DNA of 64,000 nucleotides from Rhizodiscina lignyota (taxonomy: Eukaryota > Ascomycota > Dothideomycetes > Aulographales > Rhizodiscinaceae), in contig ML978126.1 in the NCBI GenBank assembly GCA_010015805.1, positions 1,736,001 through 1,800,000 of the forward strand. The letters run 5' to 3'. The notes beneath the pieces are model-generated. The model made no database searches. It was given only the letters and a program-made list of their open reading frames with translations, and was not told where the DNA came from. The position numbers and the translations under genes were made by a program. Positions 1 through 64,000 of this stretch are shown piece by piece; the stretch's first letter is position 1, and every line of letters begins with the position of its first letter.

Positions 1-1115
1 GTGATCGATTGGATCCACTGGTCGTTGCTGAAGTCAATGAAATTCGAGAAAGGATCACGTAAGTGCATCTCCTTTGCCAGCTGAGATTGCTGCTGACCGT
101 ATTGGTGTACAGCCTCGAGGCGAAATACAGCGCGACAAGTTGGACTGAGCTTTTCAACAGGCGGAATATTGTCAGGACACATTGTGCCATATTCGCACAC
201 CTGTGGAGCCAGTAAGCTATCGAAAATGGTGTTCAGCCTGTAATGCTAATCAGAATAGATTTTCCGGGGTAAATGCTATGATTTACTACATTGTATACAT
301 CTTCCAGATGGCCGGCCTTTCGGAGAACTCGTCGCTCACTGCTGCCTCAATTCAATACGCGCTAAACGTCGTGATGACTGTTCCTCCTCTTCTATTTGCA
401 GATCGTTGGTCGCGCAGGTGGACTATGATGCTTGGCTCGTTAACAATGGCCTTCTGGTTGTTCACGGAAGGTTCTCTCATGGCGGTCTATGGACATCATG
501 TGCCCCATCTCAATGGCAATAAGACTCTCACGTGGGTGGTCGACAACTCCAAAGCATCCAAAGCCATCATCGCATCGTCATACTTGTTTGTCTGCTGTTA
601 CGCCATGACGTGGGGAGTAAGTGGTACCACCTTGAGAACGTCACATGTACTAATATTTGCGACTAGCCCATGGGTTGGATATATCCACCGGAAGTCGTTC
701 CGCTCTACATTCGAAGCAAGGCGGTGTCTCTTGCCACAGCAGTCAACTGGGGTGGCAACTTTGCCCTCACTTTCTTCACACCGCCCGGGTTCAAAAATAT
801 TCAATGGAAGGTATGTCGGCTTGTCTGGGGTGCAAATATTCGAGTCAACTAACGACTCATCGCGCGTAGGTTTACTTCATTTTCGGTACAATCTGCATGA
901 CCGCGCTCATCCACGTGTTCTTCCTCTTCCAGGAGACTCGCGGAAGGACCTTGGAGGAGATGGACGAAGTCTTCAACCAGAGCATCTGGGCGTTTAAGGT
1001 CCAGTACGTCAGTAAGCTGGATGAGGATATTGACAAGGCGAAAGTGTTGATCAATGAGGGCAAAGCCGCAACCATCGAGGCTGAGATTGTTGAAGGAGCA
1101 CAGCCCAAGTTGTAA
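1..1115 (+). CDS. MFS sugar transporter, 3' part (5' end outside window)
   Basis: This is the C-terminal half of a plasma-membrane sugar/proton symporter-type transporter of the major facilitator superfamily. Five exons are visible: <1-58, 113-211, 259-616, 667-810 and 870-1115, with GT-AG introns and matching phases. Seen motifs include an N(V/A)M-type helix start after WSQFSG, a PPEVVPLYIRSKA stretch resembling the PAEVxPxxxR motif of sugar porters, and a terminal ETRGRTLEEMDEVF, the PETKG-like signature ending the last helix. A roughly 55-residue hydrophilic tail follows. The substrate cannot be told. A secreted glycosidase follows on the same strand about 1 kb downstream, so a sugar is plausible. 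The 5' exons lie before base 1. Confidence 0.9.
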
Positions 1116-2082
1116 TCCAGCGAGAGCCGTATTTGATGTTAAATAATCTTGTGCGAGTACTTGAATGATCAAATACTGTTCGCAAGAGCCTCACAGCCGA
1201 AGCTGCCGTTGAATCTCATATCATATATGCATGTGGGAGTACGAAAAAAGCTCATCATCCAGGATATGATATACGGTACTCCATATGTAAGCGGCAGACC
1301 AGACGTGTCAGGTCGTCGAGTCATCTTTTGGGTTAGTGTCAGCTTTTAATTCGCAAGGTAAGACTAGGCTGCTTCAAATCTGGTGACCTTGAAAAAAATG
1401 GGCGAGGTTCAAAGCATGCAGACTCTAGGCGAGAACCGGTGTGCAGAGGTTGATCGGATGCTGCAACTCGCAAGTTTTGGGTGTGCAAAATGCAGCGTGG
1501 CAATGTGATGTGGGCGATGTGGGTTTCCTTTATTGGCGCCGCCATTTGCGCAGCCAACCGCACGCAAATCAACTGCCTGAGTCAGTTAGCAACTGCCCCC
1601 TTTCGACCCTTGCGTCCGGCCAGAATTAGCTCCACATCGTCATTTCCAGCTGTCGAACTGACAGCACCGCCCATCTCCAGACGCTGCTCTCGCCTCGAAA
1701 TCCAATCAACCATTCTCCCGAAATGAAGAAGCCGCATCTTCTGATCGTCAAGTCACCGGGAGCACTCGCATCGTCGAGGTTCGACCTCGCAGACAATCCC
1801 CGCAAGTCCCAGATTCGCCATGGTTCATCTTCCAAACTTGGCACATGCGCACTGGATCATCAGCCCTCCATTGGTTGTGCGACTCCAGGAGGACTATAAT
1901 CCCGTCATCGTTTGCAATGATCGCTGCTGCATTGGTCCACATTACCTCTGCGGGTGACTGTTGACGGTAAACACTGCAAAAATTAGTGGTGAGCCCGGAA
2001 TGCATATATTCAGCGTGGAAGCCATGGTCTGCGCCCCACGGGTAGAAGCATTTAGCTGCTCTATAGGGCCTCGGAAAGCAAG
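1116..2082. other. Intergenic region, no gene seen
   Basis: It contains the 3' flank of the transporter and the presumed promoter of the secreted glycosidase. Open frames on both strands are short and show no recognisable domain or coherent splicing. No repeat or RNA gene was recognised. Confidence 0.5.
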
Positions 2083-3135
2083 ATGAAGGCGTTCATATCC
2101 CTGTCTGTATTTTTGCTATTAGGTTTGGGACAGGCTCGGACAGTCCAACTTCATTCCTCGCCTTCAAAGAGAGCGTCTGGGAACCACTTGCCTTTCCCAA
2201 TCAACCGAAATACACCACAGGGCGACAAGAACTACAAGGCGCCGACCTTTCCCATTCTGCCATTTGAAAAGTATTCTGGCAATCCAATCATCGCTCCAGA
2301 TGCGTCGCACAACTGGGAGTCTGCATACACGTACAACCCAACCGCCATCGTGCTGAAGGAGACAATCTTCCTTCTCTACCGCGCCCAAAATTCGAGCAAG
2401 ACCTCATCTATTGGCCTGGCATGGTCAACAGACGGGACGTCATTTACGCGTCTCCCTGATCCCATCGTCTATGCCACAGAGTCGTACGAGCAGGGAGGCG
2501 GCACAGAGGACCCGCGCATCATCCGCGTCAATGGCATCTTCTACCTTACATACACTGGATATGACACCAAGACCGCGCGGCTTTGTCTTGCGACTTCTAC
2601 CGATCTGCTACATTGGAATAAACATGGTCCCCTGTTTCCAAACTCGCCGCATAGCAAATCCGGCGCTATCATCGATCAGAAAGCCAGCGATGGACTGTAC
2701 CACATGTACCTTAACGACTCCAACATGGCTCAGGCGACCTCTCCCGACCTCATCAACTGGTCACTGACAGCAAAAGAACCATTCGCCAAGCCTGCAGACG
2801 ATTGGGACGCTGACTTGATCGAGCCTGGCCCACCGCCTGTGAAGACGTCGAATGGGAGCTTGATTCTCTTCTATAATGGCCGAGCCAACGGAAAGGGCGG
2901 CTATGTGGACACGTCTTACTCTACAGGCCAGATGCTGATTGACCCGACCGACGAGAATGGGCCGCTGAACAGACTGGCTAAACCATTCTTAATTCCGCAG
3001 ACGGCGCAGGAGACCCAAGGGCAGGTCCCTGAGGTGGTTTTTTCTGAGGGTTTGGTGCAGTACAAGGGGAAATGGTACTTGTATTATGGACAGTCGGATA
3101 CGACGCTTGGTGTTGCTATTGCTGATGTTCAGTGA
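2083..3135 (+). CDS. Secreted GH130-like beta-propeller glycosidase
   Basis: Single exon, 350 residues. The first 18 or so residues form a signal peptide (hydrophobic core FISLSVFLLLGLG, cleavage likely after GQA), so the enzyme should be secreted. The rest resembles the five-bladed propeller of GH130 enzymes: an NPII start, GGTEDPRI with E142-D143 where GH130 members carry the EDPR motif, a YLTYTGYD strand, IEPGPPPVKT and a final YLYYGQSDT blade. Known GH130 enzymes are mannoside phosphorylases or beta-1,2-mannosidases; a secreted fungal form is more likely hydrolytic, which is inference. GH43 or GH32-type propellers are the alternative. It follows an MFS sugar transporter, consistent with extracellular release and uptake of a sugar. 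The ATG opens the signal peptide directly, so the start is well supported. Confidence 0.75.
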   Translation: MKAFISLSVFLLLGLGQARTVQLHSSPSKRASGNHLPFPINRNTPQGDKNYKAPTFPILPFEKYSGNPIIAPDASHNWESAYTYNPTAIVLKETIFLLYRAQNSSKTSSIGLAWSTDGTSFTRLPDPIVYATESYEQGGGTEDPRIIRVNGIFYLTYTGYDTKTARLCLATSTDLLHWNKHGPLFPNSPHSKSGAIIDQKASDGLYHMYLNDSNMAQATSPDLINWSLTAKEPFAKPADDWDADLIEPGPPPVKTSNGSLILFYNGRANGKGGYVDTSYSTGQMLIDPTDENGPLNRLAKPFLIPQTAQETQGQVPEVVFSEGLVQYKGKWYLYYGQSDTTLGVAIADVQ

Positions 3136-3570
3136 TCGGGACTAGTGATGAGTTTGGCCTTATGATGGAATGAATGTTTACAGTTTGTTGTTTCGTATAT
3201 AGCAGAGATCTTGGTAGGGTTGTTGAGTTTTGTACTGATACCTGTACAGATTATTTAAGAGCACAGCAAGAGATGAGACTCTAGTCTATCTGTTTCAATA
3301 TAGTCGAATATGTTGACTTCCAGTCGGTGTTCGTTCGAGTATCGGCCAGTGGCCAATCTGAATTTCGGCATCTTCGGTTTCCCCGCGCTCCACCATATCG
3401 GGATTTCCAGATCGCTTCGAGACCCATGATTTTGCGGGGAAAGCTCATCAACGGTGTATTTCGGTAAATACTGTTTTGTTGCTACGTTTGATTTTGGAAC
3501 TCATATTAGCGATGTCTTGCTGACTATTCCACCATCTTGACCCTGTACATCCTCCAGCAAATTCGATACC
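3136..3570. other. Intergenic, no gene seen
   Basis: It holds the 3' flank of the glycosidase gene and the promoter of the dioxygenase. Nothing else was recognised. Confidence 0.5.
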
Positions 3571-4665
3571 ATGGAGTACACGCGATATCAAGGCATCAAA
3601 GAGACTACAGCAGAACTCGAATGGGCCGATCTAATCACCATCGACCTCTCCAAATTCGACGAACCAGGTGGAAAAGCCAAGCTAGCTGCACAGCTTAAGC
3701 ACGCCATCTCCACGGTCGGCTTCTTCTACGTCACGAACTTTGGACTGTCTGAAGAAGAGGTGGACGAGCAGTTTGCTCTCGCGAAAGCAATATTCGACCT
3801 TCCTGCTGAAGAGAAACAGAAATATCGGGTAGATCCGACGAAGCAAGGTTTCTTCGGATGGAAGCCGAGAGGGTCTCGCAAGCAACAGCACGGTTTAGTC
3901 GATAATCTGGAACTGTACGACGATCCAAAATGGAACGACGTGTACAAATATACGCCACGCCCTCCGCCTTTGGTCGAAGCGCACGAGAAGGCCGAGCAGT
4001 TCCAGCGGCATTTGGCCTTTGTATTGAAACGTTTGTTGATCCTCTCCGCGATCATCATGGAGCTTGATGACGAGGAAGCGCTGTGGAAGCTGCACGATTA
4101 CGAATCGCAATCGCAATGTCACTTACGATATATGCTGTACCACCCACGAACGCCGGAGGAGCTAGTAAAAATGCAGGAGCATGACATCAAGCATAACGTG
4201 TACGGCCACACGGATTTCGGCTCCTTTACGCTGCTCATGCGCCAACCTGTTGCTGCACTGCAAGTCCGTCCATATGGCGAAACAAAGTGGAAGTGGGTCA
4301 AACCGCTGAAGGGAAGCATTACTGTGAACGTTGCTGACACCCTCTCATTCCTCACTGGAGGATATTTGGAGAGCTCGATTCATCGAGTGGTACTGCCGCC
4401 AGAAGACCAGCGAAATGTACCACGATACGGTGTCATTTACTTCTCTGGTCCGGATGATACGACACTGCTGAAGCCAGTTCAGAGTCCGCTGCTGGAGAGG
4501 GGCCGGGTCAAGGAGAACCAGAACAACAATCGATCCATGCCTCCGGATGGAGTGACGGCTGGCGAGTGGGTGAAAGTCAGGTTCGGTAGTATTGATGTGA
4601 ACTATGCCAACAACAAGGACAATAAGGTTGTCGTGAAGAGTGTTGAAGTGGTGAGCTATGCGTGA
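3571..4665 (+). CDS. 2-oxoglutarate/Fe(II)-dependent dioxygenase (isopenicillin N synthase-like)
   Basis: Single exon, 364 residues. The N-terminal DIOX_N region begins ITIDLSKFD and includes VGFFYVTNFGL. The C-terminal jelly-roll has the metal triad: H213 and D215 in GHTDFGSFTLL and H271 in SSIHRVV. R285 in NVPRYGVIYF takes the place of the 2-oxoglutarate-binding Arg; the usual RxS reads RYG here. The domain order and length fit the IPNS/flavonol-synthase-like superfamily common in moulds, where members hydroxylate or desaturate small molecules. The substrate is unknown. No biosynthetic backbone gene is visible beside it, so nothing ties it to a secondary-metabolite cluster. Confidence 0.88.
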   Translation: MEYTRYQGIKETTAELEWADLITIDLSKFDEPGGKAKLAAQLKHAISTVGFFYVTNFGLSEEEVDEQFALAKAIFDLPAEEKQKYRVDPTKQGFFGWKPRGSRKQQHGLVDNLELYDDPKWNDVYKYTPRPPPLVEAHEKAEQFQRHLAFVLKRLLILSAIIMELDDEEALWKLHDYESQSQCHLRYMLYHPRTPEELVKMQEHDIKHNVYGHTDFGSFTLLMRQPVAALQVRPYGETKWKWVKPLKGSITVNVADTLSFLTGGYLESSIHRVVLPPEDQRNVPRYGVIYFSGPDDTTLLKPVQSPLLERGRVKENQNNNRSMPPDGVTAGEWVKVRFGSIDVNYANNKDNKVVVKSVEVVSYA

Positions 4666-5816
4666 AAGGTAACTCAATCTTGATATGGCGGAGTATAATT
4701 AGGAATGATAAGCGAAACTCCTGTTGATGAGACAGGCGAGAAAGGTCTGGAGGAGGCTGGGGACTGTGGAGAAACCAATCTTGGCTCGGGAGCTCCGGAA
4801 TCGGAAATAGCAAGGGAATGGCGTTGGAGCGGAGCTCTTGGCGCGCGCTAACAACCGCCAGGGCCTCCCCATCCTGTCTCCCTGTCTCCTGGCTGGCCCA
4901 TACAGGAGTTTTTGCGATGTCTCTCATTTACATCAAACATGTGGAGCTTTGGTTATACAGCACTTTCCTTTGATGGGCGTCTTCTATACAGTGACACACT
5001 TTTCAGCGGAGCTCCCCGTCATGCCGATGGAAAGTTCTCCCGCCAGCCTCGTATTCTGGCGCCCGAACTAGTCATGAGCTTGATCTCCACAGGGCCACGT
5101 CCAGCTAATGAGAAAATGAACCAGATCTCTACCATGGGCCATCCTATAATTTATGCCTGTCATTCCGCTTTCCCAAAGTCTCCAATTTGCGAGCTGGCGG
5201 CCCTAACCCTCTGTGCTATTCTTAGCAGAACCAAGTGCCCGGAAAACGCCGCTCGTAAAGTCTACGAGAAGGAGTGAGAAATGAGTCGAAACAAAGCTCA
5301 CGCCATTTAAAAATGCATCTATCGATCCGTAACCGCCCCCAATGACATTTCGGCCCTATTCCGAACGACTTTTTCGCCATCAGTTTAGCGCTGCTTCACC
5401 ACGCCGCAAGCATAGGGCTTAAAAGAAGCGTGGCTGGGCACTGCCGTGGGGAAGTCACGATGCGCGAGCTACGTCTTGCCATTACGAGGTCCCTTGGCGA
5501 AGGATTCCATGTATACCCAAGATTCCCCAACTGAATCGTGCTTCCCTTTGAGAGACATTTTTAGCTCATGGGACGCCTGAATGATCTCCACATCTACCCT
5601 CGGGCCTGTCTTTGAAGCTTCTCTCCTCCAAACCTCGCATAATTGCATGATGTATTCAGCTCCAAATCTACGCGAGTCAACTCGAGGGACAATCAAACGG
5701 CCGGATCGGTTGCACTGCAACATACTCCATCTCCTCCAACAATATTCAGACTCCGACTTTAGAACTAAAATATTCGTCATTCTGTCAATAGCAACCTTTA
5801 TCTTCATTCTCTCGAA
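4666..5816. other. Intergenic, with one weak minus-strand open frame
   Basis: No confident gene. The minus-strand frame 5469-5813 could encode about 115 residues rich in charged residues, with a reading such as YIMQLCEVWRRE. It resembles no family I know and has no clear start or splice support. It may be a remnant or chance. Confidence 0.2.
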
Positions 5817-6469
5817 ATGCACACTCCCTGTCTTATTTTGGTATCTCTCGCAACATCTATCGCCGCCACCCACTGCTCTGGATACACTCATGCCATCGGA
5901 AAGGCTATCAACCGGGGGAAGGCTAACAACGAGGAACTCCACACATGTATGCTCCAATCCTCCACTTCCGATACTCAGAGCTCTAACATAACCAGGGCAT
6001 GTCTATGATACGTATTGCAATATCGTGGAAAGCGTAACAACAAGCCAAAATCCATGCTCCGATTCTTCTGGCATCTTTAGCTGCAGTACCAGACCAAACG
6101 CTTTTACTAGCTACAAGAATTCAAAGACTGGCATACGCTACTCGTGCGACAAAGCCTCGCCTTTCGACCGGTGCGGCGGCAAAGCAATGCTTGTTTGTGT
6201 ACGTTTTTCGCCTGTCTTTGGGATATAAACCTAATCCCAATTCATAGTGCCGATCAGAAGCGCCTTGGTTGTACTCGTTGGTCGAACAACACCTTCTCAC
6301 GACTAATATACATCAAATCATCTATCCGGCCGCTCGATACATCTTCGTCTCGATTTCAGCGTGCATTTTGTCTCACTACTTCTTCCGCCTACTATTCAGG
6401 ATTATCATCATCTGCATCAGCGGCATCCGGGCATTCAGATTACGAAGAGACGGCATTTTTACCTATTAA
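5817..6469 (+). CDS. Candidate small Cys-rich secreted protein (3' end uncertain)
   Basis: A three-exon model reads 5817-5946, 5996-6198 and 6248-6469, with phases that match at both introns (both about 49 bases, gtatgc and gtacgt donors). The protein starts with a signal-peptide-like MHTPCLILVSLATSIAA. The next 90 residues carry seven to eight Cys, spaced as in small secreted fungal proteins (for example YCN, NPCSD, FSCS, YSCDKA, DRCGG). The third exon turns into a hydrophobic stretch that is unlike a secreted protein, so the last exon or its acceptor may be wrong. No family is recognised. The first two exons are the better supported part. Confidence 0.35.
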
Positions 6470-6533
6470 GCAACTTTGGGATGGCCACTTGTACGAATTA
6501 CGCTCTGTATGACTTTGTACAATATCTGCACCG

Positions 6534-7901
6534 TCACAGCCTGGCTCCACTCTTCTCCTTCTCCTTCATCTTCCTCACTCTCGCCAAGGCGGCATCCAGA
6601 CTTCTTCGCGTGTTCTCGAAGTACACGTGGCTAAACTCGCTGCTGGCCTGTCCGCTTATTGTCCGCGCTTGTATGCCATGGCTAATCGTCCCACCGCGGA
6701 CATAGTGGAATATCTGTGCGATCTGCCAGTCCTTCCCTGCGCCGTCTTTCCTCGGATCGAATCCAACAATCTGCGAGTATCTATCGAGCAACTCATCTGG
6801 ATCCGGCATTCCAGACTTCGCACGATTCGCAGGACGATACGGACTTTTAGCGGCTGCAGCACCTTGCTCAGGATGTCCAGCCTTCGTCGCCTCATTCCAG
6901 TACGGCCCAACCACGTACACGGCGTCCATGAGCGGGTGTCCGATGGTCGAAAGCTCCCAATCCAGAATAGCGATCACTCGCGGCTCGGTTGGATGTAGAA
7001 CAACGTTGTCGAACTTGTAGTCTCCGTGCACAATGGCATATCGGTCGCCTGGGAGGTTCTGCAGTACATACTCGACGATCTCTTCATAATGTGGGTGGGC
7101 GCGGCCGAGGAGCTGGCCGGTCTTGATATCCTTGACTTTCGCTTGCTGCGCTTCAATGCGTGAGAAGGTCCTGCAGTGGCGTGCGTAGAAGCCTGTTTTC
7201 TTGCCGTATCCTTCGAGGCCGATAGAGTCAGGGTCGATACTGTGGAGCCAAGCTAGTGTTTCGACGAGGGAGAACCAGCTGTATGAAGTCAGTACCAGGA
7301 TACGAAGTATGAGTGCGGATTTGATGCCGGAGAGTCGGAGCATTGATTAGAGTAAGCGATGCGGCCGACTTACGCCTTTCTTCGGTCTGAAGGTGATAAC
7401 TCTCCAAGGTCTGGGTCGGTTATGATGCGTCCTTTGACAAACTCCATTACATAGAAAGCAGTTCCGATGACGTTCGGATCCATGCATAACGTGTAGACTT
7501 TTGGTACTGGGAATCCTGGGACTTTGCCTAATGCAGCTATGACTCGATACTCTCGGTCTACCTGGTGCGCGACAGGCGATATTATTGTACCGGAGGGCTT
7601 CTTGCGGAGGATAAAACGTGTACCACTGTATATATAATGAGCACGTGCTCCAATTTAACCCGAGGTGGAATGAGCGTTAGGATGAATGGCAAATGATTGG
7701 TCGTGAAATGGTTTTCAGAACATAAATGGAAACATACGCTGCATCGTCAACGAAATATGTAGGATTACTTTGTCCATAGCCAATCTTTGTCGACGTTACC
7801 GGTAGCTTCAGCCCGGGTATTGAGCCCGTAGAGAGAAGGTATTCTCCAAGTGCGGAGTCGTTAAGCTGGTGTCGTTTGCTACCTGGAGGACTCGGATTCA
7901 T
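6534..7901 (-). CDS. APH-fold phosphotransferase-like protein (ACAD10/11 N-terminal type)
   Basis: Three exons on the minus strand, 7901-7738, 7625-7374 and 7278-6534, give 386 residues with matching phases. The protein shows the aminoglycoside-phosphotransferase/choline-kinase fold: a nucleotide-binding lobe with TRFILRKKPSG, a hinge AFYVMEFVKGR, the catalytic loop HGDYKFDNVV starting near residue 223, and the metal-binding ILDWELSTIGHP. The family context (kinase-like domain of ACAD10/ACAD11) suggests phosphorylation of a small hydroxylated substrate such as a hydroxyacyl-CoA, not antibiotic resistance. It is divergent from the amidohydrolase gene at 8473. The ATG chosen is the first in frame with the conserved N-terminus. 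Confidence 0.85.
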
Positions 7902-8472
7902 GACGACTGAACTGAGAGATGTGCAATTCTTGAAGAGAGCAAAATAATGAAATGAAAAGGCGACTAAAGGATTCGCATTTGGATATCCGCCTTGAACATA
8001 TCTGCGAATGAGATGGTGTTGAAAGTGCCGGATTCTGCCGAGGAACCGATGCGGAGAAGACCTGGAGAGAGTTGTGGAGTCTCCACAAGTGCCATCCTTA
8101 CGAACGTCGAACCGAGATATAAATCTCTCGAGCGACAAGAGCTCGTCGGCACTGGCGAAAAGTGCAATACACTTGCACCCCGGCAACTGGCAACCATTCG
8201 CGGCTTCACAACCTCCCGCACGGCCCTTGGCTGGTGGATGCGAATTGTCATACCCTAGGCCTACACATCAAACCCCCGCTGTTAAGTGGACATTGTGGAT
8301 TGAATATCTTGCTCGAGTAATACTTGTAGGCTCCGACTTGGGAGAAGTCGTAACTATCGAGCACATTGAACCTCGTTAACTGGCAAATCTTGCTCGACCC
8401 AGCAGGCGGGCTTCACTCCGCGTTTTGGACCAAAACCATCAGAGATCTGTACTCCAAATAACAGACTGCAAA
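7902..8472. promoter_or_regulatory. Shared divergent promoter region (APH-like gene / amidohydrolase gene)
   Basis: About 570 bases separate two divergent start codons. No specific binding site was identified. Overlapping open frames in this stretch carry no recognisable protein. Confidence 0.4.
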
Positions 8473-9378
8473 ATGACTACAGCATCGAGACCTCTGCCTT
8501 CTGGCATCTGGGACTGCCATTTCCATATCATGGATCCCGACACCTTTCCATATGGGGCGCATCGATCGTACACCCCGGCGGGCGCCACCATGGAGATGCT
8601 CAGGGAATCGACTCCTGCACAAAACTTCCTGCTAGTGCAAGCTTCAGTCGAAGATGGAGAGGCTGGAATTCTGCACCACCTCGAAAGAGCCAAGACTGAA
8701 TGGCCGAACAGCATCTGGCGCGCCGAGATTGAAGTGCCGAAAGATCGCGACTTCAGCAAAGAAGATCTGGAAAAGATGCATGAATTGGGCGTCAGAGTTG
8801 TCCGTCTGCACGGTGAGATTGGCAACACGGGCAGCGATCCCAACCAGTATATCAAGGAGGAATTCGTCAGACTCGCGAAAGTTTGTCGAGAGACAGGGTG
8901 GATTATATCGTCAATGTCTCCGCTTACCGCGTGGATCGAAGTCATCCCATGGCTTGTTACCGATCCTCAATTCATGGGCATCAGGTTCATCATCGAGCAC
9001 AGCGCTCGAGCAGATCCAAAGCGAGACGTCCATGACTACCCCGAGCTCGACAAGTTCCTCCAACTGGCACTGGCCAACAAAGACCGCATCTACGTGAAAG
9101 TATGTGGCATCAACCGCCGAGAACTTCCTAGCGATCCTCCCGGCAAGATGAAGGCGCTCCCTCAGGCCGATATCAAGATCGCCACCACACTTCCGGACAA
9201 TGTCATTTGGGGATCGGATTGGCCTCATACAAATAGCCATGGCCAGCCGAGGGAAGAGTGGACTCCAAACAAGGCAGTTGATCTCCACAATGAGCTGAAT
9301 TTGCTGCAGCAAGCATTGCCTGAGGATTTACTCGACAGGCTTCTGGTTGGCAACGCTGCGAAGCTATTCTCTTCTTAG
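8473..9378 (+). CDS. Amidohydrolase family (2-pyrone-4,6-dicarboxylate hydrolase-like)
   Basis: Single exon, 301 residues from the ATG at 8473; an upstream TTG at 8425 is in frame but is not a likely start. The TIM-barrel amidohydrolase pattern is clear: HxH (H16, H18) in WDCHFHIMDP, a middle strand VRVVRLHG, a histidine in FIIEHSARADP and the C-terminal catalytic Asp in IWGSDWPHTN. This matches the LigI/PDC hydrolase-like branch of amidohydro_2, which opens lactone rings of aromatic-degradation intermediates. The actual substrate is unknown. The stop codon lies only about 10 bases before the left arm of a long inverted repeat, so the gene marks the edge of the accessory island. Confidence 0.85.
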   Translation: MTTASRPLPSGIWDCHFHIMDPDTFPYGAHRSYTPAGATMEMLRESTPAQNFLLVQASVEDGEAGILHHLERAKTEWPNSIWRAEIEVPKDRDFSKEDLEKMHELGVRVVRLHGEIGNTGSDPNQYIKEEFVRLAKVCRETGWIISSMSPLTAWIEVIPWLVTDPQFMGIRFIIEHSARADPKRDVHDYPELDKFLQLALANKDRIYVKVCGINRRELPSDPPGKMKALPQADIKIATTLPDNVIWGSDWPHTNSHGQPREEWTPNKAVDLHNELNLLQQALPEDLLDRLLVGNAAKLFSS

Positions 9379-9387
9379 TAGTCATCA

Positions 9388-9643
9388 CAAACAAGAATAT
9401 AAGCGAGTTTACAACCTTTTCCACGCTAAGTGCCAGCATCCCTCAAGAGGCTCCTACTCTACTATCTTTTCTTACCTGCCTTTAGATAGATTATACTTTA
9501 ATTTCCGTTACGTTCAACTTGCTGCTTGATATATAACCCGAGTATCATCTTGAATTAATATAGTATTCTCTAGATTGCATAGCTTCAACGAGCTTGACTT
9601 ATTTAATCGAAGAGCCTGGCTAGGCTCTGTGTCCAAATGACAT
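9388..9643 (+). repeat. Left arm of a long inverted-repeat pair
   Basis: This sequence matches the reverse complement of 14561-14981 over most of its length. Shared anchors include AACCTTTTCCACGCTAAGT, ATATAACCCGAG and GAGCCTGGCTAGGCTCTG; the last contains a short palindrome. The left arm is about 165 bases shorter, lacking internal segments. The two arms point towards each other and bracket genes A to D. I cannot assign a transposon family; no transposase is seen between them. Confidence 0.75.
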
Positions 9644-10002
9644 CACTAAAGTATTGTGCGAGGAAGCATAACTTCTAAGAGTGATTGCGAATATCTAGAC
9701 AGCATGGAGGAGTTGAAGCGCGAAGGAAGCCTAGTTGTGGCGGGTGCTCAACGCTAGCCAATATTTAGCCGATTGAGGCGCAGCCGGACAAATATGCAAA
9801 CTAGCCGTATTTAGCTATACAGTACAGTTGATATAACCTAATTGGTACCAGCTAAAAGTCCGTTAACGACCCTTTATTTCTTGAACTGCTTCGTGCAGTG
9901 CAACTTTCTCTCCAAATTTCTCTCACACACTGCCTCTGACCTACAACACAAGTGTCTTCTTGGTTCTGATAGCCGTAAAACGATTCTGAATTCGTCTGTA
10001 TC
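9644..10002. other. Intergenic, presumed promoter of gene A
   Basis: AT-rich, with no open frame of note and no recognised motif. Confidence 0.4.
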
Positions 10003-10637
10003 ATGACCGATTCTCGCAACGACGGTGGGGCACGTCGCCTCGCGGGGGTTGAAGGTACGATTGAATCCAATCAGTCAAGTATTGCTCATAACATTTCTCA
10101 GCAGCAATGGACCGGCCAGAATTGGCGGCGAGCGAGAAGGCATTGGATAAAGAAATCTATGATTTGAAGAAAATTTTATCAATGGCGGAAGCAGATCTCG
10201 ATGAAGAAGCGTTTGCCGAACGGACCAAAGAACTTGGCTCGCAATTCCTACAGAGAGACTTCTACCTTCATGATCTCCGTTCATCCAATGATCGCGAATT
10301 GCGTTTAATGAAAGATCGGGAGGTTCTCAAGCCGAACTTCAAATTACTCCTTGTAAGCTCGTCCGAATCTCCGTTTCATTGCGTTGGATATAAATGGCTG
10401 ATTGTTACGAAGGGTGTTCTGATTGAACACCATTCAACCGATGGCATAATGGCTGATGGTACCGACCTGAATGCCATTAGACTCCAGTTTGACACCAAGA
10501 TGAAACGATTGCAAAAGTTGGTGGATGCGGGCAAGCAGCAACATGCAGCATACGACCACAATGGTATCGAAGATGGTGAGCGCGAGTCTAACAGAAATGC
10601 GGTCATCGATCAGTCTGAATGGTCGCTGGAGGATTAA
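10003..10637 (+). CDS. Accessory gene A: unknown helical protein
   Basis: Exon 1 is 10003-10054 and exon 2 starts at 10102 (gtacga donor, ttctcag acceptor), with phase preserved. A further 60-base stretch at 10353-10412 starts with gtaagc and can be read through or spliced without changing frame. The protein is about 175-195 residues, mostly charged helix, with heptad-like repeats from EKALDKEIYDLKKIL onward and a second helix QFDTKMKRLQKLVD. There is no signal peptide or membrane segment. No known domain is recognised. It may be distantly related to gene E: both have two helical halves around a conserved-looking M(A/S)xGTD turn. That similarity is by eye and weak. It lies inside the inverted-repeat pair. 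Confidence 0.55.
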
Positions 10638-10819
10638 TTCTCGTCTTCAATGGCTCGTTCATTCGCGCAACTCTCAGAGTTTAAAGGCCAGCGCATAACA
10701 CCCGTGACGCTCCTTTTGCAACAGTGCGCTCCCCCACCTTTAAGTTCGACACAACCTCTATTGCAACACACTTCATCACACAAATTCATCATTCATCAAA
10801 CGTATATCCTTTAACGCGA

Positions 10820-11290
10820 ATGTCAATCGCAATGGCATCAGATATGCTTGCCAGACTTAATGAGAAGGAAGCGCAGGCGAAGGCATTACGAGCTCAAGTC
10901 AACGAAAATCTTTCTCCAAGACAGAGGCATATTATCAGGACTCGTATGCGAATTGAAACACTCGAAACCGTTATCGAAAGGGAACAATTCTATTCGCAAC
11001 TGTTCGAAGCGTATGGAGCATACCTCAAAAGTGAGCCACGAGACCTCGCCGGCGGGGGCCAATGGATACCGGAAGGTTTGTCAATGTATGCAATCATATT
11101 AGTGCAAAGCTAATGCGATTATGCAGGCGATCCTCTCGATGAGTACAACAAACTTAAAACCATCCTTACCTCACTCGATCCACGATACGTCAAAGAAGTT
11201 GAGAGTCGTCAAGCCAACGAACGCAAGCTGCTGGATCAGTTGCAGGAGGACAATAAAGCTGGCAACACCACGTCCACCAGCTCTGACTGA
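10820..11290 (+). CDS. Accessory gene B: unknown coiled-coil protein
   Basis: Two exons, 10820-11075 and 11127-11290 (gtttgt donor, atgcag acceptor), give 139 residues with matching phase. The N-terminal two thirds look like a coiled coil (LARLNEKEAQAKALRAQVNE, then RMRIETLETVIEREQFYSQL). A short loop GGGQWIPEGDP and another helix follow. The tail is Ser/Thr-rich. No domain is recognised, and no second copy is seen in the window. It follows gene A on the same strand with about 180 bases between them. Confidence 0.55.
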
Positions 11291-11742
11291 TAATACAAAG
11301 GCGCAATCAGGATGCTAGGCAAGGCATAGGAGGCTATGGTGTATGGTTGGGCTTCAATTGGCAGTACTGGAAATTACTTAGCCTCTCTGATTTGATTCAA
11401 TGGCTCTGAATCAATCACCAACCCCGATACGGCTTGAAGGCTCACATGAAATTGTTTGCATCACCGTTACATCAATCGTTATCATCAGAGATCGTGAAGT
11501 CGTGATGCATTTCAATGTTAATGCCATGTAAGAAGAGATTTACCACGCCCCATCGTATGATTATGTGCAATCAATGCCCAGCTCCGTTGGATTATCATGC
11601 AATTGAGCCCATTCAATGCATCATTCAATGCATCATTCAATTGACAACGCCGATCAGTTACCGAATCCATTCCGATTTTAGCCATTGCTGCCATTTCGCA
11701 CAATCGCATCCACTAACGCTATGCAGGACGCAGAATCAGATG
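11291..11742. other. Intergenic between convergent genes B and C
   Basis: No gene. A short direct repeat of CATTCAATGCATCATTCAATG type sits near 11610-11640. Confidence 0.4.
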
Positions 11743-12636
11743 TCATCCTTGACTAGAATAACAGGAAGCGTCCATGCCCAAAAACTCAAGGATGTCTGCG
11801 CTTGGATCTTCATCGGACTCGGTCAATTGCATGTTAGGATTCACCGATTGTGGCATCGGTTCGCCCAATGTTTCGAATCCAGGTAGACTTTCGATGCCCT
11901 CTGGTGCCTCAACGGGTTCGTTAGGGATGGTGTCAGGGTCTGTCCTAGGCTGCGTCGGTGTGGTGTTTGGTGCCTCGACCCTCGAATTCTTCTTGTCCAT
12001 CACCTCGAATGCCCCTTTCGCCCACACCATCCAGTCGTACATGTTGAATGGAGAACGACAGAGGAGACACGATCTTTCATTGACATCTTGGATGAGCGCT
12101 GCATTGGGCCTGACACCAATTTCCCTCTCAATGGCGATGCATACCCTGGGCACTTCAAAATGCTCAAGGCGGATCTGCTGCTTGAACTTTTCGAACGGCG
12201 TTAGACTGTTGGATGCCACATTCGTTGGTGGGTTATTGGAACCCTGCGTAGCATCATCTCCAGAGGGTCCAGGGATTGATTGATTGTTCATGTCAGTTGG
12301 CTTAACTGCTGCTTTCACACGTGTACCGCTGATTGGATTCGGTGTATGCGGATTGATTTGGTCAAACCAGATCTGCTTCAATTGATCCTTCTGGGCGTCG
12401 ACTTTCTTCGATTTGTCAATGGCATCGATTGGATCAATGAGGTTGAATGCAATGACAGTTGAAGGTTCCTCGCCCGGTTTCTTGCCGACTTGAATATAGA
12501 GTTTGGGACTGCCGCTCTGGTGCGCAACGTAACAGTACACTGTTTCACCAGCATACTGGTCAGCGTCTGCCTTCACCTTGCCCGCCACCATATATTTTTC
12601 AAACACCCTCTTAATACTTCCTGTGTCATTCGCCAT
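11743..12636 (-). CDS. Accessory gene C: unknown family, paralogue of the gene at 22150
   Basis: Single coding exon, 297 residues. No known domain is recognised. It is clearly homologous to the protein at 22150-22947: both start with an RxF(E/N)(K/E)YM segment, share PHTxNPI near residue 100-120, a (Y/F)E(K/R)F block, an IGV(R/K)P segment and an (R/C)SPF motif followed by a Trp pair. The N-terminal half looks like a compact alpha/beta domain and the C-terminal 80 residues are Pro/Glu-rich and probably disordered. A leader intron is plausible, ending in cttctcttacag just upstream of the start. It lies downstream of gene D on the same strand, the same order as in the second block. Confidence 0.7.
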   Translation of the reverse strand: MANDTGSIKRVFEKYMVAGKVKADADQYAGETVYCYVAHQSGSPKLYIQVGKKPGEEPSTVIAFNLIDPIDAIDKSKKVDAQKDQLKQIWFDQINPHTPNPISGTRVKAAVKPTDMNNQSIPGPSGDDATQGSNNPPTNVASNSLTPFEKFKQQIRLEHFEVPRVCIAIEREIGVRPNAALIQDVNERSCLLCRSPFNMYDWMVWAKGAFEVMDKKNSRVEAPNTTPTQPRTDPDTIPNEPVEAPEGIESLPGFETLGEPMPQSVNPNMQLTESDEDPSADILEFLGMDASCYSSQG

Positions 12637-12965
12637 GGTGGATTGTCGAAAGAGAAAGGATGTACGGGTGTTGAAGATCTCCGACCTGTAAGAGAAGTAG
12701 CACAGTTAGCAGTGAATGAGAGTGATACAATAGGTTCCATACCGGTAGAGCTTCTTTCCAACAACAGCTCTAGATGAAAGTTATAGCCTCTGGGATATGA
12801 AGCCGTATTGGCAAGGGCGAAGGCGTATGAGTAAGAAATGTGATTATTAAGAGATGAAGGTACGTAGTTGTCTGTCAAGTCAAAGAATATATACTGTTGA
12901 GGAAGGTAAAGGCGAAGTGAGCTCAAGGCAGCAGTAAAGAACTGTTGCAGTATATATCGTACTTC
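12637..12965 (-). promoter_or_regulatory. Leader and promoter of gene C, with sequence reused at 14388
   Basis: The minus strand holds two adjacent blocks, one around ACTGCTGCCTTGAGCTCACT and one around TTTGACTTGACAGACAACTA with an AACAGTATATATTC TATA-like stretch. The same two blocks recur on the plus strand at about 14388-14510 in the opposite order. A leader intron (gtatgg donor, tacag acceptor) lies near the start codon. Confidence 0.55.
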
Positions 12966-13140
12966 GTCCCAATTGGAGAGTGAGGGTGGCTTGTCAAGTT
13001 GCCCGTGTATGATCTTGTGTGAGCAAGTGAAATATTCATATCTAGTCGGCGGCTAATATTTCAAAAATAGCCACTGCTCGGATCCACTACAATAGAAAGG
13101 AGGGAATTATCCACGAGTGAATTGAGTAAAGTGTACCGCA

Positions 13141-14046
13141 TCAATCAATACCCAGCCTACCAGCAATTTTCGCCCTTGCTTCGCCAATCGCATTACCGAC
13201 GGTGATGAACTTTTCATTCTGTTTCATCATTTGCAATGAGATCATTTTGGTGAGTGTTGTTCCCCCAACTGATTGGTCCATTGGGGATGGATCCTTAGGG
13301 TGAGGTTGCTTGCTGGCAATGACCGAATTGGCCAGAAAAGCTGCGTGAGCTCTTTTCTTTCCGGGGTTGTACGTGCTGAATTCAGCGCGCTCTGTGTCCA
13401 GGCAAAGGATCTGATCCATCTCAATTTTTTGAATGTGAGTCCTCATGATCCCATCCACAATGGTCAAAACACGAAGAAGCTCTCCTTCAAACTTGCGCTC
13501 AATTGCCTCTCTTGCTTCCATTGCCCGATGATAACCCAATATCTTATCACGATTGTAGGCTAGGTAGGTGGGCATCTCTTTGTCATTGATCGGAATGGCC
13601 TGGAGAGAGGCGAAGAATTGGTCGGGCTTCGCCTTCAAGAATCGGTTTATGTGAGGCCGGCAATGATTGAGCGGGACTAGCAAAACATGCAGCGCATGAT
13701 CCGCACAACTGTTATTGACTTGTTCTGCTGTGGTGCTAGGCTTGATTGATTGAAGTATCTCGTCGATGTCTGGCGGCGTCGGTATGTCGTCGAAATATCT
13801 TTCATTGGGATATCGCAGCAGAAGCATTCCGCTCGCCAATGAATCATCGACGTATTTGGCGGTATCCTCGAGGAGGGCCAATGAACCCTCAATCAACCAC
13901 ATTCCTTCCTCGAATCCATCCCTACACAACTTAGCGACATCGTGGTGGCCCCTTAAGTTAGGACTGCATAGCGTCAGTGAATGAGTGAAGCAATGTATAA
14001 CAGAAGCAACTTACCGGATTATGCTGTCTGTTTCGTTTGCGGACAT
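13141..14046 (-). CDS. Accessory gene D: unknown helical family, paralogue of the gene at 20550
   Basis: Two exons, 14046-14015 and 13963-13141, give 284 residues; the intron sits after 10 codons in phase 2. The copy at 20550-21508 has an intron at nearly the same place and phase. Homologous positions include the helix around DDSLASGM, the DDIPTP turn, a long central helix with YNRDKILGYHRAME, and the landmark DPSPMDQSV (DPSPMERSV in the other copy). The protein looks all-helical and soluble. No domain is recognised. It probably belongs with C and SNF2 to one cassette. Confidence 0.7.
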
Positions 14047-14387
14047 TTAGAACGATGGATTTGGAGTTATAAGTGAGCCGCTTATCAGTGTGAAGGGTGA
14101 CCATGAGATAAGCATATATTAGTCGTGAAATTGGCCTGATGTTTTGTTTTGGTCATGATGGAGGACCGTATCTACTCTGTAAGGAACAAAAGTCCGAAAG
14201 TAGATTAGCCGGGGATTTCCGGAAGGCACTGTCCTAGTTGAACCGAGGTTTAGCCCGGGTTTAGCCCTTGCCTAAACCTCTTAAGTCGCTTCTACGTCGC
14301 GTTCTTTCCGAAACCTCTACAACTTTCAATATTACTGCCTAAAGCTGTCTAACTCTGCTTTATGCTCCGTTGAGGTTACCTCCTTAC

Positions 14388-14602
14388 CCTTCCTCAACAG
14401 TATATATTCTTTGACTTGACAGACAACTACGTACATTCATCTCTCTACTGCAACAGTTTTTTACTGCTGCCTTGAGCTCACTTCGCCTTCGCCTTCCCTA
14501 CCGAAACTCAATCGATCATACTCTCTACCACCATGCCAGTAGGCCTTGGAAAGGCCCTTCATGTCATTTGGACACAGAGCCTAGCCAGGCTCTTCGATTA
14601 AT
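14388..14602 (+). pseudogene. Orphan copy of the gene C promoter with a truncated start
   Basis: The blocks TTTGACTTGACAGACAACTA and ACTGCTGCCTTGAGCTCACT of the gene C promoter are repeated here on the plus strand. They are followed by a CCACC-ATG at 14532. The frame from this ATG runs only 23 codons, because it enters the right arm of the inverted repeat at 14561 and stops. I read it as the promoter and first codons of a gene cut off by the repeat; what the gene was cannot be told. Confidence 0.5.
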
Positions 14603-14981
14603 ATAAGTCAAGCTCGTTAAAGCTGTGCAATCTAGAGAAATACTACCTAAAGTATATTGCATTAAACTTCCAGGTATGCTCGCGCTTACATCGAAGAGTA
14701 AATACCATATTTGCTTTGCTATTTCTGTTTTCCTTGGCTATACCAACTTCGAGCGAGTCCATTAAGTAAAGATGATGCTCGGGTTATATAGTCAAGCGGC
14801 AAGTTGAACACGACGGAATCGAAGTATGACCTATCTAAAGGTAAGCGAGAAAAGATAGTAGAGTAGCATCTAAGCAATATAAGGTATGATACTATACTGC
14901 CTGATCAGAGTAGGAGTCTCTTAAGGGATGTTAGTACTTAGCGTGGAAAAGGTTATAAACTCGCATATATTCTTATTTGCG
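14561..14981 (-). repeat. Right arm of the long inverted-repeat pair
   Basis: This is the reverse complement of 9388-9643 with about 165 additional internal bases, in two main segments near 14645-14780 and 14865-14910. The inner edge joins the truncated start at 14532 and the outer edge joins a SNF2 gene fragment at about 14985, so both sides of the arm interrupt gene sequence. It contains no open frame of its own. Confidence 0.75.
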
Positions 14982-14984
14982 ATT

Positions 14985-15236
14985 GATCATATTAGTCAAT
15001 CCAAGGAGATCACCGTGTACTATCTCGTCGCAACAACTTCCATCGAAAACTATCGTGTCCAAGTCCAAGAGTGGAAACAACACATTGCGGATGGGGTTCA
15101 ACACCCTGAGCAACACACACTGCTAGCCGCATAGACGCGCGTGCACGCCCGCCCCAAGCGTAGATCTAAACGCAAGACCGCAAATGACGTTATCGATGAA
15201 ATGGATCATTGGACAGTCGAGGACCTGAAGCCGAAG
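14985..15236 (+). pseudogene. SNF2-family helicase, C-terminal fragment
   Basis: The plus strand encodes a piece matching the end of the SNF2 gene at 18947-20337: QSKEITVYYLVATTSIE aligns with GQKDKVMIHYIIANESIE, and ADGVQHP with ADGVMRP. After one in-frame stop the similarity resumes (PKRRSKRKT and DHWTVEDLKPKV against KRKKPKTKA and FWDVSTVKTRV) and ends at a gtatac donor, close to where the other copy also has an intron. Nothing of the ATPase core remains, as the repeat arm abuts the 5' edge. It is divergent from gene D, like its counterpart. Confidence 0.7.
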
Positions 15237-16154
15237 GTATACATCCACATATTGTAATTAGCATCTGCATCCACACGTACTAACTCATGCCAAGCTTGCA
15301 AAAATTGGTCGCGCCATCTAATTATGCGATCCCACGTTCAGAACGGTTCGTGTGGTCCTTCAATCCATTGAGCCATCACGTGCTGCACACAAATTCATTG
15401 AATACTCCCAATCTGAACCCTTCCCAATGCGTTCGGCGATTGATTGTCGTAGGAAGGCTAGCTCTAAAGTGGTGAATATTACGGATTCTGGGGATCAATG
15501 GCAAATGGGTTGGCATCTGGCTGGTGGCGTTCATAAATTTCATTTCTCAAGGTCTCCGGGAAGACGGGTGAAGCTATGAAAGATGATTGAGCTGACCGGG
15601 AAAGTTTTGGGCTAAAAGTATCTTCAGGTGTTTCACCTCGAAGTCATTGAGCTGGCGGCTGGCAATCATTGCTGTTTCCATTGATGGTGACAACAGGCAT
15701 GATATCAGAAGGAAGAGAAAATCGTCATTTTGAATATAGAGATCATTCTATGTCCAGGCCACCATTCAGTGCCTTTGTCATGTCAAAGACTTGCCATTCA
15801 ATTGTGAAACGAACGCAATATGCAATCTCCATTCGAGCTACCGTCATGCCCAATTCATTCCAATTCATCGAATCATCTGTGATACGTGCTCTCGCTGGTA
15901 TGATCACGATCATCGGTACCATTCGGAAGTGGACGAGAACCAAAGAGAAGAGAAGAAACTCCGTTTAACCCATGAAATGTTTTATTGGCCAACCCCAGTG
16001 TATCATTCTCCATATGATTGGCATCGAAACCAATCATTCTGCCACAAACGATGACCTACGGGTAGCTACAATCCATGGATTGCTTCGCTCTCGCAGGTAA
16101 CATTTAATGGCGAGGGCGCGGCCCAATACCCAACCAAGTAAAACGATGATGCCT
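15237..16154. other. No gene recognised
   Basis: Open frames are short and without recognisable domains. The stretch has many CAATCATTC/GATTGG-like words but no clear tandem array. It may hold worn remains of the cassette. Confidence 0.4.
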
Positions 16155-16693
16155 TCATTCTGGTTTCACAGCAAATTTGCGACGCCTTTCCTCGCCCTCC
16201 TTGATTTTGGTAGCGGCGAGATCATCGATTTGCTTCAGAATCGTCCCTTCGTCGTCTGTCCCGCTCATCGCCTTCTCAGCATCCGCTTCAGCCACCATGT
16301 ACCATTTAACCTTGGCGGTGATTCGATCGCGCGCCTTTCGAAGCTGCTCGAGCCGCTCTTCGAGGTTGGTCTCGGCCTCGGTCTATCTGTCAGTCAGTCA
16401 TTGAGCCAATGATTTACGGCAACCCAAGTAAAGAATACACTCACAAGACTAGCGGTTAAGGTAGGCTCGTGCAGCACCCACGTTTTGTATCTTGCGCCAG
16501 CCTCGATAAGCTCCTCCTCAGTGATGAGTGGGTTGTTTTTGTCCAATGTGGCAATGTCTGCCCGGAGATGTGCAATGTCTTCATCCATCGCGGCGCACGC
16601 CGCTTTCTGATCAGCTTTCTGCTGTGCCAATGCGGCATTGAGCTTCACGATTCGTTTCGAAATTTTGGAGGTGGAGGAGTCTGTGCTCGACAT
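16155..16693 (-). CDS. Accessory gene E: unknown coiled-coil protein
   Basis: Two exons, 16693-16445 and 16382-16155 (gtgagt donor, acceptor cagatag), give 158 residues in phase 0. The alternative acceptor four bases earlier breaks the frame. The protein is mostly charged helix: an N-terminal helix KRIVKLNAALAQQKADQK, a short ITEEELIEAGARYKTW segment, and a second long helix TNLEERLEQLRKARDRI. No domain is recognised. It is divergent from gene F, and the shared promoter carries a 107-base tandem repeat. Confidence 0.55.
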
Positions 16694-16778
16694 GTTGGGG
16701 GTGGTGGCTTGGTTTATCGCGCTATTAAGGTTTTCTTTGGTTGAGGAAATAAGTTGAGAATGTTTAAAGAAAAAGGTT

Positions 16779-16989
16779 TATATTTACGAATTTCGTAAAA
16801 CGCCAAGACCTGCTGAGCGGCTGCCAAAGATCGTGGCGCCTGATTCTATTGACCATCAGCCACGTGACCCCTCTGTGAAAAAGACTATATTTACGAAAGT
16901 AAAATGCCACCTGCTGAGCGGCTGCCAAAGATCGTGGCGCCTGATTTCTATTGACCATCAGTCACGTGACGCCTCTGTGAATAAGGTAT
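16779..16989. repeat. Two tandem ~105-base units with CACGTG boxes between genes E and F
   Basis: Units 16779-16885 and 16886-16989 share TATATTTACGAA, CCTGCTGAGCGGCTGCCAAA and GATCGTGGCGCCTGATT, and each carries a CACGTG hexamer (CAGCCACGTGAC and CAGTCACGTGAC). The second unit ends at a TATATA stretch about 170 bases before the gene F start. The position suggests duplicated binding sites in a bidirectional promoter; CACGTG is the core site of bHLH factors in fungi. Confidence 0.75.
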
Positions 16990-17162
16990 ATATTCAACAG
17001 CCTGAACTCTCTTTCTCTTGCTTACTTCTTCTTTCTTATAACTTGCGCACTACGATCAATGCGCGGATGATACCGGTACGCTCCCTATCTCTACTCACAT
17101 ATCGGAGCTAATGTTACCTCAGTTTAAAAAACAGAAGAGACCCCATATCCAGCAACGAAGCA

Positions 17163-18124
17163 ATGGCACCAAAGGCGAAGACCGAGGCGGAGAAGAAGGA
17201 AGCAAGGTCAGCGGCGGGGGAAAAAGCTACCGAGACAACAAAGAAGAATCGACAGGCGGCACAGATGGAGGATGAAGGAGAAGCTGATGACGTACACTCA
17301 AATTCAGATACGGATTCCTCTGATGTGCGTACAAAGAGCAGAGGCAAGAAGCGTACAATGACAGAGGAGGATGAAGACAATGGCGAGCCAAAGCAGACGA
17401 AGAAGCAGAAGAAGGAGAAGCATAACCGCAAGAGTGGAGCGGGTCGCAAGAAGCCTGAGACATCAGCGGCGGCGCAAGAGGACGAAGGCATACAAGAAGA
17501 AACAGCGAAGACTTCGAGTAAACGCCCCGTCCTCACCCACCTTAACGAGGCATCTCAATGAGGCAATGAACTCCTGCAAGGCGTGCTGACAATAGTACAG
17601 AGAGCGCCACCCAAACTGTCACCCCAACTAGCACGAAAACCCCCACGAGTTTAGTTGCAAAAGCGACGCAAAAGGTAGCTTCCTCGAAGACAACAACTCC
17701 AACGCCTGCGCCGTATACCGTCTTTGAGCTAGAGCTGAAGCACAAGATGCTCGAGTTGGAACTGGCAGCTGGAAAGAAGCTATTTGATGAAAAGATGGCG
17801 TTGTTGAAACAGGAGAAGGCTTGGTTGCAGAATCGCCTTGCCGAAAAGACTTTTCTTTACGAGATCAGCAAGATGGCTCAAGAAGAAAAGGATCATGGTG
17901 ATCCTCTCGTGACGCTTGTCGCCGAGTTGACTGCGGCAAGGCCGCAACGGGAACAGTCGGCTGCGGAAGAGTTGATAGGAACTGGCATGGGCGATCGCAT
18001 GGGCGCGAACAAAAATAGCGGAGCAACCCCCGTTGAAGAAGCCGGCGAGAAGGATGAGACATCTAGTGACGATGACGATGAAGAAATTGACATGGAGGCT
18101 CTGCATGCGGCTATGAGACAGTGA
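17163..18124 (+). CDS. Accessory gene F: basic/acidic, probably nuclear coiled-coil protein
   Basis: Two exons, 17163-17517 and 17601-18124, give 292 residues with matching phase. The first 130 residues are low-complexity, with Lys/Arg clusters (KSRGKKRT, KQTKKQKKEKHNRKSGAGRKK) that look like nuclear localisation signals. A Thr/Pro linker and a coiled coil follow (FELELKHKMLELELAAGKKL to LKQEKAWLQNRLAEK). The C-terminus is acidic (DDDDEEIDME). The layout resembles DNA-associated fungal and plant proteins with NAM-associated-like coiled coils, but no domain is certain. The leader holds a four-codon upstream frame at 17059-17070 and probably an intron (gtacgc at about 17076 to cctcag). Confidence 0.6.
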
Positions 18125-18542
18125 GCAAAAGGCGTTCTGGTATGGCGCAATGCCACATCGAGATGTGGTGGTGTCTGCGCTGGCAAGGGAGAAGGCAGAT
18201 AAATCGACCACACTTAAAGATTCTGGGCATAAAATTGGGGGTTGGGTTTCTAAATAATTCACGGTTGTTTCCATAAACTGCATTATCAAAGACAATCAAG
18301 ATACCTTGCATGAATTGCCTTTCATCCGTAACTTGGAAGAAGTTGAAGCCCTGAATGCAGTGCACAAGGGCCCGCTCGGATGAATCATTGTGTGCACGGA
18401 TCTTTGAGGGAATGTAGCAGAGTGTAATGTAAAATTCTTGGTTTAAAGTACATGAGAGAATTGGTTTCAAAGCTACTAGCGTGCCAAGGCCCACATCATT
18501 TCCGACAGCCCCGGTCAGATTTTGGTGAGTAACTAGGCAAGT
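18125..18542. other. Intergenic, no gene seen
   Basis: 3' flank of gene F. Near 18524 a 14-base stretch TTTGGTGAGTAACT also occurs at the 3' end of the SNF2 gene near 19021, too short to interpret. Confidence 0.4.
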
Positions 18543-18766
18543 GGCTAACAGAATAGTTGAGTCGAGGCTGTAATATATCGAACCACAAAGATATATATCC
18601 TCGTGAGTTAATATAGATTATATATCTTAAAGCTATACGATTTTAATAAATATACTTTAGTATTTATATAATCGAGGTTTCAGAGATACTCTCGTATATG
18701 CTGAAGAATAATACTTATTATTACTACAGCCGTTCCAGTCAATCGGGCTCAACTATTTTGTCCCCC
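18543..18766. mobile_element. MITE copy 1 (non-autonomous DNA transposon), degenerate
   Basis: A 224-base element bounded by imperfect inverted ends (GGCTAACAGAATAGTTGAGTC and, inverted, GGGGGACAAAATAGTTGAGCC). The interior is AT-rich without an open frame and resembles the element at 23283-23507, including TATATCCTCG and GAGATACTCTCG-like words. The ends have drifted more than in the second copy, so it is likely older. No transposase is in the window. No clear target-site duplication was found. Confidence 0.75.
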
Positions 18767-18946
18767 TCGTGCTAGGTTTTCCCTATCTAACCTTTTCAAG
18801 TAAAACCGGATCCGCAACCTTGGCAATGTCCCCGCCACCGTTCAACCACAACTTAACGCCTGCACCCTTTCATCCAACCGACGCCTCCTCTCTGCTTGAC
18901 CAGCAATGATCCATTCGATGTCGTCTCCGCAGCTTCAATGGAACTA

Positions 18947-20337
18947 TCAGGAATGGGTACCCATAAGATTAGCCACGTCGGCCTCTTCGTCCTGCTCGGT
19001 GGCTGAGATGGTCAGCTAAAATTTGGTGAGTAACTGCTCCGCAGACTGTGAAGTTTCGAACTTACTCTGGTTTTCACAGTTGAAACGTCCCAGAATTTCA
19101 TCTGTTGAACAACATGTGCTTTCGTCTTAGGCTTCTTGCGCTTTCCCCATGGGACATACTGCCTCTTCTCGTTCGCCAGTTCAGCATGGTAGCTCGGACG
19201 CATCACCCCATCCGCCAAGGTCGTCTTCATTTCCTGGACACAAGAGCGATGGAGCTCGATAGACTCGTTTGCGATTATATAATGGATCATCACTTTGTCT
19301 TTCTGTCCGATTCGAACAATGCGATCCTTGCATTGCTGCTCGCAAGCAGGATTCCATCCCGCATTCAGGATAATAACAGTGTTCGCCAATTTGAAGATCG
19401 AGCCTGTCACAAGGTTGTCATCAGCTCATTGCCTCAATGGCGTTACCAAACCAGTCCTTACCCATCTGAACCGACTTTCATGCTCGCCAACAGGACCTCC
19501 GGGCCTTATTGTTCTTGGAAGCTCTCCAAAGCCTTCACGCGCTTCTTGTCGCGGCTAGTACCGTCATATCGCGCATGCGTGATCTTGTTTGCTTTCAGTG
19601 CCGCTTCAACGAGGTCGAGAGCATCGGTCCATTCGCAGAAGATGACTACCTTCGAGCGCTTGGAAGTCTCCGATGAGCCATTGATGATGTACAGACATTG
19701 GTCCACTTTTGGGGAATGCCAGTTGGTAGCGACGTAGTTCTGCCATTCCTGATTGCTCTTAAAGGTCCTTCGTCTTGGGAGAACTTAACCTTTGTTGTAA
19801 GGTGCTTGTACCATTGGTCCAAAATACCCAGGGTGCAAACGACGAGCGTATTCGCTGGCGGGCTGAGCGGACGGCTGACGAGCAATGCCAATGCTTGGAT
19901 GATCTTTCCAAGACCCATATCATCTGCCTGGATTCCACCTTTTAATTCAGAATCCTCCATCCTTATCATCTGACCGACTCCTTCGAGCTGATGTGGAAAT
20001 AGCTGGAACATTTGACCAGTGATCGAATCTGGTATTCTCATTCGCTCCGGCGTAGACGGTAAAGCATGGACCGATGTGGTAAGGTAATCAGGCGCCTTCA
20101 ACCCTCGTTGAAGCAATGCTAACAAGCGCTCAGCGACGCCGCTATCTCCATCTTGATCTTTTGCTCCGAGGGCAGGTACGACGAGTTGTTGTGGTTAGGA
20201 TCAGGACTCCTGTATAACCAAGTGCCCTCGTCGTCGTTAGAAAACGCCTGACGGAGATGAGACACCACAAGTTCCATTGCTGCATTGCGCGGCCGTTCTG
20301 GATTCGTCCACTTTCCGGACTTTGGAAGACGAATCAT
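18947..20337 (-). pseudogene. SNF2-family helicase-like gene, probably non-functional
   Basis: The minus strand encodes recognisable SNF2 pieces. LFPHQLEGVGQMIRMEDSELK and the Walker A region IQADDMGLGKIIQALALL come first (the usual GKT reads GKI), then LGILDQWYKHL. The helicase C-terminal lobe follows: SKVVIFCEWTDALDLVE, ARYDGTSR, VLLASMKVGSDG, and after a gtaagg intron ANTVIILNAGWNPA and RIVRIGQ. A last intron leads to a stop at 18947. The part with helicase motif II (DEAH) and its neighbours is missing between about 19740 and 19800, one in-frame stop lies in the C-terminal lobe, and the frame changes near 20130-20180. Relatives are Rad5/Rad16-like SNF2 ATPases that remodel chromatin or act in repair. 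It is divergent from the D copy at 20550 across about 210 bases. Confidence 0.75.
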
Positions 20338-20549
20338 GGTGGAAGTATTGTTTTGAATAGTATAAGTGAGAAAAGGTGAAGAAGTTCAATCGCATTGGAA
20401 CCCTAACACTATATCCTACCGACCGGAACAGAGGTTGATCCGGAACCTCTTGGCAAATATTCTTTATTTCATGGAGACAGAGCTTGCCGAATACATTTGA
20501 ATATGCTCACGCTCTCCCTTTCGAATTTTAGATCTTGAACTACCCAAAC

Positions 20550-21508
20550 ATGGATTCCAACATTAGAGGGGATACGTACATCGCAGGACCGGATGATTTG
20601 TATGTATCGTCGATGCTGCGATACATAGTTTCAAGACCTTGGTCGGCCACTAACTCAACCACTTCAGTCCAACCCCCGATAAGATTCGAAATATCATCCT
20701 TGGATACCGTGGACAATTTGAAGAATCCGAACGCTCGATCAAGACAATTCTAGAAGTGCTGCAGCGTGCTGCCCAATGGGTCAACAACACATTAGCCCGC
20801 GGCATGGTCGCCCTCGAACATGGCGATCAGCGATTTTAAGACGACATTCCTGCCCCACTGTCCCTATATGAGCTCATCGACGCAGTCCGCCCTGCTGCTA
20901 TTGATTTAGACATCAATCCATTATTAGCTTCTAGAGCACTCTACGACCTACTGGGTGCCATCGACAAAGCGCGCCCTTTCCTGAACCAAACCCTCGCTTC
21001 TGAACCTACATCATATAATAATAGTCTTCAACAATTCGCTATCGATAGCGACATCCCGATCGCGAAGAAGAAACATATGACAACGCTTCTAAATTACAAC
21101 CATGCAATGCACCAGCGACGCATGATCCAGGTTCGGTTTGAGGACAAACTGCGCTCAGTGCTGACAAGCGTTGTCACGGCACTCCAGCCATACCTGGAAC
21201 AAGTCCAATCTGGAAGACAGGACTGTTCAGAGCACCAAGTGTCCGCATACTGTGGAGCCACAGAAGCAAAGCAGCTGGAGATCATTCACGAACTAGGCAA
21301 ATCTCTCGTGGTGTTGCAGCAACCTGATGGAGACCCATCGCCGATGGAGCGATCGGTCTTTGCGGTTGGTCTGCGGCGGATTATGCGACTCAGAATGTGG
21401 GATCTTGACGAGATATTCTTGAAGAACAGAGCCGAATTGGACGACTGTCTTGTTGCATTGAACCAACTAAGCCCACCAGCGCAAGCAGCCGGCACAGAAG
21501 TTGAGTGA
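20550..21508 (+). pseudogene. Second copy of family D, with one in-frame stop
   Basis: Exons 20550-20575 and 20668-21508 mirror gene D: the intron is phase 2 after 8 codons and the protein aligns along its length (NNTLARGM with DDSLASGM, DDIPAP with DDIPTP, YNHAMHQRR with YHRAMEARE, DPSPMERSV with DPSPMDQSV). A TAA at 20837-20839 interrupts the frame just before DDIPAP; the remaining 223 codons are open. Either the copy was disabled recently or it is read through or spliced in a way I cannot see. The rest of the frame, intact and well conserved, argues for recent loss. Confidence 0.65.
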
Positions 21509-22149
21509 AGGGCTAGCTCTCGCCTATCGTCATTATCAAATTCGTTCCACCAACCAAGTGAAGCGTTGCGCTTGTGTAGACCGGATACGGAACTCAAATA
21601 TCTTCACTTACTTGTTGCGCTGCTTCGAAACAATCTATACATCTTTTGATCACGTGATCCGCACTGTAGCAGCAGTACTTAATATCTTCTTTCGGCCCTC
21701 CTCCTTCTCTTTTATTTCTCTCTCTCAGAAACATACTGGGCCGTACTGCAAAGGCTACAAATTGCTATTCCCTCTATGATTACCAATATCGCAATAGGAC
21801 CTTTGGGCACCCCAGGCAACAGCAATTACACGTCTTGACGAATGAATCACTCCTCTACTAAGCTCCAACCAGCAGGACGCATTTGTTTCACATTGGAAGG
21901 GAGTGGGCTGACCCCGTTTCACTTCAAGTAAGTTAACCTTGGCAAAGCCCGTGTTCTAAGCTTATATATCTGACAACTTAGACTCTTCCACTTCTCATGC
22001 TTCATTGACGACGGTGCCGACCTGCACAGCCTCACTCCTCCATTTCACTACCGAAGCCCGATATTGCAGAACGGACTCCAGGCTTACAAGCTTTCATTGC
22101 TTCATTACCAACTATACACCCCCGAATCATCACTATAGCTTCCATTAAG
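21509..22149. promoter_or_regulatory. Leader/promoter of the second C gene, with a CACGTG palindrome
   Basis: A perfect 12-base palindrome GATCACGTGATC lies at 21648-21659, the same CACGTG core as in the E/F promoter. A leader intron is likely (gtaagt near 21929 to caacttag near 21981), matching the leader intron of gene C. No other gene is seen. Confidence 0.5.
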
Positions 22150-22947
22150 ATGGCTGCCGCCGCAAATCAGCCTGTACAACGCGCATTCAACGAATACATG
22201 ATCGTCGGTCATGATAACCAGGACATCAGTCGCATGGTCTATTTTAAGATTGATAGACGCGGGGAGACTGGCTACAAGACTGCTTTCCGAGTGATCGAGC
22301 CGCCGAAGACCTCACCACATGCTGTAATCTCGTACAAGAAGGTTCAATTCTTGCTGCAGTATGCAAATATTGCAGCATCAAAAAGGAATGAAAAGCTGTC
22401 GGAGCTATGGCTACAACATGTCGATCCGCATACTGCCAATCCAATAGCACAGCATATAACGTTTGCAACCAACTCACAGAGTACGTCGACCACTGAAAAG
22501 CTTGCCGCATACGAACGATTCAGGCGCGCCATTGCAGTGGAACCCGACGAACTGCCAATGGTTGCGGTGGCCATCGAGAAAATTGTCGGTGTGAAGCCTG
22601 AGACAACGTTGCTTAAACAGATTCACGAGGAGTCTCGTCTCATCCGATGCTCGCCGTTCGACATCCCTGCGTGGATCAGTTGGCACATTCTCTACGAAGA
22701 CGAAATTCGGGCGAATTTGAGCAAAAAGGTGCTACCAACGCCAATGCCAATGCCGACGCCAACGCCAACTCCAAAGAAAAGGGAGTTAGATGCTGCTACG
22801 GATGCTGCTACAGATGCTGCTACGAAGAAAAGGAAGCCGGATCCTGCTACGGATGCTGCTGCAAAGGAAAGGAAGCCGGATCGTGCTATGGATGCTGCTA
22901 CGATGGAAAGGATGCGGGATGCTGCGTTCATCTCTGCGCTCATGTGA
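22150..22947 (+). CDS. Second copy of family C, with a repetitive C-terminal tail
   Basis: Single exon, 265 residues. The first 195 residues align with gene C at 11743-12636: RAFNEYMIVG, VDPHTANPIAQ, YERFRRAI, IVGVKPETTLL and RCSPFDIPAWISWH. The last 60 differ completely: a run of Pro-Thr/Met dipeptides, then DAAT/DAAA units alternating with KKRKPD or KERKPD clusters, encoded by a gatgctgctac-like minisatellite at about 22787-22925. The Lys/Arg clusters could serve nuclear import. Function is unknown. It lies downstream of the D copy, as gene C does. Confidence 0.7.
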   Translation: MAAAANQPVQRAFNEYMIVGHDNQDISRMVYFKIDRRGETGYKTAFRVIEPPKTSPHAVISYKKVQFLLQYANIAASKRNEKLSELWLQHVDPHTANPIAQHITFATNSQSTSTTEKLAAYERFRRAIAVEPDELPMVAVAIEKIVGVKPETTLLKQIHEESRLIRCSPFDIPAWISWHILYEDEIRANLSKKVLPTPMPMPTPTPTPKKRELDAATDAATDAATKKRKPDPATDAAAKERKPDRAMDAATMERMRDAAFISALM

Positions 22948-23282
22948 TTGACTTAGGAGCTTGTGGCCCGGTGGGGGTAATTTACATTGCACTATCCTTC
23001 TGATAGTTTCATATATAATGAAGAGTTGGGGTAATTTCGAGATGACTTAATGATGGCAGAAAAAAAGTGGTTACGGAGTTCGGGGAAACAGTTTGCTTGG
23101 GCTGGGGCGCAATTGCAATGCCTCATTTCCTACCTCTTGCGCACAATCGCTGGAATCATCCCCCTCTACAAATCAAAACGTTGATGCTGCATTGCCCAGT
23201 TCAGGTACCAATCAATATCGAATTACTGATAACTGACTCGCATTGTTTGTGTATGTTGGTCCATACGGATACGTACTCAAGT
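22948..23282. other. Intergenic, no gene seen
   Basis: 3' flank of the second C gene. Nothing was recognised before the MITE. Confidence 0.4.
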
Positions 23283-23507
23283 GGGTGACAAAATAGTTGA
23301 GTCGTGGCTGCAATATACAGAACTACGAGGATGTATATCCTCGATAGTTAATATAAGTTATACACGGTAAAACTGCGTGTTTTAGATAAACGAACTCTAG
23401 TATATAATTTATCGACCTTTTAGAGATGCTCTCGCTAGCGTTGAAGAGGAAACCTCGCTTTTGCTGAATACGTTTAAACTTTGCAGGATTCAACTATTTT
23501 GTCACCC
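23283..23507. mobile_element. MITE copy 2 (non-autonomous DNA transposon)
   Basis: A 225-base element with near-perfect inverted ends: GGGTGACAAAATAGTTGAGTC at the left and its inverse with one change at the right. The interior matches the element at 18543-18766 in length and word order (GTATATCCTCG, GTTAATATAAGTTATA, GAGATGCTCTCG). It has no coding capacity. The superfamily cannot be fixed from the ends alone, and no clear target-site duplication is visible. Confidence 0.8.
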
Positions 23508-24046
23508 CCGCGGTGCTCTATATGTGACTTTGCGCCGAAATGCGCCGAAACGCACCGAAAGTTCAGCCGCCTTTAAACAGCGTGAAGGAAAAGTCAAGAC
23601 CAATGAACTAAAACCAGTACAGAGAGAGGGGGCATTTGCCGCAAGTCATTTTAACTGGCTTTGTGTAGTAAGTCGACCAAACCGAAGCTCATCGTAGTTC
23701 CATATAGAGTAGATGTAGCTGCCCATCTTTGTTGTAGCGCTATGAACTGGAAAAGAGAGATCATCGATACACCACCAACTGTATTCTTAGCGCGAGCGAA
23801 AAAGTGATGTGGTGCGTACTAAAGGAAGACATGAGATCGTCCCGCGCAAAAGCATTGAGTACGCGAAATCACCGCGCGGGGGAGAGGGGGGAGGTGTTGG
23901 GTTGCTAATGGGCAGTATTTCGTAGGACCGATAAGACAGTGTCACATCTTAGTGCTTATAATATACAATTGAAATGCACATTTAAGAATGTTCAATCTTC
24001 TAAATTTAGCCCAAAAAAAAAAAGGAAGAAATAAAAAAGAGGACAC
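23508..24046. other. Intergenic, no gene seen
   Basis: It includes a short GCGCCGAAA-type tandem near 23535 and purine-rich runs near 23880 and 24012. No gene. Confidence 0.4.
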
Positions 24047-24061
24047 AAAAAAAAAAAAAAA
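24047..24061 (-). terminator. RNA polymerase III T-run terminator of the U6 gene
   Basis: Fifteen consecutive T on the minus strand directly follow the U6 3' end. A second long T-rich run lies another 20-35 bases downstream. Confidence 0.8.
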
Positions 24062-24157
24062 CTGGAGCGTCTCTTTGTTTGCATGTGTCATCCTTAGTGC
24101 AGGGGCCATGCTAATCTTCTCTGTATCGTTTCAAATTGACCAAATGCCCGAAGGCGT
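24058..24157 (-). ncRNA. U6: U6 spliceosomal RNA
   Basis: The minus strand carries the U6 hallmarks in order: the 5' hairpin GCCTTCGGGC, then ATTTGGTCAATTTGAAA, the ACAGAGA box in CGATACAGAGAAGATTAGCA, the AGC triad region within ATGGCCCCTGCACTAAGGAT, and a 3' segment ACAAAGAGACGC ending in a run of T. U6 pairs with U2 and the 5' splice site and forms the catalytic core of the spliceosome. The 5' end is placed at the hairpin and could shift by a few bases. A weak TATA-like CTATTTAATT lies about 25-35 bases upstream. No intron is seen. The T run is the expected RNA polymerase III terminator. Confidence 0.93.
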
Positions 24158-24740
24158 TGATCGAAGGTTGCAACATCAATTAAATAGGCAACAAAATTAA
24201 TTAGCACCACCACCACGATTCTTTCCGCCGGTCTACCCCATCTACCAGACTCAGAAAAATATGCCCAACCAAACCCAAGTATCCAAAATATTTATTTCGC
24301 GTTGCCTAGGGGGCAAGATCGTGATTTGATTATCGCCGTTGGCGTTTGCGACCGCGGGTGGGCAGTTCGGGACACCCTCTGCAGACGAATTGCGAGATCG
24401 AAGGGCTAGTATCCTCCTAAAACCCACGAACAATCGAATCGAATATCTGGAAAAATTTAGGTATATTCTGGCAGTAATTTCACCCGTAATTTAGGCCTCA
24501 TTGGCCCCCTAGAAAGCGAGCGTTTTCGATGGAGAATGGGACGATGAGCGGAGGAGGGACAGAAATTCGTCCCACGCACAAATGCTCTTTATCCGAGGGG
24601 TACCTCTAGACTATTGGCTCCCACGGCTGGGTAAGCGTGCTGAGAAACTGGCTAAGACGGGATACATGTGATCTCATTCCGTAGTTTCACAGAAATCGAG
24701 CGGCCTTCTCGCCCTCTTGGGCTGCTATTGCACTTCCGTC

Positions 24741-26010
24741 CCGCAAGCAAACCTCTTCAATCCACCTCAACTTAGGGATTCAGGATGTAAATAACTTCTA
24801 CGACTACGCATTTCATGTATCTCCTCGCAGTCCGTCAAGGTTCATCTCTTGCAAGGCGTGCAGAGTATTTTGTCCTTTGAACTGTGCTACAGTAACCTGA
24901 TCAAAGCAGACAGACGCGTCCTCGATGCTTCTTGACCTTCGTCTTTGCCGCAGATTTAGTCCCTTCATCCGTTTATTGCACAGACTTTCCGCTGACCATG
25001 TAGCTCCAATCTTTATTAAGGTTTAATAAACTTCTTCTTCTCTAGAGCTGTCCGTAGTCACGCATTTGCTCAACACCGAACCTTCCTCTGGCCTCTTCAA
25101 CTTAGGAACTCAAGACGGAAAGAACTTCTATGACTACCCATTTCTTATACCTCCTCCTAGCCGTGGAAGGCTTATCTCTTACGAGTCTTGCAGAGCATAT
25201 TACTATTTGAACTGTGCTGCTCTAACGCAACCAATACGGATAGAAGCCTCGTCGATACTCCTTCACCTTCCTCATTACCGCAGATATGCTTCTTGCTTGG
25301 CAAACGATCTCTGCGAGTGCTTTGCCAGATGTCGTCTCCCATGAGTAGCCACAGGCATGAGGACGGCTCCTCTTCGACCCATGCATCATATACCTTGTCG
25401 GACTGCGGTGCAAGCGATTTTATCTCGAAGAACAGCTCGGTAAGATCCTCTGCGCTGCCATCCCAGATCATAGCCAGAGATACCACCGCCCCGGCAATGG
25501 CAGGCATCGGATGTATGGTGACGGACCTTGCTTGTCCCTCTGGATCGCCGTAGGCAGCATCAACCAGGGCTTGCACGTCTTTCGCGAAGCCACCAAACAT
25601 TTTAGCCACGCCCGCCCTGACGTTCTCCATTGTGTTCATTGCGAGGCAAGCTTTCCAGGTAGGCCGGACGTCATCTTAAGGTAGAAAAAGGGGCTCCAGC
25701 AGCTTTCGATGCGAGCTTAGCGAAGTTGAAGCGGGATCGATTTTGTATTGCACGGGCTTTTCGCTGACTGTACAGTTCCTATCTTCTTTGAGTTTATTAT
25801 AGCCTAGAACTCTTCCGCGATCATGCATTTGCTCGAGATCGAAGCCTCCTCGATGCTCCTTAACTTTCTTCTTTACCGCAGATATGCTCATTTCGTCCCT
25901 TTGTTGCACAACCCTTTCATTAAGTACATAATATCGATCTTCTTCAGTTCCCTGAGCTCATTCTCTTCTAGAGCGGTTCTACAGTCTTACGTTGGCCCAA
26001 GATCGGAGCC
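24741..26010. repeat. Degenerate dispersed repeat, about three partial copies
   Basis: Segments near 24750-25066, 25088-25300 and 25735-25960 share worn words in the same order: CCTCTTCAA..CTTAGG, TTACCGCAGATATGCT, TTGCACrG.CTTT.CGCTGAC and CACGCATTTGCTC-like. The copies are partly rotated, as expected from an old tandem array with deletions. On the minus strand the copies share a short open pattern (SAVKKKVKEHRGGF and AVMRKVKEYRRGF), so they may derive from a gene segment. Origin unknown. Confidence 0.5.
25172..25639 (-). CDS. Hypothetical open frame inside the degenerate repeats
   Basis: 155 codons. The N-terminal 110 residues look protein-like (MFGGFAKDVQALVDAAYG, then MPAIAGAVVSLAMIWDGSAE, FFEIKSLAPQSDKVYDAW), with a sensible alternation of hydrophobic and charged residues. 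The C-terminal part runs into the repeat copy at 25088-25300 and looks accidental. No family is recognised. It may be a fragment of a larger, decayed gene. Confidence 0.3.
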   Translation of the reverse strand: MNTMENVRAGVAKMFGGFAKDVQALVDAAYGDPEGQARSVTIHPMPAIAGAVVSLAMIWDGSAEDLTELFFEIKSLAPQSDKVYDAWVEEEPSSCLWLLMGDDIWQSTRRDRLPSKKHICGNEEGEGVSTRLLSVLVALEQHSSNSNMLCKTRKR

Positions 26011-26252
26011 TCCTCCACCCTTACTAACTTGTATACTTACTTCCAATATCCTCTCACGCATTCACTACTTGCACAAAGCTCCGCATGTGGTACACCATCT
26101 ATATGTCATTCACCGAATGATATTCATGAATCATAAGTACAGTATGAGTGGCATCTCATCTATTATCATCAGAGCAAGCCTAGCCACCCATGTCATTTTG
26201 TCGTAAACTCCGCCTGACCGATGCAAATGCTTATTTAATGCTACTGTCCTCA

Positions 26253-29200
26253 TCACAGCTTCTCGTTCTCCCCCTCCGTGACGTCCACCTCCGCCAAATC
26301 GGCAAAGTCCTCGCGCCGAATGCCGCTCCTCTCACACATCCCCCTGAAGATACCACCCGCCTCGTACAAGCGGCCGGGCGTGTCCAGCTCGGCGATCCTG
26401 CCGGCATCCATCACCAGAATACGATCATATCCGATGATCGTCTTGAGTCTGTGTGCGATGCACAGCAGCGTCTTGCCCTTGAAGCCCGCCTGCATCGTCT
26501 TCTGGATCTTCTGATCCGTCTCCATGTCGACGCTGGAGGTCGCTTCGTCGCACACGATGATCTGGCTCCCTCTGACCAGTGCTCTTGCGAGCGCCATTAG
26601 TTGTCGTTGCCCGAGGGAGAAGTTGAGGCCTTCTTCTTCGACGATGCCGTCAAGATGCACGCGTTGGTTCTTGTCGGTCATGTTTGCATCGGGAGCGACG
26701 AGATCGGCCTGGCGTAGCGCGCTCCAGAGTTCAAGATCGGTATGTTCGCCGAAGGGATCGAGGTTTGAGCGGACGGTGCCACGGAAGAGGGTAGGATCTT
26801 GCGGGATGATTGCGAGTCTGCTTCTCAGATCGAGGAGGCCAACTGTGCCAATATCGACGCCGTCGATAGTAATTGTACCACCACAAATGTCCACCAGCCT
26901 GAATAGCGTGCTCATGATACTGGATTTACCCGCGCCAGTTCGTCCGACAACTCCAATGCGCTCTCCGGCCTTCACATGCACGCTCAATCCTTGAAGCACG
27001 AGCGGTAGGCCTGGACGGTACCGCATCTCGACGTTGTCGAAGACGATTTCTCCGTGCTCTGGCCAGCTCGGTCGGACTTGGGCGAGATGTAGCGGCGGCT
27101 CTTCGTCAAGCTGCGTGCCATAATAGTGGATACGTTCTGTGGCATTCATATGGTTCTCGACTTCAGCAAGCTGACGAACAGTGAATTGAATCATCTGCAC
27201 GATAGAGAGAATGTAACTGAGGACAAGACCGCCGATGGATGGCGAGATTGAGAAACGTGAAGTTACGACCAGGATGCCGGTGACGAAAACAAGCATGTTG
27301 CCGATGAGGTCCAAACGTGTGGAAAGCCAGCGTTGATTCGCATATGTGAGGAAGTATGCGCCATCCATACTGTCGATCGCATCGTAGATAGTCCGAGAAA
27401 AGCGATCCTGCAGACCGTACGCGCGAATGGTGGAAACACCAGAGACAGCTTCGCTGAACTTTGCGAAAACGACGCTACGCAACAGCGATTCGTGTCGCTT
27501 AATTTCACGTGCAGAGGCACGATAATAAGCCGCAGCTGCCACGAATAGGATAGCGAGGGGGCCGAGAGCGACAGCAAAGTAGTGGAAGTAGACGATGATG
27601 AGGATGAAGACAGACACGATCATTCCGAGCGTCATAAAGTACATGCGCATCGAGTCAGTCAAATTGTTGTCCATGGTGTCGATATCCTTCGAGAAGCGGT
27701 TTGTGATTCGGCCGAGAGGTGTTGTGTCGAAGAACGACATTGGCGCTCTGAGGACTCGAGTGATGGATTGCTGAAGCATGGTCTTGCTGGCTTGAGTGCC
27801 AAAGTAGGAAAGCGCGAGGGAGAAACCAAAGAGCATCAGAGCCTGGGAAGCACCCAAAGCAGCATATACTCCAATATATGTACCCTGTGAAAATCCCCAT
27901 TTGTTTGATGTCCACCAGGAGAGCCACAGACTGGTCACAATATTCGATCCTTGAGATCCCACGAGGAAGAAGAATATCAATGGAGCAACGAATATAGATC
28001 CGGATGCTCTGACATACGATATCCACACGGACCAGGAAACACTCTTTGTTGCTCTTTCTTCAGCTTGCATCAAAGCTGCGGCCTTCTTTTGCATCTTCTT
28101 CTTCTTGCTGTCCTTCTTCTCTTCTTCTATCTCATCTTCATTGACGTCGTCCTCCTTCTCTTTCTCCTCCTCAACCGCAGTCGTTGCCATGAGATGTTTG
28201 AAATCCTCGCTTCCAGTCATGAGGTTGTCGAACGTGTCAATCGCTTCGATATGTCCATTGTTCATCCAGATGATGCGATCGCATCTGTTCAAAACCCAAA
28301 GCTGGTGAGTGGCGAGAATTCTGCATTTGTTCTTCAGCAGTCCACAAATCGCATTGTCCATGATGTGCCTTCCAACATGAGCATCGACGGCGGAGAGCGG
28401 GTCGTCGAGTAGAACAATATCCGAGTTGAAGTAGATAGCTCTTGCGATATTCAGGCGTTGCTTCTGGCCACCAGAGACAGTAATACCCCTTTCACCAATC
28501 TCAGTTTGATCGCCAGCCGGGAGCATATCGAAATCTGGGCGGAGCGCGCAAGCATTCACGACCGTGTCGTACCAGTCCCTCTTGAACTCGGTTCCGAACA
28601 AAATGTTCTCCTTGACTGTCGCATTCTGGATCCAAGCATACTGTGGACAGAAAGCTCTCGAGGCACCCAGCGTAACCTTGCCTTCAGTCCTCCGCATATC
28701 TCCAGCAAGTGCTGCCAAAAGCGAGCTCTTTCCAGAACCGACGGTTCCAATGACAGCAATAAGCTCGTTGCGTCCAACAGAAAAGTTAATATCCCGAATC
28801 CTAAACGGCTCTTCCTCCGTAAGTGTACTCGAACTATCAACCTCCTGTGCTACACCCTTGTCTGCATCCTTCTTTCGCTGTTTCTCTGCCTTTTCTTCAT
28901 CTTTGACCTGTTTCTTCGTCTTCAATGCATTGTTCGGATTTTGATCCGGATCTTGAGTCGGCGACCGTTCCCAAGTAAATTCGCCATCGACAACAGTTAC
29001 AGCCTGCTTGGCATTGTAATCCCATTCGCAGTCATCACCAGCTTCCTCGGCAAGAAGAAACTCCTGGATTCGATTGATGGAAGAGTATGCGTCAATGGCT
29101 TGACCAATGACCAGGGGCAGGAAGTTAAGCGGCAGGCGCAGAGAATTGAACAATGCTAGCGAGGAGAAGACTGGTGCCGGATCGAGGACGTGCTGCGATA

Positions 29201-30647
29201 GTGAGTAGGTAATGAAGGCCAACATTGAAGCAAACACCGGCATTGTCATCGAGACGGCATTGATACCGTTTCGAATTGCGAGCAATCTCTGGATCGACCC
29301 GATTTCCCGCTTTCTGATCGCTTTGATTCGCTCGAGGAAACTCGTCTCCCATCCAAAATACTTGACGAACCGGACGCCTTGCAAAATCTCTTGGGTCAAG
29401 CTGACTCGCTGGTCGGTGATCTTGTTGATTCCCACTCTTCGCTTGAATAGACTTCGGATAGCGCGTCCCAGAATTGGCATGGCGATAACAAGTAAGGCGA
29501 ATCCGGCCAGAGCGCTATACGTCAGGTTGATGAGGAGAAGAATGAGCGTAATGACGATGGCAACCGGAGAAGTCCATATCATGTGGAACATGCCAAAGGC
29601 CTGGTCGACACGGTAGGTATCAGTAGACATGAGGTTGATAATGCGTCCATTGCTCCACCCACGTCCATCTCCGCTGACTCCTTTTGTCCCAACTTCTTTT
29701 GGTATCTTCTTCTTTCGCAGCATCTTCTTGTACCATTTCTTCTCCTCCTCAGTGCCAGGTTTGATATCAGCAGGTGGCTTCTCGATAGAAGCACCACCAG
29801 CCTTTGCGCGTCCAGAAAGCCTCATTGCCTTGTCGAAAATGACAGCCATGAGCGCTGCTCGAGCTTGACCACCATTCAACATACCGCGGTAGATGAAATG
29901 ATTCGTGGACAAACTTTGCATCATTTGCAGGATCAGGAGGCAAATTACAAGTCCAATTCCTTCCCCTATGGCAGGACCTGGAGTGTGGGAATGTTGAGAG
30001 GCATATGCTCGTCCAGCAAAGGAAATCAGATAGCGCAGGACAAATGGGGCAATGACTTGGACAACGCTGGCCGTCAGCTGACAGATACCGCCAACAATGA
30101 ATTCGAACTTGAGAGTGTCATAGATGGCCATGAGAAGTGGTCGTTTGTCGCCGCGATCAATGCGCATCCGGAAAGACTTGTTCAACTTCGCCGTCAACAC
30201 ATCTACGCTCCTGTCGGGGTTGACAAGCCAGATGTCGTTCACTTCCAGTGTCCTCTTATATCCAGTTGTTATCAGAGGTGCAACCCATTGGAAGTAAAGC
30301 ATGCTGATAAAAGGAGCACGATATTCTCTTGATGGACCTCGCTCTTCGGGCACTGGAGGGGGTTTGCGTTTCAGAGGATCTATCCGATGCCAGAAGCTTC
30401 GCTTCGCTTTGCTGCTTGGATTCGTGCCATCTTCGCTTGCTTCCGTGTATCGGCTTTCAGTCCTGCTCAATGCTTTGCTCATATGTTGCTTCTCTGGATG
30501 CTTCTCGAAATCGACATCCTCGGAGCCAATGTCGTTGTCGTCCACAGGCTCTTCAGCCACAGGCTCGGCCGGCGCGGTGCTGTACGCGGCCGCTGCAGCG
30601 GTATCTTGCTTCAACACCTCTTTTTCATCACCCGGCGGAGAAGACAT
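26253..30647 (-). CDS. ABCC-type multidrug transporter (Yor1-like)
   Basis: Single exon, 1464 residues from the ATG at 30647; the frame continues 38 codons upstream, but the N-terminus MSSPPGDEKE is the likelier start. Layout: acidic N-terminal region, TMD1, NBD1, linker with Lys/Glu-rich stretch, TMD2, NBD2. NBD1 has GTVGSGKSS (Walker A from about residue 634), VSGGQKQR and IVLLDDPLSAVD. NBD2 has GRTGAGKSS (from about 1235), FSLGQRQLMALARAL and IIVCDEATSSVD. The Asp in place of the catalytic Glu of NBD1 is normal for the ABCC family, giving one degenerate ATP site. There is no TMD0 extension, so it fits the short Yor1-like group that exports organic anions and drugs at the plasma membrane. 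The substrate is inferred only from the family. Confidence 0.93.
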   Translation of the reverse strand: MSSPPGDEKEVLKQDTAAAAAYSTAPAEPVAEEPVDDNDIGSEDVDFEKHPEKQHMSKALSRTESRYTEASEDGTNPSSKAKRSFWHRIDPLKRKPPPVPEERGPSREYRAPFISMLYFQWVAPLITTGYKRTLEVNDIWLVNPDRSVDVLTAKLNKSFRMRIDRGDKRPLLMAIYDTLKFEFIVGGICQLTASVVQVIAPFVLRYLISFAGRAYASQHSHTPGPAIGEGIGLVICLLILQMMQSLSTNHFIYRGMLNGGQARAALMAVIFDKAMRLSGRAKAGGASIEKPPADIKPGTEEEKKWYKKMLRKKKIPKEVGTKGVSGDGRGWSNGRIINLMSTDTYRVDQAFGMFHMIWTSPVAIVITLILLLINLTYSALAGFALLVIAMPILGRAIRSLFKRRVGINKITDQRVSLTQEILQGVRFVKYFGWETSFLERIKAIRKREIGSIQRLLAIRNGINAVSMTMPVFASMLAFITYSLSQHVLDPAPVFSSLALFNSLRLPLNFLPLVIGQAIDAYSSINRIQEFLLAEEAGDDCEWDYNAKQAVTVVDGEFTWERSPTQDPDQNPNNALKTKKQVKDEEKAEKQRKKDADKGVAQEVDSSSTLTEEEPFRIRDINFSVGRNELIAVIGTVGSGKSSLLAALAGDMRRTEGKVTLGASRAFCPQYAWIQNATVKENILFGTEFKRDWYDTVVNACALRPDFDMLPAGDQTEIGERGITVSGGQKQRLNIARAIYFNSDIVLLDDPLSAVDAHVGRHIMDNAICGLLKNKCRILATHQLWVLNRCDRIIWMNNGHIEAIDTFDNLMTGSEDFKHLMATTAVEEEKEKEDDVNEDEIEEEKKDSKKKKMQKKAAALMQAEERATKSVSWSVWISYVRASGSIFVAPLIFFFLVGSQGSNIVTSLWLSWWTSNKWGFSQGTYIGVYAALGASQALMLFGFSLALSYFGTQASKTMLQQSITRVLRAPMSFFDTTPLGRITNRFSKDIDTMDNNLTDSMRMYFMTLGMIVSVFILIIVYFHYFAVALGPLAILFVAAAAYYRASAREIKRHESLLRSVVFAKFSEAVSGVSTIRAYGLQDRFSRTIYDAIDSMDGAYFLTYANQRWLSTRLDLIGNMLVFVTGILVVTSRFSISPSIGGLVLSYILSIVQMIQFTVRQLAEVENHMNATERIHYYGTQLDEEPPLHLAQVRPSWPEHGEIVFDNVEMRYRPGLPLVLQGLSVHVKAGERIGVVGRTGAGKSSIMSTLFRLVDICGGTITIDGVDIGTVGLLDLRSRLAIIPQDPTLFRGTVRSNLDPFGEHTDLELWSALRQADLVAPDANMTDKNQRVHLDGIVEEEGLNFSLGQRQLMALARALVRGSQIIVCDEATSSVDMETDQKIQKTMQAGFKGKTLLCIAHRLKTIIGYDRILVMDAGRIAELDTPGRLYEAGGIFRGMCERSGIRREDFADLAEVDVTEGENEKL

Positions 30648-31514
30648 TGTGCTTTGCTGAGAGACCGGAGGCCTCTGCAAAGGGTTTGTGGAATGTATGT
30701 AGGTCTTCGGCGGCAAGAAACTTTTCTCTGCTTGCGGGTTGAAGTGAGTCACAAAGAGCACGTGTGAGTAGCTTTGTTTATTAAAAGAGTATCACAAAAT
30801 AGAAACGGGATCGGCAGAGAATGAAAGCACCGGTAAAGAAGGTTGTACAGCGGCGATAGACTCCGTGAAGAAAAAGTTCGGCAGTTCAGTGAATGCTTGA
30901 CGATTGTCGAATCGGCGTTGTTCCGAGCAAACAGCGTTTGCCACGGGCCGAAGGTTGTCAAAGAACAACAATGGACACGCGGTTGAGTACTCGTCCTGGG
31001 GAGAGCATTTCAGAGGAGGCGGACGAGTGAAAGATGATGTATTTGAAAGGACGGCAGTGGTGATGTATTGTGCGGATGCTGGGTCGGGATTCCGCTGCAA
31101 GACTTGCAGGCGCGAGACGTCGCTACAGAATCTCGAAGTAGCTTAGCTACGCCATTGCCATTTGCGCCTAGCGAAGGAAAGCAAGCAATAGCTTATTTGC
31201 TAGCCGCAGATCCGAACGAGAATTCCTGAGATCACCACCTGCAGATGCGTTGAGAGGCGACTCCGCTCCGCTTGCGAAAATTCCGTTTCCGGGCTCAAAC
31301 GAACGAGGCGAGTCGACGACTTTTCCTCGGTCATCTCCACAAACTTCGTACTTAAGCATTTAAGATTTAACGCCGACGGGCAGCCACGCGGAGTGCACGA
31401 TTCATTGGCACTGTGGCACACGCGGCTGCTGGTGGCCTTATGGCTTCAACCGACACGAGGAGGCGAATTCCGCGCGGGTGATTAGCAATGTGCACAGCAT
31501 TCAACCAGGCCACA
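30648..31514. other. Intergenic, promoter side of the ABC transporter
   Basis: No supported gene. Short frames on both strands lack recognisable domains. Confidence 0.4.
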
Positions 31515-32040
31515 CTAACGCAGGTCATTGTCGATGTCCGCACGTCGACTCTTGCTGCCTGATCCATACTTGTCGCCCTCCACCTTTTGGCCATTACACT
31601 CTGCAACCATAAGCCACGGCGTGTCCAATCTCAACTCGACGCTGCGCACCTGTCCTCCCGTCTTCACCGACTCTTGCTCCCCCGGCCAGGCCATCCCATT
31701 CCAGGGACGCGTGCCGAATTCCGCATGCGAAGGCACAAAGACGACCTCATCATGCAAATCAAAGCTGCAGGCTGGCAGAGATTCCTACAAGCGCCTTCTC
31801 TTTCTGGGCGTTGGCAGGCCGGTAGCGGGCCGGCGTGGGTCTGAAGCGTCTGGGCGGCCGCGCGACACCTCCACGATGGGCATCGCTGCCGTCGCCTTGC
31901 CGGGTTGCCTTCAACACCATCGGAAACGGGGTTGCCTTCTGCATCGCTCGGATCCGGCAGCAGCACTCCCGTCTGAAGTGCAAAGAAAGTTATCTCAAAG
32001 GTGGACTCCAGATATGTAACGAGCTAGTGCTGATGCCAGG
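31515..32040 (-). pseudogene. Possible unannotated gene or remnant
   Basis: Two separate minus-strand stretches read like protein: one near 32010-31890 (YLESTFEITFFALQTGV and LLPDPSDAEGNPVSDG) and one near 31760-31515 (LHDEVVFVPSHAEFGTR, RSVELRLDTPWLMVAECNG). They lie in different frames with about 130 bases between them, which could hold an intron with acceptor cctgcag near 31768. No clear start codon is seen and no family is recognised. Confidence 0.3.
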
Positions 32041-33249
32041 GTGGTCTCGAACAGCATAAGCAGAGCACGAGGCTGCCCCGATCACCCTGCACTCTTTGGA
32101 CTCGCAATGCATTTGCAAAACGGTGATCCACTTTGCGAGTGTCATTGCTCTCTATGTCCAATTGGTACTCCGATGAATTTATAACACATCATGCTTTGAA
32201 ATACTGATACGGCCAAGGAACGGATGCGAGTGCATTGCGAATTCCGTCCCACGATCAAATCTTTCCCGTATTTAGAGCTCAACCATCTGGATGATCGGAT
32301 GCGAAAAGGGTTGTGTGACCTTCATCAGCGTCATGCTCGCCCCCAAACCATGTTCAGACGTCTGAAACATTGAAACCAGATTCTCCACGAGATCTCCATC
32401 TTCCGGTTCCACGGCAGCAGCACGGCCATGAGCTACGTCTGTTCGTGTAAGAATTAACCACTTCGAAAGAGTATAGCTCAATATAGTCATGTTGTACTGC
32501 GCAGAGATTTATCTACATGATCTTCTCATCGGAGTAACCCCTCGCTCCATGCGGCATGCTACACTCCTCAAGTTAGTAGGACCTTTATTGATACAGCTGC
32601 AACCCATCAAAGTCCATGGTACGGAGTATTTCATAACATTTTGACATGAGATACTGCTCTTGTCCTTAATTGACCAGCTATTTACTCCTCGAAACACATC
32701 AATGGAGCCTGGATTTCTTACATGCATTCCGTAGCCTCTGTTTGATAACAAATATCTACCGCGAAGACTTTAATGATGAATCGCAAAACTTGCACTGAAA
32801 TGCCATTCCTCAATCAAGCCACAATTATCTTTTCTTCGCTTTGCCCTGAAGCATCCGTCCTAAACAGGCTAGCGCCCATGTGGTGGGTGCGTCCTGGCGT
32901 GTCCTGGCGTCAAACCACCAGTGAAAACGATCACCTCCTCAGTCTCTGCATGACCTGCCACCTGGCGTTCAGCCTCGTCAAGTCCAATCGACAAAATCAA
33001 GCCCAAGATGAACAATTGGACGTTGAACAAAGCCATGCATGACAAGCTCGAGTTGCGGAGCGAGCTAGCAAGGCTGCGTCCCCGGTCAAACTGTACGATC
33101 TCTAAGGGGCCCTCCAGCGGCTCAGTGTCGACGAACCACGTCGCGAGAGCATTGCTCAGCCGTATCTTAGCTGCGTGGGAGGTTAAGTTCAGAGCTCCCC
33201 TCTTGTAGCTGCTTTTCCGCGCCTTCCCAGCCTGGCTGCAATCAGAGTG
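32041..33249. other. Intergenic, no gene seen
   Basis: It contains a short tandem GCGTCCTGGCGT near 32890 and presumably the promoter of the large gene at 33250. Overlapping frames have no recognisable domains. Confidence 0.4.
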
Positions 33250-36200
33250 ATGGCTTCCATTACGACTGGACGACCCGATTCCAGCCCAGAATTTACGGGT
33301 GCGAGCGACTCGGTGGACATTGAGGTCCATAGCAATACCGGCTCCACCATAAAGACATCAGCGCACATTGACACCGGGTCAGCAGTTAATTTCATCAGCT
33401 CATCACTTGCCGAGCAGCTCGGCTTAGGCGCATTCAAAGAAGATGGAAGCCGAGTTCTGTTCCAAACCTTGGATGGTCGCCCTATCAGAAGTAAAGGAGA
33501 AGTGGTACTTTCAATTACAATGCCAGTGGAGCTACTGCTACGGCACGGACGGCGGGAGTTACAGAAGGAAGAGAGCATCGAGGCCCGTTTTCACGTATTT
33601 GGCGATGAAGCGCCACGAGATTTCACCGTCCTTCTCGGTCGAGACTTTATTGAGGGGATGTTCCGGATTGTCTCTGGATCAACCTTTCATGGCGAGAAAG
33701 ATGCGAAAACGTCAGCGCCATCGGAATCAAATCCATCAGACCCAGTCCGAATTACGAAGTCCGGCAGCAGTCCACATGAAATGGAACCTGACGACAATAT
33801 CAAGCAAACGAAATCAACGACCGACGTGAACGACTCATTGCGGCTGGATACGCCCGATCTTCATGTTGTGGACTCTTCTTCTGGCCAAGCTACAGCAGCA
33901 ATCATCTTTGTACATGGCCGAAAAGGCAGTTGGAAGGACATATGGACATCTCCAGGACGCGTTTGCTGGCCTCTGGATCTCCTTTTAGATGCTGTTCCAG
34001 GTGCTCTAACAGTCTTCTCCAAATGGTCGGAATTTGCGAGCTACTCTGACCTGGGTAGTCTTGCTAGAACACTCGCAGACAACCTTCTGAGACTTAGGCT
34101 TCAGAGTACTCTGAAGGTTACTGCTCCTGTAGTCTTTGTCTGCCACGGCTACGGAAGCAAGATCCTCCAAGCGACGATCGAACGTTTAGAACTGGGAACA
34201 GGCTTGAAAGATGATGCCGTCAAGGATCAATCGTTGAAGATCATACAGCGAATTCAGTCTGTCTTAATCTTCGACCCAGTTCCATCCCCGACATCAGTTA
34301 CTCGACGACTCTCTGGAACAGAGCGATCAAAATCAAAGGCTTGGAATCTGAATCCCAGCGTGCCCATAGTCTATTTGAGACCTCTGGGAGGCAATTTTCA
34401 AAGACTTTTCGGTCTTTCCGAGGCATCGCGTGGAGCTGGAGGCTCTCTACGAGCGGAGCCAGGATCCAGTGCCATATATTTGCATGCTCGCAATAAAACG
34501 CTCATGCAATTTGCTGGCAGAGAGGATCCAAACTACAAAATTGTGCTGCAGCTGATCCTTGCGCATCTCGGACAGGTGCCCAGCCGTATAGAAAACTTGC
34601 AATCAGTGGAGATCATTGGCAATTCGACGATATATGCAGCCAACACCGGCCCAATTCATGTATCCGGAAACGCTACTGTTTACGCTTTCCAGACCGGATC
34701 AATCAGCTCCACCGGGGCCGGGGCCGTCTACAGCAATCAGGCAGGCGACGTGTCTCTCCATGGAAATGCTATTGCTCGGATCCAAGGGTGCGGTGATCTG
34801 AATCTCCATGGGAATGCAATGGCAAGCATCGCAAACAGTGCAGATGTGCTTGCAAGAGGCCAGAGTATTGTTCGGACTGACGTCAGCGATGCTGGACACC
34901 ATGATCCGGTCTCGATGCCGTCCACCACCAAATCCACTCTACCACAACTGGGGTTATTTTCATTGCGTCCGCAGTTGGACAAGATCTTGAAGGCCGCGCA
35001 ATCAAGACATGCTAGTTCCACGCAGGCACCAACCGTCAGAATCGATGTGGAATGGAATCTCATGGAGTTTTTAGAAGAAGACTTTGACTTAGATCAGCGT
35101 CTTGAGGACATTTTCGTTCTTGTTGGAAAGGCCGACGCTCCGCAAGGGATGACATGCGGTGACTACGTCAACTCACGATGGCATACAACAGGGAAGAGTG
35201 TGCTCAAGAAAGTACAGAGCGCAATATGGCATCTAAGAAAGGAAGTCGAGGCAGTAGAAAATTACGGACTACCAGAAGGTAAGTTCCCCTACTTGAGGGC
35301 GATGAAAGAGTTGGCTGCGACTTTCCCGGCACAGCACACCTATAACGCACAGTCTCTGCAACAAATAAAGTGTCTAAATTTCGCAGAGGTTTGTTACTGT
35401 TGTAAACTCTGTAAAGAAGGAAGAACCAAGCTTACAGAGGTAGTCTTGCTTCTCTTGAGGAGCAAGAGCTACTCGCCTTTGAGCGTTACAGCTTGCCCAG
35501 TGGCCAGCGATTCTATCATCCTCAGTCATCCTCCGAGTAGCGCTAATGTCTCGTGTCACAGGTCATTCCTCAAGGTCCATCGCAGTACTCGACACCAAAT
35601 GGAGAACCGAGTCACGCGGTAATCGGCGAATCGAACGGTCGTCTTTCAGGTTACGTGGGGACAACCGATCCCTGGGAGATTTTGGAGAGACTATCGCCTG
35701 GCTTGTAGCTGCTTTGAGGCCAACAAACCATACACGCTCGGATTTCTCTATGTCGGACGTTGAATTTTCTGTTTTGTTGACAGACGAAGAAGACTTTGAC
35801 GATGTTAGATGTATCTGCAAGCCAAAACCCATGCGGGCGGTCAAGCCTGACCTAACACAATGCTGGCATAGCTTGTTCAAGAACACCACTATTATCAACT
35901 GTCCCATAATAAACGCAAAGCCGGAGTCGACCGGCGCAAACTCCCACGCGTTGGCTGGAGGATTGCAATCCAATGGTGTCTCTGCTCCTGAGGGGTTTGG
36001 TTTGGGCTTACCATTTGATGGTCTCAACCACTTGGCTGCCTTATCAGGGGCAGACACGCCAGTCGAATACGACGGTGGGCTTGTATTACTAGGGTTTTCT
36101 ACCATTCTCGTTCCTTGCCAACGGCTTGACAACGACGGTCTCCAATGGCATCTGGTTCGGGAGGAAGACGCCAAAAAGATGATTTCACTCAGTAAAATTG

Positions 36201-37873
36201 ACGACGACAAGATCTGCCAAGCTCGAGATCGCAAGTTGATCACCACGGTCGAACAAATTCACGCTGCCAAGAGGCACTTCATTGGTTTGTGGGAAGATGC
36301 AATAATTGCCCTCGGAACGAAACAATATCTATACGAGCTATCACCACAAGATGAATTCGACGAAATCAAGTACGATGAAGTCAAAGCCAGCTTCTCCCAA
36401 TCGATGTCGATCGGGTACAAAGGTGTCACATTAGGGAAAACGAATACCACAGCATATCGCCGGACCCAAATCACCAGAGATCCCGAACTGGAGACCTTAA
36501 GCTCGAAATTGGATTGGTTTGGCAACGAAGCCGTAATAATCTACGAATTCGGCGAACTCCGAAGGTCGTGGCTTGTTCCTAAACTATCATTGATTCTTTT
36601 CGCGACGCAAGCGTATCTTCACTTCAGCAACGAACATCGGGATGATGGGCGTGACAAAATTCTAAATTATGCGGAGCCAGAGGCGGATGGCGCTCGGGCA
36701 GCATGGAAGATTCTGCAGCCACAAGATGGCGGGACCACTGTCAAGGGCTTCACACTGAGCAACGACTCCGATACGGAGAAAGCAGATGCAAGCAAGACAC
36801 TGCTATATGACGTTCTGCAGACTATTACAACCAACCTGAGGAGAGTTTCGGCACGTGCCAGTCCTGGAGGTGGCCCACTAAGTTGGAGTTGCGTGTTCGG
36901 CTACGACCTAGCGAATCTTTGCTCTTCCCCGACCCTGAATTTTCTACGCACACCTTGGACTTTTAACTGGATATCTGGTTCGGGCTCCAGTAGTGGGTGG
37001 ATGTCTCTCACGAAAACCGTTCCGGTGTTCCTCTGCTCCAGGATCCCTCCGCCAGTCCGTCCAGTCACGGAGAAGGAGAATAAGGAGTTCGATCCACCCC
37101 TGAATGAAAACCATATGGTTTGCCCTATATCTGCCCTAGCATTAGTAGATCGCGCTGGCTATAAAGGGCTAGAGAAGGGAAAGGTTACCCAGGACGTTTT
37201 CCTCCACTCTCCCCATACACCTTTCGGAAACTGCGATTGCCAGGAATGCCAATGTCCGGAGGATCACCTACCAGAGCCACGAGTGCAGCGATTTGTTAAC
37301 AGTGATGAACGCCTCGCAAGGTGGAAGAATATTCTGGACCACAAAGGTGCAGCAATTCTCGTCGCACCAGATGGCAAGATTCAAACTCCAGTGAGAAGCG
37401 AAGAGCCACAGTCCAAGCCGACATCTGCCCAATCTGCAGCTGAGAATGGTGCTGCGCCAGGGCCGAGCGTGGCATCTGTTGTATCTGATATCCCAGAGAA
37501 CGTGCAGGATTTGATAGCGGAAATGCTTGCAGAATCCAGCAAGCATGGCACCAAAACCGAACCAGACGATGGACAGCCCGAAGCAAGCGCACAGCCTGCA
37601 CAAGTGAAAGAATTAGAATTGCCCAACCCGTCTAGAGAATCCACTCATTGTCCGCAGAGTAATGAGGACGGCAAAGGGAAACGTCCAATGAGAAAAGCCC
37701 CTGTGTCAAAAGATGACAAGAGCGACCCTGTTGTCAACACAGCGAAGCAGCAACATGGAACGACCGAGCGGCTTCAAAGCACACCGAGTGAAAACCCGCG
37801 TCGGGACTCCAAGAGCAGCCGGTGGCAACGTTTCGGGTTTGGGCAATTCCAGCATCGTTCGGACAATGCCTGA
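33250..37873 (+). CDS. Large NLR-associated multidomain protein: retropepsin-like + inactive alpha/beta-hydrolase + 16-residue repeats + fungal C-terminal region
   Basis: My three-exon model is 33250-35278, 35440-35536 and 35650-37873; phases match and it gives 1449 residues. The exon 1 donor (gtaagt) is strong, the two later junctions are inferred. Domains in order: residues 20-130, a retropepsin-like aspartic protease with HIDTGSAVNFIS (D41-T-G) and VLLGRDFI; 215-400, an alpha/beta-hydrolase of the kind found at the N-terminus of fungal NLRs (IIFVHGRKGSWKDIW), whose nucleophile elbow reads CHGYGS instead of GHSxGG, so catalysis is unlikely; 453-545, five and a half 16-residue repeats with a GNA core; 575-675, helical; about 710-1250, a region typical of fungal NLR-type proteins (GETIAWLVAALRP, CWHSLFKNTTIINCPI, LLGFSTILVP, LQWHLV), ending with CDCQECQC; then a disordered tail. 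There is no NACHT or NB-ARC domain. A role in non-self recognition is inference. Confidence 0.7.
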
Positions 37874-38343
37874 CACGGCTGAGTATCTGTATACTGTTTC
37901 GAATCGCCGCTCGAGGGCGACAAGAAGATTGAGCCGCAGCTATGCAGCATGGAATTGTTCCGACGGACTGCCTCTTCAGATTAGACAAGTCATTCTTATT
38001 AAATCTTGCCATTCTGGTTAAGTACTGCCCCGATTACGTTGAATCAGACTTACAGAATTGCTCTCACTCGCCCGAAGAGTCGAACTGAGCATCATTATCC
38101 AATGATCATCATCTCGAAATTACGGGCCCAGTACGACAGGTCTTGCACCACTCGACAATTTGGGGATCTAAAGCTTAGATTGCAAGTTCAGATATATATA
38201 TCCAACACCATGCTGGCTACCAGAAGCCCACTCAGAGTCCAATTGGATACTCCGCACAAGAGCAACGCTTGCAGCCTCCATGCAAGTAGCGACGCGACCA
38301 AATGCTCAGTACACCAAGACTAGAATGACTCATCCAGCAAAAG
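37874..38343. other. Intergenic between convergent genes
   Basis: Holds the 3' ends of the large gene and of ornithine aminotransferase. Nothing else recognised. Confidence 0.4.
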
Positions 38344-39905
38344 CTAGTTATCAACGCCAATATGCACATTCTTCTCACCCTCCGGCAGGATTTTCTTCTC
38401 CTTCTCCCCCTTCAAACCCGGCAACTCCTCCAACGCCTCCTTAATAATCCTCAGCGACTCCTGAATCTGCTGCTCGCTAATAACCAACGGCGGCGCCAGT
38501 CTAATGATATTCTGATGCGTCGGCTTCGCCAGTAGTCCCTTCTCCTTCATCAGCATGCACAGATCCCACGCGCTGTGTCCGTTGGTTTTCTGCTCATCAA
38601 TAACAATCGCATTAAGCAGGCCCTTGCCGCGGATTGTCGTGATCATGGGGCTATTAATGTCTTTCAGCCCGTCGCGGAAGATCTTACCCAACTTCTCCGC
38701 GCGCTCGACGAGTCGCTCTTCCTGCACGATTTCCAACGCGCGGATGGACACCGCTGAGCCGAGCGGGTTGCCGCCATACGTCGAGCCGTGAGTGCCAGGC
38801 TCAATGGTGAGCATCACGTCTTTCGATGCGAGCACGCATGATACGGGGTACATCCCGCCGGAGATGGCTTTCCCCAGCAGCACCATATCCGGCTTGATTC
38901 CACTCCATTCGGAGCAGAGCAGTTTTCCTGTCCTCGCGATGCCAGTCTGGATCTCGTCGCAGATCAGCAGGACGTTGTGCTTCTCGCACAGCGCCTTCAC
39001 TTCGCGGAGGTAATTGTCGTCTGGCACGATGATCCCGGCTTCGCCTTGTATTGGCTCCACGAGAAACGCAGCTGTCCGCTCGCCGTGCGTTTCTAGTACC
39101 GTTCGGAGGTCATCGACATTGTTGTAGCGGATCGGCTTCTTCGTTACTGGGCAGAAGCTGCCGATGTTGGGGAGGTAGGGGCCGTAGTTATCGCGCGATT
39201 CGGGGTCTGTAGACATCGTTATAGCGGCGAACTATTACACCATTCATCAGCACCCAGCCTCTTCATTATATCATCGAGGGGTATTGGCACGTACCGTCCG
39301 TCCATGAAAGTTCTCCTGCACACTGAAAACCAGCGCTTCATCATGCGGTATGCCCTTCACCTTGTATCCCCACTTCCTCGCAATCTTGACTGCCGTCTCG
39401 ACGGCTTCGGCACCTGTGTTCATAGGTAGAACCATGTCGTATCCAAACATCTGTGTCACGAACTCTGCAAAGCGGGGGAAGACATCGTTGTAGAAGGCGC
39501 GAGAGCTCAGCGTCAGTCGGGAGGCTTGCTCCGTCAAGGCCTTGACGAGCTCCGGGTGGCAGTGGCCCTGGTTGACGGCGCTGTAGGCGGAGAGGAAGTC
39601 GAGGTAGTGCTTGCCTGTCCCGCATGTTAGCATCAGTGTCTCAGTATTGCGACTCAGGGGATGATTGAGGGGAAGGAGAAGATGGAGATAGACAGACCTT
39701 CTGGATCCCATACTGAGACGCCTGATGCCTTCGCGAATACTATGGGTAATGGGTGGTAGTTGTGTGCGGCGAAGCTAGCTTCGGTCTGAACAGCTTGCTG
39801 AGACGACGTCGCGTGGTAACGGTCCGCCTCGAGTTTCGCAGACGCTTTGGAGCCTGGACCGGCTGAATGGCTGCCATTCTGCTGGTCGAATGCAATTGGT
39901 GCCAT
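38344..39905 (-). CDS. CAR2: Ornithine aminotransferase
   Basis: Three exons, 39905-39698, 39614-39295 and 39231-38344, give 471 residues with matching phases. It is a class-III PLP aminotransferase: [44 protein letters not shown], the cofactor Asp in [15 protein letters not shown] and the Schiff-base lysine K297 in [15 protein letters not shown]. It converts ornithine and 2-oxoglutarate to glutamate semialdehyde and glutamate, in arginine catabolism and proline synthesis. No mitochondrial presequence is apparent, in line with the cytosolic fungal enzyme. The N-terminal 35 residues are low-complexity and probably flexible. Confidence 0.95.
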
Positions 39906-40559
39906 GGCGAGTACTATAAGTCAATATCTCGTGCTGTAAACTGTGAATTGTCTTGTTGTAAGATGGCAAGGTGGGGTCGTTGTGTGGATGGTGGGGTAGA
40001 GGACGATGTCGCAGCGACGAGGGATGGAGAACAAAGAAAAGAAAGGAAAAGAGGTGGAGCGGCTGAATATGTACTTATTCTTGTGGGGATTCAGGCGTCA
40101 TCTGTGAGGCAAATTGGAGTCTGGAATCATGTTAGACCGTTTGTATCCTCGACCTGCCATTAGGGATTCTCGTCGCCTCGACCTGCGCATAGCGTGCAAG
40201 TGCCAAATGGCCCTTTCAAATGTGCGACCAATCAGCGTCGCCGCATTTCAGCATGGAGAGGACCGAGTTCGCATGGCGGATCAGCTGACGCTAGTGAGAT
40301 GTTTGCCATGTCTGGGCAAGCAAATGGAAGCTGTATATTGAGCTCTTTCCATGTGATTATCTGATTCTCATCTATACAGTCTCGAAAGTTTGCGACTCTG
40401 CGCGGGTATAGATTCCTCAGCGCCCATGCTGTACGCCGTACGCTCCATGCTGTAAATGCCCCATGATCCTTCCCATGCGTCCCCGAACGACATTAAAGCA
40501 AATGCTCTCATTAAAGTATCATCGCAGAAAAGTCGGAGAAAAGAAAATGCAAAGAACTT
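39906..40559. other. Intergenic, no gene seen
   Basis: Promoter of the aminotransferase and 3' flank of the membrane protein gene. A short repeat CCATGCTGTA(C/A) occurs near 40425-40455. Confidence 0.4.
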
Positions 40560-41619
40560 TTAGAAGTTCCTCGACGGCTGAACTGGCTCCGGTGGTTTGT
40601 ATCCGACTCCATTCGCAGAACCGTTCGCGTATCCATTGTTGCCGTTTGTGTATCCATTAGACGGTGCAGCAGGGGCATAGTACCTCTCACCACCTGGAGC
40701 GCTCGCTGCAGGATTGTAAGCAGTACCTGTTTCGACCATGTCTGGAGCACCTTTCCTTGTATCTTCCTGCCTCGTTCGAAGCGCCGGGATGAAGTCGACG
40801 GCGAAGGACACGACGTAGAAGGTGAAGACGAGGGCAATGACCCACTCGATGACGGCTGCTGCGTTGTATTCGCCCCGGTTTCCGGTAACACCAAATCCTG
40901 TACACGAATCAACATGAGATGCTACTTTACGCTTTGTGGAATAGGATGTACAAACCTATCGCGAGAGCAAGCTCCACAATAATGAATGCGAGCTTCATCC
41001 AGAATGATACACGTAAAATGTGATGTTGGCGGTAGTGGATGCCGAGGCGCTGATATTCCCAGCAGATGAAAACCGCGGAGACAATGTAACCGGCGCTAGA
41101 AAGGGATGTCAGATACGAGTCTGTGGACCACATATGCGGCATGAGACGTACATGAAGAGAACGAGGAAGGCATCATGGAGGTGTGGGTGACGAAGGGTGT
41201 CGAAAATTGTGAGGAGGATAAGGCCGGCGGCGCCAGCAATGCTCGCGAGGATCGAGAGCACCGAAAGGATCTTCTGGAAGCGCGAGGTATTGTGCTGCAA
41301 GCGCCCGGTGTGTCGAAGGTAGCGTTCGAAGATGAAGCTCAGATCGAGAATGACAACAACCACGGCGCTCATCGCAATAAACAGCGGCTTCAGGCCCTGC
41401 GCGCCAACGTCGGATATGTAACTAAAACGCGTCAGAAGATTGATTGACAAACTATCCAGATCCAGGTCCTTACGCGATAGTCTGGTGCTCATTGAACGAA
41501 GGGTAGTGCGGTTCGCCTTTGCAAACCCAATCAAGGAGCAGCGCGAGTAGCATTGCCAGCCATACTACGCCAGCGAAGAGTGGGAAGACCCAGAACGAAA
41601 GCCACGGGACGCCAAACAT
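40560..41619 (-). CDS. Frag1/DRAM/Sfk1-family membrane protein
   Basis: Four exons, 41619-41474, 41421-41152, 41095-40956 and 40897-40560, give 297 residues with matching phases. Six hydrophobic helices are visible, starting with LSFWVFPLFAGVVWLAMLLA. The first loop holds SDVGAQGLKPLF, the signature of the Frag1/DRAM/Sfk1 family (ISDxGA followed by a helix). The cytosolic tail is Asn/Gly/Pro-rich. Yeast Sfk1 acts at the plasma membrane with the PI4-kinase Stt4 and affects phospholipid asymmetry; DRAM relatives act in lysosomes. I infer a plasma-membrane role. Confidence 0.85.
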
Positions 41620-42427
41620 GCTGGAGGTGCTATTCCGCGGAGAGTGAGTGTCGAATCGAGGTTTTCAAAGTGACGAATTGAGGTTGGAGAGGGTAAACAG
41701 GGCAAGTGGCCTAGCGCGGAGGTGTAACAGTTCTGTGGCGCCTTGGATGCGATGATTTGGGCAGACTGGCACGCGACACCCTTTGCACACCGTTCGACCT
41801 GAATATTTTACAATAAAATCAGAAGGAAAGAGGCTATGAGTCTTCACTCGAGCATATATCGTCACGGCAATAGCGGAGAAAAGGCGATTTGCGCGTCGTC
41901 CTACTGACCTGCCTCGTAGCAATGACATCACGGCCGCACAGCCATGGCAGCGGCGCTATGCTCGGAGTGCGCAACCGCACGCAAATCGCTCGTCTCCGTA
42001 AGCATCCGGCAGGTGGTAGAGGCTGTTCGTCCGTTGCTACGAAGATTGGTCATGGCCGTCTACCTCTGCACCTGTCTGGAAGGTCCTCTCCACTTGGCAA
42101 GTGGGTGTATCCATAAGCAAGCGAAGCCACAGACAGAGTTCAGAGTTTAGAGTTTGGAGTGATAATTCACGCATCAAATCTCTGGGCGCTGCGGCTCGTT
42201 CCTGTCAGCTCAGCCTGGCGATCGCCCTCCCGCCAGCCATCCCGCCGTGCTCGCGAAATGCCCGAGCTTGGCGGGCGGTAAAATCCCACAGCGGTACGGA
42301 ACATCCAGTAGCGCCGACGTCGCTTGCACGCCAATCACACGCCGCTAGCACACCCTCGCAAAATCAGTGAGAGCCACTTCGACTCCAACCACCATTCTTC
42401 ATCGACCTCATCGACACCACCGCCAAC
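41620..42427. promoter_or_regulatory. Divergent promoter region (Sfk1-like gene / RPL36)
   Basis: About 800 bases between divergent starts. The 70 bases before the RPL36 ATG are pyrimidine-rich (CATTCTTCATCGACCTCATC), as is usual for fungal ribosomal protein genes. No further site was identified. Confidence 0.4.
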
Positions 42428-43012
42428 ATGCCGAAGGAGGTCAAGCAGAAGAGCGGCATTGCCGTCGGCGCAAATGCCGGACACGTACGTTAATGCAACC
42501 ATCTAAGCTGCTAGCTTAGTAGTGAACGGAGTGCTAACGGTTAATTCTCTGCAGCAAGTCACACCTCGCCAGCCGAAGCCCAGAGTGTCTCGCATGCGGG
42601 GTCATCTGTCGAAGCGCACTGCATTTGTGAGGGAGATTGTTCGCGAGGTCTCAGGGTACGTCGAGTCTATTAGAAAAAATACTGGTCGTTGTTTGATGGG
42701 CACATTTGGGGCGTTGTGCGGAGTGGAAATACAGCAGCAGCATAGGGTACAGTGGAAGATGAACAGGTAGCTAATATACGACCCTGCAGTCTTGCACCAT
42801 ACGAGCGCCGCGTCATCGAACTTCTCCGCAACAGCAAGGACAAGCGTGCACGTAAGCTCGCAAAGAAGAGAGTATGCCACACCACAAAATCTTTTGAGGA
42901 AGCAAAGGACACAGAACTAACGAGAGAGCAGCTCGGCACCTTCGGACGTGCGAAGAGAAAGGTCGACGAGATGACGAAGATCATTGCGGAGTCGAGGAGG
43001 GCTGGTCACTAA
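42428..43012 (+). CDS. RPL36: 60S ribosomal protein eL36
   Basis: Four exons, 42428-42484, 42555-42655, 42790-42871 and 42932-43012, give 106 residues with matching phases. The protein is the usual length and highly basic, with family segments [51 protein letters not shown] and [14 protein letters not shown]. The third intron has an acceptor directly after a purine-rich stretch (gagagcag). The short first exon and early intron are typical of fungal ribosomal protein genes. Confidence 0.95.
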
Positions 43013-43298
43013 ACGATGGGCTGACGACTTTTGCGGATTTCTTCTTTGCGAATGGTATCAAGGCAGTTATACCAACGAAACAACGGTGTGCAAAAGGAAT
43101 GGCTTTTCTCAATTCTAGCATTTGCGGAATGGCAATTGTTCTCCGTTAAGGACGTCTTCATTCATGCTACTCAGCTATCAAGTTTTGCCATGCCTTTGAA
43201 GCCAGAAACTTCGTGAAAGTCTATACCGCCAGTGATTCCAGGGATAGCTTCGCCTGGATATCAGTAAACGCCACCCCAAACGCCGTCGTGCAATGCAT

Positions 43299-44857
43299 TC
43301 ACTTCTTTCCGAAGCGCAGGAACTTCTTCAACTTCGCCTCCACGTCTCCACCGCCCGACTTAGGCTTCTGCTGCTGCTCAGACGCATTCCCTATCGCAGG
43401 AGCCTTGCCCTTAACATCTTCTGCTAATGCTGGTGCCTCTACCTTGATCTGTTGCGCTTGCTGCCTATACTGACTCTTCAGCACGGGCTTCTGTCTCGCC
43501 GCAACGCTCGCTTTATCATCCCAAGCGAAGTTCATCAGCACTCGTCCCTGCAGCTTTAAATCCGGGACGAGCCTCTCCTTCCCATCCCTCAGACTCGTTT
43601 GCAGTCCATTTGGTCCCAAATACCGCAGCACGAACGGCTCTCCTTCTGATTCCAGCATCTGCCTTATCTCGTCATAAAGACAGCTAGCGGGCTCCTGCGG
43701 CTTGAACGCCGCCAAGATGCTGGTCTGGTCGGGGAAGCGGACTCGTACTTGGACTTGCGCGACGGTCGCGAGTTTCTCATCTCTGGCTTTCTCTGCGGCG
43801 GCGAGCTCCGCGTCGGAGGGGAGGCGCTTGTTGCGGCTTTCGTTGTTGAGACGGGCTTGGTGGAGTTTGGCGTGATCGAGTGTGGGCTCGAAATCGGAGT
43901 CGTTGAAGGCGAAGCGCGGGTCTTGAGGTGATGGTGCGACTGGAGCGGCGAAAACAGTCATGGGGCGGGCGGTTGGGCTGGCTGTGGAGGCTTGAGGGGA
44001 TGTTGATGATGATGGTGCGGTAGTTGGCTCGTCATGCGCGCTTGTCTCTACTGTGTCTGAAGCTGAGATAGCTGGTACCGGATCTTGTACCTCTGGTACT
44101 GATGTATCCATAGCTTCATCCTGCTCCGACTGCTTCGAGCTCTCAGCCTCTCCGGCATTGACACTTGTCTGTTCACTCTCGTCCGCTTGAAAGTACCGTG
44201 ATATATCCGCCATCGCGTCCTCAAGCGGACTCCCACTGTTCTTGAAGTTTATCCTCAGCAGCGCGCTCCCACTATTCAGTCCAACCTGCGCCAAGCACTT
44301 CTGCAGATCCTCAAAAGTGCTCAGTTCGCGGTTCATGACTTGTATGACTGGCATCTCGTAGTTCAATCGGCCTGCTCCAGACTGGCCGCCATTTGTCTGT
44401 GGTACGCCTCGCTGTGTGAAGTTCAAGTTCCTGGCAGAGCCTGATGTGCTTCCGGCCGCACCGCTCTCGAAGCGACGGAGGATCTGCCAGAAGGATGTCG
44501 TGCTTGGGAACTTGTCTGTGAGGCGGACATTGTTCTCTGACGCTGGTAGTTGTAGAGCAACGTTGACGACGGTGGGAGAGCGAGAAGCTTGCACAAGTTC
44601 GAGTTGCGCGCCGGACGGGAGGCTCGAGAGGCGGTATGTAAGGGAGAGGTCGAGCGCTTTCTTGTTGTATCTAAGGTCTGTTAATTCTTCAACAGCGTGC
44701 ATTGTTCCCAGAAGACTCACTTCAGCCCGTATTGCTCTGGTCTAAGGCCAAGCTTCTTGCAGCCTTCCTCGAGGATATCATTCAAGTGTTTCCCCGGCGT
44801 GGTCTTGACAGTCGCCCGCCTGAAGCTCGAATCGATTATGACTACATGAGACGCCAT
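43299..44857 (-). CDS. UBX4: TUG/UBX-domain protein (ASPSCR1/Ubx4 type)
   Basis: Two exons, 44857-44721 and 44670-43299, give 502 residues with matching phase. The N-terminus is a TUG ubiquitin-like domain (MASHVVIIDSSFRRATVKT, ILEEGCKKLGL, NKKALDLSLTYRLSSLPSG). A disordered Ser/Thr/Pro-rich middle follows, and a UBX domain (VRVRFPDQTSILAAFKP to LRDGKERLVPDLKLQGRV). UBX proteins recruit the Cdc48/p97 ATPase; Ubx4 in yeast helps Cdc48 in ER-associated degradation. The UBX loop that contacts Cdc48, usually FPR, was not located with certainty. It is divergent from the thioredoxin-like gene. Confidence 0.9.
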
Positions 44858-45271
44858 ATTCTCCTAACAGTGTCGTAGATGCAAATAGCTGCAAATATCG
44901 TTCTCGACACAATCGTAATGTGGTAGTACTTGCAGGTGGGCGCGTGAGTTCGCTTGGCTTCGATGATTTTCCACACGTTTTGGTAAGCTAAGAAGGCGCC
45001 GGAGCAGGCGCACAGGATGCTCGATTCTCGATGAGTGATGTTCAGAGGGTAGGAAGGGAGAAGTCGCGTTGCCATCATTTGAAGGCGTGAAGTTGGATTT
45101 ATATTGACTCCGTCGGTCACCAAGGCAGCTGCCCCACACTAGGAGGGTAGCAACACTGACGTTGCTCGCCCGCCGCATTTCAAAGCCGCACAAGAACCTC
45201 GCCCCACCAATCCTCGAACGCGACCTTCGCGCATTCGACATCCACGATTTATTCTTCGACAGAGTATCAAC
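44858..45271. promoter_or_regulatory. Divergent promoter region (UBX4 / txl1)
   Basis: About 410 bases between divergent starts. Nothing specific was identified. Confidence 0.4.
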
Positions 45272-46393
45272 ATGTCGAAGACAGTCCTCATCAAGTCGCC
45301 TGACCAGTTTCGGTCCCTGCTTCAGTCTTCACGGATTGTCGTGGTTGACTGTATGTGTCCCCACCATGAGTAAACAACAACGCGCACAACTGCTAACTTC
45401 ACAGTCTACGCGGACTGGTGTGGGCCATGCAAAGCGATTGCGCCCATATTCGAGCAGCTGTCAGGCCAGCTATCGCGGAAGGACCAAATCACGTTCACTA
45501 AAGTCGACACCGAGGAGCAGAAGCAGCTTGCGCAGACCTTCGGCATCACGGCGTATGTGCCACACAATATTTCGGTAGTGTGTATGTGTTGGAATTGAGC
45601 TTGGCTAATATGTTCCTATGCTAGGCTACCGACCTTCCTTGTCTTCAAGAACGGAAGCGAAGTGGAAAGGATACAAAGCGCCAATGCAAAGGCACTCTCA
45701 GACGCAGTGAAGAAGCTTGCGGCGGAGGCTGGAGGCTCAAGTTCAGGCGGCTTCGGCGAGAGCAGCTCCAGCTCGGGAACATGGCGTGGAGCTGGTCTGC
45801 CTCGCGGTTACACTGATGTCACGGATGAAGTGGATGTGCGCGGCCTGGATCTGCTAAACGCCGACAGCTCGTTCGGAGAAGTCAGGACACTATTCAGCGG
45901 AGAGCAACCGAGCGCTGTCACTGGCAAGAGCAAGGCTGGCAGCTCCAACTCAAAGGCAGACTGGATAGAGAGTGACACGGACGAGCAGCTCATGCTCTTC
46001 ATCCCGTTCCAGTCAACCCTCAAAGTCCATACCGTCCAGATCACCTCCATCCCTCCGAAGAGCTCCGACGACGAGGAGATACCCATGCGGCCGCGAACTA
46101 TCAAGCTATACACCAACAGAGCGCACAATCTAGGCTTCGAAGAGGCGGATGACATCCCACCAACGCAGACAATCGAGCTCAGCGACGATGCGTGGGATGA
46201 GAAGACGGGCACTGCGAAGCTCGAGCTCCGCTTCGTCAAGTTCCAGAACGTCAGTTCGCTAGTCATGTTCGTTGTTGACGGAGACGGCGATGGAGAGAAG
46301 GTCAGGGTGGATCGCATACGGCTGATTGGCGAGTCGGGAAGCAAGAGGGAGATGGGCAAGCTCGAGAAGATTGGTGACGAGCAGGGCGAGTAG
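45272..46393 (+). CDS. txl1: Thioredoxin-like protein with PITH domain (TXNL1/Txl1)
   Basis: Three exons, 45272-45350, 45405-45552 and 45625-46393, give 331 residues with matching phases. The N-terminal thioredoxin domain has the active site WCGPC (C32, C35) in FYADWCGPCK and the cis-proline segment ALPTFLVFKNG. After a Ser/Gly-rich linker comes a PITH domain (DVRGLDLLNADS, DEQLMLFIPFQSTLKVHTVQ, LELRFVKFQNVSSLVMFV). Human TXNL1 and fission yeast Txl1 bind the 26S proteasome through PITH and act as disulfide reductases. The neighbour is another proteostasis gene (UBX4). Confidence 0.93.
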
Positions 46394-49300
46394 TGCTGCG
46401 AAAAGCTAGTGTACTGATGAGCGAGACAGATGTCCGCGGTATGCGCGCTAGAAAACGCCGGAAGCTGTCGCTCGCCAGTAAGTAGCTGCTTCGCGCTGGA
46501 GCTGGGTGGTTGCATCTCGGCGTTCTCAAGTTCATCGGAGGAGTGGGTTGGTTGGAGGTCAGCGGCGGCATTGAGAAACACGTTTCGCATATCACCAGCG
46601 AGCTGAGCTCGCTCCCAACAATAGACTTGAATTCAAGACGCAAAGCAATGGAAAAGCGCCAATCTTGTGGATGTCTGTTCCGCCACCTACCTGATCGCTA
46701 CCTCATGTGGAGAATCGGCAGCGAAATTGTTTGGTGGCAGAGTATGCAATATGTTCATTCTATGCCGCGCTTGACACTTGTGATATCACCATGGAATAAA
46801 GATGAACAAGCAACACGGGATACAAAGCGCGGAAAGCTGCACGAAGAAGAAAAGAAGATGTTGAGCTCGGATATCGAATTTTTGTAGGTCTGGAAATCTT
46901 GGCTCCGCCTTTCCTGTTTTGGGTTAGCGGGCTGCGGCTCTTGAAATTTTGACGCCGCACAACGACGACTTCCATCAATCAATGGCTGATGATGAGACAA
47001 GTTCAAAATATATGATAGGAAGAGGATGACCTGGCAAACCAGGCATGATCTCAGTGGAAACTGTCTGAGGCCTTTCTTTGCACTTGCTGCATTGTGCTGC
47101 AGTGCATTCTTTATACATCTCTTGTATCAGACGATCTCTTCGTATAATGCAGATATCAAATTCAAAGACAACTTCAACGACATGTTTCTTGTGCAAGCAA
47201 ATTTGCAGTGCTGATGACCAAGTCTTCAACTGAGATTGGACGCAATCATTTCGATCCTCGTAGATGCTGTAGCTTCATGAAATGGTGGTTGGAAAATTGA
47301 ACGAGACAATCTTAATATGCTAGAATAACCAACATCTCCAGCATCTAAAGATGATGGTGCATAGTAGTGTTATGAGAATACTACAGCTCTTCCAAGAGGC
47401 GCATTTGCTCTCGATCTTTTATAGAAGTCGCTAGAGACAAACTGCTTCCATTGTATGCTCTCTTTGCATGACCTGTTTTCACAAGATCTTTTAGCACAAT
47501 CCAGATACTAAAGTTTAACGGCATCTTCACATCTTCCACGAACTATGTCCTTTGCATACGGATATGCAGCGTTTATGTTGAAGTCCTCTACGCTTTTGGA
47601 AGTAGTTATTTCGATTTCGACACGCACTGAAATCTCACGAAAATGGTTACATCTTCAGACGAAAGAGATCGGAGGATAGGGTCAATGTACATTGATACCA
47701 TGGACATCTCCACCATTGAAACGACGATTGATAATAACAATATGAGCGTGCCACAGCTCGTTTAACAGGTTCATTTCCCTCAGTCTCCAAACAAAATCAC
47801 CAGAGACAAAGTTGTTTCCGACATCGCATCTCCCTTTGAGATTAACGTTAACCCCAACCCTACCCTAAAGTACGCTGTTTCTCTCGCCACGCGCCAGACC
47901 TACCTTTTCCTACATCAGGCAACACTTGTTTGCATTGTCATTGCCATTTTGTATCAAGCGCATTAAATTCCCTTTCTAACAAGCCGAGATTGTGATGCCC
48001 GGCCTCATGCGGCATATTTGTTTCGAGCCAGACCTCAAACGGCATGTCAGAGACGATGATTTGAAACATATCTCATGATCATGATGCAACGCTGCCAACG
48101 CCGCCAACGCGGCATTCAACAAAGCAATTGTCAATCTCCAGCAAATCATATGCGTATCCTTTCTGCATTGCATTTTCTGAAACGCCTCTGTCTCCACGAT
48201 GCGTGGCTCTGCCTAACGTCTAAGAAGTAGCGTCGAGCGGTCGCGGCCCGGGCCCGACGATGGGCATTGAACCGCTCAGGCCACAACCAGCCCGCGCAGC
48301 TCGGTTACACCGATCTTCTCAAAGCAACTGCTCTTTGGGACCCAGTCTGTTCCTGCGTTTCTCGCTTGACCTCATCGCGGCTCGCAGGTGACAATTCAGC
48401 CTGTTGCGTCAAGCGCGCCCAGGATCTTGAAACATGGTTTACGTTATCGCGATCCCGGTCCACGACGAGCGACGAGAGAGTCAGTCAGAGAAAGTCAACG
48501 CGTTGCGACGTGCAGTCTGCAGAGTAGGCTCTGCAAGAGATCGTCTTGCGCTTGTTCCACCACCTCCGAGGTGAATCAGACGTTACACGCTCCACTTCAC
48601 GCGTCTGCCTACCGAATTGCGAGGAAGTTCCGTGAGGGTCCGAATGCATTGAACGCTTCTCGCTTCGCCGCTTATGGTGTATTTTGGTGTGCATGACAAT
48701 GGGTTGCAAGGCAGCAGAAAAAGTCTATTAGCAAACGTGTATTATAGTAGGCCTTCTTCGGAAACGCATATGGCAGCGCGGGAGATCTTAATCTACGCGT
48801 CTATGCCGGACAATAGACACGAGAGTCACCTATAGCTTCAAGCAGTTACGTCTTTTTGGGCGAGTGGGGAATGGGACTCAATGGATGAACCCTGGAGGCA
48901 CGGCAGTCAGGTACAGTGGCCAGGGCAAGAAGTGCCGTGCCTTCTCTAGCAGGCTCTTCCAATAGTGCAAAGCTTCTAGCCCCCCATGACGCTGGGAGCC
49001 ATGGGTCATACTCAAAAGAGACTGATCGCTCCGAGCTTGGTATCATGGGCATCAAGCTTCGGGTGCAAGGATTGGGCATTCGAGAATGGATTCGAAGGTT
49101 GGGGCGAACTTTCGAAAAGTCGCTCAAGACCGAAGACTCAAGACTCAAGAGCAGATACCATGATCAACCACCGGGTCAGGGATCAAGGCGAGAGAGGGAC
49201 GGCTCGGGTGCGGCTCTAGTGGTGGAAAGTCCACTCTGAGCGTAGCAGTCTGCCGGCAGATTGACAAAAAGTCAAACAGACTGTCGCATGCGGTGCAGAA

Positions 49301-52300
49301 AGGAGTTTGATATCCGGAAGGAACGACGCTTGTGAAAGCAGAAAAGGAAGAGATGCGTTCGCAATTGTCTCCAGAGGCGAGAAAGGAAAGGCTGGGTCCA
49401 GTGGGACTCAAGACCGCACCAACTTTATGTTCTTAGCTCGACGGTTTGACGGTGCAGCTGGAACTCCCAGAGACTTGGGTCGGTCAAGCCAAAAGACGCA
49501 TCACGCAGGAACACAGGAGCATTTCACTCTGTTGGAGCAGGTGAACAATGCGTGCCGTCAGTGCCTTCACATGTGCTTGGCGAAATTTGGGGCTCCACGA
49601 GGTCCACAGATTCGAGGCCCGCCGGGCAGAGGATCACGATACGCATTGTGGCATGCCTGACGCATGATGGTTCGATAGGAAAAAAATTTGCCTCAAGCAG
49701 CTTCGTGAAGGCGTCGACGGCGGAAGCCATCGTTCACTTCCCCGGTGCCGAGCGAGCGGAAGAAGGCGACGCCAAACTCTTGAGCTCCGACCACGATTGG
49801 GCCCTGAGTTTAGCCCCAACGCGACGGAACTGCGGAGATGCTTCCACCGACGATTCAGTTGGTCCCAGGGTGCGGTTTCGGGCAGGTGGGTAAAAAGATT
49901 TTTTTCTTTGACTTTCTGTAGAAGTCGTTCGATGCTTTCTTTTGCTTTCTCGCGGCAGGCCCATGGGAGACGTGGTGCATCGGCTATGTAATGGCATGTT
50001 GACGATGAAGTCGTATTTCTGCGGGGTTCAGGTCTCTGAAACCTTCGTCGATGAGTTCCTGCATTGTTCCTGCATTAGGCCTCGAAAGACCTTCTGCACT
50101 CTGTGGGGAGCGAGCTGACAAGATCAGAGCGATAGGCTGATCGACAAACTCCACGATTGGCTTGATTCTAGCGCGCTGCTGCTGAGTCGTGACGAGTCGT
50201 GAAGGAAGCGGTAGCGGGCACCGCGGGCCTTTAGCCAGCCTTTTGGAGGCCCTGATGGGTTCTCGAATCCGTCTAGTCGATGACATGGGGACGGCTGAAT
50301 TGTGCACACGAAGGCCTGATAGTTGTGCATTGGCGAAGCAGCAAAGCGGCGAGGACGCCATTCCCAATTCTGACGGACGGCTTCACGGGTAGGCACGCAC
50401 CCATGCCGCGCCTTTCCCGTATAAGAGTTGCAGCCCTGCAGGCCCGAAATAGCAGCAGTGGAAATGATTTATGCCCGCCGCTCGCATGAATTTCAAGTGG
50501 AGGCGATTTTTTTTCCGCGAGACATTCCAAGACCGTAACGGCATCGACCGAAATATCGAACTTTAAAGAAAATTGAAAATAGGCATCGTTATTTGCCTAC
50601 CTACTTCGTTCGGTAGCGTGTCATCGGCATGGAATCAGGCGTGATACAGCTCCCGCGTGTCGTGTCGATAGACGAATGAAAGTCGTTGACACCTGAAACG
50701 TTGGCCCATGTCTGTTGCTGACGCGCCAGATGGGCGGTCGAACCGGGAAGGTGTGGGAAGTGGGACGGCCAGATTTTAGCTGACTTGTGTGTCTTTCTCT
50801 TACATATGAGAAGTTGATGGAGGGTCGCTACTGTGGGAGGCGACGGATGGGTCCCACGCGCTGTTTGAAAACCTTCCACCCCACATCGAGGAAGAATTCG
50901 CCGTGGTCAACGCGCGACCTCCTCGCACGGCAGGTCGACAGATCATCCCGATGTTCAGGTAGAGAAGTACCAGCAGCTGCAGAGAGGCGCGGACGAAAGT
51001 GGCATTGCGCATACAAATCCAGCCACGGTGTGACGGTACCTGCAGCGAGCGAAAAGGCATCTGCAGATTTCGAGGACCAATCTTTTCTCTCGCAATTTTG
51101 CCTCTTCAGCGTGCCGTGGACGGCTCAATAATATTGATGTGATGCGTGACAGGCTTTCATGCAACTCCCACTCGCATTCCATTTGCAACGGGCGCGTCGA
51201 AGGAAGGTGTCGTCCGGTTTCTGCCATTGCCACGACCAAGGTTCGCGCGTCCATGACGCCGCTCGCATGGCTTCTTGACTCGCCGACCTTGCAAGAGTCG
51301 ACTGACAACGGCGATCAGAAGAAAGTCATTTCTCCAGACTATTGTTCCAAATGCAGCGTCAGAGCGGCGGCAATCTTCTATCGATTGCGATAGGCCCGAA
51401 GAAGCAACGAGTGGTGGCACCCTTCCCCATGATCCACCAAGACGGAGCAGCCTCTAGGATTTGAGGGTCGACGAACTTCCGCATAGGGCACAGAATTACC
51501 CGAAAACGGTGTCAGAGCGGCAAAGCCCGACGCGGGCCTGAGCTGGACGGGACCGTATCGATTGCAATTGGTGTAGGGAAAGGGCCTGTAGCTGTGATAG
51601 CGGATGCGATAGGCAGCGTATCGATTGAAGCTGAGCAGGCTGATGGGCAGGCCCGCTGCATGATTCCGTCACATTGTGACATTCATAGCAGCAGCAGCAG
51701 CGAGCGCGAAGCAGAGCGGTTCTGGCCATTTTGCGTGTGGTTGGAGGGCATGCGGAGGCAACGCACTCGATACCTGGCGAATGCCGTACGAGAAGGTAAC
51801 GCTGCTGTCTCGTGTGGAGGGCAAGATACATGCACTGCCTCCAGCGTGAGTAGGCCTATTGGGCAGCTGGCGCGCCGGCGGTACGGATCTATACATGCTA
51901 GCTGGCCTTCTGCCGGCCTCTGTGGAAGATCGGAGCTGCACGACGGTGTCACTCTCGACTCTCGCGCGTCGACCAGACAGGCTTGCGTCCAGCTCGCAGG
52001 GCGTGCGAAAACGTGAGAGCGTGTCTCGATTGGGAGCGATGCAGCGTGCCGGGGTGGGATAGGTGGTGGCAGGATGTGCTGAGGTTGTGCCAGTTGTGCC
52101 TGTCAGCGCCTGCTGCTGCATGCGGCCATGAGACGGTCGCAATCTCGCGGCCAGCTGGCAAAGGTGCTCGCCTCTGCCTCGCCCTCAGTGGATGGGGCCG
52201 GACGAGCGCACCCAGCCAATGTGGGCGAGCGAGGCTCGCGTGGGCGAGGGCAGCATGGGCGAGCATCGAGTTGTGCCGCGCGTCTCGCTGCTCTTACCAC

Positions 52301-53082
52301 GCCCTCGCACTCGCTGCCACCACCCCCGTCCGCGCTGGCCGGGAGGCCCATGGCACAATGGGCCGTGTCGGCGGGCGAGTCATCTCATTTCATCACCGAA
52401 TAAAGTGGTGCATTAGTGCCGGGCGAGGGTTTGCAGGATGCGCATCGATCCTCTCGTTGGGCCCGCTGCTGCGCCTCGTCAGTCCTTCCCGGCGTCCCCC
52501 TCCCACCATAGTTAACCAATTCCACGCCGCGACCACCGCGTGCCTGGCCATCTTTTCTTCTTCAAGGCCATATCGTGTCTCGTCTCTCGCTGATCCTTTT
52601 TTACTTATCCACTGCCTTGTCCCATCACTCGTTTTGGTGCCTTTAAGCTTCTTCACACGCCTCGTCATCTTTCGTTCTAATCCCTCTTTCGCACGTTTCA
52701 TTTATTCCGGATAGCAGGTTGATCGATTGCTCTTTGTGCAACCTCGATCGATTGCTACCAGCCCTTCCTTTGGATATTTGCATCGAGATCCCTCGATCAC
52801 CACATACTAGTAGACAGCATACGGTAATCGTTGCTGTTGTCCAGTCGCTCTCTACAGCATCATCCCAGTACTCGACTATCCGTCCAGAAACCCTTTCTCG
52901 CCGTCCTTAACACGACCACGTTGTACCATACCACCTAGTAATACCACGACACGACCTCGTCGAAGCGAACAGACTTGCACCAACACTTGCAAGCATAACC
53001 CACTAACCTACACAGAACCAATTGGTGTGTACTCATCTTTACTCTTCATCCACGGACTGAACACCAACAATCACCCAACCTC
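46394..53082. other. 6.7-kb gene-poor region upstream of the Msn2/Seb1-type regulator
   Basis: No gene could be supported on either strand. Frames are short, overlap on opposite strands and show no domains. Near 47845 a short CCAACCCTACCCTAAAG resembles telomere repeat sequence but is only two units long. From about 48700 the sequence becomes GC-richer; near 52220-52280 a GTGGGCGAGC-type word recurs. From about 52500 a pyrimidine-rich stretch begins that is probably the long 5' leader of the zinc-finger gene. Non-coding transcripts are possible but not demonstrable here. Confidence 0.4.
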
Positions 53083-55043
53083 ATGGACGCCTGTACTGAC
53101 CCGCATCTTATGCAGCACTGGTCCATCGACTCTTCAACAATGGACGGTCAATACGCTGCACACCCAGCCCAGTTTGCTGGTCAAGCACCGTTTTTCTACT
53201 ACAACCCGGAGAACCAACACGACAACCGCCAACAGCAGCACTTCTCCCATCAAGCACATGGACACCACGGAATGCCATATGCGCATGAGCAGCATTATAT
53301 GCAGCCCGAGATGATGCCCATGTATGCTCCACAGATGCCGTACTCTAGGCCACAGTCGTCCCAGCAGCACCTTCAGCCGATGCCAGCGTACACGCCACAA
53401 CCGATGATGACACCAGTCGCTTCGCCTCAGCCAATGTATCAGAAGCCCACCATTCTGGTTCAGCAAGAGTCGCCATACCTGTTCCCTCTGGATACAGACT
53501 GCTACGCTCCGTCGACGCCGCCTCTTTCCAGCTCCGGAAGTGCCATCAGCAGCCCACCATCGACATGCGACATTCTGCCCACTCCAGTCTCCGGATTCCA
53601 CATGAAGACGGAGATGATCGAGGGTGTTAAGCAGGGCTGTGAAGGCGACGTATGCAGTGAGATTCTCTCCGGTGGCGACTTCACCGGCCCAACTTCACCA
53701 GCACTCACACCTGGTAAGTCCAAAATCCAATTTTTGCTGTGGTGAATGCATCGTGTGTTAAACACTTCGGCTACTACGGTTTTATCCGGCGTGCTGGTGT
53801 TGTGTTCGCGTCACGTTTTCTCGCGTTTTTTTTAAAGTTCTGCATGTGCCAGAAACGGACTAACGCGGCTGCAGTTTTCATCCAGCCGGCACCACTTGCC
53901 TCGCCAGCTCCGCGCCATGGCTCTTACCTTCTTTCCACCTCAGAGTGCCCGTCGCTCTCTCCCTCACCAGCGCCGATTTCCAAGCCCATCTCGTCGGAGC
54001 CCGAAGTCACCTTCTGCGATCCTCGAAACCTGACAGTTGCTTCAAACACTACACTTTGCCCAGGAGACGACGAGGAGCACCAGCTGCTAGTCAGGGGTGA
54101 AGCTTTCGCTAAACCTCAGGAGCAGCACAAGGCGCCAACACCCGCGGATTTCCTCGCAATTTCCGGCCTCCCCACTTTCGAGCCTCTTTTCGAGCTCGAC
54201 GCAGAAGACGAATTCTCTGGCCTCGTTCAATTCCCCACTACCGAGAACATCAACTTCCTCGGCAACAAGCGCCAGCGAACGGATTTGTTAACGGTAGTTT
54301 CTGAGGAAGATTCATTTGTCGACGAGAGCTTCAGCGACTTTGACGACGAACTCGCTACCACTGGCCTGCTCACACCTTGCGACACCGACGCCTCTTTCTC
54401 TGCTGACGATTCAATGACTGAAGCTTCCAAGCCAAAGAGGAGGTCAAGCAAGAAGAGCAACCGGTCTGACGAGAGCTTCGATTCTGACGAATTCATTATG
54501 GCTATGGCCGAGGCACAGGAAAACCAGAGTGCCAGCCAGGCTGCTACCCCATCCGGCAACCCCACTTCGGAACACGCTGTTGCATCCAGCTCGGACGATG
54601 CTGGCCAAACCTCAGCTACTACTCCGGTCAGCCGCCGTGGCCGCAAGCAGTCCTTGACTGAGGATCCATCCAAGACCTTCGTCTGCACTCTTTGCTCGCG
54701 CCGCTTCCGCCGTCAAGAGCATCTCAAGCGCCACTACCGCTCTCTCCACACTCGCGAAAAGCCATTCGAGTGCACCGACTGCGGCAAGAAGTTCTCTCGC
54801 AGCGACAACCTGTCTCAGCACCAGCGTACTCATGGCACTGGTTCGATCGTGATGGGCGTCTATGACGGCACTGAGCTTCGCACGCAGCAGGAGCAACTCG
54901 TCCCTGATGCACAGATCATGGGCCGTGTTCTCTTCGATGCTGCTGCCGCCGTCTCAAGTGGTTCATCAGTCAGCTCCATGTCAGACCGTGCCAGCCCCTC
55001 TTCCGACAAGAAGAACAAGAAGAGGAAGCGAGACAATGAGTAA
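53083..55043 (+). CDS. msnA: C2H2 stress-response transcription factor (Msn2/MsnA/Seb1 type)
   Basis: Two exons, 53083-53713 and 53875-55043, give 599 residues; the 161-base intron ends in gctgcag with matching phase. Two C2H2 fingers follow each other near residues 479-530: [20 protein letters not shown] and [19 protein letters not shown], the paired-finger arrangement of Msn2/Msn4 and of filamentous MsnA/Seb1, which bind the stress-response element AGGGG. The N-terminal 200 residues are Gln/Pro/Met-rich. Acidic Ser-rich segments with Phe ([13 protein letters not shown]) look like activation regions. The C-terminus ends in a Lys/Arg cluster. The long gene-free upstream region suits a highly regulated gene. 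Confidence 0.9.
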
Positions 55044-56220
55044 ATGCGTGGTGTTGTATGCACACATCGCTTTGGGCGTTTTATGGTGATGGAATTACAA
55101 AAGGGTTTATGAAGTTGCCTCGGGGCTTTACGAATCGACACGAAACCACAAAGCTTGCTGTTGTCATCACAGCATAGCTACAGTACATAATGCATACGTC
55201 GTCACGTTGGGAGGCTGGTCTAGAATGGCTCACTACAAATCAGGTTGTTGAATGCTTTCGGGAAATATGGCGTGCTTGCTGGAGAATGTGAAACCACTGA
55301 AAAGTTGCTTGGGCTTTTAACGGCTGTTCGGGCCAATTTCTTTCGCTGTACCAAACCTTCCACCATTTCCTTTGTCTTGCGCATTGCTTTTTGGGAGGGT
55401 AGGGTTTTGAGCTGCTTCGAGAGTGAGGTTGTTTCAATGTGGAGGCAGAGGCAGAGGTCTTATGGAAAGCAAAATCCACGAGGTCGATCACCTGGAGCCC
55501 GCGCGTCATTACCTTCTTCAACTGTGTTATAACTTGGCTTCTTTTTTAATGTTCCACCGGAACGCGCGCATTGTACAATTTCCCTTCGTGTATTCAGATA
55601 GGACCGACTGCGATTGTGCTGGCACTTAGCTTCAGGTAAACTTTATTCAGATTCGTTCAAATAATACGCTGTGCCAAATCTGCTCTAGTTCGTGATAATT
55701 GATACTGTGGGTGAATTTTAGAGAAGGGTTCGAGGTCGTCGTCGCAGTGGGTTGAAATTGGATGGCCGCCAGCTGCTGGGACAGCACCTTCACCCGGTGC
55801 GGAGTGAGTGTCAGTAGCCTCTGAGGTGAAGTTGAGACTGTCCTTCTTTTCTTCGAAGGTAAGATGAAGGTGGAGGCTCTCGAAAGCAGTGGTTTTCACC
55901 AATTTCAACTACGTACGAAATCGAATGGTTGCGTCTTTCGCGGGTGAACGTGATGGGATCACCGAAGCCAGAGGCACCCACATGGAGCTTTCTGGACGTC
56001 TGTAACCGCCTGCTCTACAGTAGCTGATCTGATATACGCCATCCTTGAGCTCCATCGTGATAAAGATCTAGCCAGTCATGACGTATATAGAGAAGTGGTT
56101 GCACTGTCATATGGTGTAGTTCTGCCATTACTCTTCCCGCCAAACAAACACAAACATCAAAACCCTCTCCTTCATCCACAACCCTTTCTGCTGTCACCTT
56201 ACACATTCCCACATTCGGAA
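55044..56220. other. Intergenic, with a weak minus-strand coding-like stretch
   Basis: Around 56000-55690 the minus strand has frames that read somewhat like protein (GASGFGDPITFTRERRNH, then a Ser/Pro-rich tail). There is no clear start or intron and no known family. The rest is 3' flank of msnA and promoter of DPH6. Confidence 0.3.
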
Positions 56221-58557
56221 ATGGCTACAACCGCTCCTCTCAATGTCATAGCCCTCATATCGGGCGGCAAAGATTCACTCTTCTCCATTCTGCACTGTCT
56301 TGCTCAAGGCCACAAAGTCATCGCGCTTGCAAATCTCTACCCTGAGGCTTCACTGTCAGACAAAAATGACGCGTCAGAAACGTCAGAAAACCCAGATGAC
56401 GAAGACATTAACAGCTACATGTACCAAACTGTTGGCCACACCATCATCCCTCTCTACGAACGCGCTCTCAAAATCCCCTTGTATCGCCAAGCAATCATAG
56501 GATCAGCTGTCAACACTAACAAAGAATACTCCGTCCCTAAATCATCTACTTCAGATGCATCAAAAGAGCAGGGAAACGATGAGACAGAGTCGTTGGTGCC
56601 ATTACTTCAACGTGTGATGGCCGACCATCCAGAGGCCAATGCAATCTCCACAGGCGCGATTTTATCGACATACCAGCGCACGCGTGTCGAGTCCGTCGCC
56701 ATACGACTGGGCCTCACCCCCCTCTCGTACTTGTGGCAGTATCCTGTGCTGCCCCCGTTCGTGCAGAGCCAGCTGCTCGAGGACATGCGGGCTGTCGGTC
56801 AGGACGCGCGGATCATCAAGGTGGCGAGCGGAGGGCTGGATGACCGCTTTCTGTGGGAGAATGTCGCTGATGAGAGAGTCGTCAAGAGGTTGGAGAAGGC
56901 GGTGGCCAGGTTCGGAAGGCCAGGAGATGGGGCGGTGCTGGGGGAAGGAGGGGAGTTTGAGTCGTTGGCTATCGATGGGCCTGGCGTGCTGTGGAAGGGG
57001 AGGATCGAGGTTGGTATAGAGAGGGTGGTTAAGGGCGAAGGTGGGAGTGCTGTTCTCAAGTTGGGAGAGGCAAAGGTGGTTGAGAAAGAGCCGGAGCCAT
57101 GGGACTGGACGAAGTTGAGGCTTCCGGAGCTACTTGAAGCTGAGTTCAAAAAAGTGCTTGACGATATTGATCGGGTAGCTCCTGAAGAAGAAGAGATTAT
57201 ATCTCGCAGCCACGAACCCAACTTGCGTCCGACCATGACACATTCTCGCCTCGACTTCATCACGCGAAAGATCGGAAACTTCGAATACGCCTCAAACATC
57301 ACGGCACCAGGGGAGAAGCCGGAAATCCAGATTGCTGGAATTGTTGATCGGATTAAGGACATTGTTGAACCATCTTCGATAGTATTCAGCACCATTCTCC
57401 TACGGAAAATATCGGACTTCCCAATCGTCAACGCCGCGTACGGTTCCTTGTTCAAGAAGCCCAACCCACCCGCTCGAGTTACTATCTCTTGTGGAGGGTG
57501 CCTGCCAGAACACATCGATGTGGTTATGTCTATTGTTGCTCATTCTCGGGAGGAGCACCGGTCTGGCTTGCATGTCCAAAGTCAATCATACTGGGCACCG
57601 GCGAACATTGGTCCGTATTCTCAGGCAATCTCCGTTCCTCTACAAACAAAGAACGGAGTGCAGAACGGAGAGGCACGATTGGTCCATATCGCTGGCCAAA
57701 TCCCGCTTATTCCTTCGAACATGCAGCTCATCCGCGACTCTGATGTCAAGACTTTCCTGGACACAGATCGTGACTCGCTCGAATACGTTAACCTACAGGC
57801 AGTTTTGGCGCTTCAACATCTCTGGCGGATAGGCCGTACGATGAACGTGGACTGGTGGATCGCAGGTGTCGCTTTCATGGCAAGGGAGCCAGCGTCCGAA
57901 GTGAGAGCTAGGTTGATATTGAAAGCATGGAAGGACATCCATGCAGCGCTGTATGAGCAACAGAAGGCTGAAGAAGGAGATGACGAGAACGATGTCGATG
58001 TGTGGGATATGAAACACGGATTGAGCAAGCAGGGAAGCTCCAGCGCGACAGCATCAGATGTGCGGCCACGAATGCCCCGTTTCGAGAATGTTGACTTCCA
58101 AAACAGCACGCCGGTTCATCCACCATGCCTCGTAGTCAGAGTCGAGAGCTTGCCCCGAGGGGCGGCAGTTGAGTGGATGAGTACAGGCGTCGCCAACTGC
58201 CAGCTGATCCAAACTACACTCGAAATCGATGGGATCCCAGTTCGAATGGTCCAGGCTGTGGACAGATCCATCGCCGTTGCGGTGGTGGAATCGCCTGGCA
58301 ACTCGGCTAATTCATCGCTCCAAGGGCTATATGACGCTGTGGAGGCATTGCTTGGTGAGGACAAGTATCAGCTCGCACACAGTACGATATTCTTGACGCC
58401 ACGACATCTGCCGATAAATCCGGTTCAGCATGGAGCCACCATAATTCCCTGCCAATCGATTTGGGGCGAGAGTGGGTGCGGCATTGGTGCCGCAGCATTG
58501 ATGACTTTTCATGGGAATAGCGAGACGAAGCACGAACAGGATGCGGAAATGATTTGA
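56221..58557 (+). CDS. DPH6: Diphthine--ammonia ligase with tandem Rid domains
   Basis: Single exon, 778 residues from the ATG at 56221; the frame stays open upstream but without a better ATG. The N-terminal PP-loop ATP-pyrophosphatase domain has ISGGKDSLFSILHCLAQGH and, further on, GAILSTYQRTRVE, PLSYLWQYP and GEGGEFESL, all diagnostic of Dph6. Two YjgF/YER057c (Rid-like) domains follow, starting near residues 450 and 640 (HIAGQIPLIPSNM in the first). The enzyme performs the last step of diphthamide synthesis on elongation factor 2. The Dph6-Rid-Rid fusion is the normal architecture of fungal and plant proteins. It converges with PNO1, with stop codons about 170 bases apart. Confidence 0.95.
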   Translation: MATTAPLNVIALISGGKDSLFSILHCLAQGHKVIALANLYPEASLSDKNDASETSENPDDEDINSYMYQTVGHTIIPLYERALKIPLYRQAIIGSAVNTNKEYSVPKSSTSDASKEQGNDETESLVPLLQRVMADHPEANAISTGAILSTYQRTRVESVAIRLGLTPLSYLWQYPVLPPFVQSQLLEDMRAVGQDARIIKVASGGLDDRFLWENVADERVVKRLEKAVARFGRPGDGAVLGEGGEFESLAIDGPGVLWKGRIEVGIERVVKGEGGSAVLKLGEAKVVEKEPEPWDWTKLRLPELLEAEFKKVLDDIDRVAPEEEEIISRSHEPNLRPTMTHSRLDFITRKIGNFEYASNITAPGEKPEIQIAGIVDRIKDIVEPSSIVFSTILLRKISDFPIVNAAYGSLFKKPNPPARVTISCGGCLPEHIDVVMSIVAHSREEHRSGLHVQSQSYWAPANIGPYSQAISVPLQTKNGVQNGEARLVHIAGQIPLIPSNMQLIRDSDVKTFLDTDRDSLEYVNLQAVLALQHLWRIGRTMNVDWWIAGVAFMAREPASEVRARLILKAWKDIHAALYEQQKAEEGDDENDVDVWDMKHGLSKQGSSSATASDVRPRMPRFENVDFQNSTPVHPPCLVVRVESLPRGAAVEWMSTGVANCQLIQTTLEIDGIPVRMVQAVDRSIAVAVVESPGNSANSSLQGLYDAVEALLGEDKYQLAHSTIFLTPRHLPINPVQHGATIIPCQSIWGESGCGIGAAALMTFHGNSETKHEQDAEMI

Positions 58558-58726
58558 AATTCAGGTTTGAATGATAATGTGGTACTAAATCCACGCGTTC
58601 AAAATGGATCTTTTAGGTCACTCTGACCTGTAACGACGGCGGAATCCCAAACGCCCGGCTATGCTAGAAAATGACTGCATCATAAACCTTCATCAATATA
58701 CGTTTCGGCCATGGTGAACGTGAAAA

Positions 58727-59545
58727 TCAAAATCGTTCCTTCATGCGCGATGCCACCGTCCTAAGATTGCCGTACACTTTGCCAGGAGGCGCACCCAGAA
58801 TGAGACTGACGATCGACTCTCGCGCTATCCGAATGTTCTGGAATGCCCCGAGGATGTGTATCTTCGAGTCGGCAAGCACGACTCGTGTGCGACTCGCATT
58901 CTCGATGGCGAATTTCGTCTTGCCGTTCTGCCCAGCTATTCTGCCTATCGCTCGCGACAGATGGTCCCCACTCAGCGTCTTCACGTCTTTGATCTCGAAG
59001 GTTTCGATATAGAGGTCATCGAGTCGGAGTAGGGCGATGGCGTCGTCGATTTCGAAGCCTAGTGTGAAAGCCTTCACGAAATCCTCGCCTTTCTGCAATG
59101 CTCCGGAATCGGTGGTGTACTTGGACGTTCGCAGCTCGACTGCTTTCGACTTGATGTTCATTCGTACTTGTAATTTGAGATGTTCCACCAAGGGTGGGTA
59201 TATCTTCGACCATGATGCCTTCAGTGGAGTCATGCGGTGGGGTGGTACAGGGACTCTGCGAGTTTCGATGCGGTGGATCGTAGTGGTGTCGGTCGATGGT
59301 GCGAATTTGGGTCTTCCTTCTGTGTCGATATCCATTGATGTGTCTGTGGATAGTTGCACTTCATTCGATGGAGCTGGCTCTATATTTGATGCGCCTAACT
59401 CTAGGACAGGTTCGGTGGTATCTAAAGCCTATTAGCATGAATGCACAGTCTGGATTTCAAGTCGCAAACCTTGAGGCGCATCGGTAATGACTTCGTCTTC
59501 TGCCAGCTTTTCTGGTGCGCGCAAAAGCGCCGTAGGAGCCGGCAT
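58727..59545 (-). CDS. PNO1: Pre-rRNA-processing KH protein Pno1
   Basis: Two exons, 59545-59470 and 59421-58727, give 256 residues with matching phase. Family segments are present: WSKIYPPLVEHLKLQVRMN, RTSKYTTDSGALQKGEDFV, AFTLGFEIDDAIALLRLDDL, the KH-like GRIAGQNGKTKFAIEN and IHILGAFQNIRIARES. Pno1 (Dim2) binds the 3' end of 18S pre-rRNA with Nob1 and is needed for 40S subunit maturation in nucleolus and cytoplasm. The N-terminal 60 residues are less conserved, as in other fungi. It is divergent from the MDM31 gene. Confidence 0.95.
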
Positions 59546-59812
59546 GGTTTGCGCAATTTGAATTACACTAGAAGTTGGAGGTTTGACGTGTTGAAGGCGA
59601 TATTCTTCACAGTGCGTGTGGATTTCGTGAATTTTTTTGGCCAATTTTTGGGCGAATGGAGAGGAGACGGAAATTGCCGAGTCAAGCAAGCGTCATGGTG
59701 TAAGGTGCTTTTTAGTTCCCGGCCGCCGTTTTCCAGCCTCCAAACTCTCTCCTACCTATCTAACTCTCTAGAGTTATCCCACACCACTCACAATGTCCTC
59801 AAATCGAAGATA
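59546..59812. promoter_or_regulatory. Compact divergent promoter (PNO1 / MDM31)
   Basis: 267 bases separate the two start codons. No element was identified with certainty. Confidence 0.5.
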
Positions 59813-62045
59813 ATGTTTCGCAATGTGGGCTCGAGGGTTGGCGTCGAACTTTGGCGGTCTTCCGCTCAAGGAGCTCCCGTACTCCCTCGACTAATCACTC
59901 GACGCGCCTTTACATCGAGCAATAGGGCAGTCCAGTTATCCAAATACCATGCTCCAGCTCGACCTGTCTCCCTGTCTCCATCGAAGGCCTTCGCTGCCCC
60001 TTCGTATGTCTCCCAGTTTCCGCCGTTACGGTCTAGCGCCCTCCGAACTTGGGACAATGGGATCACTTCAAGAGCATGGAGCAGCTATCGGCCAAAGACG
60101 AGGCTAGAAGATGTCTTCAAACTTGCAAGGTCTGCATGGAGTCGAAATGCACATCACAAAGCTCGCCGGAAGTTGGATGCGACGAGCTTGAGGAAAAAGA
60201 GCTCCAAAAGCAATGCATCAAAAGCAGAATCTGCCCCAAGCGCATCTGCGCCAAAGGCCGAGTTATCCCCAAATGCGTCGGCAGCCTCCCAAACATCGAA
60301 TGCTGCCTCGAAAAGCGTTGCTTCAGGGGCGAGCAAGTCGTTCTTCGACAGGTTACCTCAAATGCCTCATAACTTCCATCGACCTACAAGAGAGGAATTG
60401 CTTGCGGCGGCAACTGGGTTTTGGTCTAGATTGAGGGCACGCTTCAAGTGGTTTACCATCAGGAGCGGGCGCCCTTTCAATGTGGACGAGATAAGCGCTC
60501 TGTTCTCCTGGGTCTTACTTGGCCACGTTGTTTGGATCATTGTTGGAACCACGACCTTCTTTTCTCTCGCTATACTGGTCATCAACACAGTATTCGCTCA
60601 AGAGACATTAGCTCAATGGATTGGCAACTACCTCACACAGTCCTCTGGCATCAAAGTCGTATTCGAGTCTGCTGTCGTTCCGAAATGGGGAAGTGGCGTC
60701 ATCTCGTTTAAGAAAGTCTTCGTTTCGCGGAGGCCCGGCCAAGGAAAGGCGAAAGTCAGCAAGGGTTCGCAGGCTGAAGCAGCTGCAGCTGCAGCTGCAG
60801 CAAAAGCTGCATTGGGTGAAAGACATATCGATGTGGAATTGTCTGAAGAGGAGGATACTAACTATACCCAATTTGACGTCTCTATTGACACAGTGGACGT
60901 GACACTGTCCTTTGCAAAATGGTTTAATGGAAAGGGTTTGCTTAAGGATGTGGACGTTAATGGAGTCCGTGGTGTGGTCGACAGAACGTCAGTTCGTCCT
61001 ACTGGAGTACCGGTGGACCCAAAGACTTACCGGAAGGAACACAACTACGGTGATTTTGAGCTCGATTCGTTCAAGCTGTCAGATCTTTTGGTCACTGTGT
61101 ATCAGCCGCGTGACTTTCGACCTTTCACCGTCAGCATTTACTCCTGCGATCTGCCTCAACTGAGGAAACAATGGCTGTTCTATGACTTTATGTCCGCGAA
61201 TACCATTTCTGGATCATTCGACAACTCGCTTTTCACAATCCATCCGCGTCAAACACACAACTATACTGGCCTTCAACTCGATGAAGGCGCACAATGGAAG
61301 AAGCACAGTCGCATCAGAATTGATGGGCTAAATATTGATCACCTTAATCGTGGCGTGGCAGGACCCTTCTCATGGATCCATGAAGGAAATGTGGATGTTG
61401 TTGCCGACATTTTGCTACCTGCTGATAACGATGGCAGCATTGCCAAAGTCATGTCAGACTTCTACGACCGCATGGAGGCGACAGTGACTGCCAATAATCA
61501 ATCTCAACCCCAGGAGCAAGTTGTTTCTACTGCGGATTATGGGACAACTGCTATCCGCAACGATCAGCTCGCACACCTTAGTGATGAAAAAGAGAGCAAG
61601 CAGTCTCACGACGAGGACGATAAAAACAGATTCCTTATCATGGACATCCGAGTTCATTTCAACAACGTCCGAGCCGCAGTGCCACTATTTACAAACGACC
61701 TCTCATACATCAACAATGCGCTGATTCGTCCAATCGTTGCATACATTAATTCGAAGAGGAGCTTCATTCCGGTGAACTGCCGAGTTGTGAAGCAACTGAG
61801 CGACTTTGACGGAAGTTGGACTGTATTTGACAGCGGATTGATGGACGATCTGTCTCAAGAGGTGAGCTATTCTACCTCTATTACAATTGAACTCTACTAA
61901 TATATATCAGATGTACGAAGCTTTTGCTCGGGACGTCATCAACGACAAACAAGCTCGTAAAAGACGGTTCAGAAAAGTGGGTGTCTGGACTCTTCAGCTC
62001 GCTGCCCAAGCACTGTTCTTAGGTCTAGCAGGCAACGTTGCATAA
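59813..62045 (+). CDS. MDM31: Mdm31/Mdm32-family mitochondrial inner membrane protein
   Basis: Two exons, 59813-61861 and 61911-62045, give 727 residues in phase 0. The N-terminus is Arg/Ser-rich without acidic residues, as in a mitochondrial presequence. A Ser/Ala/Lys-rich linker leads to the family core: FWSRLRARFKWFTIRSGRPF, a membrane helix HVVWIIVGTTTFFSLAILV, then WIGNYLTQSSGIKVVFESA and GVISFKKVFVSRRPG. A second hydrophobic helix lies near the C-terminus (AAQALFLGLAGNVA) in the last exon. The family is needed for mitochondrial shape, mtDNA maintenance and lipid balance in yeast, and is related to Vps13/bridge-like proteins. Mdm31 versus Mdm32 cannot be told for certain. Confidence 0.92.
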
Positions 62046-62480
62046 GACGGGGTGGCACTTGTATATTCATGCATAACACCAAAAAATGCATTAGCGAGGC
62101 GTTTTTGGGAGCGGTCATTGGGATTACACGACTCGACCTTCGATTGTACTGTACCGTTGACTAGCTGTATATAGGACCGAACAGTGCATTACTTCTACCT
62201 GTGCGACTTGGTGAAGTGGAACCTATTGATAGTATAACATGTCCTAACAACACACATCGCTCTTTCCTTCACAGTTCCCACTTGAATGCTAGTGGTAATA
62301 TGTTACGGGGGCTTAGCTTTTGGCCATCCCTCGGACGTGAACATTCACAGAACACATTGTTCAAATATGGCTTTCAAATCTACGCTCAAATATCAGGGTT
62401 AACTTCAACTTTCAATACCCTTCCGCTCCTTCCAGCGCTATTCCACTTCTTTCAAGCTCCATAACACTATAACAGCAAAC
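62046..62480. other. Intergenic, no gene seen
   Basis: 3' flank of MDM31 and promoter of the small gene at 62481. Confidence 0.4.
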
Positions 62481-62912
62481 ATGCCTCTCAATTCCTCAAA
62501 TGAAACGCTCTACCCCGAACACTTCGCCTACCTAACAGCGCACAATCCAGCCAACCACTCGGGCGTAACCGTCGTCCGCCGCGGTCCCCTCACCGGCAAC
62601 TACACCGGTCAATACGTCTGGGCCGGCCTGCTCAACACTCCGCATCCGTCGTCGGACACATTCAAGGTCCTCAACGTGGACTTCTTCTTCGGTACTGCGG
62701 ACACTTGCAGCGCGCAGGTGTGCACCGACGACGACGTCAACCATATGGATCTCTCTGCGGACCCGTTCAGCGAGATGCTCTTAACGTTTGACAATGCGAT
62801 GGGTGCGGCTTTTGTAGAGCGGGACATGAAGATGGTGGTAGGCTGGTTCAAGGGGTGGGCGAGGACGCTGTTCTGGGCTTGTGAGGTGGATGAGGTGGCG
62901 GAGAGGGGATAG
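62481..62912 (+). CDS. Hypothetical 143-residue protein
   Basis: Single exon. No signal peptide or membrane helix. The middle has two strand-like segments (GVTVVRRGPLTGNYTGQYVW and FKVLNVDFFFGTADTC) and a C-terminal helix ending WFKGWARTLFWACEVDEV. No family is recognised. The frame is GC-rich at third positions like its neighbours, which supports a real gene. It could be a fungal-restricted small protein. Confidence 0.55.
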   Translation: MPLNSSNETLYPEHFAYLTAHNPANHSGVTVVRRGPLTGNYTGQYVWAGLLNTPHPSSDTFKVLNVDFFFGTADTCSAQVCTDDDVNHMDLSADPFSEMLLTFDNAMGAAFVERDMKMVVGWFKGWARTLFWACEVDEVAERG

Positions 62913-62984
62913 ATCGGCGCTACTGAGGGTGGTGCAGGTGGGAGGGCGTATAGGGATGGGTATGGAGGCGTGGAGGATGGTCAA

Positions 62985-63610
62985 ATGAGCGTGAGCACTG
63001 ACCAGATACCTCGGGAGACATGGTGGATGGGCGTAGGTAAGGGGTAGGTGGTCGGTGACGAACATCTCAATTAAATGCTTCAACTCTAAGTAAAGCGATG
63101 CAAAGGAGACTTCTGATGTCACTATACTTGCTGCTGCACGTGCCTTTGAATTCAATTTGCCACCTAATATGGTGGTTTACCTCTACTGTGGTACATAAAT
63201 CGGGATATGGATCGCTTCTTGGCCTGGTGATTTGCTTACATGCTGGGCCGTGGCATTGGAATATGGACAGTATGCACTCTTCCGTATAGTAGTGGTACGA
63301 TGAGATCACTCCAGGATAGTCAGATGGCCACGAGCACCGGAGAGGTATCGGAGAAGAGGTAGCGGATGGATAGGGTTCGAGGAGAGGCTGTGGGTGGCGA
63401 ACATCTCAATTTCCAGCTACAATTTCATGAAACGCAATGCAAAGGAGGCCTCTGCTGTCATCATACTCACTACTTCACGTGATCTTGAATGCAATTGGCC
63501 TCTGGACTTGGTGGTTTGCCTCTATGGTGGAGCATGGGAATAGATGTAGATTGTATCTACTCTTCTGTATAGGCGTGGAACAATGAGAGTCACTTCAACA
63601 AAATGATGGC
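62985..63610. repeat. Imperfect tandem duplication, two units of about 300 bases
   Basis: Units at about 62985-63325 and 63326-63610 share GAACATCTCAATT, CAATGCAAAGGAG-like, CTTGAATGCAATT-like, GGTGGTTTNCCTCTA and ACTCTTCNGTATAG words in the same order. The first unit carries roughly 50 bases missing from the second. There is no open frame shared by the two, so the duplication appears non-coding. Confidence 0.65.
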
Positions 63611-63810
63611 ACTACGTCACTATAGAACGAGTGATTGCGAAGGGAAGTTCATGTGTGATTTGGTATGTATTTACAGTCCATGAACTGCTCCCATCACCTG
63701 CACAAATATGAGCAAGGGGACCACCGCCCCCGACGATAGCTATGTGATGAATCAAGTGGACGCCGTAGGGTATTCCGCCGTCGAAAATTGGTAGAGTGTG
63801 CAGGAAAGAT

Positions 63811-64000
63811 CTAGTGAACCGCGCCCTTCGCCTTCTCACCGAACAGAGGCTTGGTGAGGAAGTCCTCCAGCGACATTCGGTCCTCCACCTCGGACTCGCG
63901 CGGCTTCTCTTGTGCGACGTCCTTGGGTGCCTTGTCCTCCGAGTAGCGCTTCACGCCCCGGGCAAAGATTGCTTGCGCTGGCATGCTCCATGCCTTCGAG
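63811..64000 (-). CDS. Truncated gene at window edge, C-terminal end
   Basis: The minus strand reads into a stop at 63811-63813, giving at least 62 residues: SKAWSMPAQAIFARGVKRYS, followed by a Lys/Glu-rich helix ending MSLEDFLTKPLFGEKAKGAVH. The first part, Arg-rich and lacking acidic residues, resembles the end of a mitochondrial presequence, so this may be a small mitochondrial protein with little missing at its start. No family is recognised. Confidence 0.6.
   Translation of the reverse strand, partial: SKAWSMPAQAIFARGVKRYSEDKAPKDVAQEKPRESEVEDRMSLEDFLTKPLFGEKAKGAVH

Follow-up and report, generated by a model that had tools for sequence, protein, structure and literature searches.

Two mirrored, strongly diverged SNF2–D–C blocks at a single locus of Rhizodiscina lignyota

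Genes and repeats of the locus

The window analysed is a 64-kb stretch of the Rhizodiscina lignyota genome, and all positions given here refer to it. It contains a locus of two SNF2–D–C blocks, mirrored in order and strand and strongly diverged from each other. On one side of the locus is an amidohydrolase gene, on the other the U6 and ABC-transporter genes. As originally predicted, a SNF2 sequence adjoins each D gene, and both pieces belong to one SNF2 subfamily. SNF2 and D are divergent, C follows D on the same strand, and the blocks face opposite ways; this orientation and the mirrored order were confirmed. The features are:

9384–9643, minus strand: left copy of an inverted repeat, directly behind an amidohydrolase gene
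11743–12636, minus strand: C1, a family C gene of 297 aa in an open frame, with a probable leader intron at 12686–12742
12850–12952, minus strand: C1 leader sequence, two pieces of which recur at 14382–14497, 88–94% identical and in swapped order
13141–14046, minus strand: D1, two exons with a phase-2 intron at 13964–14014, free of visible lesion
14382–14497, plus strand: recurrence of the C1 leader sequence, lying upstream of what is left of SNF2_1
14561–14983, plus strand: right copy of the inverted repeat, immediately preceding the SNF2_1 remnant and 84–95% identical to the left copy in aligned pieces
14985–15236, plus strand: SNF2_1, a remnant of ~80 codons from the C-terminal end of a SNF2 ATPase, carrying an in-frame stop and lacking the ATPase body
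18538–18775, no strand assigned: MITE-like element beside block 2, with 40 scored genome matches including itself
19066–20337, minus strand: SNF2_2, broken SNF2 ATPase gene, interrupted by a stop and frame changes and missing a large internal segment; model NA57DRAFT_76319 covers part of it
20550–21508, plus strand: D2, two exons with a phase-2 intron at 20600–20667 and an in-frame stop at 20837–20839; model NA57DRAFT_76320 splices round the stop
22150–22947, plus strand: C2, a family C gene of 265 aa in an open frame, with a probable leader intron at 21928–21981
23278–23505, no strand assigned: another MITE-like element beside block 2, from the family of the first

The leader introns proposed for both C genes are plausible from splice signals read by eye. 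The original prediction missed the decay of the locus – D2 is broken, and so are both SNF2 copies. The reading frames of C1, C2 and D1 are open, so that three of the four small genes remain open whereas neither copy of the motor is whole, and the locus is a record of module decay. Public gene models hide this decay: the D2 model splices past the stop, and no database models were found for C1, C2 or D1.

Families C and D

Families C and D each occur twice, as had been claimed, and the copies are paralogues. C1 and C2 share 26% identity over 207 amino acids (BLASTP, E 3e-20), with a Smith–Waterman score of 190, where shuffles averaged 35.1. D1 and D2 share 28% over 196 amino acids (E 5e-26), with a score of 289 against 33.2, and none of 200 shuffles equalled the score of either pair. 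These values bear out the high protein divergence noted earlier. The homology between the D copies extends upstream of the D2 stop (29% over query residues 10–269), and the early D intron is indeed in phase 2 in both copies, following a first exon of 32 nt in D1 and 50 nt in D2; the D2 junction is consistent with database model P0001. In C1, C2, D1 and D2 the frame given above had the top codon-use score (trained on eight stretches of other genes in the window), and antisense-frame scores reached 0.06 in D1 and D2, against 0.13 and 0.14 in the given frames.

Genes A, B, E and F had been suggested as further parts of the duplicated cassette, but no clear pairwise relation was found for them. 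Only C1/C2 and D1/D2 were clear in the shuffle test among the 28 pairs of A, B, C1, C2, D1, D2, E and F; the weak pairs A/D1 (4 of 200 shuffles equal) and E/D2 (3 of 200) are near noise for 28 tests. Genome-wide searches gave no second copy of B and, for the second open part of F, a single match at E 0.5.

In the 33.4-Mb assembly no C copies were found beyond C1 and C2, and no other D copies apart from a broken 325-bp fragment on another contig (85.5% identity). This fragment is isolated, with sharp ends and no C or SNF2 nearby. Between D2 and the fragment, dN is 0.076 and dS 0.268, a ratio of 0.28 over 101 codons (approximate Fisher p 0.001), which argues that D evolved as a protein. The fragment suggests that there was once a diverged haplotype or a third copy of D, and thus a history that is not simply one of two copies. 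A silent dS of 0.27 with little protein change is also what diverged functional alleles would show. Together with extreme divergence despite conserved order, it would fit a locus of idiomorph or incompatibility type, at which balancing selection kept strongly diverged versions of the module and this strain captured two, their function since lost. No known incompatibility domain passed the cut-off in the proteins scanned, however, and the SNF2 copies are broken. Such a history is highly improbable.

Outside this genome, no homologues of C or D were found among 5.8 billion proteins, except the record of D2 itself. The original prediction held that homologues scattered through other fungi would make the gene order a chance result; searches of predicted proteins found none, either scattered or adjacent. 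Neither family had a match over the cut-off in Pfam or NCBIfam, and the best matches of C and D to PDB sequences were at E 0.28 and 0.86. Residues 168–252 of C2, including its repeat tail, match a PHROGs family of unknown function (best E 0.005), and D2 has a sub-threshold Pfam match to a recombinase-like HTH (14.3 bits, cut-off 27). A viral or bacterial origin was considered and rejected, as searches of IMG/VR and prokaryotic genomes, with two short peptide patterns each, gave no relative of C or D. Structure predictions were unusable for both C1 (mean pLDDT 42.0) and D1 (39.5). Judged by title or abstract opening, no paper found to name the species concerns the locus, and literature searches on SNF2 genes in fungal mobile elements and on lineage-specific SNF2 genes turned up no such module.

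Compared to orphan genes of filamentous fungi as generally known, C and D are alike in having no Pfam or NCBIfam match over the cut-off and no outside homologue. They differ in that each family has a pair of diverged paralogues whose neighbours are fixed, and this points to protein-level constraint on C and D. Two families without found relatives, bearing signs of such constraint and tied in their order to a SNF2 motor, make a useful case of a lineage-restricted module.

The SNF2 sequences

SNF2_2 matches PF00176 at 41.7 bits (cut-off 24.9), over the N-terminal part of that domain only (1–74 of 290), and retains the stretches DDMGLGK (motif I) and WNPxxExQxxDRxxRIGQ. Its residues 169–220 span chain residues 79–322 of P0004, which indicates an internal deletion. 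The helicase core is missing from SNF2_1, and neither copy has the full helicase motif set in one open frame. Since neither could yield a working ATPase, the unit action that had been proposed cannot hold for the present locus with its own SNF2 genes, though the ancestor may have had it.

Over the helicase core, SNF2_2 is closer to other SNF2 genes of the genome (best 34%, E 6e-22) than to SNF2_1 (E 2e-9), and the SNF2 link between the blocks is therefore the ~80-residue tail. SNF2_1 and SNF2_2 have a common C-terminal extension beyond the helicase core. For the SNF2_1 remnant, the sole good match genome-wide is SNF2_2 (37%, E 5e-10), and even with E values as high as 10 allowed, none of the genome's other SNF2 genes matched. 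A match to the tail on contig C3 (E 0.27) was set aside, since inspection of the DNA suggested that the gene there encodes an unrelated regulator.

Among the best 120 of 159 database matches to SNF2_2, the extension is covered only by its own gene model, and five others end at query residue 366. The best match outside the species, among the matches listed, is a Hirsutella fungal SNF2/RING protein (34%). Relative to fungal SNF2-family (SF2) ATPases with PF00176 and a helicase C-terminal part, SNF2_2 is alike in its PF00176 score and kept motif stretches. The locus differs in that both copies are broken and in the extension, which none of the 119 other matches covers (best 120 of 159).

SNF2 genes are common in this genome (35 matches, among which are separate pieces of a single gene) and the SNF2_1 piece is short, so the order might be due to chance – unrelated SNF2 sequences as neighbours of two duplicated gene pairs. 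However, it is in the extension past the helicase core that SNF2_1 matches SNF2_2 and no other SNF2 gene, and a search of the whole 33.4-Mb genome placed every full copy of C and D in a stretch of about 11 kb. Even given co-location, free order and orientation of three genes would match in only about 1/24 of cases by simple arithmetic. Chance is an extremely improbable explanation.

Origin of the two blocks

Full copies at one locus, their mirrored order, and the C-terminal extension of SNF2_2 as the only good genome match of SNF2_1 together support a joint duplication of the three genes as a block. Paralogues in mirrored order and strand at a single locus are the pattern of a local inverted segmental duplication. 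For C and the SNF2_1 remnant no closer copy was found elsewhere in the genome; for D2 there is the closer, broken fragment. The reading favoured here, with a probability somewhat better than even, is that a SNF2–D–C module, lineage-restricted within the scope searched, was long ago duplicated once, locally and in inverted orientation, and that the locus is now decaying. This keeps the block duplication of the original prediction, while its mobility found no support.

Under an old inverted duplication, the module would have been copied at this one site rather than arriving twice, and the copies would then have diverged until 26–28% identity was left. The body of SNF2_1 would have been lost and a ~420-bp inverted copy from 5 kb away put in its place, as in break repair with templated insertion. 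SNF2_2 would have been hit by a large deletion and frame changes, and D2 would have acquired its stop. The ancestor may have paired an ATP-driven SNF2 translocase of DNA or chromatin with D across a common divergent promoter, D and C being nuclear partner proteins. That the ancestral module was a chromatin or DNA translocase plus two partners is suggested tentatively and with low certainty. If C and D are partners of a chromatin motor, they would open up an unknown regulator in a little-studied fungal order. C1, D1 and C2 may still be in use without a SNF2 partner from the locus.

No DNA-level similarity between the genes of the two blocks was detected in self-comparison of the window, and a single duplication event is therefore inferred solely from the gene order and the likeness of the proteins; related modules that arrived on two occasions would give a similar picture. 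Already diverged modules that came independently to one favoured site, for example by horizontal transfer, would account for copies that are very diverged (26–28%) beside non-coding repeats that look recent (84–95%), and for the lack of homologues among predicted proteins. Such arrivals are nevertheless unlikely: by eye, the splice signals of the introns are of fungal type, codon use resembles that of the neighbours, no donor appeared in IMG/VR or prokaryotic genomes (two short peptide patterns each), and the favoured site is an extra assumption.

The repeats bear on whether the genes move. The inverted repeat has two copies and brackets B–A–C1–D1, with the SNF2_1 remnant falling outside. Its right copy is a 423-bp inverted copy of DNA ~5 kb distant, adjoining SNF2_1, where the structure is repair-like. 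The repeat was also considered as the mark of an inversion of 9644–14560 and rejected, because reversal would part the SNF2_1 remnant from the sequence that precedes it. No genome copy of the C1 leader sequence was found beyond the two in the feature list. Nine loci, picked by likeness to the first MITE, were used to compare the MITEs; the two are 75% identical to each other over 157 bp, against 89% over 236 bp and 83% over 155 bp for the best copies elsewhere, and judging by these sequences they are probably independent insertions. Self-comparisons of the window gave no repeat pair fitting both blocks, and neither the inverted repeat (9384–9643/14561–14983) nor the MITEs fit as terminal repeats of the SNF2–D–C block.

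With no second full locus found in the genome, a lone D fragment, no fitting repeat pair and MITEs that look independent, the prediction that the genes move as a unit found no support. A mobile or selfish cassette of SNF2, D and C, perhaps with A, B, E and F, inserted twice here and spread elsewhere, would be consistent with the D fragment on another contig (85.5% over 325 bp), with families not found outside the genome, and with the inverted repeat around B–A–C1–D1 and the MITEs flanking block 2. But that fragment is alone and sharp-ended, the bracketing repeat excludes the SNF2_1 remnant, and the MITEs are closer to copies elsewhere than to each other. The genome searches found neither a second complete block nor several complete copies at different sites, and no transposase or recombinase passed the curated Pfam cut-offs in nine predicted island proteins or parts, the HTH of D2 (14.3 bits) being the only hint. 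A mobile cassette is distinctly unlikely.

Starship giant elements carry accessory genes within a bounded island, with a captain recombinase. The locus is alike in having accessory genes within a bounded island, and differs in being far smaller, with no captain recombinase in the proteins scanned and no repeated full copies found. Starships are mentioned in PMC10799480. It is also conceivable, though unlikely, that SNF2–D–C is what remains of a lineage-restricted chromatin module not described before, with idiomorph-like, strongly diverged forms or selfish spread, that the fragment on the other contig is the trace of a third functional D, and that the C and D genes still alive now work without a motor of their own.

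For the repair-like structure at SNF2_1, the closest comparison is with templated and inverted insertions at DNA breaks in yeast, where PMC11724301 describes insertions of two kinds, by local fold-back and from distant templates, local inverted duplications being mostly about 5–34 bp. The locus is similar in having a distant inverted copy where gene sequence is missing. It differs in that the local inverted duplications in yeast have this small size while the copy here is about 420 bp and comes from 5 kb away, by a mechanism that we infer.

RIP was rejected as the main cause of divergence, as only one of the 64 one-kb windows (14001–15000) passed the RIP thresholds applied. Taken alone, the right copy of the inverted repeat and both MITEs pass these thresholds and the left copy fails. 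With passes confined to one window and the repeats, RIP may have touched the repeats and not the genes in general.

Paired C and D genes and the SNF2 tails

The genes of the two blocks are arranged as follows.

11743–12636, minus: C1, family C gene of block 1
13141–14046, minus: D1, family D gene of block 1
14985–15236, plus: SNF2_1, SNF2 remnant of block 1
19066–20337, minus: SNF2_2, broken SNF2 gene of block 2
20550–21508, plus: D2, family D gene of block 2
22150–22947, plus: C2, family C gene of block 2

In protein comparisons, C1 and C2 were 26% identical over 207 aa (E = 3e-20), and D1 and D2 were 28% identical over 196 aa (E = 5e-26). When the 28 pairs among eight predicted proteins of the island were tested by shuffling, only C1/C2 and D1/D2 stood out, neither being equalled in any of 200 shuffles; the scores of A/D1 (4 of 200 as good) and E/D2 (3 of 200) were taken as near noise for 28 tests. 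C1 and C2 are paralogues, as are D1 and D2. The duplicated C and D genes and the SNF2-D-C order of the original prediction are confirmed. Codon use in each of the four genes is best in the frame assigned to it, the reading frames of C1, C2 and D1 are open, and the tail of C2 contains many prolines and basic repeats. The D intron is in phase 2 in both copies, with the D2 junction the same as in the database model; the leader introns proposed for both C genes are plausible from their splice signals.

There are 35 matches to PF00176 in the genome, and some of these are fragments of a single gene. At E ≤ 10, the 14985–15236 piece matched itself, SNF2_2 (E = 5e-10, 37%) and one further place (E = 0.27, judged unrelated). 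The match between the two SNF2 pieces falls in a C-terminal extension past the helicase core. A protein database search with SNF2_2, with candidates restricted to 0.55–1.75 times the query length, returned NA57DRAFT_76319; among the 120 hits listed (the best of 159), only the gene model of SNF2_2 itself covered the extension, and five others end at query residue 366. With the whole of SNF2_2 as the query, matches over the core to SNF2 genes elsewhere in the genome were better (best E = 6e-22, 34%) than the match to the SNF2_1 remnant (E = 2e-9), because the remnant lacks the core. From the shared tail of ca. 80 residues we conclude that both SNF2 pieces come from one subfamily, and that the cassette is more than chance.

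Decay of the two blocks

The ATPase body of SNF2_1 is gone, and the remnant itself holds a stop. Directly before it is a 423-bp sequence (14561–14983), whose sole other copy found in the genome, by a search that skips very common words, is an inverted stretch right behind the amidohydrolase gene (9384–9643). SNF2_2 has frame changes, a stop and no ATPase middle – its residues 169–220 span residues 79–322 of P0004, a related protein. D2 has an in-frame stop (20837–20839) within a stretch that aligns to D1 on either side; the database model of D2 (P0001) calls the conserved stretch containing the stop an intron, which removes it.

The simplest account is that an SNF2-D-C module went through one local inverted duplication, old or fast-evolving, and was then damaged. 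Of the original proposal that the blocks are duplicated and move or act as a unit, block duplication stands. Mobility is not supported, and is not needed for the mirrored order. Joint action would apply to the ancestor only: with no working SNF2 gene in either block, C1, C2 and D1, if still used, would act alone or with another SNF2. The divergent SNF2 and D genes and the C gene that follows suggest joint expression. SNF2 proteins use ATP to move along DNA or chromatin, and judging by this motor alone the module could have been an ATP-driven DNA or chromatin translocase, a function that we consider doubtful. The locus is a neat, if minor, example of orphan genes within a decaying inverted duplication.

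Relatives of C and D

Among ca. 5.8 billion proteins, C had zero matches, and D had no match apart from its own record, NA57DRAFT_76320 of Rhizodiscina lignyota. This negative result is weaker than it appears: the search requires shared five-residue words, and gene models of these families may often be missing, since the species' C genes were absent from the results for C, and D1 from those for D. No public gene models for C1, C2 or D1 were found in the protein searches. Two peptide patterns for each family had no matches in viral contigs and prokaryotic genomes. Neither family had anything above cut-off in Pfam or NCBIfam, and the best E values were 0.005 in PHROGs and 0.28 among PDB sequences. 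Structure models depict D as mostly helical, a picture that carries little weight because the models are of low confidence.

Within the whole genome, no member of family C was found beyond C1 and C2. Family D was represented by D1, D2 and one fragment, on a separate contig that is also labelled C2.

G000 contig C2:470810–471125 (locus L025, 8811–9126): D fragment, 325 bp, 85.5% identical to D2, in otherwise unrelated DNA

The fragment has sharp ends and a frameshifting insertion, and is without the D2 stop. No C or SNF2 was found in the 20 kb around it, tested with six proteins of the island and with two SNF2 pieces, of which one was uninformative (wrong frame); the whole-genome searches with C and SNF2_2 point the same way. 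A comparison of D2 with the fragment gave dN 0.076 and dS 0.268 over 101 codons (approximate Fisher p = 0.001; stop codon, indel columns and first 14 aligned bases left out), so the D protein was constrained over at least part of their history. This constraint points to a third working D, or another haplotype, in the past.

Surroundings and repeats

The window (C6:1736001–1800000; assembly of 33.4 Mb in 29 contigs) belongs to a species of the order Aulographales, Dothideomycetes. Within it, the stretch with the two blocks is flanked by an amidohydrolase gene (PF04909) on one side, and by a U6 snRNA gene and then an ABC transporter gene on the other.

17163–18124: gene F, encoding a lysine/glutamate-rich protein with coiled-coil-like stretches
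18538–18775 and 23278–23505: MITE-like elements of ca. 240 bp, either side of block 2
24056–24155, minus: U6 spliceosomal RNA gene (Rfam RF00026, 88.1 bits), after block 2 and before the ABC transporter gene

At 14382–14497 there is a second copy of two pieces from the C1 leader, 88–94% identical and in swapped order, and no further copies of them were found. The repetition may mean that C1 shared its control with the gene that began there.

The MITE-like family has 40 scored matches in the genome, including the query, from 105 candidates. By eye, its ends resemble terminal inverted repeats. Compared with nine other loci, picked for likeness to the first element, each of the two has a nearer copy at another site (89% over 236 bp; 83% over 155 bp) than its partner (75% over 157 bp), and they were therefore probably inserted independently. 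Of 64 one-kb windows tested for RIP, 1 was positive; among repeats tested by themselves, the right copy of the inverted repeat (14561–14983) and the two MITEs were positive.

The two open parts of gene F are in different frames and must be separated by an intron or a frameshift. Two tandem copies of ca. 107 bp (87%) are found at 16771–16985, in the interval that separates the divergent E and F genes, and are perhaps promoter repeats. Partial direct repeats (60–77%) are found near the ABC transporter gene, at 24749–24955, 25079–25285 and 25836–25910.
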